Of a stretch of DNA of 37,736 nucleotides, positions 1 to 37,736 are shown piece after piece; position 1 is the stretch's first letter, and each line of letters starts with the position of its first letter. Made by a program: the position numbers and the translations under genes. The DNA is from a virus, in IMG/VR virus record IMGVR_UViG_3300019776_000535, positions 1 to 37,736 of that record. One strand, given 5' to 3'. The notes under the pieces are model-generated. The model searched no databases and was not told the origin of the DNA. It saw only the letters and a program-made list of their open reading frames with translations.

Positions 1-709
1 CCTTCTCGGATGTCGCTACCTTGGCATCAAGCTCAGCACGTAGGCCATTGATTTCCTCGTTGTCGTTCGAGACGACGGTCACTTGAACGTCGGCGACGGT
101 GCCAGCATCGGTGTCTTGCTTTTGATGGTCACTGAAGCCGTGCTGCTTGGAGCAGAAGATGAGCGCGGTGAGCGCCGATGGTGATTTGCCGCCAGTGAGG
201 GCAAAGTCATACATTCGCGATGCGACGCGCATGCTCAGCTCTTGCTGGGCGCTGCTAAACACATCGTCATCAATAAGCAGCTCGGCAGGCTTCAGGCACA
301 GCCACTTGGCAATGTCTGCCTTGCGTCGGCCAGTGCGGATGACCGCGTTATAGACGACCTCGATTTGAAGGTTCGCTGGCAACGACAAAAATGCGCCACG
401 GCGTGCCAGTGGTTCCTCTGGCAAATACTCGTCAAATCGCTGTCCTTCGCGAGCCTCTTGCTCGTTGCGATGCGCTGACCAGGTCTCTAGCTGCTTTTGA
501 AGGCGAACGGCCGCGGTGTAGTTGTCCGTCTCGCCAACGATTTTGACGTATTGAGTTTCTTCGTCGATTCGTGACGTTGGCAAGCCATCATCAGTGACTT
601 GCGATGAGCGATACTGAAGAACCTCATCGGTCATCTTGTCGCAGACCGCAATGACCCAGTGCGGCTCCTTGCGACGTGCGGCCATTTGTTCGTGTGCCTT
701 CTTACCCAT
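1..709 (-). CDS. Probable terminase small subunit (3' end beyond the left edge)
   Basis: The gene starts at ATG 709-707 behind a good AGGAG Shine-Dalgarno and stays open for 236 codons to the window edge, so its C-terminus is missing. The segment around residues 125-190 looks like a small-terminase DNA-binding region: an HTH-like stretch (RKADIAKWLCLKPAEL), then an alpha-helical part ending in SPSALTALIFCSKQHGFSD. That ending resembles the 'A..G....a..fwLK...gw' signature of many small terminases. A small terminase recognises phage DNA and recruits the large subunit for packaging. Its position fits: if the genome is circular, terL at the right edge would follow on the same strand. A TAAATA motif lies just upstream and the Shine-Dalgarno can pair with CTCCT. 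The assignment rests on weak motif resemblance plus position. Confidence 0.6.
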   Translation of the reverse strand, partial: MGKKAHEQMAARRKEPHWVIAVCDKMTDEVLQYRSSQVTDDGLPTSRIDEETQYVKIVGETDNYTAAVRLQKQLETWSAHRNEQEAREGQRFDEYLPEEPLARRGAFLSLPANLQIEVVYNAVIRTGRRKADIAKWLCLKPAELLIDDDVFSSAQQELSMRVASRMYDFALTGGKSPSALTALIFCSKQHGFSDHQKQDTDAGTVADVQVTVVSNDNEEINGLRAELDAKVATSEK

Positions 710-740
710 TAGCGTCTCCTTTAGTTCGAGGAGTATTTAC
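707..740 (-). promoter_or_regulatory. TAAATA late-type promoter with SD-sequestering stem before terS
   Basis: On the minus strand TAAATA (739-734) lies 24 nt before the terS ATG, inside the last codons of the upstream gene. Right after it, CTCCT (733-729) can pair with the Shine-Dalgarno AGGAG (720-716). The motif is one of a window-wide series. The stem is only 5 bp. Confidence 0.5.
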
Positions 741-942
741 CGCTGTAGGCAAGATAGACGGAACCTTCGGGTGTAATGATGGCTGGCAAGCCGCTCAGGT
801 CTGGATACTCTTGACGCACGGCGTTCCAGAGGTCGAGACTGCTGACGGTTAGCTCATCGTAGGCAACGTTATTCGCTTCCAGGTAGCGGCGTGGATACTG
901 TGAGTGGTGGTCATTCGGCAGGGTTAGCAGGGTCCAGGTCAT
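721..942 (-). CDS. Small thioredoxin/glutaredoxin-like protein without a CXXC
   Basis: A 73-aa protein. I place the start at ATG 942 because AAGGGAG precedes it and the codon overlaps the TGA of the upstream gene in an ATGA arrangement; a longer in-frame extension has no comparable signal. The pattern MTWTLLTLPNDHH ... LPAIITPEGSVYLAYSG recalls a glutaredoxin/NrdH fold: a beta strand, a helix, then a cis-proline-like 'LPAI' strand before a Gly-rich turn. There are no cysteines, so no redox activity is expected. It could be an adaptor or an unrelated small alpha/beta protein. It belongs to a tightly packed minus-strand cluster leading into terS. Confidence 0.55.
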   Translation of the reverse strand: MTWTLLTLPNDHHSQYPRRYLEANNVAYDELTVSSLDLWNAVRQEYPDLSGLPAIITPEGSVYLAYSGKYSSN

Positions 943-1199
943 CGCTGCTCCCTTAGCGCCTTGCGTGATAGGCCAGTTGCGCGATGCGCCGCATTGATGG
1001 AGCGGTATGTCACGCCATCGACGGTCACTGGCGAGCAGGAGCGATTCGGCTTGCTGAGCCAAGCGTCATCGGCCAATCGTGCTATCGCAGCCTGTCGAAT
1101 GCGCTCGACGCGCTGCGGGCTTGAATAGTTAGGATGCTGCCGACGCTTCTCAAGGATTTCCTCGCGCTTCTCAGCCCACATACGTTTCTGTGGTGTCAT
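939..1199 (-). CDS. Small DNA-binding protein with NUMOD/IENR-like C-terminal motif
   Basis: An 86-aa protein. The second of two nearby ATGs (1199) is preferred because AAGGA sits about 6 nt before it; the ATG at 1205 directly abuts that Shine-Dalgarno. The C-terminal 30 residues, VTVDGVTYRSINAAHRATGLS and following, match the NUMOD/IENR-type DNA-binding repeat usually found at the tail of homing endonucleases. The N-terminal half is basic and helical, with no HNH, GIY-YIG or LAGLIDADG motif, so it is probably not a nuclease by itself. It lies two genes upstream of terS and overlaps the next gene by 4 nt. It may be a relic of a homing endonuclease or a domesticated DNA-binding accessory. Confidence 0.7.
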   Translation of the reverse strand: MTPQKRMWAEKREEILEKRRQHPNYSSPQRVERIRQAAIARLADDAWLSKPNRSCSPVTVDGVTYRSINAAHRATGLSRKALREQR

Positions 1200-1208
1200 T
1201 TCCATTCC

Positions 1209-1418
1209 TTAGTGTTGTTTTGAAGTGGTGCCGATGTGCCAGTCGCCGCATTCGACGCAGCGATACACATTGAGTGGCTGGTCACTGCGGCGAGTTGTTC
1301 GCTTGAGGACCTTGTTGGCGTCGTGCCGTGAGTTGAAGCCTTGCTTGCCGTAGCAGCCAGCGCTGATTTGATTGGTCCTCGCTGGCAAGGACGCATAAGC
1401 CGCTACATCACGACGCAT
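1209..1418 (-). CDS. Small Cys/His protein, likely zinc-binding
   Basis: A 69-aa protein starting at ATG 1418 with AAGGAGAG 8-10 nt upstream. The start lies inside the 3' end of the preceding small membrane gene. The C-terminal half reads KQGFNSRHDANKVLKR ... YRCVECGDWHIGT, with a CxxC followed by WH, consistent with a small zinc ribbon or knuckle. Similar small proteins are common in phage accessory clusters and have no established function. A longer in-frame extension to 1496 lacks a Shine-Dalgarno and overlaps the preceding gene completely, so I reject it. Confidence 0.7.
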   Translation of the reverse strand: MRRDVAAYASLPARTNQISAGCYGKQGFNSRHDANKVLKRTTRRSDQPLNVYRCVECGDWHIGTTSKQH

Positions 1419-1518
1419 TGCCGCTCTCCTTGTAGGCGCGACGCAGGCCCTTGATGTAGATGTCTGCCAGGTATGCGGCGATGCCGAAGCCAGCAAGAAA
1501 AGCGAAGAGGTAGTCCAT
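1408..1518 (-). CDS. 36-aa single-pass membrane protein
   Basis: A very short gene. The start at ATG 1518 is preceded by GGAG at good spacing and by a TAAATA motif at 1553-1548. The protein begins MDYLFAFLAGFGIAAYLADI, one clear transmembrane helix, followed by a short basic tail. Its 3' end overlaps the start of the next gene, indicating translational coupling. Small single-pass phage proteins may be holin or antiholin components, but nothing here fixes the role. Confidence 0.65.
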   Translation of the reverse strand: MDYLFAFLAGFGIAAYLADIYIKGLRRAYKESGNAS

Positions 1519-1553
1519 GAGTAGTCTCCAGTGGTTGTCGATACAGTTATTTA
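1516..1553 (-). promoter_or_regulatory. TAAATA late-type promoter before the 36-aa membrane gene
   Basis: TAAATA (minus, 1553-1548) overlaps the stop codon of the gene at 1547-1942 and lies 29 nt before ATG 1518. TATC follows at the position where most copies have CATC. No strong start-codon hairpin is visible. Confidence 0.5.
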
Positions 1554-1942
1554 TCGCAACTCATTGAAATGACTGGAGATTTCTTCATCGCTTTCAAGAC
1601 GCGCCTGTATTGCTCAAGCAGCTTGGGCGTCGCTTGAATCAAGTCGATGAGGTCGCACTCAGGCACACCGAAGGACAGCGCAAGCGCCTTCAGCTCGGTG
1701 TAGCTAGGGATGTTGTTTGAGCATTGCGCCGCTGGTGCTGCGGTGCGCTCTAGCTTCTGAAACATTCCAACTGCGCGGCGGTAGCGTTTGCCACGCACCT
1801 CGATGCGGCGTAATGCGTCGAGGTCAGCTGCGCTCAGCGGTGGAGCGTAGTCGCTTGGAACTCGGTGGTCCGAGTCGAGGTAGAGCAGAATCTGAAGTGA
1901 TGGCGAGCATTTTGACCAGCACTGAGAAGCGTGACGTGGCAT
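1547..1942 (-). CDS. Hypothetical protein, about 131 aa
   Basis: I choose ATG 1942 (MPRHASQ) rather than the upstream in-frame ATG at 1975, because a TAAATA promoter-like motif (1968-1963) and a perfect 8-bp inverted repeat lie between them and end at the 1942 ATG. No Shine-Dalgarno is visible. The protein is mixed alpha-helical; its C-terminal half (SYTELKALALSFGVPECDLIDLI) resembles a small helical DNA-binding or adaptor fold. I do not recognise a family. It is the first gene of the small-gene cluster leading into terS. Confidence 0.55.
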   Translation of the reverse strand: MPRHASQCWSKCSPSLQILLYLDSDHRVPSDYAPPLSAADLDALRRIEVRGKRYRRAVGMFQKLERTAAPAAQCSNNIPSYTELKALALSFGVPECDLIDLIQATPKLLEQYRRVLKAMKKSPVISMSCDK

Positions 1943-1968
1943 AGACGATGAAGTGTTTCGTCTATTTA
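1940..1968 (-). promoter_or_regulatory. TAAATA promoter plus start-codon hairpin
   Basis: TAAATA at 1968-1963 (minus). An 8-bp perfect inverted repeat, ATAGACGA (1965-1958) and TCGTCTAT (1948-1941), has a 9-nt loop; its 3' arm takes the AT of the start codon. The loop has no Shine-Dalgarno. Confidence 0.6.
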
Positions 1969-2140
1969 TCGCCACTCATCAGCTATCACAAATCACTGGT
2001 TCAGGGTTCGGCGTTACAGCACGGTGTGTTTCTGCTAAACCTGACCGAGTAGCTGGCAACATAATGCCAGTGGCGCAGCCAGTCATACATTTCAGTAATA
2101 ACTGGTCTATTCCGCCTATAGAGCGTGGTTACTGTAACGA

Positions 2141-2240
2141 CCCTGTAGGCTGAACCTACAAGGGCTCACCAGGATTCGTTGGTCCTAACTAAAGGGTCCG
2201 CAGCATCGCGAACCTGAGCGTCGTCCTGCACGGTCCCGCC
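2141..2240. other. Structured element, diverged relative of the one at 3566-3693
   Basis: On the plus strand CCCTGTAGG and CCTACAAGGG form a hairpin (2141-2164). A second extended stem joins GGGTCCGCAG (about 2194) with CTGCACGGTCCC (about 2227), with one U-U mismatch and a two-base bulge. Ordered blocks (TAGGCTGAAC, CCAGGATTCG, CCTAACTAAAG, GCGAACCTGAG) parallel those of the element at 3566. It may be an RNA or a replication site; no known RNA class was recognised. Confidence 0.35.
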
Positions 2241-2442
2241 GATTATTGGACGATGATGGGTTAGAAATGCTTGCGACCCTTGATCAAGCATCCTGCGGAG
2301 TCACACGGCTGCGCCGCTTTCACTCTGAAGAATGCTCGTTACAAGTCCGCTGGCTGGGTTATGAAGTGCCAGGATGTAATGAAGTTACAAGAAACTTGGG
2401 TTACAGCGCGACGATTAAATCCTGGCCAAGCGCCATAAAACT

Positions 2443-2471
2443 GCGTAAAAGCCGCGTAAAACCGCGTAAAA
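2443..2471 (+). repeat. Three GCGTAAAA iterons, 10-11 bp apart
   Basis: GCGTAAAA occurs at 2443-2450, 2454-2461 and 2464-2471. A weaker GCCATAAAA at 2432-2440 continues the series. The 10-11 bp period places the copies on one face of the helix, as expected for cooperative binding by an initiator or regulator. Confidence 0.7.
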
Positions 2472-2543
2472 GTAACCAAGTTTCATAGAAACCTACCTAT
2501 TTTTGTTACATTGTTACAATTTTGCCCGAATCAATAAATGGCA

Positions 2544-2597
2544 ATGACTGGCATTCGGTGATGGTGGGTTATGGGTGATGACTGGCATTCGGTGATG
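2544..2597 (+). repeat. Two 20-bp direct repeats
   Basis: ATGACTGGCATTCGGTGATG is present at 2544-2563 and again, identical, at 2578-2597. A degenerate third copy (ATGACTGG ... CATTCGGTTCTGGCGATG) follows to about 2628. They sit just before the long repeats at 2639. Confidence 0.75.
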
Positions 2598-2638
2598 ACT
2601 GGATGCCAAGCATTCGGTTCTGGCGATGGTGTGCGTGA

Positions 2639-2697
2639 TTTATGTTTGTCCCTTTTTCCTCTTATTTGCACACTAGTGCTATTAAATGTGCGATGTG
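2639..2697 (+). repeat. Long iteron copy 1 (59 bp)
   Basis: TTTATGTTTGTCCC, a T/C-rich stretch, TATTTGCACACTAGTGC, then TATTAAATGTGCGATGTG. Nearly identical to copy 2 at 2793-2851. CACTAGTG is a perfect 8-bp palindrome. Confidence 0.85.
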
Positions 2698-2792
2698 TTG
2701 ATGGTGACGTGAATGACTTGCTGACTTGATGGCTACGCACGATGGATGCCAGCGGTTTGTTTTCTTGATTGATGGCCTCCATTTCAACGACT

Positions 2793-2851
2793 TTTATGTT
2801 TGTCCCTTTTTTCTCCTATTTGCACACTAGTGCTATTAAATGTGCGATGTG
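2793..2851 (+). repeat. Long iteron copy 2 (59 bp)
   Basis: Same 59-bp unit as copy 1, with only a few differences in the pyrimidine tract. Confidence 0.85.
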
Positions 2852-2903
2852 ATGGTGAGCGACGCATTTCTTGATTTCAGGATTTTGGTGATTGAGTCAC
2901 GCG

Positions 2904-2949
2904 TTTATGTTTGTCCCTTTTTTCTCCTATTTGCACACTAGTGCTATTA
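2904..2949 (+). repeat. Long iteron copy 3 (46 bp, 3' part lost)
   Basis: Keeps TTTATGTTTGTCCC, the pyrimidine tract, the CACTAGTG palindrome and CTATTA, then diverges. Confidence 0.85.
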
Positions 2950-3044
2950 TTTCCGTGTTTTGTATGAATGGTGTGACCTCTTGATTCGACGCGCACGTTG
3001 ATTGCCAACTGTTCGTGACGGTCGGTGCTTGTTGATTGAATGCG

Positions 3045-3088
3045 AAAAAGCCAGGATTTTTGGATTACTCCAATCGTCCTGGCTTTTT
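3045..3088. terminator. Bidirectional rho-independent terminator
   Basis: A 12-bp perfect inverted repeat, AAAAAGCCAGGA (3045-3056) and TCCTGGCTTTTT (3077-3088), encloses a second small hairpin (TTGGA/TCCAA). It gives a U-run at the 3' end in both directions. It separates the iteron region from the 146-aa gene. Confidence 0.85.
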
Positions 3089-3113
3089 GCTTGATGCTTC
3101 GTGATGCGTCGCG

Positions 3114-3134
3114 TTTATGTTTGTCCCTTTTTTC
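3114..3134 (+). repeat. Short iteron copy 4 (21 bp)
   Basis: TTTATGTTTGTCCCTTTTTT plus one C. Overlaps the last codons and stop of the minus-strand gene 3115-3555. Confidence 0.85.
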
Positions 3135-3555
3135 CTGATCGAAGCAGCCGCAACTGTTCTACAACCATTACGTCAAACGTCCGTGTTCCCTCTTTCAGGC
3201 CCTTAGCTATCAACAACTGTCGCAAGCCATCCTCTTCGGCTTGCGCCGCATCATAGGCTTCTAGCAGCGCGGATAGTGCGGCCACCGCTTGCGGGTTGGC
3301 AACGTATTCTTTCCATTCATTCGACTTGGGTGAATAGCTGCCAAGCTGTAGGAAGCACTGACGCAGCGTCTGTGCAAGCGGCTTATTCGGCTGACCACAC
3401 GCGTAGTCCAGCTCAATCCTAAGGAACCGTTCGGTCGCTGGCTTTGCGGCAATCACCGCTAAGCACTGGCGAACACGGTCGCGCGTGCGTTTATGGGATA
3501 GGTTGAGGGCTTCAAATGCATTTATGTTTGTCCCTTTTTTCTGGGCTGATGTCAT
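3115..3555 (-). CDS. Hypothetical 146-aa protein bracketed by iteron repeats
   Basis: An alpha-helical protein (MTSAQKKGTNINAFEALN ... LLRSGKKGQT) that I do not recognise. Both ends of the coding sequence are made from the same 21-bp repeat found in the noncoding region to the left: copy 5 encodes residues about 5-11 and copy 4 encodes the last residues and stop codon. A replication or copy-control protein binding those repeats is possible, but no Rep family motif is visible. The start has only a weak ribosome site (GTGAA). The leader upstream is highly structured and begins near a TAAATA motif at 3703-3698. The middle (YDAAQAEEDGLRQLLIAKGLKEG) is charged and helical. Confidence 0.7.
   Translation of the reverse strand: MTSAQKKGTNINAFEALNLSHKRTRDRVRQCLAVIAAKPATERFLRIELDYACGQPNKPLAQTLRQCFLQLGSYSPKSNEWKEYVANPQAVAALSALLEAYDAAQAEEDGLRQLLIAKGLKEGTRTFDVMVVEQLRLLRSGKKGQT
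3521..3541 (+). repeat. Short iteron copy 5 (21 bp)
   Basis: Same 21-bp core as copies 1-4, lying within the N-terminal codons of the minus-strand gene 3115-3555. Confidence 0.85.
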
Positions 3556-3565
3556 TTCACTGTCC

Positions 3566-3693
3566 GATTCACTAGGTTGAACAACACGGTGCCTGCCAGA
3601 ACCGTGGTCAGCGCATAGAAGGTGGGCCTAGTGAAAGACGGTTCATTGCGAACCTGAGGCTTGGCAGGCTTCACCCACCTTCTATGCGCTGAC
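3566..3693 (-). promoter_or_regulatory. Highly structured leader with pseudoknot/kissing-loop potential
   Basis: A perfect 20-bp inverted repeat joins 3607-3626 with 3674-3693 across a 47-nt loop. Inside the loop, GCCTGCCA can pair with TGGCAGGC, whose partner lies outside the stem (about 3592-3600) in the loop of a second hairpin (CACGGT/ACCGTG). TTCACTAGG also pairs with CCTAGTGAA across the stem (about 3565-3573 with 3627-3635). On the minus strand this forms the leader of gene 3115-3555, downstream of a TAAATA motif. Function unknown: regulatory RNA, attenuator or DNA site. Confidence 0.6.
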
Positions 3694-3697
3694 GTTC

Positions 3698-3703
3698 TAT
3701 TTA
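3698..3703 (-). promoter_or_regulatory. TAAATA late-type motif
   Basis: TAAATA on the minus strand, preceded by CGA as in two copies near 1550 and 1968. It is the only copy far (142 nt) from its gene start; the structured leader fills the gap. Confidence 0.45.
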
Positions 3704-3739
3704 TCGGACTTCAGTATTCTACTGTCGGAAATCAGCCAG

Positions 3740-4357
3740 TTATTGTTTTGGTTGGGTCGAAGGCAGCCTTAGTCTGATTAGATGAAAATAAATGATTGAC
3801 CTTCTATCGGCAAGTCGTTTGTCGCAGTCGTCTTGCGATCTAATCGTCCGTTCAAAGTCGCGTTTGGCTTCATCTAGTTCGTATCTTGTGGCTATGCCTT
3901 GGTCGAACTTGTTCTGCGTGACGCGAAGGTCCTCGCTTTGTCGTGAAAGCAGAAACTCATAGTCGCAGGTCGTGTTATTGGCTATTTCATTCTGCTGAAC
4001 CCAATAGCCAATCGGGTCGAGCGTCCCTACAAAGCCTTCATTGCCACGGTCGCGAATCGACAGCGTGAAGAGGCCAATGACCGAGGCCATAACAATCAGC
4101 CATCGAAAACGATAGACGACGCTTCGTTTATAGGTGCCGCCTAAAATCTGCTCAATCTGGGCGATTGGCCTGCTCAACACAAGCACGATGATGATGAGCA
4201 GGACTATAAGACCTAGTCCGCTGTATCTTGTCTGCTGCGCCGTTGGTGTAGTGGCAATCCAAGGCATTGCCACTGCCGCTGTCAACATTAGCGCCGCATA
4301 GAACTGCACCTTTGTTTCCATCGAGGCAAGTTCAACTTCGTATGGCTTGTTGCTCAT
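3740..4357 (-). CDS. Three-helix membrane protein, unknown function
   Basis: A 205-aa protein. ATG 4357 has GGGAG 7 nt upstream. Hydrophobic segments lie at about residues 19-36, 47-62 and 86-100. A 100-residue soluble C-terminal part rich in charged helices follows (DLRVTQNKFDQGIATRYELDEAKRDF and on). The second hydrophobic stretch (IVLLIIIVLVLS) is followed by RPIAQIEQILGG. I do not recognise a family. Membrane proteins in this position of temperate phages are often lysogenic-conversion or superinfection-exclusion genes; that is only inference. Its 5' end faces away from the plus-strand cluster at 4462. Confidence 0.7.
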   Translation of the reverse strand: MSNKPYEVELASMETKVQFYAALMLTAAVAMPWIATTPTAQQTRYSGLGLIVLLIIIVLVLSRPIAQIEQILGGTYKRSVVYRFRWLIVMASVIGLFTLSIRDRGNEGFVGTLDPIGYWVQQNEIANNTTCDYEFLLSRQSEDLRVTQNKFDQGIATRYELDEAKRDFERTIRSQDDCDKRLADRRSIIYFHLIRLRLPSTQPKQ

Positions 4358-4461
4358 TCATTTGCTCCCGCATTTCCGCCGCAGTTTCTCAGTCGTCCGA
4401 TATATATCTTTATCTGAGCGGTGAATGGCACTGCTCAGCAACGATAAAACGGAGACTACCA

Positions 4462-4671
4462 ATGACCATCTTCTACGCACCAACTGAAATCAAGCCAATC
4501 GAGCTGACGCCCCACCAGCTGGCTTTCATTCTACGCACCGTTGAGGGTTGCCTTCTCAATGCTCAGCGACGCGTCCAAGACGATACCAACCATTTTTACA
4601 CTAATGTGCAGCTCAAGACGGCCCTTCGTCTGCTGTCGGACATCGTGCCACAAGTGGGAGCCGCTGAATGA
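4462..4671 (+). CDS. Hypothetical 69-aa early protein
   Basis: ATG 4462 follows CGGAG at good spacing; an upstream in-frame extension lies opposite the membrane gene and has no ribosome site. The protein (MTIFYAPTEIKPIELTPHQLAFILRTVEGCLL...) has a short extended N-terminus, then helices. Its stop overlaps the next gene's ATG (ATGA), so it is coupled to the GIY-YIG gene. Unrecognised. Confidence 0.7.
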   Translation: MTIFYAPTEIKPIELTPHQLAFILRTVEGCLLNAQRRVQDDTNHFYTNVQLKTALRLLSDIVPQVGAAE

Positions 4672-5081
4672 GCTACGCAATCTACACCATCACCAACGAC
4701 CAGACTGGCCGCATCTATGTCGGGATGACCACAAAGCCGAAGACGCGCTTTCTTGGACACCTAAAGGACTTTCGTCTCGGCAAGCACAAGAACCCTGGCT
4801 TGATGGCTGACTATCGCAACGGCCACACCTTCACCTATTCGGTTGTGATGACCGACATCGAGGATAAATGGACTGCTAAGGCAGCCGAGAGCGACCTCAT
4901 CGTGGGAACGCCGAACGCCTACAACTGCCAGCGCAGCACCACAACTCGCGATAAGGTGATTGCTATTCGTGCGCTGCTGGCCGCTGGCTTCAACTCAGGT
5001 CAGATTCATCGACTGTTCGGCATCAATGAAGCGACCATTCATCGCGTGAAATACAACAAGATGTATGCCGCGCACGCGTAA
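4668..5081 (+). CDS. GIY-YIG endonuclease with C-terminal HTH
   Basis: A 137-aa protein. The N-terminal GIY-YIG core is clear: YAIYTITN (residues 3-10), IYVGMT (16-21), then an Arg in KTRFLGH, followed by a helix containing the catalytic-type Glu (AAESDLIVG). The C-terminal 40 residues (IRALLAAGFNSGQIHRLFGINEATIHRV) form an HTH like those attached to phage homing or Hin-type DNA-binding modules. This architecture suggests a sequence-targeted nicking or cutting enzyme, either a freestanding homing endonuclease or a phage nuclease acting on host or competitor DNA. It overlaps the preceding gene by 4 nt. Confidence 0.88.
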   Translation: MSYAIYTITNDQTGRIYVGMTTKPKTRFLGHLKDFRLGKHKNPGLMADYRNGHTFTYSVVMTDIEDKWTAKAAESDLIVGTPNAYNCQRSTTTRDKVIAIRALLAAGFNSGQIHRLFGINEATIHRVKYNKMYAAHA

Positions 5082-5154
5082 CGCCTGAACCTGAATAGAC
5101 ATCACCTGATTTGAACCTGGAAAGATATATTTCTACTACTGACTGGAGACATCA

Positions 5155-5364
5155 ATGACCAATGAAAACCTGACTAAGCTGGCTGAAGCCCTGACCACCG
5201 TTCAATCGCTGTATGACGACGTGCCGCAAACCTACAAGACTGGCATCGACTTTGCCGCGAACTGGGCGCAGAAAAAGCTGCGCAACGAGGTTGTGACGTC
5301 ACCGACGCCAGTGCTCGACCGCATTGCCAAGCAGGCTCGCGCTAAGAAGGAGCCAGCAAAGTGA
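5155..5364 (+). CDS. Hypothetical 69-aa protein
   Basis: ATG 5155 follows CTGGAGAC. The protein is helical with a basic C-terminus (DRIAKQARAKKEPAK). Its stop overlaps the GTG start of the next gene (GTGA). No family recognised. Confidence 0.7.
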   Translation: MTNENLTKLAEALTTVQSLYDDVPQTYKTGIDFAANWAQKKLRNEVVTSPTPVLDRIAKQARAKKEPAK

Positions 5365-5588
5365 CGATTAGCACTCGCATTCAACTACGTGACCCACGCT
5401 TGCTGGATGCGATTTCGTATGCCCACCTTGCATCGAATCGGGTTGTTCAAACCATTGCCTACATCAACCACATTGCCAGCTTATGCGACGATGAGGCTCA
5501 GGCGGTGCTGAATGACCTTGGCGACGAGCTATACGAAATCAACGTCCTCATTTCTGCATCATCGCAGTGCATCAAATCTACATTCTAA
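5361..5588 (+). CDS. Hypothetical 75-aa protein (GTG start)
   Basis: The start is GTG at 5361, supported by AAGGAG inside the end of the previous gene and by the 4-nt overlap. The protein (MTISTRIQLRDPRLLDAISYAHLASNR...) is helical and acidic in the middle (CDDEAQAVLNDLGDELYE). Unrecognised; part of a coupled run of small early genes. Confidence 0.65.
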   Translation: MTISTRIQLRDPRLLDAISYAHLASNRVVQTIAYINHIASLCDDEAQAVLNDLGDELYEINVLISASSQCIKSTF

Positions 5589-5597
5589 GGAACTACC

Positions 5598-5738
5598 ATG
5601 GCCAGCTACCGCCGCATTGAACCATTCAAATCAACCCACTACCTCACTCGCGAGAAGTGGAACGAGCACAAGACGCTGCCGAAGCATCTTGAGGAAATCA
5701 AGCAGAACCTGCTTCAACGTAAGAAGGAGGCCAACTAA
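5598..5738 (+). CDS. Hypothetical 46-aa protein
   Basis: A short gene: ATG 5598 follows TAAGGAACTACC. The product (MASYRRIEPFKSTHYLTREK and on) ends in KKEAN and is basic. Its stop overlaps the next ATG (TAATG). The AAGGAGG near its 3' end serves the next gene. Confidence 0.6.
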   Translation: MASYRRIEPFKSTHYLTREKWNEHKTLPKHLEEIKQNLLQRKKEAN

Positions 5739-5923
5739 TGTTTTTCCTCTCACTCATCATCTTCTTGGCAGTTGAGTCTGCAACTCAAAGCGCTGATATC
5801 CACTCGCTCAAGCAGCAGCTTGCGCAGCAACAACAGACGCAGGTTCAAGTGGTTCAACAACCAGCCGATGGACCATCGTTCCCTTGGTCGAACATGCCAG
5901 CCATCCGCGCTGAGAAGCGTTAA
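5738..5923 (+). CDS. Small membrane/exported protein, 61 aa
   Basis: ATG 5738 follows AAGGAGG. The N-terminus MFFLSLIIFLAVESATQS is a membrane anchor or signal peptide. A Gln-rich stretch follows (LKQQLAQQQQTQVQVVQQ), then a Pro/Trp-containing tail. It could be a spanin-like or envelope protein but lacks a lipobox. The stop codon is part of a TAAATA sequence. Confidence 0.6.
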   Translation: MFFLSLIIFLAVESATQSADIHSLKQQLAQQQQTQVQVVQQPADGPSFPWSNMPAIRAEKR

Positions 5924-5926
5924 ATA
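5921..5926 (+). promoter_or_regulatory. TAAATA sequence at a stop codon
   Basis: A plus-strand TAAATA made partly from the stop of the preceding gene. Two hairpins, the second terminator-like, follow within 80 nt, and no gene start lies at the usual 20-38 nt distance. It may be coincidental or may start a short terminated RNA. Confidence 0.25.
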
Positions 5927-5941
5927 AGTCCTGGTAGTCCT

Positions 5942-5959
5942 CGTGGTCGAACGACCACG
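5942..5959 (+). repeat. Perfect 8-bp hairpin
   Basis: CGTGGTCG and CGACCACG separated by AA, immediately before the terminator at 5964. Confidence 0.7.
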
Positions 5960-5963
5960 CTTC

Positions 5964-6001
5964 AGAAGCCACTCAGTCGCAAGGTTGAGTGGCTTCTTTT
6001 T
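5964..6001 (+). terminator. Rho-independent terminator
   Basis: The arms AGAAGCCACTCA (5964-5975) and TGAGTGGCTTCT (5986-5997) are followed by a T-run. It ends the early small-gene run 4462-5923. Confidence 0.85.
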
Positions 6002-6038
6002 GTTACACTCACGTTTTCATTCACTCGTCGGTGTCCTC

Positions 6039-6440
6039 TTGAAGAAGTACGCAGTTGCCTTTTGTTTGATGGTTCTCAGTCATTCGTCTTGGTCTAATAC
6101 GACAGACGAAATTGAGAGATGCGCGTTTCTTGGAGAACGGGCTGCTTCACTACAAAGTACTCGTGCTGACGGTCGTTCAATGGCGCAGGCAATCAATGAT
6201 GCTGCGAAATGGCATGCTGAAATTATGGAGGAGTTTGAGAGGGATCATTTAGATCGATCTGATAAGGCTGCTGTAGCTCGATTCGAGCGTCTTAAAAAGA
6301 CTGGCACAAAGTATGATGTGTTTCTCATTTCGGAAGTCTATAAGCTTCCACGCAAGCAGAGTGAGCAGGACGTTAATGATCTAATGGTTGGGCGCTGCCT
6401 TGCTGATCCCGCCAAGTTTGGTGTCTTTCCGTATAAGTGA
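6039..6440 (+). CDS. Probable secreted/periplasmic protein, unknown
   Basis: The open frame extends upstream to 5943, but that part crosses a terminator. I propose TTG 6039, which gives an N-terminus (M)KKYAVAFCLMVLSHSSWS that looks like a signal peptide with cleavage near SWS-NT. The mature part is about 110 aa, helical, with two cysteines (ERCAFLGERAASLQ and VGRCLADP) that could form a disulfide. The start has no good Shine-Dalgarno, so ATG 6066 is an alternative. Base composition looks more AT-rich than the neighbours. No family recognised; it could act in the host envelope. Confidence 0.55.
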   Translation: MKKYAVAFCLMVLSHSSWSNTTDEIERCAFLGERAASLQSTRADGRSMAQAINDAAKWHAEIMEEFERDHLDRSDKAAVARFERLKKTGTKYDVFLISEVYKLPRKQSEQDVNDLMVGRCLADPAKFGVFPYK

Positions 6441-6459
6441 ATGTTGTGACGATGTGCGG

Positions 6460-6493
6460 TAAATAAAGTCATCCGTTTGAAGGAGACTTTATG
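6460..6493 (+). promoter_or_regulatory. TAAATA promoter plus start-codon hairpin (plus strand)
   Basis: TAAATA at 6460-6465 and CATC 4 nt later. ATAAAGTC (6463-6470) pairs perfectly with GACTTTAT (6485-6492), which includes the AT of the start codon. The 14-nt loop carries the AAGGA ribosome site. This is the same architecture as the minus-strand late genes. Confidence 0.7.
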
Positions 6494-6859
6494 GAAACGA
6501 TTTACGCTGTTTGCCGCATTGGGCCTGACTTTGACCCCGTTTATGTCGGCAAGACGACCGCTGAGCCGCAGTCGTATTGGAAACACGTCCATGTGCGGAA
6601 CTACTACAACGGCATCGAGAAGAAGTTGTATGAGGCGATGCGCTACGAAGGTAGCATCGGCAGCTTCGAACTGGTCGTGCTTGGAACATCCGACGACGGT
6701 CTGACCGAAGCCGACTGGATCGAGACGCTGACCAACGAGGGCTACAAGCTGTTGAACGCCAATGGCGGCAACAAGAAGGTCGCGGCCAAGCCAGACCGAG
6801 CCAAGGTCATCTTTCGCGAACTCAATCGCAAGGCGCTTGCCGCACTCGGCGACGCCTAA
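6491..6859 (+). CDS. GIY-YIG-like protein, 122 aa
   Basis: ATG 6491 has AAGGA 6 nt upstream. The N-terminus METIYAVCRIGPDFDPVYVG is a GIY-YIG signature (IYAV ... VYVGKT). A basic helix with candidate Arg follows, then an acidic one (LTEADWIETL) that could supply the Glu. The C-terminus is basic (KKVAAKPDRAKVIFRELNRK). A second nuclease of this fold in one small phage is notable. Transcription is convergent with the tyrosine recombinase, whose stop begins one base after this gene ends. The promoter and leader are of the late type, unlike its plus-strand neighbours. Confidence 0.75.
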   Translation: METIYAVCRIGPDFDPVYVGKTTAEPQSYWKHVHVRNYYNGIEKKLYEAMRYEGSIGSFELVVLGTSDDGLTEADWIETLTNEGYKLLNANGGNKKVAAKPDRAKVIFRELNRKALAALGDA

Positions 6860-7441
6860 TCACAGCACGTTGCGGTAGGCGCTAGCCACATCAGCCGCAG
6901 TGCGACCGCAATACGTGAGCGTCTGCCGTTCGGTGCTGTGGTTAAGCGCAACCATCAGCGTCTGAAGCGACGTGCCGTATTCATCAAGCTGGAGCCGCAC
7001 CCATGACTTGCGCGTGGTGTGCGATGCGAAGCGTCCTTCGAGACCAGCTTGTGCGCAGAGGTCCTTGACGATGCGGGACCATGATCCAACCGTCAGCGGC
7101 CCACGCTGACCACAGAAGATGGTCGGATAGAAGCACTCGGCACGCCACGCGCGGAGCAGGGTGCTCGTTGCGGCGTTGAGCGTCACCACCCGACGCTTTG
7201 AGGTCTTGCGCTCTTGGCACACGAGGGTGATGCACTCGCCGTCATCGGTCGTGTCATCCCACCGAAGCGCGACCAGGTCTGACGCACGCAAAGCGCTGTT
7301 GATAGCCACCGCCCATAGGGCGCGAAGGCGAACGTCACGCTCAATCAGCGCACGAACCTTAGCCACATCAGCCAGCGACGTGATTGGCTCGACGGTGGTG
7401 GTTTTTCCAGAATTAGAAGCGTGTCCAGGGCGGAAAGTCAT
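6860..7441 (-). CDS. Short tyrosine recombinase (catalytic domain only)
   Basis: A 193-aa protein with the tyrosine-recombinase signature: Arg52 in NSALRASDL, a Lys in the beta-hairpin (RKTSKRR), His141-x-x-Arg144 (HTTRKS), His168 (LNHST) and the nucleophile Tyr177 (TLTYCGR). The N-terminal core-binding domain of ordinary phage integrases is absent, as in FimB/FimE-size recombinases. It could resolve multimers of a circular genome, invert a segment, or act at a second attachment site. A GGAG ribosome site precedes ATG 7441. An imperfect inverted repeat directly upstream (7443-7477) is a candidate binding or crossover site. The same genome also carries a large serine recombinase. Confidence 0.88.
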   Translation of the reverse strand: MTFRPGHASNSGKTTTVEPITSLADVAKVRALIERDVRLRALWAVAINSALRASDLVALRWDDTTDDGECITLVCQERKTSKRRVVTLNAATSTLLRAWRAECFYPTIFCGQRGPLTVGSWSRIVKDLCAQAGLEGRFASHTTRKSWVRLQLDEYGTSLQTLMVALNHSTERQTLTYCGRTAADVASAYRNVL

Positions 7442-7442
7442 C

Positions 7443-7477
7443 GTAATACTCCGTGCGTAGGCGCATAGGAATACTAC
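7443..7477. promoter_or_regulatory. Imperfect inverted repeat next to the tyrosine recombinase
   Basis: GTAATACTCC (7443-7452) and GGAATACTAC (7468-7477, reverse complement GTAGTATTCC) match at 8 of 10 positions; inner TGCG/CGCA words extend the symmetry toward a TAGG centre. It could be a recombinase core site or an autoregulatory operator. Confidence 0.4.
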
Positions 7478-7608
7478 ACAGGCGTGCGGAAATCTGCGCG
7501 GAATGACGAGTTTTATTACGTGTTCCTGGGCGGCAGAGACGGAGCTATCTGGATTGTGTAACGCCGCTCAAAAGCCGAACCTGGGTTTGGGACTGCTCGA
7601 TAAAGTAG

Positions 7609-7628
7609 CAACATCGACAAATCCTTGT
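7609..7628 (+). repeat. 8-bp hairpin in the leader of gene 7652
   Basis: ATCGACAA and TTGTCGAT flank a 4-nt loop, about 15 nt before the AAAGGA ribosome site. There is no T-run, so it is probably a leader hairpin, not a terminator. The rest of 7442-7651 shows no gene. Confidence 0.55.
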
Positions 7629-7651
7629 CGATAACGAAAGGAACCCTCCAA

Positions 7652-7747
7652 ATGGACATCACCACCACTCAAGAGTATCAAGACCTCATTCTGGCTGGTG
7701 CCACCCATGAGGAAGCCATTCGTCAAATCGAAATCTCGAACGCCTAA
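7652..7747 (+). CDS. Hypothetical 31-aa protein
   Basis: ATG 7652 preceded by AAAGGA. The product MDITTTQEYQDLILAGATHE and on is acidic and helical. It heads the run 7652-8737. Confidence 0.5.
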   Translation: MDITTTQEYQDLILAGATHEEAIRQIEISNA

Positions 7748-7756
7748 GGAATCATC

Positions 7757-7999
7757 ATGGCTACCAAGACCACCAACACCGCCGCCGCCAACACCGCCGA
7801 GCTGGAAGCAACCGTCGCAACCGCTCGCGAAGCGATTCGCGCTGCCAAGACCACCAAGAAGGTCGTCAGCGTCGCCCATCGCATCAAGGCGATGCTGAAG
7901 ACGCAGACCATCAACGGCAAGATGACCGTCGCTGAGCTGGACGACATCGCCGCGCACGTCGCGAAGATGAAGCAGTTCGCCGAGCTGATGAAGGACTAA
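7757..7999 (+). CDS. Hypothetical 80-aa helical protein
   Basis: ATG 7757 follows TAAGGAATC. The protein is Ala/Thr-rich then helical (ATVATAREAIRAAKTTKK, HRIKAMLKT, AELDDIAAHVAKMKQF), with strongly G/C-ending codons. It looks like a small, well-expressed coiled-coil or nucleic-acid-associated protein. No family recognised. Confidence 0.7.
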   Translation: MATKTTNTAAANTAELEATVATAREAIRAAKTTKKVVSVAHRIKAMLKTQTINGKMTVAELDDIAAHVAKMKQFAELMKD

Positions 8000-8003
8000 G
8001 TCA

Positions 8004-8330
8004 ATGATTTCCGCCTCGTTCTTCTGGCGGAACGACCAGCCCGACGGCCTCGGCTTCACGCTGAATGCTGCTTCGGGCTGGTCTAGTTCTGACCTCGACG
8101 CTGCGTTTAACAGCGACATCGTTGATGACTACTTTCGCTCCAGCGATGAGCTGGTTGGCGATGACATCGTCAAGGAGTATTTCTGCCAGCTAGAAATGAT
8201 TGCTGCTCGCAAGCCGCACATCAGCACCGCTGACGCAATCATTGCCGCACTGAACATCATGTGGCTCTGCTCGCGTGGTCATCTGGTCGCTGATGAGTTC
8301 AACGGTCCGATGTTCGTGCAAGACCTATGA
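8004..8330 (+). CDS. Hypothetical 108-aa protein
   Basis: ATG 8004 lies just after the previous stop. The protein is acidic with aromatic clusters (SASFFWRNDQPDGLGFTLNA, DDYFRSSDELVGDD). Its last codons overlap the denV start (ATGA at 8327), so the two are translationally coupled. Unrecognised; the coupling suggests co-expression with DNA repair. Confidence 0.7.
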   Translation: MISASFFWRNDQPDGLGFTLNAASGWSSSDLDAAFNSDIVDDYFRSSDELVGDDIVKEYFCQLEMIAARKPHISTADAIIAALNIMWLCSRGHLVADEFNGPMFVQDL

Positions 8331-8737
8331 CGCGCATCAACCTCGTTCCACCCAGCGAGCTTGCTGACCAGCACCTGTTCGCCGAGTTCCGTGAAATCAA
8401 GATGGTGCCGAAGGCGCTGGCTCGGTCTATCACGGCGCACGGACTAGACGAAGTGCTGCGGCAAGTGCCGACCGAGTTCGTGCTTGGGGCAGGGCACGTT
8501 CGGTTCTTCTACAACAAGGGTGCCTATCTAGCTGCACGCTTTGAAGCGCTGCGCGTCGAGCTTCGTCGTCGTGGGATTCAGTTCAACGAGGCATCTGCGC
8601 TAGACCCTGATGCGGTGTTCAGCGTGGATGCTGTTCTGCGCCAGGACTACACACCAACGTCAGCAGCACTCGCGCTTGTGCGTCAGCGGATAGCCGAGCG
8701 CATCGCAGCTCGACCGCATTGGTATCGCTACTCATAA
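8327..8737 (+). CDS. denV: Pyrimidine-dimer DNA glycosylase/AP lyase (T4 endonuclease V family)
   Basis: A 136-aa protein aligned with T4 endonuclease V (138 aa). The N-terminus MTRINLVPPSELADQHLFAE is almost the T4 sequence. Thr2, whose free amino group is the nucleophile, Arg3, Arg22 and Glu23 are all present; FVLGAGHVRFFYNKG and RPHWYRYS also match. The enzyme excises cyclobutane pyrimidine dimers and nicks the resulting AP site. The residue at T4 Arg26, which contacts DNA, appears to be Met here, with Lys25 beside it. It is the last gene of its run and is followed by a strong terminator at 8821. Confidence 0.97.
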   Translation: MTRINLVPPSELADQHLFAEFREIKMVPKALARSITAHGLDEVLRQVPTEFVLGAGHVRFFYNKGAYLAARFEALRVELRRRGIQFNEASALDPDAVFSVDAVLRQDYTPTSAALALVRQRIAERIAARPHWYRYS

Positions 8738-8820
8738 GGCAACTGCCAGCGGGGACGCCCGCACAACAAGCCCTTTTCGCCGACCTTGTAGGGCAACACT
8801 CTCGTAAATCGGCAATGTTT

Positions 8821-8849
8821 GGCACCTGAGCGAACTCAGGTGCCTTTTT
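8821..8849 (+). terminator. Rho-independent terminator after denV
   Basis: A 10-bp perfect stem, GGCACCTGAG/CTCAGGTGCC, with a CGAA tetraloop followed by TTTTT. The minus-strand helicase gene stops inside the stem. Confidence 0.92.
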
Positions 8850-10734
8850 GTTTCTGCTCACGCCATTGATCGAATGCTGCACGTCGAGCTGCGGGCAAGT
8901 GCTCGACAGCCTTCTCGGCTTCTGGTGATAGTCCAAATGTTTCAGCATTGTTCAACAAGTCCATCAAGCGAAGTTCGAATGGCGTCACTTCGCCGTGGAA
9001 CACAAGTCCTGGTGTAGTTGGCTGGTCACTGCTCCAAGGTGTTCTTGTATAGCGGATGCGCTCAATGACCTTGTTGTAGTAAATCGGGTCAATGAGTAGG
9101 ACGGCAGGCTTGCCACGCCAGCGATAGCCTTGATTCCGTCCTAGTGCTTGATTGGCTGCATCAGCAAGATGCCAAGCATTCAACTCACGTTGTCGCTTGG
9201 TTAGCTCAAAGTGCGCGTTCAGTGTAATGCTGATAGTTGGATTGGCGACTGATAGCTTAATGATTGACGCGCACTCGGTCAGCGTGTTTAAGCCACGAAT
9301 GTTGGATAGGTTGTATTCAGCGCCGATGCCGTTAGCAATGAGGCAGACGGATTCAGTTGGGAACTCCTTGCGAAGCTGCTCAGCTATTGCTATCAGAACG
9401 CCGTGATTGCCACGCCGCGTTATCGTTGTTTTGATTGTCGTCACATGGCATCGCGCATTCTGCGGTAGCAGAATGTTGGCCCCGCTATGCAGCATCTTTA
9501 GACCAACGTTCTCCATTGTCTTTTGGGCGTATGCTGCGGTGATGTATTCTGTGGTCAGAACAAGCAGCTTTGGACGATTGCCTTGATTGCTGTGGCCCTT
9601 TGTGAATGCGAAGCCGAGCGTCATTCGGCGCGGTCGCTGCTCAAAGTGATGATTTCTGAAAGTCTTGATGTTGTGCATAATCGCGCCGCTCGCGTGGTAT
9701 GCAGCTAATCCTTTTGCATAGGCTGCGGACATGCCTTGCTCTATCCAGTATTCGACCGTTGCCCATTCTGATTTCAGCTTGCCGAGCTTGCTTCGCTTGT
9801 GAAACAAGTATTCGGCATCATCCTCATCGTCGATTGAACGAAGCCAATCAAAGTCGGTGTAGTCAGGGTCGTCTATAACCGCTACGACCTTGCTAAATCC
9901 AATCGGCTTTTCAATCGTTTCATTGCCTTTTTCGATGATTTTGACGCCAGTAGTGAGGCCAAGTGGAACCCACCACGGATTTTTCCAGCTCAGTGACAGC
10001 GCTTGAAATGCGCTGATTGTGAGCATCATCACATCGAGATTTAGGCCATCGAGCATTGGTGCTGAATAGCCCTCGTGATGTTCTGCAAAGAAGTCCGCTG
10101 CATCAACGTCAAGGCCAGCTTCTTGGAATCTCTCAGCTAACGCATCAATCGTTGCTTGCACTATGACCTGTGGTGTGCCATACGGATTTAGCGGCTCAGT
10201 TTGCACGAGTTCAAAATCATTAATGCCAAGTTCAGCGAGTTCGGTTTTGAAGTGTTGAGCCTTTGAGATGTAGCGATCAATTCGCAGGTCAGGCCATCGT
10301 TGGCGAAAGCCGTTCTCTTGTTCAATCAACTGCTTGTTCGATTTCGAGCAGAACACAACCTTGTGTCCAAGCTCCACAAGTCTGCGCACAAGCGATGACT
10401 TGCCATAACCTTCAGGACGAACAAGAATGAATGCGTCAATCGGCCACTTCTGGGCCCATCCATTTGGACGGTCGATTCGCGTGAGCGCGCAAATCTTTTG
10501 AGCTTGTTTCTCTAGGTCAGATTCGGCATCGGTGCCAGGCTTTCGCTTCTTGCTTTTGGTCTCGATTTCGACAGGAACGAACTGCGAAGTTCCATTCAGC
10601 ACCGCTTCGACCATTGTCAAGAAGTCGTCACCTTCAGCATAATCGGTGAGAAAGTGACCGCCTTCTAAATCGTCTAGCCATGGGAACTCAGTCTCTGTGC
10701 TGTCAGATAAAAAGTCTAAGAAGCTGTCGTCCAT
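8836..10734 (-). CDS. Divergent SF2-like helicase/replication ATPase
   Basis: A 632-aa protein. The Walker A is ILVRPEGYGKSSLVRR (about 104-118), a motif-Ia-like strand VVFCSKSNK follows, Walker B/DEAD-like VVAVIDDPD is at about 283-291, motif V-like NIRGLNTL at about 478-485, and motif VI-like QALGRNQGYR at about 529-538. The first 100 residues are very acidic (DSFLDFLSDSTETEFPWLDD). Motif order fits an SF2 helicase with a long insertion between Walker B and motif V. It is the only recognisable replication enzyme in the window, so it probably unwinds the phage origin or fork. The start lacks a clear Shine-Dalgarno and faces a divergently oriented small gene. Confidence 0.75.
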   Translation of the reverse strand: MDDSFLDFLSDSTETEFPWLDDLEGGHFLTDYAEGDDFLTMVEAVLNGTSQFVPVEIETKSKKRKPGTDAESDLEKQAQKICALTRIDRPNGWAQKWPIDAFILVRPEGYGKSSLVRRLVELGHKVVFCSKSNKQLIEQENGFRQRWPDLRIDRYISKAQHFKTELAELGINDFELVQTEPLNPYGTPQVIVQATIDALAERFQEAGLDVDAADFFAEHHEGYSAPMLDGLNLDVMMLTISAFQALSLSWKNPWWVPLGLTTGVKIIEKGNETIEKPIGFSKVVAVIDDPDYTDFDWLRSIDDEDDAEYLFHKRSKLGKLKSEWATVEYWIEQGMSAAYAKGLAAYHASGAIMHNIKTFRNHHFEQRPRRMTLGFAFTKGHSNQGNRPKLLVLTTEYITAAYAQKTMENVGLKMLHSGANILLPQNARCHVTTIKTTITRRGNHGVLIAIAEQLRKEFPTESVCLIANGIGAEYNLSNIRGLNTLTECASIIKLSVANPTISITLNAHFELTKRQRELNAWHLADAANQALGRNQGYRWRGKPAVLLIDPIYYNKVIERIRYTRTPWSSDQPTTPGLVFHGEVTPFELRLMDLLNNAETFGLSPEAEKAVEHLPAARRAAFDQWREQKQKGT

Positions 10735-10780
10735 TTATGCGCCAAACTTTGATGACCCGAGGGTTCAGGCAAGGTTGCGG

Positions 10781-10996
10781 ATGGTGCTGGCTTGGTGCTT
10801 GCCACGTTCTATGTCTAGCTTCGAGGCGCACTCGTCCGAGCTGACCAAGGTGTTCGGCAACCAGACGAGCAACAAGTTCGGTCGCTGGCTACGCTCGCGC
10901 TTGCTGATTAGCGTCGAGGCGACGAGTGGTAAGACGTATTGGTATGACATAGACGTTGCGGCATTGGAGCAGCTGCGTGCTGTAGTGAAGCGTTGA
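10781..10996 (+). CDS. Small winged-helix-like protein
   Basis: The frame is open from 10697, but the upstream GTG lies inside the opposite helicase gene; ATG 10781 has AAGG 6 nt upstream and gives 71 aa. The segment SSELTKVFGNQTSNKFGRWL then RSRLLISVEA ... KTYWYDID looks like a winged helix (two helices, then a beta wing). It probably binds DNA and may regulate or assist the divergent helicase. Extended starts (DPRVQARLRMVLAW) remain possible. Confidence 0.5.
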   Translation: MVLAWCLPRSMSSFEAHSSELTKVFGNQTSNKFGRWLRSRLLISVEATSGKTYWYDIDVAALEQLRAVVKR

Positions 10997-11130
10997 AGTG
11001 ATGTGTTGAGCCACGCCATGTTGAAAGCCGCGCACGCTGCGGCCCACTCGCAAAGCGTTTTACTCAAGTCGGTTTTATCACTTTAGGCATTACACTAAGT
11101 GACCTGAACACCTTGGTGTTTGGTAGAATA

Positions 11131-11154
11131 AGACCACTTTTGTTACAAAGTGGT
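11131..11154 (+). promoter_or_regulatory. Operator-like inverted repeat over the serine recombinase start
   Basis: GACCACTTT and AAAGTGGTC are perfect 9-bp arms around TGTTAC, ending just before ATG 11156. A smaller palindrome (AACACC/GGTGTT, 11107-11120) and a TAGAAT word precede it. It could be autoregulatory. The 150-nt interval 10997-11149 is also the usual place for attP in serine-integrase phages; no core can be fixed by eye. Confidence 0.5.
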
Positions 11155-11155
11155 C

Positions 11156-12721
11156 ATGACAAAAACTGCCTATTCATACATTAGATGGTCATCCGCTCAG
11201 CAGACAGAAGGTGACAGCTTCGACCGTCAGGATGGCCTAGCTGCAAGGTATGCCAATCAGCACGGCTTGGAGCTGTCGGACAGAACCTATGTTGATAGCG
11301 GCATCTCAGCGTTCAAAGGCAAGAACGCCGCCGAAGGCGAGCTGCGAGCCTTTTTAGATGCTTGTGATGCTGGCACGATTGAGCGTGGCTCGTATTTGCT
11401 GGTCGAGAACTTCGACCGACTAAGTCGCGCATCGGTCCTTACAGCACTAAGCCTGTTTCAAGAAATCGTCGGGCGCGGCATCACGATTGTCACGCTGAAG
11501 GATGGGCGTGTCTTCAGCACGTCGAGCATCGAGCAGGATTGGACGCAGCTGCTGATGGCGCTGCTGTCGATGGTCAAGGCGAATGCTGAAAGCGCTGATA
11601 AATCGATGCGCGTCAAGAGCGCCTTGCACGCGCAGCGAGCGAACTATATGAAGAAGGGCGTATGCCCACAGTGGTTGAAGCTATCGGCTGACCGAACTGA
11701 ATACATCGTCATTCAGGAGAAAGCAGCGATTGTTCAACGCATCTTTGAGCTAAGTCTAGCTGGCAACGGCATCAACATGATTGCCAAGCGGCTGAACAGC
11801 GACGGTGTCGAGGTGCCGCGAACTGGCAAGCGCAAGGTCAAGAACGACTACTGGACAGGCCAGCAGATTAGCCGTCTGCTTCAGAACGAAGCGGTTATCG
11901 GCACGCTCGTCAGCACTCGTAACCTTGACCCACTGCCGAACTACTATCCAGCAATCGTTGAGCCAACCATCTACTACAAGGTTCAGGAGAACTTCAAGGC
12001 TCGTGCAAATGTCACGCAGGGCAAGATTGGGACGCACGTTGCCAATCTGTTTGCTGGACTTGCCTACTGCGTTTGTGGCAGTCGCTTTCGCTTCGTAGGC
12101 TATCGAGGTCGTGGGACCAAGTCCTATTTGGTGTGCCAGGCATCGAACGCTAAGGGCAAGTGCAAGGTTCGACCGACGCAATACGAAGCGCTTGAGGACG
12201 ATGTGCTGGCTTGGTTGTTGTTCGACCAAGACGAAGAGGTAGTGCCACTGACCAACGTGAAGCGAACTGACCCGACGCTCCCATTGCAAGCAGAGTTGAT
12301 GAAGCTCTCAGAACAACGCGAGCGTCTGTATGAGCTTGTGATGTCTGGCACGTTGAAGGACACGGCGGATGCTGGTCGTCGCATCAACGAGGTTGATGAG
12401 AAGGTCGCCGCTGTGAAGCGTCGGCTAGAAGAAGTGAAGGTTCCACTAGCTGACCCACGCGAGGCAATTGAGCGGGCTGTGTCGCTCTACATCGAGCATC
12501 AAGAGCAGGCGCTGGCTGATGACAAGACGCGCTACACGGAAATCCGTCACGAACTGCAAACGGCGCTGCGCAAGATTATTCGTCAGATGGTGATACATGA
12601 CGAGACGGTGCGCGATGGGCAGGTGTATGTAGAATACGACGTGACGTTCGCGTGGGATGACGAGCCGTTCCATCGAAGCTACCTGCGGCCACTGCGTCGT
12701 GCTTGGAACAAAAAGTCCTAA
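11156..12721 (+). CDS. Large serine recombinase (integrase)
   Basis: A 521-aa protein from ATG 11156 (GTG 11150 is an alternative inside the palindrome). The N-terminal resolvase domain has YSYIRWSSAQQ with catalytic Ser12, then the DRLSRAS motif. The recombinase domain covers about 165-280 (NGINMIAKRLNSDGV, WTGQQISRLLQNEAVIG). A zinc ribbon has Cys at about 305, 307, 327 and 336 (YCVCGSRF ... VCQASNAKGKC). A coiled-coil segment follows, and the length fits the family. Such enzymes carry out attP x attB integration and, with a directionality factor, excision. This is the main evidence that the phage is temperate. Confidence 0.95.
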   Translation: MTKTAYSYIRWSSAQQTEGDSFDRQDGLAARYANQHGLELSDRTYVDSGISAFKGKNAAEGELRAFLDACDAGTIERGSYLLVENFDRLSRASVLTALSLFQEIVGRGITIVTLKDGRVFSTSSIEQDWTQLLMALLSMVKANAESADKSMRVKSALHAQRANYMKKGVCPQWLKLSADRTEYIVIQEKAAIVQRIFELSLAGNGINMIAKRLNSDGVEVPRTGKRKVKNDYWTGQQISRLLQNEAVIGTLVSTRNLDPLPNYYPAIVEPTIYYKVQENFKARANVTQGKIGTHVANLFAGLAYCVCGSRFRFVGYRGRGTKSYLVCQASNAKGKCKVRPTQYEALEDDVLAWLLFDQDEEVVPLTNVKRTDPTLPLQAELMKLSEQRERLYELVMSGTLKDTADAGRRINEVDEKVAAVKRRLEEVKVPLADPREAIERAVSLYIEHQEQALADDKTRYTEIRHELQTALRKIIRQMVIHDETVRDGQVYVEYDVTFAWDDEPFHRSYLRPLRRAWNKKS

Positions 12722-12780
12722 AGTCGTTGTGAGGTCGGCCGAAAACAAGCTCACCACAACTGACCGAAAGGGAAACGACG

Positions 12781-13224
12781 ATGTCTGATTTCGACTTCTT
12801 TAGCGAACTGGGCCAACTCGAGGGTGGAGCCGCTGTCAAGGGTTACGTTCCGCGCTTCGAGACCTACGAGGAGCAGGCTCGCTTCAACTTTGCTCGGATG
12901 GGCAAGGAGCAAATCGAGCTGATTGAAAGCGGTGAAGGCAAGCAGAACAAGCAGGGCCGTCGGTCTGGCAACTGGTTCGAAGAACTGGCTGACGGTCGCT
13001 TCAAGATCACCTTCAAGAACGGCATCACCGCGATGGAGCTGGTCAAGGACCGCACCTACTTCGTGGTGCAGAACGCCGAAGCCGCCTGCCAGCTCATCGC
13101 CAAGGCGATGGTCGAGGCCGAGAAGGGCTCGCTCGATGCGCAGTTCGTGGCCACGAAGCGTAAAGAGACCAAGAAGGAAGAGAAGCCGACTGAGGTGGCG
13201 AAGAAGTACCTCAAGGCCGCGTGA
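12781..13224 (+). CDS. Hypothetical 147-aa protein, probably well expressed
   Basis: ATG 12781 follows AAAGGG. The N-terminus is acidic and aromatic (MSDFDFFSELGQLEGG). The middle has a beta-rich segment (GNWFEELADGRFKITFKNG), and the C-terminal third is basic and helical (KRKETKKEEKPTEVAKKYLK). Codons are strongly C/G-ending and a perfect terminator follows, suggesting high expression. Position after the integrase would suit a directionality factor or an abundant DNA-binding protein; no family was recognised. Confidence 0.7.
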   Translation: MSDFDFFSELGQLEGGAAVKGYVPRFETYEEQARFNFARMGKEQIELIESGEGKQNKQGRRSGNWFEELADGRFKITFKNGITAMELVKDRTYFVVQNAEAACQLIAKAMVEAEKGSLDAQFVATKRKETKKEEKPTEVAKKYLKAA

Positions 13225-13245
13225 CCTTCATCACGCCATGAACAA

Positions 13246-13267
13246 GGACGCTTCGGCGTCCTTTTTT
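13246..13267 (+). terminator. Rho-independent terminator
   Basis: GGACGC-TTCG-GCGTCC followed by six T: a classic stable tetraloop terminator ending the 12781 gene. Confidence 0.93.
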
Positions 13268-13325
13268 GTTTGTGCGGCGCTAGACGACTGATAGAATTAA
13301 AGTTCGATGGTCATGGGAGATTTCA

Positions 13326-13994
13326 ATGAATGTCAAAGATTTCGTGCGTTCCACATTTAAAATCGCGCTTGCATTCGTTCTGGCCTTTGTTGCGATTGGC
13401 GCAATCATTCTTTTTGCTGAATGGGCTAAAGACAAATACGATAAGAAGCAGGCTGAGCCATACGAAAAAGTTGTGACGCTAGAGCATGACTTAAAAGAGA
13501 CGATTGGAATGAAGTTCCATGTCAAAACCAAGCTGATTGATGAGCGACTGAATGTTCGTGTCGATGCTGAAGGCTTTCCAGCGTTCCTAAAGAAGCCTTG
13601 GAACATTGATGGAGAATTTACTCTGCACTTTCTTGATTCCGATGGTTTTATTGTGTATGCACGCGTAGTGAAACTTGAAGAGTTTAGTACACGAGTTGAT
13701 GATGGTGGTCGGACAAACGGATTGCACGTTCAGTTCAGCGAAGGCATGGATGTTGGTAAGTATGCGCGTATGAAGTCGCTGAAGGTTGGTTGGAAGTTTG
13801 ATACCACCGACGAGCCAAAGGCTGCTGCGAAACCTGAAGTTCTAGACCACTGCGCACCAGACTTGTCAAAAGCTGAACGGCTCAAGCGGCTTGCGCAGCA
13901 CGGAAAAGTGCGTGAGAACGGCGGCGGTTCGTATTCCGCTGGTGAAAGGTCGCTAACGTTCCTTTCTGATGCAACTCTGTTTCGGTGTGAGTAG
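13326..13994 (+). CDS. Membrane-anchored protein, unknown (possible moron)
   Basis: A 222-aa protein; GGGAG precedes ATG 13326. One N-terminal transmembrane helix (about residues 12-31, KIALAFVLAFVAIGAIILFA) is followed by a large soluble domain with beta character and a C-terminal Cys pair (DHCAPDLSK and TLFRCE). Topology suggests a periplasmic domain. It lies behind a terminator in a separate AT-richer unit with gene 13997, at the junction of the plus-strand early and minus-strand late blocks, a typical place for lysogenic-conversion genes. Confidence 0.65.
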   Translation: MNVKDFVRSTFKIALAFVLAFVAIGAIILFAEWAKDKYDKKQAEPYEKVVTLEHDLKETIGMKFHVKTKLIDERLNVRVDAEGFPAFLKKPWNIDGEFTLHFLDSDGFIVYARVVKLEEFSTRVDDGGRTNGLHVQFSEGMDVGKYARMKSLKVGWKFDTTDEPKAAAKPEVLDHCAPDLSKAERLKRLAQHGKVRENGGGSYSAGERSLTFLSDATLFRCE

Positions 13995-13996
13995 TT

Positions 13997-14494
13997 ATGC
14001 CACAAGAACCAGTTGGTCAGCAGATTTACGATTGGGTTGCCATCTATGCGGCAGTGGTTTCGACGGTAGTCCTCATTTGGGACATAGTGAAATGGAGACG
14101 TGAGCGTCCTCAACTAATCGCGCGAATCGAGGCGAACATGGTCTATCTCAATAGTCCAGGTAGGCATCTGTTAGTGGAACTCACAAATCGTGGTGGCAAG
14201 CCCTTCACTGTAAAGCAAGTTCGATTCAGACACTATGCGAGTAGGTTCGACTATTGGCGGAAAACCAAGAACTATGAAGCAGGGGTTATGGTCGAAGTGA
14301 CGAGTGGCGAAGAGCCGCCATTTAGACTTGATGTCGGAGGCATGCAAACATTTACGTATGCGCAAGACGACGAGTTTAGTGTCAAGGTTAGGACAGGTTG
14401 TATGGTGGCGCTCATTGACCACTCGATGTCGTCAGAGCCCGTATTTGTCCGTATTCGGCGTCCTATCACTTTGGCTGATACCAAGTCCCTTTGA
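13997..14494 (+). CDS. Membrane-anchored protein, partner of 13326
   Basis: A 165-aa protein starting 2 nt after the previous stop. One hydrophobic helix at about residues 13-31 (WVAIYAAVVSTVVLIWDIV) is followed by a stop-transfer (KWRRERP) and a beta-rich cytoplasmic-type domain (HLLVELTNRGGKPFTVKQV, SVKVRTGCMVAL). No family recognised. It probably works with 13326. Its last 29 nt overlap the end of the minus-strand late gene 14466-14681 tail to tail. Confidence 0.65.
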   Translation: MPQEPVGQQIYDWVAIYAAVVSTVVLIWDIVKWRRERPQLIARIEANMVYLNSPGRHLLVELTNRGGKPFTVKQVRFRHYASRFDYWRKTKNYEAGVMVEVTSGEEPPFRLDVGGMQTFTYAQDDEFSVKVRTGCMVALIDHSMSSEPVFVRIRRPITLADTKSL

Positions 14495-14681
14495 CGAAGG
14501 TCCAGCCAGCAGCGAGGCGGCGTTCTGCTTCCTCGATGAGGACGACTTTGCGACGACGCACCTGCATCCCTGCTCTTGCGTCATCGCCCTCCCAGTCGCC
14601 TCTATAAATCTCCACAATCATCCCATCACCGCGTCGAATGCGAAACAAGTCGTCTGCTTTCTTGCGGCGAAACTTAGTCAT
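14466..14681 (-). CDS. Hypothetical 71-aa protein
   Basis: I choose ATG 14681 (MTKFRRKKADDLFRIRRGDG); the longer extension is a Ser-rich out-of-frame shadow of the gene upstream. It is basic, ending in a GWTFVKGTWYQPK motif. It follows the holin candidate and is the last gene of the late block, so a lysis or virion-release role is possible but not shown. The ribosome site is weak (AAGAA). Confidence 0.6.
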   Translation of the reverse strand: MTKFRRKKADDLFRIRRGDGMIVEIYRGDWEGDDARAGMQVRRRKVVLIEEAERRLAAGWTFVKGTWYQPK

Positions 14682-14691
14682 TGGCGAGTTC

Positions 14692-14967
14692 TTAGATGTA
14701 TTTCTTGGCGACGAACTCAGCGATGACGATGATGACGGCGAATGCTCCACCCCACTTCGCCATTTGAATGTTCATCTCATTGACCTTGGCCTGTAGCTCG
14801 CTGAACTTTTCCAGAATCGAGTCGAGCTTGTCGTTGAACTCGTCGCGCATCGAATGAACCTCACGCTTGAGAGCTCCAAAGTCGTCTGATTTGAATGACG
14901 CAAAGTTTTCCTTCTGGTTCTTCACGTCCTGCTCCAGCTTGATTAGTCGCTCTGTGATTTGGTCCAT
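14692..14967 (-). CDS. XhlA-like holin candidate (coiled coil plus C-terminal TM)
   Basis: A 91-aa protein; GGAG precedes ATG 14967. Residues 1-68 form a heptad-rich coiled coil (ITERLIKLEQDVKNQ ... LDSILEKFSELQAKV). Residues 71-89 form one transmembrane helix (WGGAFAVIIVIAEFVAKKYI). This is the layout of hemolysin XhlA-type phage proteins, which act with or as holins in lysis. The gene comes at the end of the late block and has its own TAAATA motif. No endolysin is adjacent. Confidence 0.65.
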   Translation of the reverse strand: MDQITERLIKLEQDVKNQKENFASFKSDDFGALKREVHSMRDEFNDKLDSILEKFSELQAKVNEMNIQMAKWGGAFAVIIVIAEFVAKKYI

Positions 14968-14993
14968 TCTGCGCTCCGTATGGTGGTGATTTC

Positions 14994-14999
14994 TATTTA
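14994..14999 (-). promoter_or_regulatory. TAAATA late-type promoter before the holin candidate
   Basis: TAAATA (minus) 26 nt before ATG 14967. A weak CCAT/ATGG pairing over the start codon is possible, with GGAG in the loop. Confidence 0.5.
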
Positions 15000-15005
15000 C
15001 AGAAA

Positions 15006-16712
15006 TCAGCTCTGAACGATGACGGAGGCACTCATTTCCTGCGGCACGATGATGGAAACGGACGCATCGCCCTCGACGATGAGTGTCAGCTGCTCCTCGA
15101 CAGCCATCAGCACATCGGCGCTGAAGTCGTTGCGAGCGATGAGCGACATGACCTTGTTCTGCAACACGACGCCATCGCCCACCTTGACCCACTCCTGCCA
15201 CGCCACATCGACCAAGACGGTCGGCGATGAAGCCAGGTGGTAGGTCGTCAGCGTGAAGGTGATGTCCGTCGTGTTCGCGATGGTCTGTAGGACGCTGCGG
15301 ATGCGGCCGAAAGCTGCCTCGATGCCAACGGTCTGAGCGATGACGACTGCCTGCTCACGAAGGCGAGCGATGCTGATGCTGACCGAGACGGTCTCGACCA
15401 CCGAGGTGCTGATGGCACGCAGGCGACGTAGGTTCGCCGTCAGGGCTTCCAGCTCGGCCAGGGTGGTAGAAACATCACGACGACGCGACGGTGTCCCTGT
15501 GATGGCTTCCAGGTGGCTGATTGCTGTCGTCACGCCACGCACCACGCCGATGGCTGCGCTGATGGCCTGGGTCTGAGCTACGGCGAACTCGATGGTCTTT
15601 GCTGTGCCACCTGGGCCAGTCTTCGTCAGGTCGATGGCGTAGGTGATGACCTCGTTGAGTGCGGCTGCGACGTTGCGAACGCGGCGCAGCGACGCGAAGC
15701 TATGCGTCTCAACCTCATCGATTTGCAGGGCTAATGTCTTGCTGGCACGAAGTGATGGTGTGTAGCTGAAGGCTTCAGCCAGAGTTAGCGTCGCAGCGCG
15801 GAAACGTCCGACGCTTGCGGTCAGCGTCTGCGTTGAAGCGCTGCTGAGCGCTGCTTGACGATTGCGAACGACCTGCTGTGTGATGGCTTCCGCTTCGGCA
15901 ATGGTCGAAGCTGCGACGCGGCTACGAACGATGCTTGCCGATGCAGTGATGCTCTCACCGACAGTGAAGGCGATGTCCTTTGTGCCAGCGCCGAGCGTTG
16001 TTAGGTCGGTCCAGTAGTCGAGCGATGAGTTGCCAATCGTGCCGCCGTTGTAAAGCGACATGCCTGGATAGCCGCCAGACAGTGGGCTAGCGTCCGTGTA
16101 GGTGCCGACGAGGACGTTGTTGACGAAGACTGCGATGACGCCTGACGGGTAGTAGAACTCCGCACGCATCACGATGTCATTGGACGACAGTGGAAGGTAG
16201 GTGCCAGTCAGGCGAACAACGAAGGTGCCGTTTCGATAGAAGTCCACGCCGTCACCTGCGACGCGTGGTGCAAACTCATAGCCAGTCTGTGAGCCGTTGA
16301 CTTGCAGAAGCAACGAATAGACCTCACCACTAGAGCCAGCGTTGGCCTTGATGCCTGCTTCCACCTTCTGTGTGTTGCCTTGGCTTGCGGCGAACCAAGC
16401 CGTGTTCTGAGTGAACGCGCTGTTCTGCGAGGCGTAGCCGTTGAGCGTCGTAATCGTCGTTGCGCCAGCACCAGCCCAGCGAGCATCCAGCGTGAGCAAC
16501 GACGTGCCGTTCGTCTGCGCAAAGTCGAACGTGAGGATGTTCGGCGGCGAGGACGGAACACCTGGGGCTTGCCATCCTGGTGTAGCTGGCGGCGTCTGCG
16601 ACTTGGTGAGGTAGCGCTCGGTGATCAGGCCCGCAAGCGGCGAGCTGAACGGCTGAACGTTCAGCAGCGACGATGAGCGTAGGCCACGCGACTTCGGGCT
16701 AAGGGCCAACAT
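15006..16712 (-). CDS. Tail fibre/appendage with lectin-like domain and degenerate ~20-aa repeats
   Basis: A 568-aa protein. Residues about 55-235 look like a concanavalin-A/LamG-type beta sandwich (FDFAQTNGTSLLTLDARW ... FVVRLTGTYLP ... MSLYNGG). From about 250 to 470 runs a degenerate series built on 'R.R.aa.tiaEaeaiT..v' (VRSRVAASTIAEAEAITQ, VRNRQAALSS, RFRAATLTLAEAF), expected to form a long helical stalk. The C-terminus is beta-rich (LTLIVEGDASVSIIVPQE). It probably binds a host surface glycan, but its position late in the tail block, not directly after J, leaves the virion location open. Confidence 0.65.
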   Translation of the reverse strand: MLALSPKSRGLRSSSLLNVQPFSSPLAGLITERYLTKSQTPPATPGWQAPGVPSSPPNILTFDFAQTNGTSLLTLDARWAGAGATTITTLNGYASQNSAFTQNTAWFAASQGNTQKVEAGIKANAGSSGEVYSLLLQVNGSQTGYEFAPRVAGDGVDFYRNGTFVVRLTGTYLPLSSNDIVMRAEFYYPSGVIAVFVNNVLVGTYTDASPLSGGYPGMSLYNGGTIGNSSLDYWTDLTTLGAGTKDIAFTVGESITASASIVRSRVAASTIAEAEAITQQVVRNRQAALSSASTQTLTASVGRFRAATLTLAEAFSYTPSLRASKTLALQIDEVETHSFASLRRVRNVAAALNEVITYAIDLTKTGPGGTAKTIEFAVAQTQAISAAIGVVRGVTTAISHLEAITGTPSRRRDVSTTLAELEALTANLRRLRAISTSVVETVSVSISIARLREQAVVIAQTVGIEAAFGRIRSVLQTIANTTDITFTLTTYHLASSPTVLVDVAWQEWVKVGDGVVLQNKVMSLIARNDFSADVLMAVEEQLTLIVEGDASVSIIVPQEMSASVIVQS

Positions 16713-16715
16713 CGC

Positions 16716-17516
16716 TTAGCCGCTCGCGACTTCGAGGTTGAGGTATGGCGCACCAGACGATGTGCTATCGGCGTAGATCATCACGAACAGGGCGCTGTCA
16801 GGGAACACCTGCGGCATGCCAGTGAGGTCCAAGCCATGCGTGCCGCCGTCGTTCGCAGCAGCCACACGACCAGTCCATAGCGGTCGCATCACAAGGATGT
16901 TTGCGGTGCCTGCCGTGCCAGTGCCACCAGCCACACCAGTGACGCCACTGACGCCTTCATCGCCCGACGCAAGTGGTAGCTGCCACATACGGCCAACGGT
17001 CGGAGCCGCACCGATGCCAACAGCGCCAGTTGTGCGGCCAGTTGTGCCAGTCTCGTTCGTGTAGGTCACGTTCCAAGTCTGGTTGCCAGTTGCGGCCGTG
17101 ACGGTCTCGACCCAGATTTCAGTGCAGCCAGCGGTGCCAGCGGCTGTCCCACCAGGGATGCGCGAAAGGTAGGACGTTGGTGTCTGTCCAGTGGTCGATG
17201 CGTTGAACGAATAGGCACCGCCCTTCCACAGCAGGTCATAGACGACGATGGTCGATGCGACCGAGTTCTTGAACTGAACCCCAGTCAGGTAGCCAGTGCC
17301 TGCCGAATACGTGATGGTCGGGCATCCAGCAGTTGCGTCGGTGGGAACAACGCCAGTCGTGGTCGATGTGCCTGCCAGAACGCCAGCGCCAGGAGAACCA
17401 GCGATTTCGAACAATGAGAATGGCTGTGCTGCAATCGTGGTTCGAGTGGCAGTCTTCGTGTAGCTAATCTTTTGTCGATTAGCGCCGATGTATTGGTCTA
17501 GTGTTGCGATTGCCAT
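16716..17516 (-). CDS. Phage structural/decoration protein, Gly/Thr-rich
   Basis: A 266-aa protein beginning MAIATLDQYIGANRQKISYT, beta-rich throughout with Gly/Thr-rich turns (GTAAGTAGCTEIWVETV, GVTGVAGGTGTAGTANILV). The composition fits a virion surface or fibre-tip protein. It ends 3 nt before gene 15006 begins. No family name can be given with confidence. Confidence 0.6.
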   Translation of the reverse strand: MAIATLDQYIGANRQKISYTKTATRTTIAAQPFSLFEIAGSPGAGVLAGTSTTTGVVPTDATAGCPTITYSAGTGYLTGVQFKNSVASTIVVYDLLWKGGAYSFNASTTGQTPTSYLSRIPGGTAAGTAGCTEIWVETVTAATGNQTWNVTYTNETGTTGRTTGAVGIGAAPTVGRMWQLPLASGDEGVSGVTGVAGGTGTAGTANILVMRPLWTGRVAAANDGGTHGLDLTGMPQVFPDSALFVMIYADSTSSGAPYLNLEVASG

Positions 17517-17519
17517 TGA

Positions 17520-17726
17520 TTAGGCTCCTGTTGGTGGGTTTTCACGAAGCCAAGCCTGTAGGTCGATCATCGCTTGGTTGATTTTTTCGACTTCTTCAGC
17601 GGTGTAGCCAGCGAAGCCGAGAAACTTTGCGGTCTCGATGATGACGGTCTGCGTCTCCGAGTTGGCAATCAGCCGACTGAGTAGCTGGTCGGTTTGATTG
17701 TTGATTTCAACGGTCGTCGTGCTCAT
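17520..17726 (-). CDS. Hypothetical 68-aa late protein
   Basis: Helical (DQLLSRLIANSETQTVIIET, EEVEKINQAMIDLQAWLREN), with the shape of a small chaperone or adaptor. Neighbouring proteins 17520 and 17736 both end in an 'ELRDWL / DLQAWL'-like helix, so they may be related. AAGGAAG precedes ATG 17726. Confidence 0.6.
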   Translation of the reverse strand: MSTTTVEINNQTDQLLSRLIANSETQTVIIETAKFLGFAGYTAEEVEKINQAMIDLQAWLRENPPTGA

Positions 17727-17735
17727 TTGGCTTCC

Positions 17736-18008
17736 TTAGATTGATGGGTATTGCTCAATGCTGTTTCTGCCAATCTCGGTGGATAGCAGCACAGTGCGGC
17801 CCTGCTTTGCGCCTGCGTATTCGGTATTGACGGTCGCAAGCCAGTCGCGCAGCTCAACGATTGAGCCAGCGAGTTGCGTGATTTCGTTGAAGCTGTAGAA
17901 GGTGCCGATGGTCTCGATCGAGATGCCATTCATGTCGGCGTGCGCGGATACGGTGGCAATGACGGTGCCATCCGCAGCAATGATTTTCTTGGTTTTGACG
18001 TTAGCCAT
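17736..18008 (-). CDS. Hypothetical 90-aa late protein
   Basis: AAGGAA precedes ATG 18008. The N-terminus is beta-rich (MANVKTKKIIAADGTVIATV) and a helical segment follows (NEITQLAGSIVELRDWLATV). Unrecognised; part of the fibre-region operon. Confidence 0.6.
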   Translation of the reverse strand: MANVKTKKIIAADGTVIATVSAHADMNGISIETIGTFYSFNEITQLAGSIVELRDWLATVNTEYAGAKQGRTVLLSTEIGRNSIEQYPSI

Positions 18009-18042
18009 AACGGTTCCTTGTGTGCGAGGATGTCTCTAACAA

Positions 18043-18063
18043 GGGTGGGTGGATTGCCCACCC
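18043..18063 (-). terminator. Possible terminator after the 18077 gene
   Basis: GGGTGGG/CCCACCC stem with a 7-nt loop; on the minus strand TTGTT follows. The T-run is weak, so it may only attenuate. Confidence 0.5.
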
Positions 18064-18076
18064 GCATAGCCAACTA

Positions 18077-18478
18077 TTAGCTAATCGTGACGGTCAGGCC
18101 GCCGATTGCGATTGAAACGGTGTCGCCGTTCAGCGCGTTCTTGGCAACGGTCAGAACACCATAGCCAAGGCAGTTGCCTGCGCTAGATGCGTCATACAGA
18201 ACGCCATAGGTCAGGTTCGCACCAGAAGCCCAGTCGGCAGTGGCCGTTGGAAATGTGATGGCAGCGGCATTGGTGATTGAGCCAGCTGCGGCAGTGCCCC
18301 AGGTCGCACCAGACGTGGCGACGCGAGCATAGGAACCGCCCGAAGGCTCGGTGACGTTCGTCCCAGCCAAGGTCGGTGTGGTGCTCGACAGCGCCACATA
18401 AACAGTAGGCATCGTGTAGGCAGTTTTGCCGAGCTGGTGTTCTAGGAGCTTGTTGGCGAGATAGGTTGAAGCTGGCAT
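18077..18478 (-). CDS. Phage tail-fibre-associated structural protein
   Basis: A 133-aa protein: MPASTYLANKLLEHQLGKTA, then TVYVALSSTTPTLAGTN, SYARVATSGATWG and AITFPTATADW. This combination is typical of a widespread small phage protein annotated as tail fibre or structural: an N-terminal helix followed by a jelly-roll-like domain. It likely decorates the tail or fibres. GGAGG precedes the start and a TAAATA promoter-like motif lies 32 nt upstream. Confidence 0.75.
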   Translation of the reverse strand: MPASTYLANKLLEHQLGKTAYTMPTVYVALSSTTPTLAGTNVTEPSGGSYARVATSGATWGTAAAGSITNAAAITFPTATADWASGANLTYGVLYDASSAGNCLGYGVLTVAKNALNGDTVSIAIGGLTVTIS

Positions 18479-18510
18479 TTAGTGCCTCCGTGATTAGTAG
18501 TGCGATGCGC

Positions 18511-18516
18511 TATTTA
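18511..18516 (-). promoter_or_regulatory. TAAATA late-type promoter
   Basis: TAAATA at the centre of CGCTAAATAGCG on the minus strand, with CATC 3 nt later, 32 nt before ATG 18478. Confidence 0.55.
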
Positions 18517-18520
18517 GCGT

Positions 18521-18892
18521 TTATCGAGTTACCTCACGAATGAGCGTGAATGTGCCACGCACAGGCTTCGAAACCTTGCCGAGCGGCGAGACTAGTTCCA
18601 GGTCATAGACGCAGGCAAGCGTGCTGTCTGCGATGTTCAGGAACTTGATGCCTGATGTGTCGGTCGGCCCAAGAACGAGCTTGAGAACACCGCCAGCCGC
18701 ATTCGAAATGACTAGCTTGCTGTTAGCCAGCGTGCAGTTGATTTCGGCCGACGATGCGGCATACGACTTCCGAACTTGCAGGCGTGCGTCGAATCCAGTC
18801 AGGTCGAATGGGGTTGAGGCATCAGCCTTTAGGTTGAATGTGTATTCGAGCGATGAACCTTGGTCCATCGTGATGTTGAGAACAGTGCTCAT
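18521..18892 (-). CDS. Small Ig-like phage structural protein
   Basis: A 123-aa protein, MSTVLNITMDQGSSLEYTFN, then LTGFDARLQVRKSYAA ... LVLGPTDTSGI ... CVYDLELVSPLG. This is the pattern of the common phage beta-sandwich protein (BppU/fibre-base-like N-terminal fold) that often precedes fibre genes. It likely connects or decorates the tail tip. It is a single-gene unit with its own promoter and start-codon hairpin. Confidence 0.65.
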   Translation of the reverse strand: MSTVLNITMDQGSSLEYTFNLKADASTPFDLTGFDARLQVRKSYAASSAEINCTLANSKLVISNAAGGVLKLVLGPTDTSGIKFLNIADSTLACVYDLELVSPLGKVSKPVRGTFTLIREVTR

Positions 18893-18920
18893 AGAGACCT
18901 CCTAAGAATGTCTCTATTTA
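18890..18920 (-). promoter_or_regulatory. TAAATA promoter plus start-codon hairpin
   Basis: TAAATA at 18920-18915. ATAGAGAC (18917-18910) pairs perfectly with GTCTCTAT (18898-18891), covering the AT of the start codon; the 11-nt loop holds AGGAG. Confidence 0.7.
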
Positions 18921-19514
18921 CTGCTCCCACACAATCGCCTCGACCTCCGCAGTCGTTGTTGCTGCCTCGATTTGCGAGCGCAGATTGCGAGCAGTGGCAT
19001 AGATTGCGCTGGTTCTTGTTCCAAGCGCCACGCCAACGGCAATCAGTTCTTGTGCCGTAAGCGTCGCCACCGAGTTGTCCACCAGCGTCCAATCAATCGA
19101 ATACTGCTGGCCTGCCATCAAAGAAAGCTGGGCAAGTTGGACCGCGCCAGCAATCTTTGATTGGCTATCCGCATCAGCGTCAAAGGTGTTGTTGCCGACG
19201 GTGATTGGTTCAATCTCCAACTCATAGCGACGTTGCTTGAGCGAGTCCCACTTCAGCATTTTGATGTGGTCAAGCGAGCGCGTGTCATTCCACGCCATCG
19301 AAGCATTGCTCCAAACGTGCCAAGCGCTCGGTCGATTAGCCTTGGCGGTTTGCTGTTCTTCGGTGTAGCTCGTTAGGACGCCATTCTGCACATACTGCTT
19401 TTGAGGGCTGCAAGTGTCAGTCTCAAGGACGTTGTTGCCTTCTGGTCTGTGTTCTGGCTGGCACGTAATAAGCGACTTGATTTCGCCATCGTCATCGTAG
19501 GTCACATACATCAT
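18918..19514 (-). CDS. DUF4376-type phage tail protein
   Basis: A 198-aa protein. The C-terminal half (LDHIKMLKWDSLKQRRYELE, NNTFDADADSQSKIAGAVQL, TLVDNSVATLTAQELIAVG) matches the DUF4376 domain found at the end of many fibre or fibre-assembly proteins. The N-terminus (MMYVTYDDDGEIKSLITCQP) is a small beta domain. It starts within the stop of 19514-20512 (TAATG), so it is coupled to that fibre protein and may be a fibre chaperone or cap. Confidence 0.75.
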   Translation of the reverse strand: MMYVTYDDDGEIKSLITCQPEHRPEGNNVLETDTCSPQKQYVQNGVLTSYTEEQQTAKANRPSAWHVWSNASMAWNDTRSLDHIKMLKWDSLKQRRYELEIEPITVGNNTFDADADSQSKIAGAVQLAQLSLMAGQQYSIDWTLVDNSVATLTAQELIAVGVALGTRTSAIYATARNLRSQIEAATTTAEVEAIVWEQ

Positions 19515-20512
19515 TACACCTTCAACTCAAGAACACCGCATTCGCCATAGAAGTCAAGGCGGTCAAGAACGTTTGGAAAGCTGCGGAAACCACCAGATAG
19601 CTGCATTGCCGACACGTAGCAATACGCTTTCACGGTGTAGGTTCCAGCTGGAATGCCAGTTCTGATGGCGCTATACCCGACAGCGACGGTGCCAGTTCCT
19701 CCACCACCAGAGCCTTCCACGATTGCATACGTGTCGTGGTATCCGCCAATTTCCGCAACCAATGTTGCCCCGTTATAAACACGGAAACGAACGCCACCAG
19801 TCAGGTCGATTCGTGTGGTGACGGATGGAAAAATGACTAGGTCTGCGGCGGATGTGAAAAGAAGTGGTCTTCCAGTTGTGGTGAAATCAAACAGCGTCAA
19901 CTCACCAGCTATGACGTTGTAATGCACGCCAGTGGCTGGAACTATGGTTTGAGAAGTCAGCAGCGCCATTGCGCTTGTTGTGACCGCACCAACCACAATC
20001 TTTTCGGTGGTGATGGTGCTAGCTGTGATGTGACGCGCTTGAATGGCATCAGCGCTAATGTTTCGAGCTTCAACAGCGTCTGCGCTGATGTGGTGCGTTT
20101 CGATGGCATCAACCGTCAGCTTGTCGCCAGTGATGACGTTCGCCGCAAGGTGGTCGGTCTGAACCTCACCAAACCGTCCAATCTTTGCCAGAATGTTGTC
20201 TGCCGCAAAGGCATCAACGGTCAGCGAACCATCAATGACGGTGCTGCCGTGAATGGCGTTGCCGTCAAGGACTGAAATGCCAACGCCTGACTTGTTGAAA
20301 AAGACCAGCGTGCCTGATGAGCCATCGGTTGCAAAGTCAGGCAGGCCGTCGCCAACATTGAGAATAGTTGGTGTCGTCGGATCAAACCAGACATACCGCT
20401 TGTTGGTCTGACCATCGGCAGGAGAATAGGTCGTGCCGCCATACACCAGCTGAACTCCAGTCCAGCTGATGTAGCCGAATGATGGTGACTGAGAGCTAAG
20501 GGTGTATGCCAT
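19514..20512 (-). CDS. Tail fibre protein resembling the C-terminal region of lambda-type J proteins
   Basis: A 332-aa protein. The first 100 residues (PSFGYISWTGVQLVYGGTTY ... NKRYVWFDPTTPTILNVGD) and the following helical ladder (LTVDAFAADNILAKIG, ITGDKLTVDAIETHHISADA, ITASTITTEKIVVGAV) are what is usually fused to the end of J-type host-specificity proteins. The C-terminal 130 residues form a beta-rich tip (GTYTVKAYCYVSAMQLSGGF). Here this module is a separate gene two genes after J. It probably forms a distal fibre for receptor contact. Confidence 0.75.
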   Translation of the reverse strand: MAYTLSSQSPSFGYISWTGVQLVYGGTTYSPADGQTNKRYVWFDPTTPTILNVGDGLPDFATDGSSGTLVFFNKSGVGISVLDGNAIHGSTVIDGSLTVDAFAADNILAKIGRFGEVQTDHLAANVITGDKLTVDAIETHHISADAVEARNISADAIQARHITASTITTEKIVVGAVTTSAMALLTSQTIVPATGVHYNVIAGELTLFDFTTTGRPLLFTSAADLVIFPSVTTRIDLTGGVRFRVYNGATLVAEIGGYHDTYAIVEGSGGGGTGTVAVGYSAIRTGIPAGTYTVKAYCYVSAMQLSGGFRSFPNVLDRLDFYGECGVLELKV

Positions 20513-20513
20513 C

Positions 20514-21593
20514 TTAGCTTGTCAGTGATGTATCAAGCTTGAAGGACGATTGCGCCGAGGCTCCGTTTGTATAAACGACTCGCACATAACGCATCACAAT
20601 CTTGTCTTCAACCGTCACGATGGCACCAGCACCGACAGCCTGCGTCAGCGTTGTGTAGAAGGTCGCGTTATCTGATGATTGCTGAAGCGTCAGCGTGCCT
20701 GCGACGTTTGCTGTGGCAAACACTCGGAACAAGTCATACAGCGGTGTAGCTCCAGTGTCTTTGCCTGTGCCTGTAAAGACAGCGGACGCACCAAGCGCAG
20801 TTGTTGTCTCCGTTGCACGAAGAATCTTTGGTGCTGTAAATGCGGTGGTGACCGTCGAGCAGGTCGTCACCGTCGAGCAAGTCGTGACGGTGTCAACGGT
20901 TCCGCCAGTGGCGCGAATCGGAAGTGCAAGGGCGGCGTTTGCACCGCCGTCAGCACCAAGCAACTCGACGTTGACCGTCTGCAAGTCCTCAAAGTAAACG
21001 GCATCAAGGCTCACCGTTGTGCTTGATGCTGGTGCGGTGCCCCCGTTGGTGACGCGGAGCTGGGCGTAATAGACTTCGTCTGGCTCTGGAATCAATCGGT
21101 CAAAGCGACCTGTTGCCGTCTTTGATGCTGCCGAGTTGGAAGCGATTGCGTTGAAGATGACTTGGTCGGTGTCGCAATAAATGTCGAATGTCACATACGA
21201 TGCCGTCGTCGGAATCGTGACGGAAACGGCAGTGTTGGCGGTGCCGCCATTTGCTGATTCAATCTGACCAGTTGTAGCGACAGCGCCGTTTAGGTTCCAA
21301 CGTGCCCAGGTTGTTCCAGATCCGTTCGTGATTTCGAGGTAGATGTTCTGGTTGGCAATCCGTTGCGAAAGGCTCGCAATAAATCGCGCATTGAACTTTG
21401 TTTTCAGCGGCTGTGAGCAGCGAACGATTGTTTCAGCGGAGGCGGTTGTTCCAGCAACTACTGAAACAACCGATGATGCGACGCTGACGGTTTGGCCTGA
21501 ACCAAGCGACTGAATCGCCCAGTCCGTTGGAAGTGCGGTTCCGCTGAAGTCGTAGCGCTTTACAAGATCGGCATTGTTGACATTAACTGACAT
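20514..21593 (-). CDS. Tail-tip/fibre structural protein with Thr/Ser/Cys repeats
   Basis: A 359-aa protein, beta-rich. The first 160 residues look like a jelly-roll (TDWAIQSLGSGQTVSVASSV ... IYLEITNGSGTTWARWNLN). Residues about 230-250 contain TVTTCSTVTTCSTVTT, a repeated hinge coded by an 18-bp direct repeat. A second beta domain follows (AVFTGTGKDTGATPLYDLFR ... RYVRVVYTNGASAQSSFKLD). It sits between J and the J-tail-like fibre and is likely another virion tail-tip component. It has its own promoter and hairpin. Confidence 0.6.
   Translation of the reverse strand: MSVNVNNADLVKRYDFSGTALPTDWAIQSLGSGQTVSVASSVVSVVAGTTASAETIVRCSQPLKTKFNARFIASLSQRIANQNIYLEITNGSGTTWARWNLNGAVATTGQIESANGGTANTAVSVTIPTTASYVTFDIYCDTDQVIFNAIASNSAASKTATGRFDRLIPEPDEVYYAQLRVTNGGTAPASSTTVSLDAVYFEDLQTVNVELLGADGGANAALALPIRATGGTVDTVTTCSTVTTCSTVTTAFTAPKILRATETTTALGASAVFTGTGKDTGATPLYDLFRVFATANVAGTLTLQQSSDNATFYTTLTQAVGAGAIVTVEDKIVMRYVRVVYTNGASAQSSFKLDTSLTS
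20851..20886. repeat. Two 18-bp tandem repeats in the hinge of gene 20514
   Basis: ACCGTCGAGCAGGTCGTC is followed by ACCGTCGAGCAAGTCGTG, with a partial third copy. They encode the TVTTCS repeat. Confidence 0.8.
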
Positions 21594-21626
21594 AGAGGTG
21601 TCCTCATAAGGTGATGCCTCTATTTA
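21591..21626 (-). promoter_or_regulatory. TAAATA promoter plus start-codon hairpin
   Basis: TAAATA at 21626-21621, CATC 4 nt later. ATAGAGG (21623-21617) pairs with CCTCTAT (21598-21592), which includes the AT of the start codon; the 18-nt loop holds TGAGGA. Confidence 0.65.
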
Positions 21627-24545
21627 CAGAATCTGCCAACGACGCGTAGCTGTTTTGGATGCGTCGATTGCTCCAGCCGCGATTTTGGTCGTGATGACCG
21701 CACCATCCGCTAGCTGGTTTGCCACCAGACCACTCGGAATGCCAGAATACTGAGCGGAAATGTTGAGCGTCGCTCCAGTCAAATCCTTCGAGAAATCGTC
21801 GTAGGCGGCAAGCTTGTAGTAGTAGGTTGTGCTTGGCGTCAGGCCATTGTCGGAAACATACGAATCAGAGCCGTCGTAAATCAGGTTGCCTGACGATGGC
21901 GTAAATCCAGACGTGGTGCTGCGCCAAATGAGAACGCCAGCGAAATCTGCGTCGGTCGGAAGCGTGTAGGTCAGCTTGATGCTGTCGAGCACCGAAGTGG
22001 CTGTGATGCCGCTGATGGCCGCTGGGACTGCATTGGTGAAGGTGGCAGTGACCGCAGAGGACAGCTTCAGCGAACCATCCTGGCAGTAGACCTTGATGAT
22101 GAGCGAGCGGCGCGGACCACCATCAGCGACGTTGTCGTCATACGCGTAGGTGTAGGTCTGCGTTTGTCCTGGTGCAACTGGCTCGACGTAGGTCGTGCGC
22201 AGCAAGGTCGCGCCGTTGTAGACCTCGACCTTGAAGCGAGCGACCGAGTCCTTGACGGTGCCGTTCGATGTCGGGTTCGTCCATTGAACGAGCAAGTCAC
22301 GCGTCGTGAAGGTGGTGCCAGCCGTTCCGACGACCACAAGCGAAGTCGGCGCGTTCAGCGTCGAGCCAGTGCCTTCAGTCGCCGCCACGGTGTAGGTCAT
22401 CGTCGTTGCCGTCGATGGCGTGCTGTTCATCGACAGTGACTGAACGGAAATCGCGACTGAACCTGGCACCACATCGATTTCGAGGTACGGCATCCGAACA
22501 TCAACAACGTTCTTGGTGCCGCCGTTGATTGAGTAGGTCACTCGATAGCCGCTCACGACCTGGTTCACGCCCTGCGTCCACGAGATGTGCAGCACGCGAT
22601 TAACCGACAAGTTCGAATAGGTGATCTTTTCGAGTGCTGTGAGGCCAGTTGGTGCGGTCACGAACTGGCGAACAGGGTTGCTGTAGATCGGCTTTGCCAG
22701 CGTCAGTGAGCCCTCGATGTAGGTCCACTTGGCTGAGTCGTATTGACCAGCCGTGATGAGGAACTGTCCTGGCTCCTTCTCCTCGCGACTCATCACGCGA
22801 TAGGTCTCAGGGACGATGGTCGATGTGGTGATCTGGAAGATCGAGCCTTCGGCTGGCGCAGCAGCCAGCGCAGCGGTCAGCGTCAGCGTCGAGACGGTGC
22901 CTGTCGTCGTGATCGCCGCATCGGTGGTGATCGTGCCGTCGATGCCCCAAATCGTGATCTTTGAGCCAGCAGTCAGCGTGACGGCGCGGTCCAGGTTGAT
23001 GACCGTCGTGGTCGAGCCAGTGAGCAATCGACCAGCCGCATTGGCACCACCGTAGACGTTGTCGTAGATGCGAATCACATCGCCTGGGACAACCAGCGCG
23101 CCAACCTCACCAGTCGTGAACGTGACCGTTGAAGGTGTCTTGAGCGATGAATAGAGGAAGTGACGGCCATAGCGAATCGCCTGCGCCTTGGATGTGCAGC
23201 CGTAGGCAGCAATGTTGGTCTCGTTGTAGCCATAGACCGCCTGCATCGCGGTGTCCTGAACGGACACGACCTGCTGCTTGTAGCCATCGGCAGGCGCGTT
23301 CCAAGTGACGTTCACGACGGTGTAGCGCGTGTCGTATGGCGTGCCAGAGCGCGAGAAGCGGCCACCGATGACGTTCGCGTTCGTGAAGACGTGCGAGAAG
23401 GTGTCTGGGCGGTCTTGGACGACCGTCAGCTGTCCGTTCACCCACAGCATCGTTGCGTTCATCGAGCCTGCGATTTGGTTCAGCAGGTCAATCGGGTTGA
23501 ACGCCTCGGTGATCGAGTAGTTGAACGAGAAGCGCGGCTCGCTGTAGGTCAGGCCATCAGCGCCAGTGAACGAGACCAACGCGCTGTTGTAGACCGAAGC
23601 GGCGTAGAAGGCCGCGATGTCGATCTGGCTTGCGCTCAGGCCAAGCCCGACGTATGGGTCAGTGGCGAGGTCGTAGAGCACCCAAGCTGGATCGTTGCAC
23701 CAGTCGTTCTTGAAGGTGGCGAGGTCCCATGAGCCTGTGTAGACGCGTGTCGATGTGTTCAGGTTGTTTGGCACCTGAATGATGCGGCCATACCAGTCGA
23801 ACGAACGCGTCGGGATGCGCTGTGCGTTCACGCCCTGAGCGTTCAACGCGATGCCAACCAGCGCGACGTTGTTGTAGGTCAGCGTCTCAGGCTCATACTC
23901 AGTCATGTAGGCCCATTGCAGACCGTTGCGCAGCGTGGATGAGCCACTGTCAGGAGTCACGCGTTCGACGCGGATGTCCGATGTGCCTGCGCCAGCAGGC
24001 AGCTCCACACGGAAGGTCTCTTCGTATGGGCCAGTGGTCTTGTCGTTGTAGGTCTTGTCGACCGCCACCACATAGGTGCCTGACGACGTGAGCTTGACCT
24101 TGATTTGGAACCGCAGAACGGTCTTCTCAAGCGTGTTGTTCGAGGTGTTCTGGTTGTAGAGGCCGTTTGGCAGGCGGATGGTCACGCCAACCGACTTGAC
24201 CGTCGCTGAGCTGGTGGTGCGCGTGACTGGCGCTGCGATGGTCACATCGGTGGCAACGGTGGTCGGAACGCCGACGTTCTCGAAGCCCTTGATGACGGCT
24301 TGTGATGCATCGCCGACGCGCACATCGACGTTGATGTCTCGAAAGTTCTTCGAGCCGTCCGATGCTTCGAGCGGCGTGCTGTCGAGGTAGACCGACCGAG
24401 CGCCGTTGACCAGGCCTCCTTGCAGGCCGTAGCCGATGGCCTCAAGCGATGCGACCCAGGTGTTCGAGCGAAGCGTGTTGTCTTGCTCCGAGAAGGACGA
24501 GCCACCGCCACCCTTGCCGCCTTCGAGAATGATGTTTTGTTCCAT
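21624..24545 (-). CDS. Tail tip host-specificity protein (lambda J family)
   Basis: A 973-aa protein with the features of lambda-type J: the N-terminal GGKGGGGSSFSEQDNTLRSN loop; the conserved middle (WCNDPAWVLYDLATDPYVGLG, ITEAFNPIDLLNQIAGSMNA, LTVVQDRP, IGGRFSRSGTPYDTRYTVVN) that forms the tail-tip hub; and fibronectin-type beta domains over about 640-930. It ends after a short ladder (ADGAVITTKIAAGAIDASKT), earlier than many J proteins, because the usual C-terminal fibre module is encoded separately at 19514-20512. The protein is the central tail spike that contacts the receptor and gates DNA release. Confidence 0.93.
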   Translation of the reverse strand: MEQNIILEGGKGGGGSSFSEQDNTLRSNTWVASLEAIGYGLQGGLVNGARSVYLDSTPLEASDGSKNFRDINVDVRVGDASQAVIKGFENVGVPTTVATDVTIAAPVTRTTSSATVKSVGVTIRLPNGLYNQNTSNNTLEKTVLRFQIKVKLTSSGTYVVAVDKTYNDKTTGPYEETFRVELPAGAGTSDIRVERVTPDSGSSTLRNGLQWAYMTEYEPETLTYNNVALVGIALNAQGVNAQRIPTRSFDWYGRIIQVPNNLNTSTRVYTGSWDLATFKNDWCNDPAWVLYDLATDPYVGLGLSASQIDIAAFYAASVYNSALVSFTGADGLTYSEPRFSFNYSITEAFNPIDLLNQIAGSMNATMLWVNGQLTVVQDRPDTFSHVFTNANVIGGRFSRSGTPYDTRYTVVNVTWNAPADGYKQQVVSVQDTAMQAVYGYNETNIAAYGCTSKAQAIRYGRHFLYSSLKTPSTVTFTTGEVGALVVPGDVIRIYDNVYGGANAAGRLLTGSTTTVINLDRAVTLTAGSKITIWGIDGTITTDAAITTTGTVSTLTLTAALAAAPAEGSIFQITTSTIVPETYRVMSREEKEPGQFLITAGQYDSAKWTYIEGSLTLAKPIYSNPVRQFVTAPTGLTALEKITYSNLSVNRVLHISWTQGVNQVVSGYRVTYSINGGTKNVVDVRMPYLEIDVVPGSVAISVQSLSMNSTPSTATTMTYTVAATEGTGSTLNAPTSLVVVGTAGTTFTTRDLLVQWTNPTSNGTVKDSVARFKVEVYNGATLLRTTYVEPVAPGQTQTYTYAYDDNVADGGPRRSLIIKVYCQDGSLKLSSAVTATFTNAVPAAISGITATSVLDSIKLTYTLPTDADFAGVLIWRSTTSGFTPSSGNLIYDGSDSYVSDNGLTPSTTYYYKLAAYDDFSKDLTGATLNISAQYSGIPSGLVANQLADGAVITTKIAAGAIDASKTATRRWQIL

Positions 24546-24548
24546 TGC

Positions 24549-25532
24549 TTATGCCTCCCCTGTGCCAACGCCAGCTGCGTCACCACCGCCTTGTGACCAA
24601 CCTGAGCCGCTGCTGCCGCTGCTGTAGCTACTGCTGCTGTAGCTGCTCGATGAGGACGAGACATAGACGGTGCGCTTCGCAGTGATGGTCACGGCCACCG
24701 TTTGGCTGATGTCAGCGCCTGAGTCGGTGGCGTTCACCGTAATCAGGTAGCTCGCTGCGCCAGTGCCTGCGGTGATGTTCAGAACACCAGTCGAAAGCAG
24801 CTGGAATGAGCGCGTGCCAGTGACATAGGTCCCACCCACGGCGGTTGTGACGCCGTTGATGACGAACGACGCAATGGTTGGTGCCGTTGCGAAGTAGTCG
24901 TTTGTGAGGATGTTGATGGAGGCCGTTTTGCCTTCCTCCAGCGAGACCGAGTCGTTGGCAGCAAGTGCCTGTCGAATGGCGGTCATCTTCTGGTTGATGG
25001 TGACTGAACCAACACGGAACTCGCCGTAGTTCAGTTGAACGCGTGCCCCAGGCTTTGCGATGTTTTCAGGGCCATCAAACAACGATGATTCATTCGCTGA
25101 TTTAGCGCTTTCAGTCTTTGGCGTTGTCTGCATCGACTGAATGACCGCCGAAATCGCATAGTTCACTGCGATTGCATAGACGGCGTATGCAGCAACGTAG
25201 GCGGCTGTGTAGTAGGTCGTGCCACTGGCGAAGGTGGTTGCTGCCCAAGTCGCGAACTCCGTAGCGCCTGCCGCCTTCACGCCAGCGATGACGTGAAGCT
25301 CATCCCAGTTGCCAAAGTTCAGGTCGAACTCATCCTTCGGCACGCCAGCGATTTCATCGCCACGCTTCTTGATGATGGCAACGTCTGAGAACTTGCGCAG
25401 CTCGACCAGGAAGCCAGGGCAGAAGACGCGAAGGGCCGAGAACAGCTCGCGAGCGTTGTCGGCCTTGAAGGTGAAAGGTGCAGTTCCGTAGCGCTCAGCT
25501 AGCGGACCGTGCAGGAAGATTCGTTTCGTCAT
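24549..25532 (-). CDS. Tail assembly protein I family, with extra Ig-like and Ser-rich C-terminus
   Basis: A 327-aa protein. Residues 1-85 (MTKRIFLHGPLAERYGTAPF ... FGNWDELHVIAGV) and the Ala-rich membrane-like stretch 90-132 match lambda I-type tail assembly proteins. Residues 150-180 (LFDGPENIAKPGARVQLNYG, FRVGSVTIN) complete that core. A cadherin/VCBS-like beta domain follows at about 193-285 (NDSVSLEEGKTASINILTND), then a Ser/Tyr low-complexity tail at 292-310. Usual family members are around 200 aa, so the C-terminal 130 residues are an addition. The start overlaps K by 38 nt. Confidence 0.85.
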   Translation of the reverse strand: MTKRIFLHGPLAERYGTAPFTFKADNARELFSALRVFCPGFLVELRKFSDVAIIKKRGDEIAGVPKDEFDLNFGNWDELHVIAGVKAAGATEFATWAATTFASGTTYYTAAYVAAYAVYAIAVNYAISAVIQSMQTTPKTESAKSANESSLFDGPENIAKPGARVQLNYGEFRVGSVTINQKMTAIRQALAANDSVSLEEGKTASINILTNDYFATAPTIASFVINGVTTAVGGTYVTGTRSFQLLSTGVLNITAGTGAASYLITVNATDSGADISQTVAVTITAKRTVYVSSSSSSYSSSSYSSGSSGSGWSQGGGDAAGVGTGEA

Positions 25533-26283
25533 CGATAGATCCAGCAGTGATGCCGTATTTATCGAGACCGACGTAGCGAACGACTAAAGCTTCGTGTCGT
25601 GCCCAGCGCGACTTTTGCTCGACGCGAGACTGACGATCAATCAAGTGATGCAGGATTGCATCCTGTCCAATCATCACAGCAGCGTGATTTGGATAAGCGG
25701 TGCCAATCTTGTAGATGATTACGTCATTGACTTGTGCTTCGTGGCGCGGCACTTCAACGAAGCCTGCTTCACCAAAGCCGTCCAAGTAAAGGTTCTGTCC
25801 GTCATTCCACCAGCCCCAACCACGCGGAAAGTTCTTTAGGTTGATGCCTAGCGTCTGGTGGTAGTAGTCGCGAACAATGCTGTAGCAGTCGTGCAACCCA
25901 TGAACAAAGGTGCGACCTTCCAATGGGGCGCGATTGTTGTCGTCATACCAAAGGATGTCTGAGCAGCTTGCGCCATCGGTTGCCACAATGCCAAATGGAA
26001 CATTGAGTGCAATCCACATTTCCATGTCGCGATGCGATGCCCACTGCGGTTGGTAGTGGTGGTCGATTGGTGGCTTGCTGCTGTCAAAAGGATGACTGTG
26101 AATGTAGGCTTCAACCTTGCCGTGCTTCAGCTCCAACATTCCGAGTTCAAGGGCATCGAACTCCATGTAGCGAGTTGGTTCTACACTTGCATTGCGAACT
26201 GGATAGAGGGTGCCGTTGATGACAACAGCACCAGCCTCATTCGGATAGGCGGCGATGGCTAAGGCTTTGAACTGCTCCATCAT
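25495..26283 (-). CDS. Tail protein K family: JAMM plus NlpC/P60 peptidase
   Basis: A 262-aa protein. The N-terminal JAB1/MPN (JAMM) metalloprotease-type domain has Glu16 (NEAGAVV), His62-Ser-His64-Pro and a distal Ser83-x-x-Asp86 (SHRD). The C-terminal NlpC/P60 domain has Cys133 in HDCYSIVRDY and His200 in YPNHAAVMIG. Lambda K has the same two-domain plan and acts at the tail tip, probably cutting peptidoglycan cross-links during DNA entry or processing tip proteins. ATG 26283 overlaps the stop of L (ATGA). Confidence 0.93.
   Translation of the reverse strand: MMEQFKALAIAAYPNEAGAVVINGTLYPVRNASVEPTRYMEFDALELGMLELKHGKVEAYIHSHPFDSSKPPIDHHYQPQWASHRDMEMWIALNVPFGIVATDGASCSDILWYDDNNRAPLEGRTFVHGLHDCYSIVRDYYHQTLGINLKNFPRGWGWWNDGQNLYLDGFGEAGFVEVPRHEAQVNDVIIYKIGTAYPNHAAVMIGQDAILHHLIDRQSRVEQKSRWARHEALVVRYVGLDKYGITAGSIDDETNLPARSAS
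25530..25561 (-). promoter_or_regulatory. TAAATA late-type promoter before I-J
   Basis: TAAATA at 25561-25556 inside the end of the K gene, CATC 3 nt later, 23 nt before ATG 25532. TCGATA overlapping the motif can pair with TATCGA next to the start codon. Confidence 0.5.
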
Positions 26284-27893
26284 TGCACCCTTCTTAGACC
26301 AGGCGCATAGACGTGCTGGCCGACTGCGTCGGGTAGATACTGAAGTCGTGGCAGCCGAAGGTTTGGTCGATCAATCGGCGTGCAGAGCTTCCAAGTCACC
26401 GTCTCAGGACCAAAGTCCACAAGCTGCGAAATGATGTAGCTATCAACTGGCGAAATGGCCGTTGGGTCAGCAAATGGCTGGTGTGATGTCGTTGTCATCT
26501 GGTATGGCTTTGGCGCTTCATCCCAGTTCAATCGACCATTCCACACGTAGATGCCAGCGCCAGTGCCTGTGTAGGTGTTGTTAAAGACGCTGTTGAGCAA
26601 GAACACGCCAACGGTGACTGAGCCAGCCGCATTGGTGATTGTCGTGATCGTGATGCGATAGAAGCCGTTTTGCTGAGCAACAACAATCGGCGTTTCACTC
26701 AACGGGCCTTGTGTGCCTACTACAACGCCTGTTGATAGGTTGATGTTTGCAAGGCAAGTCGTGCTGATTGCGCCACCAGCAAGGAATCGAATCATTGCTG
26801 CTGTAATGACGCTGCCAGCTTTGACTGAGATAGTGAATGAAACGCGTTGGTTTGCTGCAAAGCCTGAGATGGTTTGCGAAGCATAGTGAGTGCTCAAAGA
26901 AGTATTGTCAGCAATGACATCTGCACCATTCAGTCCAACTGGGTCAAGCGTGCCAGCCGAGTTCAATGCAATTGTGGTTTGCTGCACAGTCATAAGACTC
27001 GCATCAATCGTCGCCGTCGATGGCTTTTGAACTTGTGCGCCCCAGATGTAGATGCCACTCGTGCCAGTGCCAACATAGCCAGGGGCATTGACGCTCGCTG
27101 TCGCTGTCAGAAAGATGCGCAATGTGGTCACGCTAGTCGTGGTCACGCCAGTTGTCATCTGAACCTTGAACCAGCCGTTGCCAACGTCAGTGACATCGAC
27201 ATTCGACAAGTTCGCGCCAGTGTTCAGACCAAGAATCGCGCCTGTCTGCGTGTCAATGAGAACACCACCGCCACCGATGCCAGCAACCATTGGCGCATAC
27301 AGCAACGCGTATTGCATTCCTGCATACTTGATGTAGACCGAGAAATGAGCGACGTCGCCGACGACAAAGGTGCCTGCTGATGTGTTGGCAGCGATGTAGT
27401 GCTGAGCGTTCGTTGCGTTGTCGGTCATGTAGTCGGCGGTCATCGTGCCGTCAGGAGCAACAGCAGCATTCGCCGTAATCGTCGCATTCGATTTGCCCCA
27501 GTTCGCCTGAGAGAAATCTTCCGAGTAGTTGAGCAAGTTGTAGCGAGTGAACGAGGCTGCATCAAGATACTTCTTGCGCGTGCTGTAGCGCGTGACTGGC
27601 ACACCAGCCAAATCGCCATAGGCCGAAATCGCAGAACGGATGACCGTCGATTCAGTGACGCCAACGCTTAGCTGCGGTTGCGGCAAGGTGCCTGTCGAAC
27701 CAAGCTGTGATGACGACATGACGATTGGAATCGGCGTAAAGGTCTTCGTGCCGAAGACCACCGAACCTGCGTCAGTTGTGTTTGGCGTAAGGTAGAGCTT
27801 GCTGCCGCCACGGCTTGTGAGGTCGATTTCGAACAACTCGACGTGTTCAGAGCCATCGCTCAGCGTTTGATAGTCGGTGATGAGGCTTGTCAT
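26280..27893 (-). CDS. Minor tail protein L family with large carbohydrate-binding-like insertions
   Basis: A 537-aa protein. Residues 1-115 are L-like (SEHVELFEIDLTS, KLYLTPNTTDAGSVVFGTKT), and the C-terminal 70 residues (IISQLVDFGPETVTWKLCTP and on) continue it. Between them, at about 118-300 and 300-460, sit two CBM-like beta sandwiches (YNLLNYSEDFSQANWGKSN, AHFSVYIKYAGM, GWFKVQMTTG; then QRVSFTISVKAG, NGFYRITITT). Lambda L is only 232 aa. The cysteine cluster that binds Fe-S in lambda L's C-terminal domain is not seen; only one Cys is near. The insertion may project host-glycan-binding domains from the tail tip. Confidence 0.85.
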   Translation of the reverse strand: MTSLITDYQTLSDGSEHVELFEIDLTSRGGSKLYLTPNTTDAGSVVFGTKTFTPIPIVMSSSQLGSTGTLPQPQLSVGVTESTVIRSAISAYGDLAGVPVTRYSTRKKYLDAASFTRYNLLNYSEDFSQANWGKSNATITANAAVAPDGTMTADYMTDNATNAQHYIAANTSAGTFVVGDVAHFSVYIKYAGMQYALLYAPMVAGIGGGGVLIDTQTGAILGLNTGANLSNVDVTDVGNGWFKVQMTTGVTTTSVTTLRIFLTATASVNAPGYVGTGTSGIYIWGAQVQKPSTATIDASLMTVQQTTIALNSAGTLDPVGLNGADVIADNTSLSTHYASQTISGFAANQRVSFTISVKAGSVITAAMIRFLAGGAISTTCLANINLSTGVVVGTQGPLSETPIVVAQQNGFYRITITTITNAAGSVTVGVFLLNSVFNNTYTGTGAGIYVWNGRLNWDEAPKPYQMTTTSHQPFADPTAISPVDSYIISQLVDFGPETVTWKLCTPIDRPNLRLPRLQYLPDAVGQHVYAPGLRRVQ

Positions 27894-28240
27894 TACGGAA
27901 TCTGGCGAAGGTTGAACGAAATGTTGGTGAGCGTGCCTGTGTAGGTTTCTGAGTAGCCCTCAGTCGTGACCTTCCACTTCTTCTCTATAGATTCACCAGG
28001 AGGGGTCCAGGTCACATAATCTATGCTCCCGATGGTGTCCAGCATCGCTCTGGCCGTGGCGACCTCTGAGGCCGTCAGGAAGTCCCAGCCCACGTTGTTA
28101 CGAATGTCAAGAGTCGAGTTGATTCCGTCAGGCACCTCCTGCGAGTAGCCATCACCAAACTGAGCTTGGCGAATGCGCTGCTTGCGATTGCGTGATACAC
28201 CCTGACGAATCTTGGATGTGAGAACCATTGCGTATGGCAT
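27893..28240 (-). CDS. Minor tail protein M family
   Basis: A 115-aa protein, recognised by RQAQFGDGYSQEVPDGINST ... VTWTPPGE ... KKWKVTTEGYSETYTGTLTN, the standard M pattern. It sits between the tape measure and L, as in lambda. ATG 28240 has AAGGAGG upstream. It joins the tape measure end to the L/K/J tail tip. Confidence 0.92.
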   Translation of the reverse strand: MPYAMVLTSKIRQGVSRNRKQRIRQAQFGDGYSQEVPDGINSTLDIRNNVGWDFLTASEVATARAMLDTIGSIDYVTWTPPGESIEKKWKVTTEGYSETYTGTLTNISFNLRQIP

Positions 28241-28249
28241 AGAACCTCC

Positions 28250-30646
28250 TTAGGCCATTGCTCGACGGATGATTCCGCCTGAGCGCGTGGCTTCTGAAAT
28301 GCGTGAGTCGGCGATTTGACGCATCTGATCAGCGATGGCTTTGCTGACCACCTGACCTGTTTCAGCATTGGTCTGACCGCCTTGAACATTGACTTGGATT
28401 TGTCCGATTTGGATTGATGAGTCGCCACCGCTGCCTTGTGCGATGACACCAAGCTCACCACGAGCATTGCGGCGCAGCGGCATCACGCCTTCAGGACCAG
28501 CCTCGCCAAGAACGCCGAGACCGCCAGCGTGTCGGAACATCGTTGGGCTACCAAACACGTCGCCGTTGGCATACATCTGAACGCCGCTGCTGAATGCACC
28601 GCCGTTCTTCATCATCAGGCCACCAAGTCCTAAGCCCTGCATCAGCGGCTTGACGATGAGCAGTTGAACGGCAAGCTGAGCAAGGCCGTCGAGCATCGAC
28701 TTGATGAAGTCCTTGAAGCCAAACTTGCCAGTCGTGACGAGGCTGGTCAGACGGTTGCTAAAGTCGCCAAGCGACTTCTGCGAGAAGTCAGCGAATGCCT
28801 TGTTGACCGTTGGCAGCGAGTCGGCAAACGACTTTGCGCCAGCCTTCATGCCAGCCCAGTAGTCGTCTGAAGTTTCTTGTGCCTTCTTGTAGTTGATTTC
28901 AAGCTGACGAACAGACTTCTGCATAGCGTCGATGATTGCCATCGCTTCGCGTTCAAGCTCGTTCGCCTTTTCCTGGTCAGCTGGATCATTCGAGGCACGA
29001 AGCTTGTTTGCTTGCGTGAACTTTGCGTTCGACTTGCTTGATGCTTCTGACTGAATACCGCCGCGAACATTTTCGAACTCCATGTCAGCGAGTTCTTGCG
29101 GCGACATCGAGCGAGTCACTAGCGATGAGAAGGTCGTTTCCTTGACCTTGCGCTGCCAGCCGTAGGCGAGGTTCTGAAGTTCTTCAGCCGCAGCGGCTTG
29201 CTGCTGCATCAACTCAAGGACCTTCTGTGCGTCCTTGATTTCGTCGGCACGCGCTTGCTTCGCAAGTGCCAGCTGCTTGTTCTTGTCGATTTCAGTTGCG
29301 ACGGCGCTGAGGCCGTTCTTGTTGGCCTTGTCAATCAGCTCATTGAACTCGCGTTCGAGCTTGTTCTTCTCGACGTCCTTGCCAAGCAGCTTGTCGAGGG
29401 CATCGCCTTGCTGGTTGTAGAGGTCGACCGACTTGCCGAGCAGTTGCTCCTTCAGTCGCTCCATGCGCTGACGCTCGCGCTCTGCATCGGCAGCAGCACG
29501 ATCGCCATCGGTCTCGCCGCCAGTGACGCCCTTGATCTTTGTTTTAGGCTCAGTCGGTGAGCCACCAGCAGCCTTTGCTTCGGCAGCTTGTCGCGCGTTG
29601 TTGACGAAGTCTTGTGCTGCGGTGCTGCCAAAGCCAGCAAGAATCTTGTCGTTCTCGCTTCGAACATCTGCCAGCGTCTGCTTGAGCGCGTCGTATTTGG
29701 CTGCGGCTTCGCTGAAGCGGCCATTGACGATGGACCACATGATGTCGCCGAAGCCTGCGACGGCACCACCCATGATCACGATCGCGCCAGCGAAACCGCG
29801 GATCAGAGCCCATGCGCTGTTCGCCACGTCGATGACCGAAGCGATGCCCTGAGCGAAGCTCCACATCCACTCGGTGACCTTGTTCTTCAGCATCTCCTTG
29901 GTGGCGGTGTCCAGCTTGCCTGTCTCGTTGAACAGCTTGACGAAGGACTGCACGAGGGCATCAGCGACTGGCAGCACGCCGAGGCCGAAGATCTGTTGGA
30001 ACTGCGTGCCGACGACGCCAAGCTTCTTCATGCCGCGCTCGTAGTTCTCGGCCTGCGCAGCCATGTCGGAGGTGATCTTTGCGACGGTGTCGCCGCGATC
30101 GGCGTAGTCGTTCAGGAACTCCAGAAGGCCAGTGCCCTCCTTGCCAAACAGCGCCATCACGACGCTGTTCTTCTGCCAGCCGTCCTCGGTCTTGGCGAGG
30201 CGGTCAGCGACGACGCCAAGCAGCTCGCCTGTGTCGCCTGAGACTTCCTTGGCTGAGATGCCAAGCTGACGGAATGCTTCGGCTTGCTGCGACGTGTCCT
30301 TCGCAGCCTTGGCCTGCGATTGTTGCAGTCGGATGATTCCTTGCGTGACCTGCTCGATGGCGGTGCCCGACTGACCAGCGACTTGCTTCATCACCGATAG
30401 CTGCTCGACGGCAAGGCCAGTCTTCGTTGCCAGGTTGTTCAGGCCAGCAGCGCCATCCACGACGGTGTCGAACCACGACTTGAGGATGCCGATGCCGAGC
30501 GCGCCAGTGAGCGCAGCGAAGCCAGCCTTCAGCGGTGTCAGCGCGCCAGTGAGGCTATCGACCTTCTTGGCGGCGGTATCGAGCGCTTCGCCAGCGCGCT
30601 CGATGTCTCGCGTGTCTGCCTTGAAGATGAGATTGACCATGTCCAT
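28250..30646 (-). CDS. Tape measure protein (lambda H-like)
   Basis: A 798-aa protein. The N-terminus (MVNLIFKADTRDIERAGEAL) starts a long helical region with a hydrophobic segment near 265-300 (SAWALIRGFAGAIVIMGGAV). The middle is a highly charged coiled coil. The C-terminal part has the H-family signature (GGAFSSGVQMYANGDVFGSP, GVLGEAGPEGVMPLRRNARG). Tape measure length sets tail length; 798 aa suggests a tail of ordinary siphovirus size. The ATG overlaps the chaperone T stop (TAATG). Confidence 0.95.
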   Translation of the reverse strand: MDMVNLIFKADTRDIERAGEALDTAAKKVDSLTGALTPLKAGFAALTGALGIGILKSWFDTVVDGAAGLNNLATKTGLAVEQLSVMKQVAGQSGTAIEQVTQGIIRLQQSQAKAAKDTSQQAEAFRQLGISAKEVSGDTGELLGVVADRLAKTEDGWQKNSVVMALFGKEGTGLLEFLNDYADRGDTVAKITSDMAAQAENYERGMKKLGVVGTQFQQIFGLGVLPVADALVQSFVKLFNETGKLDTATKEMLKNKVTEWMWSFAQGIASVIDVANSAWALIRGFAGAIVIMGGAVAGFGDIMWSIVNGRFSEAAAKYDALKQTLADVRSENDKILAGFGSTAAQDFVNNARQAAEAKAAGGSPTEPKTKIKGVTGGETDGDRAAADAERERQRMERLKEQLLGKSVDLYNQQGDALDKLLGKDVEKNKLEREFNELIDKANKNGLSAVATEIDKNKQLALAKQARADEIKDAQKVLELMQQQAAAAEELQNLAYGWQRKVKETTFSSLVTRSMSPQELADMEFENVRGGIQSEASSKSNAKFTQANKLRASNDPADQEKANELEREAMAIIDAMQKSVRQLEINYKKAQETSDDYWAGMKAGAKSFADSLPTVNKAFADFSQKSLGDFSNRLTSLVTTGKFGFKDFIKSMLDGLAQLAVQLLIVKPLMQGLGLGGLMMKNGGAFSSGVQMYANGDVFGSPTMFRHAGGLGVLGEAGPEGVMPLRRNARGELGVIAQGSGGDSSIQIGQIQVNVQGGQTNAETGQVVSKAIADQMRQIADSRISEATRSGGIIRRAMA

Positions 30647-31089
30647 TATTTGTCTCCCTGCTTAGTGGTTGTATTTACTGCATCGAGCAATACAAGGTCC
30701 ATCGACTCAATCAAGTCGAGTTCCCAGGGCACAAGCTCAATCTGATGTAGACGCAACCACGCCTCAATCTCAGTCGATTGAATCGGATTCGGTCCGTCAA
30801 AGGATGAGGTGCGGCGAGAACTCAGCCGTATAAAAATGTCCCGAAGGCGACGAGCGCGTGGCTCAGTCACCTTTGGTTCTTTGACTTCGTTGAGTTCAAG
30901 CTGTAGCGAAGCGACAGCTTCTGTGTCGCCTGCCTTTTCTGCCTGTCGAAGGAAACTCTCCAGGCGTCCTGACCGCTCTGGGTCAGATGTTCGATGCGCT
31001 GCCCATTTCGCCCAGTTCAGCAGGCTTTGGTCGAAAGAAGTTTGCAGTGTCGTTGATGAACAACGCGATCTGCCCTCCAATCCAATCAA
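30646..31089 (-). CDS. Tail chaperone T-part, expressed as a G-T frameshift fusion
   Basis: This is an open frame without its own good start; it continues the chaperone G frame after a programmed frameshift. It overlaps G by about 110 nt (open in this frame back to about 31107). The T frame is +1 (equivalently -2) relative to G, unlike the -1 of lambda. Candidate slip sites in the overlap are TTC-TTT-CGA (31039-31031) and the G-rich 31013-31001. The C-terminal part is helical and charged. In lambda the GT fusion recruits tail tube protein to the tape measure. The coordinates give the ATG-bounded part only. Confidence 0.75.
   Translation of the reverse strand: MIGLEGRSRCSSTTLQTSFDQSLLNWAKWAAHRTSDPERSGRLESFLRQAEKAGDTEAVASLQLELNEVKEPKVTEPRARRLRDIFIRLSSRRTSSFDGPNPIQSTEIEAWLRLHQIELVPWELDLIESMDLVLLDAVNTTTKQGDK
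30672..30677 (-). promoter_or_regulatory. TAAATA late-type promoter before the tape measure
   Basis: TAAATA (minus) 25 nt before ATG 30646, inside the T frame. GGGAG is close to the ATG. No strong start-codon hairpin. Confidence 0.5.
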
Positions 31090-31405
31090 TCTCTGGGTCC
31101 GTGAACAGGGTTAGTGCTGTTTCTGGCGAGAACGGTCCGATTGCCTCGGCCAGCTCGTCATTCCAACCAACAACGCATTCGACATAGACGCTTGCCAGCA
31201 GCTTTGCTTGTTGCTCAAGTTCGAGCTTCTCAAGGTCAAGGTCAGCGCCGAGCGACTTGCGAACCTTTAGCTGAGCATCCTTGAACTGCTTAGACAGCGT
31301 GCCGACCAGATAGACGACGGCTTCAGTGTCACCATAGACTGGATGCTTCAGTTGAAGCTCCGCCTGCTGTGGGCGGAGGATTGACTTTAGTGAGTGCTTA
31401 GCCAT
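30983..31405 (-). CDS. Tail assembly chaperone G
   Basis: A 140-aa helical protein (MAKHSLKSILRPQQAELQLK ... VGWNDELAEAIGPFSPETAL) lying between the tail tube and tape measure genes, the invariant place of the tail chaperone in siphoviruses. Its end overlaps the T frame, consistent with frameshifting to make a small amount of G-T. The start overlaps the tail tube stop (TAATG) without a visible Shine-Dalgarno, so it is probably coupled. Confidence 0.85.
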   Translation of the reverse strand: MAKHSLKSILRPQQAELQLKHPVYGDTEAVVYLVGTLSKQFKDAQLKVRKSLGADLDLEKLELEQQAKLLASVYVECVVGWNDELAEAIGPFSPETALTLFTDPEIDWIGGQIALFINDTANFFRPKPAELGEMGSASNI

Positions 31406-32316
31406 TAGACGCGAGTCAGCTTGATTGCGGCAGTTTCAGTGCTGTCATAGACGGCAGTGAAGGCGATTTCTTGCTCGACTGGTCCAGTGCCATTCACTGG
31501 GATGGCGATGTTCGTGTAACGAATCTTCGGCAGAAGAATCGTCAACGAGTTAGCACCAGAAGTCATAGCGACTTGGAAGGTCGATGATGTGTTGTTGAGG
31601 AACTTGGTGTAAAGCGCGGCCGATGGGAAATAAGCCTTAGCGGTGCCCTTGACAAGGGTTTGGTCGCCAAGGATTTCTGATGGGTTGCTTGCGCCGAGTG
31701 CGCTCAATGCCTTCGAGCCGTTCTGAATGTCCAACGAGAAATCGGTCAGATAGGCAATGGTGCTGCCACCTTCAGTGAAGACGGTTGCCGAACCTTCGAT
31801 GTATGGTGTAGTTGCTGCCGCAGCGGTGTAGCCAGCGGAAGCATCAATGGTGGTTCCACCAGGAACGGTGGCCGTCAGACCTTGAAGCGTCCAGGTAGCC
31901 TTGACCATCGAGTTGTTCGGAATGGCGAGCTTGAGGCCAGACACAGTCACGCCAGTGAACGACTGGTAAAGCGTGTTGTCTTGCCAAGCGCGTTCAAACG
32001 TGAACGACTTGCGAGTGGTGCTGTTCTTCAGGACGTTAGTGGTCCAGGCACCGCGAAGCAGCGACTCAAACAATGCGTCTGATTCGGTAGGACGAAGCGC
32101 TTGCGATAGCTGACCTTCGACCGTGTAGTTGCCCTGATAGACGTCAAACAGGTTGCCGTCAGAGCGAATGGTCGAGTCCTCGAAGGTGCTGACCTTGCGA
32201 TTCAGGTCAAAGCCGTCGTAGTTGAGCGCAGTGAGTTGTGGGGTGGCAGGGGTAGTGCCGTGCGTGACTTCAGCGATAAACGCTACGTCGTGACGTGATC
32301 CAACTGAGTTTGGCAT
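31405..32316 (-). CDS. Major tail tube protein
   Basis: A 303-aa protein with the phage tail tube pattern: an N-terminal MPNSVGSRHDVAFIAEVTHG arm, TPATPQLTALNYDGFDLNRK, and alternating beta strands through to VNGTGPVEQEIAFTAVYDST. About six copies per ring polymerise around the tape measure. It should be one of the most expressed genes, and it has its own promoter and a leader hairpin that hides the start codon in read-through RNA. Confidence 0.92.
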   Translation of the reverse strand: MPNSVGSRHDVAFIAEVTHGTTPATPQLTALNYDGFDLNRKVSTFEDSTIRSDGNLFDVYQGNYTVEGQLSQALRPTESDALFESLLRGAWTTNVLKNSTTRKSFTFERAWQDNTLYQSFTGVTVSGLKLAIPNNSMVKATWTLQGLTATVPGGTTIDASAGYTAAAATTPYIEGSATVFTEGGSTIAYLTDFSLDIQNGSKALSALGASNPSEILGDQTLVKGTAKAYFPSAALYTKFLNNTSSTFQVAMTSGANSLTILLPKIRYTNIAIPVNGTGPVEQEIAFTAVYDSTETAAIKLTRV

Positions 32317-32350
32317 AGAAGGTTCTCCATAAAGGGGTTCCTTCTATTTA
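32314..32350 (-). promoter_or_regulatory. TAAATA promoter plus start-codon hairpin, tail tube gene
   Basis: TAAATA at 32350-32345. ATAGAAGG (32347-32340) pairs perfectly with CCTTCTAT (32322-32315), which includes the AT of the start codon; the 17-nt loop has GGAGA. Confidence 0.72.
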
Positions 32351-32356
32351 CGGGAT

Positions 32357-32755
32357 TTAGTCGCTTGTTATGGAGTTCCAGACGACGAGGACGCGCTCCA
32401 TCCACCAGCCCTCAACTAGCTCATCGGCATCGCGATAGGCAATCAGAGAATAGACCTCACCAGACTGAATCGAGTAGCTTAGGTCCTTTGGAAACTGCGA
32501 GACGACCGCGTCAGGGTAGGTGCTTGGACCTTGACCTGGCTTTGTGAAGATGTCGATTTGTGACATGCCTGGACGGAAGCGTTGTCCACCTGAACCAAGC
32601 GAAGCACTCCGTGCTGATGCGGGCAGATGTGTGATTCGTGCCCACACCTCCGACTCAGACGTGTCGATGAACTGATTTGGTGTTTGAATCGGGATGCCAG
32701 TGAGTGCTGCTGCGACGGTGGCTTCGATGTCAGCGTAGATTTCGTTGTATGTCAT
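32357..32755 (-). CDS. Tail terminator protein (DUF4128 type)
   Basis: A 132-aa protein. The N-terminal helix MTYNEIYADIEATVAAAL and the beta core (QTPNQFIDTSESEVWARITH, GMSQIDIFTKPGQG, ERVLVVWNSITSD) match DUF4128 tail terminators, which cap the tail tube and join it to the head. It sits between the neck protein and the tail tube, and its ATG overlaps the upstream stop (ATGA). Confidence 0.88.
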   Translation of the reverse strand: MTYNEIYADIEATVAAALTGIPIQTPNQFIDTSESEVWARITHLPASARSASLGSGGQRFRPGMSQIDIFTKPGQGPSTYPDAVVSQFPKDLSYSIQSGEVYSLIAYRDADELVEGWWMERVLVVWNSITSD

Positions 32756-33045
32756 TTCTTGGCCTTTCGCATAGCAATCTCAGTGATTTCGTCTTCCTCC
32801 AGAAGCGTGCGACCAACCATTCGTCGTGGTGCCATGTGAACGGTGCCGTGTTCGACGTATTTGAAGTAGTCTTCTAAGCTGGCGAACTCGATGCCTTCTT
32901 GCTTTTGAGTGAAGTAGTAGCTTTCCTTCAATCGACCAGACTTCTCAGGCGTCTTTTCTTTGACGCGCTCCATGAACTCGATTGCCCATTCTTCTTTGAA
33001 CTTGCGCAGTCGACTTTGTAGGTCAATGAAGATTTTGTCGTTCAT
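32752..33045 (-). CDS. Neck/tail-completion protein, HK97 gp10-like
   Basis: A 97-aa protein with the gp10 family markers: KTPEKSGRLKESYYFTQ, then YFKYVEHGTVHMAPRRMVGR. These proteins join the head-tail interface. It lies between the stopper candidate and the tail terminator with ATGA overlaps on both sides. Confidence 0.88.
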   Translation of the reverse strand: MNDKIFIDLQSRLRKFKEEWAIEFMERVKEKTPEKSGRLKESYYFTQKQEGIEFASLEDYFKYVEHGTVHMAPRRMVGRTLLEEDEITEIAMRKAKK

Positions 33046-33353
33046 TCGGCAAGGACTTTGTAAATGATGACCGTCGCTGCTGGTCGCAGCTTGCTGATTT
33101 CTAGAATGGTGTAGCTATCGTCAGCGGTTGAAACCTTGTCGCCAGCCTTGATGGCAACCGATGTCGCCGACAGCAGCAGTTCTGCCTTTACATCAGCAGC
33201 GAGGGTCAGGCCAGATTGCTTGGCGGAGGTGGTGACTGATTTGCGAATGCCACGAACGGTGCCGAGTTCGGTGCCCTGTCGAGTGACGGTCCAGGTTTGA
33301 CCGTAAATCGCCAGCAGGTCGGCGGCTGATGCTTGCAGTGCGTCGTAGTCCAT
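33042..33353 (-). CDS. Head closure/stopper candidate
   Basis: A 103-aa beta-rich protein (YGQTWTVTRQGTELGTVRGI ... VAIKAGDKVSTADDSYTILE) in the canonical position between the head-tail adaptor and the gp10-like neck protein. This pattern fits the SPP1 gp16/lambda FII type stopper. The assignment is mostly from position and fold resemblance. Confidence 0.75.
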   Translation of the reverse strand: MDYDALQASAADLLAIYGQTWTVTRQGTELGTVRGIRKSVTTSAKQSGLTLAADVKAELLLSATSVAIKAGDKVSTADDSYTILEISKLRPAATVIIYKVLAE

Positions 33354-33859
33354 TAGCGGACCTTTCGAATCACAACGCCAGCCTGAAGCAGCGATGCCAG
33401 AATGACCGACAGCTTGTAGAGTGGCTCAGCAGCGTAGCCAGTCGAATACTTCTTCGATGTCTTGATGACGTCGAGTTCGACGGTTTCGTCAGTGACCTGT
33501 GCGGCTGGCTGCGCGTATGGATTGGTGCCAGCCTCAATCATCACGGCCAGCTCAATCGTGGCTTGCTTGACCTCGGTCGGAATACCTGTGAAGTTCCGAT
33601 AGTTGCCAAACGAATCAACGATGAACCAATCAGTGCTTTGGTCGATGTTTGATGCTGTCGGACGGCGCGGCCAATGCAGCGGCTGGTCCAGTTGTTCCTT
33701 GACGCCGATGAAGCGAGCGCCGTAAAGGCGGTCGATTGCAATAGTTGCCTGCTTCAGACTGGCTTCGGCACTGCCGAGTTGGTCGATGCCGACCAATGTG
33801 CAGTAGTCAGTTGCTTCGGCTGTGCTGGCGTAGGTGTCGATTCCGACGGTGATTGCCAT
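33353..33859 (-). CDS. Head-tail connector/adaptor (DnaT-like / gp6-like)
   Basis: A 168-aa protein: MAITVGIDTYASTAEATDYC, LKQATIAIDRLYGARFIG, PLHWPRRPT, IPTEVKQATIELAVMIEAGT. This matches the phage adaptor often annotated as putative DnaT-like, which binds the portal ring. It heads the four-gene connector operon, with its own promoter after the capsid terminator. Confidence 0.85.
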   Translation of the reverse strand: MAITVGIDTYASTAEATDYCTLVGIDQLGSAEASLKQATIAIDRLYGARFIGVKEQLDQPLHWPRRPTASNIDQSTDWFIVDSFGNYRNFTGIPTEVKQATIELAVMIEAGTNPYAQPAAQVTDETVELDVIKTSKKYSTGYAAEPLYKLSVILASLLQAGVVIRKVR

Positions 33860-33881
33860 AGTTGCTCCCTGAAAGATGGTC

Positions 33882-33887
33882 TATTTA
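33882..33887 (-). promoter_or_regulatory. TAAATA late-type promoter for the connector operon
   Basis: TAAATA (minus) directly after the capsid terminator, CATC 3 nt later, 22 nt before ATG 33859; GGGAG is present. Only 4-bp start-codon pairings (CCAT/ATGG) are possible. Confidence 0.6.
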
Positions 33888-33897
33888 CTGAAAACAC

Positions 33898-33921
33898 AAA
33901 CGGGACCCGAAGGTCCCGTTT
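33898..33921 (-). terminator. Terminator after the major capsid gene
   Basis: A 10-bp stem, AAACGGGACC/GGTCCCGTTT, around a 4-nt loop. On the minus strand GTTTGTGTTTT follows. It lies between capsid and connector genes and would isolate the highly expressed capsid message. Confidence 0.85.
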
Positions 33922-33940
33922 TTCAGTGAGCCGTTACAGC

Positions 33941-34894
33941 TTAGACGCCAACGTTCCAGAGGCCAGCGACCGACTTGGTCGAATGGACGGCGAAGGTGCC
34001 ATACATCTTGACGCGCTTGATGAGCACGTCGGAACCTTCAGCGTAGCCAACGTCATCAACCAGCAGACCACCAGCTTGTGGAATGACGCCAGAGATACCC
34101 AGCTTGCGGGAACCGTCATCGAACACACCAGCGATGATGTGGGTCTGGTTGCCAGCAGTGCTAGTGACGTAGTCAGCAGCCATGAAGTCGTTGCGGAAGA
34201 TTGGCACGCCGTTGAAGGCATCAACCATCTTGCCGCCGACTTCCATCGTGGTCACGCCACCGAGGGCGCGGAGCAGCGAGCGGATTTTGCGAACGCCAGC
34301 ACCATTGGTCATGATGAACTGAGCATCGCCAGCGGTGACGGTGTGCAGGAGCAGGTCGAGCATGTCGAGGGTCAGCTCGGCATTGGCTTGGTCCAGCTTC
34401 TGTGCCGAGAAGGCGCTATCAGAGCCGATGATTTTGACCAGGCCGTCGAACTCAGCCGAGTTGGTGACGCCAGTGTCGTTCGATGCGGCTGGCGATGCGC
34501 TGTCACCAGCAACCATCAGACGCTGGAACTCGCGACCGATGGCCTTGGCCTTCAGTGCGACTTGGATTGCGACTGGGTCATTGCCAGCGCCTTCACCAAC
34601 GCCTTGAGCGATGTCCTGACCAGCGATTTCAGCGTCGCCAATCAGAGTGATGAGGGCTTGTGCGACCTGGGTGAAGGTTGCAGCGCCCTTAGCGTTGGTC
34701 GTTGCCTGACCACGGCCACCAGCGATGACGCCACCGAGAGTGGCTTCACGGTTGAACGCGTAGGCGTTGCCAGTGACGGTGTTGAACGGCAGAAGGTCAT
34801 ACAGCGGATTGACCGTGATGATTGATTGTGCGAGACCTGCGGCGAGGTCGTCATAGCCAAGCTTCTTGACTTCGGAAAGAGTGATTAGTGCCAT
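33941..34894 (-). CDS. Major capsid protein, HK97 fold
   Basis: A 317-aa protein. MALITLSEVKKLGYDDLAAG, then a spine-like central part (VAIQVALKAKAIGREFQRLM), AQFIMTNGAGVRKIRSLLRA, and FNGVPIFRNDFMAADY are typical of a family of phage major capsid proteins. It follows the scaffold and has its own promoter and a strong terminator. Codons are highly biased, as expected for the most abundant virion protein. Confidence 0.92.
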   Translation of the reverse strand: MALITLSEVKKLGYDDLAAGLAQSIITVNPLYDLLPFNTVTGNAYAFNREATLGGVIAGGRGQATTNAKGAATFTQVAQALITLIGDAEIAGQDIAQGVGEGAGNDPVAIQVALKAKAIGREFQRLMVAGDSASPAASNDTGVTNSAEFDGLVKIIGSDSAFSAQKLDQANAELTLDMLDLLLHTVTAGDAQFIMTNGAGVRKIRSLLRALGGVTTMEVGGKMVDAFNGVPIFRNDFMAADYVTSTAGNQTHIIAGVFDDGSRKLGISGVIPQAGGLLVDDVGYAEGSDVLIKRVKMYGTFAVHSTKSVAGLWNVGV

Positions 34895-34922
34895 TTTGTG
34901 GGCTCCCTAGTTTGATTTGGAT

Positions 34923-34938
34923 GACGCTATTTAGCGTC
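34923..34938 (-). promoter_or_regulatory. TAAATA promoter of the capsid gene within a palindrome
   Basis: GACGCTA-TT-TAGCGTC: perfect 7-bp arms centred on the TAAATA motif (34933-34928), which also contains the scaffold stop codon. CATC follows 4 nt later; ATG 34894 is 33 nt downstream with GGGAG. Confidence 0.65.
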
Positions 34939-35602
34939 GTTTTGCCAAACCAGCGGAAATCAAATCAACTGGTGATTTCTTGTCTCCGACGATGGTTGGC
35001 TTGCCAGTTTTTTGTGCTCCCGCCCCGCGAGATGCCGTGAATAGATGAGGTGCCTTTTCGGCAAGCGATGCCATCCACGCATCGACGGTCAGCTTGTTGC
35101 CCTTGGCATCAAGAACACCGTCCTTCGCTGCGACTTGTCCATCAACAGCGGTGAATGTCGAAGCTGCTCGTGCGAGCACATCATCGAGGGCGGTTTCTTG
35201 CACACCGTGCTTGAGAGCCGCTGCCGATACCGCATTGGTCACAACCACGCGCTCAAGTTGAGTGCTAGTTGAACCAAGCTTGGTATTTAGTTCTGCAATC
35301 GAGGCTTCATAGGCGGCCTTCATTTCGGCTGCCTTCTGAAGCGCTTGTTCTTCAATCTTCGCGTTTAGCTTGTCAGAGCTGAACTCGCCACTCTTGAACA
35401 TTTGCTCGAATCGGCCGAGTTCATCGACCTGCTTCTTCAGCGTGATGTTCGTGTCGCGGAACTCCTTGAGCTTCGCTTTATGTGTTTCGACTTCGGAGGC
35501 AGGCACTGCGCCTTCAACCTTCAGTCTGAAGCTGCCGTCACCAGCATCTTCGTAATACTGCTCCAACCCCGTTGGAACTTCGTTTGTTTGGAACTTAAGC
35601 AT
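34931..35602 (-). CDS. Scaffolding protein
   Basis: A 223-aa protein: a short beta N-terminus (MLKFQTNEVPTGLEQYYEDA), a long coiled coil at about 40-110 (HKAKLKEFRDTNITLKKQVD ... IAELNTKLGSTSTQLERVVV), then a C-terminal capsid-binding part. This is the usual layout of a phage minor structural GP20-type scaffold. It lies between portal and capsid. No protease domain is fused. Confidence 0.88.
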   Translation of the reverse strand: MLKFQTNEVPTGLEQYYEDAGDGSFRLKVEGAVPASEVETHKAKLKEFRDTNITLKKQVDELGRFEQMFKSGEFSSDKLNAKIEEQALQKAAEMKAAYEASIAELNTKLGSTSTQLERVVVTNAVSAAALKHGVQETALDDVLARAASTFTAVDGQVAAKDGVLDAKGNKLTVDAWMASLAEKAPHLFTASRGAGAQKTGKPTIVGDKKSPVDLISAGLAKRR

Positions 35603-35646
35603 CTTTTATCGTCTCCCCGAGACTTTGTTGAAGATGCTTCTATTTA
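35597..35646 (-). promoter_or_regulatory. TAAATA promoter plus nested start-codon hairpins, scaffold gene
   Basis: TAAATA at 35646-35641. AAGCATCTT (35639-35631) pairs over 9 bp with AAGATGCTT (35605-35597), which contains the whole start codon. Inside the loop GTCTC-GGG-GAGAC folds over the Shine-Dalgarno. Confidence 0.7.
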
Positions 35647-36990
35647 CGGGTTTTGAACAATAAGTGTTGAGTTATTCGGGTTCGGTGCCGTTGTTTGATT
35701 GGCTTGGTCAGCAACCTTGCTTTCAAGCGCCTTCAGCTCCTTCTTGACGTCAGCAACAATCTCGCCTTCGAATAGACGAGTGAGCAGCGTGTCGAGCGTG
35801 ATGACGTTTGCCGCATACGCTTCGAGCAGCGCCTTCAACTCGGCTGGGTCGATGTGCTGTGCGGTGAAGTCGCGATTGAGCGTGACGACTGGCTCGACGG
35901 TTGAGCCAGCCCAGCCGTTGTAGACAGTCAGCGCTTGGGTCAGCGCGTGCTCGACGGTGCTGGCAATCGTCTCTAGCACGGCACCTTCAGAGCCTGAGCG
36001 GATGCGGAGCGCTTCAGCGCTTTCGACGCCGTTCTTGGCTTGCAGCAGCCGTGAGCCAGCGTTGAACATCTGCGTCTCAAGATCGGTGCGTAGCTCCTTG
36101 AGGAACGGCAGGCCGTTGCCTGTTGGCTCCAGGTAGCCGATGGTTGAGCCCTCACGCAGCTGAAGGAAGGTCTCGGTGCCAACGGCGACCTCGCGACGGA
36201 CCTGGTTCGGGTCAACCGAGTAAAGCTCGCCAGCAATCCACGGCTGTGGCAGCGCGTGGAAGTGAGCCGCGTGGCCAAGGTCGACGCTGACCTTGAAGTG
36301 CTGGACATTCAGCTCGGCGAGGTTCGACAGCGGTGGGTTGTAGAGCTTGGTCGAGGTGTCATACGGAGTGACGAACCAGAACGGGATGGCGGTGAGTGGG
36401 ATGCCACGCACGAGCGGCACACGAACATCGACCACCTCGTACTTGTCACGGCCCGTCTGACGCCAGATGCGGACCTCGTACTGACCCGCATCGTTGATGC
36501 GCAGCTCACGCCACTGTGGGATGTCCTTCAGGACGAACTCGTCGTCTGGGTCCTGCTCCTGCACGCACTCCTCGATGACGACGAAGCGGTCGGACCAGTT
36601 GATGATGTGTTCGGCCTCATAGACGACCAGCTTCGGCGAGCCTGCGACCTCGTCGTAATCGACGTGTAGGCCCACACGGCCTTGAAGCAGCAACGACAGG
36701 TAGGTGTGCTGAAGGGTCTCGGCAAAGGTGGCGTCGTCGGTCAGCGGCTCATCGCCAGCGACGCGGCTGAGCGTGTATGGCTTGCGCACGAGCGCACCAA
36801 CGAGGGCCAGCGCCGTGCGCTCGGTGACGTTGTAGAACGCTGCTCGGCTGACATACGCTTCCCACTGCGCCGTTGTCTGGCCTGTCAGCTTTGGAACGAG
36901 GTCAGCTACTTCGCCCTCAAAGGCTGCTTCAGTGACTTCGATTTTTGAATAGAGCTTTGCAAACTCTGGATGACGTGTAGAGACTGGCAT
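35644..36990 (-). CDS. Portal protein (DUF4055 type)
   Basis: A 448-aa protein. The start MPVSTRHPEFAKLYSKIEVT, LTDDATFAETLQHTYLSLLL, YEAEHIINWSDRFVVIEECV, the PLTAIPFWFVTPYDTSTKLY block and LQAKNGVESAEALRIRSGSE match DUF4055 portal proteins. It forms the dodecameric DNA gate at the capsid vertex. It follows terL by about 40 nt on the same strand and has its own TAAATA motif. Confidence 0.9.
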   Translation of the reverse strand: MPVSTRHPEFAKLYSKIEVTEAAFEGEVADLVPKLTGQTTAQWEAYVSRAAFYNVTERTALALVGALVRKPYTLSRVAGDEPLTDDATFAETLQHTYLSLLLQGRVGLHVDYDEVAGSPKLVVYEAEHIINWSDRFVVIEECVQEQDPDDEFVLKDIPQWRELRINDAGQYEVRIWRQTGRDKYEVVDVRVPLVRGIPLTAIPFWFVTPYDTSTKLYNPPLSNLAELNVQHFKVSVDLGHAAHFHALPQPWIAGELYSVDPNQVRREVAVGTETFLQLREGSTIGYLEPTGNGLPFLKELRTDLETQMFNAGSRLLQAKNGVESAEALRIRSGSEGAVLETIASTVEHALTQALTVYNGWAGSTVEPVVTLNRDFTAQHIDPAELKALLEAYAANVITLDTLLTRLFEGEIVADVKKELKALESKVADQANQTTAPNPNNSTLIVQNP

Positions 36991-37023
36991 CCTATTCCCT
37001 TCGGATTTGAATGCTTCTATTTA
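36987..37023 (-). promoter_or_regulatory. TAAATA promoter plus start-codon stem, portal gene
   Basis: TAAATA at 37023-37018. GCATTC (37014-37009) pairs with GGATGC (36992-36987, one G-U), which contains the start codon; the loop holds AAGGGAA. Confidence 0.6.
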
Positions 37024-37032
37024 CTGTTCTAC

Positions 37033-37736
37033 TCAGTATCCAGAGAGACGGATTGGTCCGTTTGAGGTCGTTGGTGGAAAGCGGTAGTGAACGAAATAGC
37101 CAAAGCCGTCGAGCGAGTGGTCGAGACCTTTGGTTTTGTCAGGCTGGCCCTGGGCGTCCTTCGTTTGACGAAGCAAGCCGTTGTGAAGGTGAGGGCACTT
37201 GGTTTGATTGACGTAGGTGCGGACCATTCCAGTCGGCGTCGCAAGGCAATCATTCACAGCCGTCACTCGACGCTCGACCTGCGGGTTCTTGTTTGGATGT
37301 AGAACTCGCTCGGACCCATAGGCGCGCTTGAGCTGCTGAATGCCCTCAAAGCCTGATGCGTCTGGATAGATGTAGAACAGGCGATTGCCGATGCGACGGT
37401 TCAGCTCGGCAATCAGGCGGTCCGTGTCGGTCATTCCATAGATTTCATCAAGGGCATACACGATTCCGTCCTGAACGACGCTCAGGGTCGCAGCATTGAT
37501 GCCCTTGTTGAAGTCCAGACCAACGTGAATCGGCAGGTTGTGAAAGCGTGGCTCGGCCAGCGTCAGATTGGTGTTGTTCGCTTCCTTGTTGTAGCGGTAA
37601 TAGACCAGCAGGCCATCGAGGTTGATGAACTCGCCATAGACGTATGCCTTCAGCGTGCGTGGGTCACGCGTTTGAATCTGGCTGCGAACATAGTCGGCAT
37701 CGATGTATGGATTGTCGAACGTGCAGCCACGAATGA
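37033..37736 (-). CDS. terL: Terminase large subunit, nuclease domain (5' end beyond the right edge)
   Basis: The frame is open from the window edge to the stop at 37033, about 233 codons; an internal ATG at 37461 is not the real start. It holds the RNase-H-like nuclease domain: HVGLDFNKGINAATLSVV with the first catalytic Asp, YPDASGFEG with the second, and the C-terminal LDHSLDGFGYFVHYRF with the third acidic residue. FVHYRF is the usual end of this family. The ATPase half lies outside the window. TerL cuts concatemeric DNA and drives packaging. Confidence 0.92.
   Translation of the reverse strand, partial: IRGCTFDNPYIDADYVRSQIQTRDPRTLKAYVYGEFINLDGLLVYYRYNKEANNTNLTLAEPRFHNLPIHVGLDFNKGINAATLSVVQDGIVYALDEIYGMTDTDRLIAELNRRIGNRLFYIYPDASGFEGIQQLKRAYGSERVLHPNKNPQVERRVTAVNDCLATPTGMVRTYVNQTKCPHLHNGLLRQTKDAQGQPDKTKGLDHSLDGFGYFVHYRFPPTTSNGPIRLSGY

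Follow-up and report, generated by a model that had tools for sequence, protein, structure and literature searches.

The locus raises the question of whether the long inverted repeat in front of a 146-aa open reading frame is part of a functional RNA and, if so, what such an RNA would do for the gene that follows it. The window (the whole stretch of DNA that was analysed) is 37.7 kb long and forms part of the genome of a siphovirus-like phage whose virion genes (portal, scaffold, major head, tape measure) are located on the minus strand. From inspection of the translation by eye, the window appears to end within a terminase large subunit of which only the C-terminal part is present (37033-37461, minus strand), leaving the fragment incomplete at that point.

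Architecture of the element

The stem, P1, is a perfect 20-nt inverted repeat that joins 3607-3626 with 3674-3693 (20/20 paired). Two further pairings connect its interior to the sequence beyond it: GCCTGCCA at 3591-3598 is exactly complementary to TGGCAGGC at 3662-3669 (the B pairing), and TTCACTAGG at 3568-3576 is exactly complementary to CCTAGTGAA at 3627-3635 (the A pairing). The GCCTGCCA segment lies in the loop of a flanking hairpin with arms at 3585-3590 and 3601-3606. The stem and both pairings had been described in an earlier note on this DNA, together with a segment order of A-B-C-A'-B'-C', and all were confirmed in place. The same note had put GCCTGCCA and TTCACTAGG in the loop enclosed by the stem; this holds for the minus-strand RNA; on the plus strand it is the complements that the stem encloses, with GCCTGCCA and TTCACTAGG beyond its arms. 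Read as minus-strand RNA, the order is P1–B–hairpin–A–P1′–(hairpin holding B′)–A′ followed by the 146-aa gene, with the following parts:

3698..3703, minus strand: TAAATA promoter motif of T4-late type, assigned by the strand bias of TAAATAG and a spacing rule; predicted start about 3692
3674..3693, minus strand: P1, 5' arm in the RNA; two-sided changes at 19/20 positions across four loci
3662..3669, minus strand: B segment GCCUGCCA, 4 nt 3' of the P1 5' arm; same place in three related loci (L009, L021, L024)
3640..3654, minus strand: inner hairpin H1, loop CGCAAUG (YGCAAYG motif); the motif is also found in L021, L024 and stand-alone RNAs
3627..3635, minus strand: A segment UUCACUAGG, adjoining the P1 3' arm
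3607..3626, minus strand: P1, 3' arm in the RNA, partner of 3674..3693
3585..3606, minus strand: hairpin H2 (CACGGU/ACCGUG) with B' in its loop; short arms flank B' in 4/4 loci
3591..3598, minus strand: B' segment UGGCAGGC, within the loop of the hairpin after P1
3568..3576, minus strand: A' segment CCUAGUGAA, at positions -21 to -13 relative to the start codon of the 146-aa gene

The minus-strand fold has a calculated energy of -60.7 kcal/mol compared to -42.3 for shuffles (z = -4.5), and both strands fold about 4.5 to 5 SD below shuffled sequence, with pseudoknots left uncounted in each of these figures. Given P1 of the window, A and B pairings as good as those observed arise jointly in 1e-4 of shuffles, and over the four loci that carry the element the corresponding frequency ranges from 1e-4 to 7e-4 per locus. 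Taken alone, the A/A' pairing of L009 consists of 6 pairs only and is within chance (p = 0.21). When both strands of 400 kb from related loci were scanned with a descriptor of P1 plus B, exactly these four loci matched, and a scan of 2 Mb of Markov-shuffled sequence had no match; the descriptor was written after the four loci had been seen, and it is the absence of others rather than the recovery of these four that serves as a test. The suggestion in the earlier note that such an arrangement is unlikely by chance is borne out by these figures.

Relatives and compensatory change

Neither the stem nor the repeat, searched as an exact DNA pattern, had a match in IMG/VR. Searches with the portal protein identified L009, a prophage of Xenophilus sp. 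E41 (57% identity), and L021 (52%); in both, the element precedes a gene of 366 or 376 aa. A profile of the 366/376-aa protein then led to 36 loci, among them L024 with a fourth copy of the element. The carriers besides the window (n = 3) are the Xenophilus prophage and two metagenomic phage contigs, L021 and L024. Another portal relative, L056 (45%), is a fragment with no polymerase in the record and no RNA in the part that was read.

The order of the parts is the same in the four loci. In each, the P1 5' arm is followed after 2-4 nt by B, the inner hairpin, and A adjoining the P1 3' arm; beyond the P1 3' arm are B' between short complementary arms, A', and the start codon. P1 varies from 20 to 26 pairs; L009 and L021 are alike, and the window and L024 are unlike these two and unlike each other. 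Since MAFFT alignments of the four leaders put segments in the wrong places, pairs were counted on hand-placed helices, with two-sided changes observed at 19/20 aligned P1 positions and 7/8 B positions. The presence of G-U pairs inside P1 of L009, L021 and L024 points to RNA. The H1 loop of L009 departs from the YGCAAYG motif.

That the same knotted shape is written with different letters in three relatives argues for a real RNA element. The RNA nature of the element is well supported, and the two long-range pairings, both maintained through compensatory changes, provide strong evidence of a functional RNA. The earlier note had proposed a structured leader with kissing and pseudoknot pairing, for which compensatory changes in homologues were to be the check; their presence in the three relatives lends it good support.

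Promoter, downstream gene and related RNAs

The motif TAAATAG is present at 11 sites on the minus strand of the window and at none on the plus strand. Nine of the 11 are just upstream of virion genes, another is at 1969, and the last is 4 nt before P1. The related pattern AAATAGRR was observed 10 times in the window against 1.3 expected. T4 late promoters present TATAAATA at -13 to -6 (PMC1524935) and are without a -35 element (PMC2988020). Compared to a T4-type late promoter, defined by a TATAAATA-like motif, no -35 and a position before late genes, the motif, its strand bias and its places in the window all fit. From the T4-late spacing rule, the RNA is predicted to start at about 3692, the outer end of P1. 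In the window, L009 and L021, P1 is immediately preceded by TAAATA; L024 lacks it and has a sigma70-like -10 at the same place. The strand bias and the nine sites before virion genes agree with the earlier proposal that a TAAATA motif reads the element into the 146-aa gene, the transcript itself being a prediction. An inverted repeat past the gene would end the predicted transcription unit. Several late-gene leaders of the window (1968, 18920, 21626, 32350 and 35646, minus strand) start with an inverted repeat that ends at or near the start codon, for example ATAGAGAC...GTCTCTATG. A starting inverted repeat of at least 7 pairs is found in 4/11 TAAATAG leaders as compared to 3.4% of random places.

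The surroundings of the element comprise:

3115..3555, minus strand: 146-aa open reading frame, a stand-alone N-terminal (predicted winged-helix) domain of a polymerase family, from hhalign, hmmsearch and a structure model
3045..3088, minus strand: terminator-like inverted repeat after this frame, arms 3045-3064 / 3069-3088, with flanking A/T runs
2639, 2793, 2904, 3114 and 3521 (span 2639..3537), minus strand: five copies of the iteron-like AAAGGGACAAACATAAA, 5 found vs 0.05 expected
10697..10996, plus strand: the N-terminal domain again, as a second stand-alone copy that lacks this leader (hmmsearch E 2e-13)

Each of the four leaders is followed, in the same orientation, by a gene that encodes the same N-terminal domain, which is fused to an undescribed minimal A-family DNA polymerase in the relatives and stands alone in the window. 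With E-values of 2.5e-6 (hhalign) and 1.6e-6 (hmmsearch), the 146-aa protein (model pLDDT = 84) corresponds to the N-terminal domain of the polymerase family, which has 25 members. By sequence alone, the 146-aa protein has no relatives in IMG/VR. BgManors32 gp84 was considered as a relative from a weak match and discarded after a profile comparison gave 0.1%. A six-frame profile search of the window, itself a fragment, identified only the two N-terminal domains and no polymerase domain. The second domain copy (10697-10996, plus strand) overlaps a divergent, unannotated 632-aa gene (8836-10734, minus strand).

Members of the polymerase family are about 345-415 aa in length with a winged-helix-like N-terminal domain (e.g., L009:5496-6596). 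Structure models of the full-length relatives (pLDDT = 89) are those of minimal A-family DNA polymerases, and residues 130-361 of the L009 model superimpose on T7 DNA polymerase (Z = 12.6, RMSD 3.3, 211 aligned). The A-family palm fold and motifs A, B and C (YDI, K..(I/L)N and EHDG) were found in the relatives only. The family is covered by no Pfam or PHROGs family, and a tblastn search of GenBank phages produced no convincing relative. A distant homologue of the polymerase adjoins repA on a Polaromonas plasmid. Among 399 Burkholderiales genomes, the polymerase was found only in the known Xenophilus prophage; 401 host-family genomes yielded the same prophage and, in addition, a single gene for the isolated N-terminal domain, which has no leader RNA in its vicinity. 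The bacterial genome L058 has the N-terminal domain alone, without the leader RNA. The model of the N-terminal domain has the winged-helix order of elements. Solved winged helices match this fold only weakly (Z = 5.7 at best, from mixed families), and the predicted winged-helix label therefore follows mainly from the order of helices and strands. A role of the protein in replication would follow from its membership in the polymerase family.

The iteron-like repeats are positioned after the gene in L009 and L021, and around the gene in the window. A ACAAACATA core is common to the repeats of the window and those after the L009 gene, and TATGTTTGT is shared by L009 and the window in opposite orientation relative to the gene. 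The window also contains three direct repeats of 45-65 nt (2639-2703, 2793-2857 and 2904-2968), each with a palindrome CACTAGTG, a promoter-like motif CAAATAGGA, and the iteron-like AAAGGGACAAACATAAA.

Many other contigs have a candidate RNA between genes, ahead of the polymerase gene, that combines TAAATA with a long stem beginning where the transcript is expected to start, often a YGCAAYG hairpin loop, and usually a terminator. None of those run against Rfam had a match. Loci with such candidates include L012, L025, L026, L028, L030, L031, L038, L043, L044, L048, L049, L052 and L053; YGCCAUA hairpin loops and, often, UCCU before the P1 3' arm are further features. A TAAATA-stem-YGCAAYG descriptor, written after some of its matches had been seen, found 8 matches in 365 kb, all in sense and all upstream of the polymerase family, and none in ten shuffled sets. 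In GenBank phages, blastn searches with the stand-alone RNAs returned only short chance pieces or nothing. The YGCAAYG hairpin follows P1 in the stand-alone class and is inside P1 in the leader class; a common origin of the two would be plausible. A different pseudoknotted leader is found directly before the polymerase gene in L031 (4738-4866), where CTCCTAAGT pairs with ACTTAGGAG at the Shine-Dalgarno sequence and the hairpin loop TATGATAG pairs with CTATCAT downstream.

Possible control of translation, alternatives and known systems

The reading favored here, to which we give about an even chance, is a leader RNA made from a late promoter, with a pseudoknot that controls whether a protein of the replication module is translated. 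Transcription would start from the T4-late-type promoter (TAAATA) at the outer end of P1, B at the top of P1 would pair with B' just after P1, and A beside the P1 3' arm would pair with A' in the ribosome-binding region of the downstream gene. Relative to the start codon, A' is at -21 to -13 in the window, -15 to -10 in L009, -12 to -7 in L021, and -17 to -10 in L024. In three of the four loci it takes in the Shine-Dalgarno core, as AGGA in L009 and L021 and as the first part of AAGGAG in L024. From this placement and overlap, the A pairing would hinder ribosome binding. In the window, A' is just upstream of the likely Shine-Dalgarno sequence (GGA) and occlusion would be less direct; there, the A segment could pair instead with AGUGAAA at the start codon. 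With A/A' formed the gene would be off, and a change of fold brought about by the partner of the encoded protein, another protein or another RNA would turn it on. Transcript and ligand are what we infer, and the sign of control is a guess.

As to geometry, B begins at the top of P1 and B' is near its base; a B/B' helix lying back along P1 may be accommodated, the 3- to 11-nt linkers being long enough, roughly, to bridge the gap in 4/4 loci, with the tightest fit in L021. A' would then be carried to the top of P1, next to A. The arms around B' may either form a true kissing loop alongside B/B' or give way. Pairing between two RNA molecules is possible.

Translational gating is to be weighed against readings in which the RNA or its DNA serves another end. 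It is possible, if doubtful, that the RNA is the product, either a phage noncoding RNA that acts in trans or an RNA partner of replication, and that it has been fused here to a gene leader. The TAAATA-stem-YGCAAYG candidates of other polymerase phages, usually with a terminator, suggest as much, and UCCU before the P1 3' arm of the stand-alone RNAs, noticed post hoc, could pair with a Shine-Dalgarno sequence in trans. However, the four leader-class loci have no terminator before the gene, A' sits at the start codon, and the YGCAAYG hairpin differs in place between the classes so that their common origin is only plausible. A broader form of this idea, which we think unlikely, is that the stand-alone RNAs of many uncultivated aquatic phages and the leader-fused RNA here make up one family and serve an undescribed replication system (winged-helix domain, minimal A-family polymerase and iteron-like repeats) as its dedicated RNA partner, for instance as a primer, a scaffold or a copy-control RNA. 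Less probable again is that P1 merely shields the 5' end of the messenger from decay and that the other pairings are incidental; the short inverted repeats that begin other TAAATAG leaders of the window (4/11 vs 3.4%) would suit this, but a stabilizer needs neither B/B' nor A/A', and both are kept in four loci despite different sequences.

A DNA element, be it a replication-origin hairpin, cruciform or protein-binding site, would be in keeping with the adjoining iteron-like repeats and replication-type gene, yet it is very improbable given the G-U pairs in P1 of three loci, the fixed place directly after the promoter and before the start codon, and segment pairings that are possible only for a single strand. 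A packaging RNA like phi29 pRNA is barely credible: although the promoter is of late type, the loops could pair between molecules, and terminase genes are downstream in L009, the RNA stays with the polymerase-family gene and has no Rfam match even at E 10, barring chance microRNA matches. Portal and terminase of the types found here are not known to depend on an RNA. The earlier note had left the choice among a regulatory RNA, a packaging RNA and a recombination or replication site; the regulatory role is now the best supported, a link to replication is provided by the polymerase N-terminal domain, and neither packaging nor recombination gained positive evidence.

The element is undescribed in the catalogues that were searched. 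With Rfam 15, no family matched the window or eleven related loci at the gathering threshold, the only hits being chance miRNA matches (E 0.27 and 3.5). Because it is attached to a replication-type gene family that neither Pfam nor PHROGs contains and that has no convincing relative in GenBank phages, the RNA provides a tangible entry point to replication control in these uncultivated phages. The prophage that carries one member has been sequenced and its host strain, Xenophilus sp. E41, is named, so tests are within reach.

Known systems resemble the element in part. HDV-like and other pseudoknotted self-cleaving ribozymes share a nested double pseudoknot with P1 at the 5' end of the RNA; the element differs from them by a P1 of 20-25 pairs, an extra A/A' helix, and the lack of an Rfam match at E 10. 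The phi29 packaging RNA, also from a phage, is about as large and has loops that can kiss, but has an Rfam identity not matched here and another gene neighborhood. The autogenous translational operator of the T4/RB69 DNA polymerase gp43 is one short hairpin bound by the polymerase. It is likewise a leader structure of a phage DNA polymerase gene near the ribosome-binding site; in contrast, the structure here is large and pseudoknotted, and the window gene is without a polymerase domain.

In I-complex and IncL/M plasmids such as ColIb-P9 (repZ), rep has a long structured leader with a pseudoknot by the ribosome-binding site (PMC8383071, PMC10724649), and in ColIb-P9 translation is switched on by this pseudoknot, which lies upstream of the binding site (PMC8383071). 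The likeness is that of a long structured leader of a gene with a probable replication role and a loop-to-downstream pseudoknot by the ribosome-binding site. ColIb-P9 repZ also has a competing antisense RNA and a translated leader peptide in addition to its activating pseudoknot; a search of window 3000-4000, covering sigma70-type promoters only, found none for an antisense RNA. Unlike ColIb-P9, A' here overlaps the binding region, there are two long-range helices, and a 20-25 bp stem stands at the start of the RNA. The pseudoknot here could equally be an activator of translation, like that of ColIb-P9, whose repZ leader is the nearest precedent for the element.
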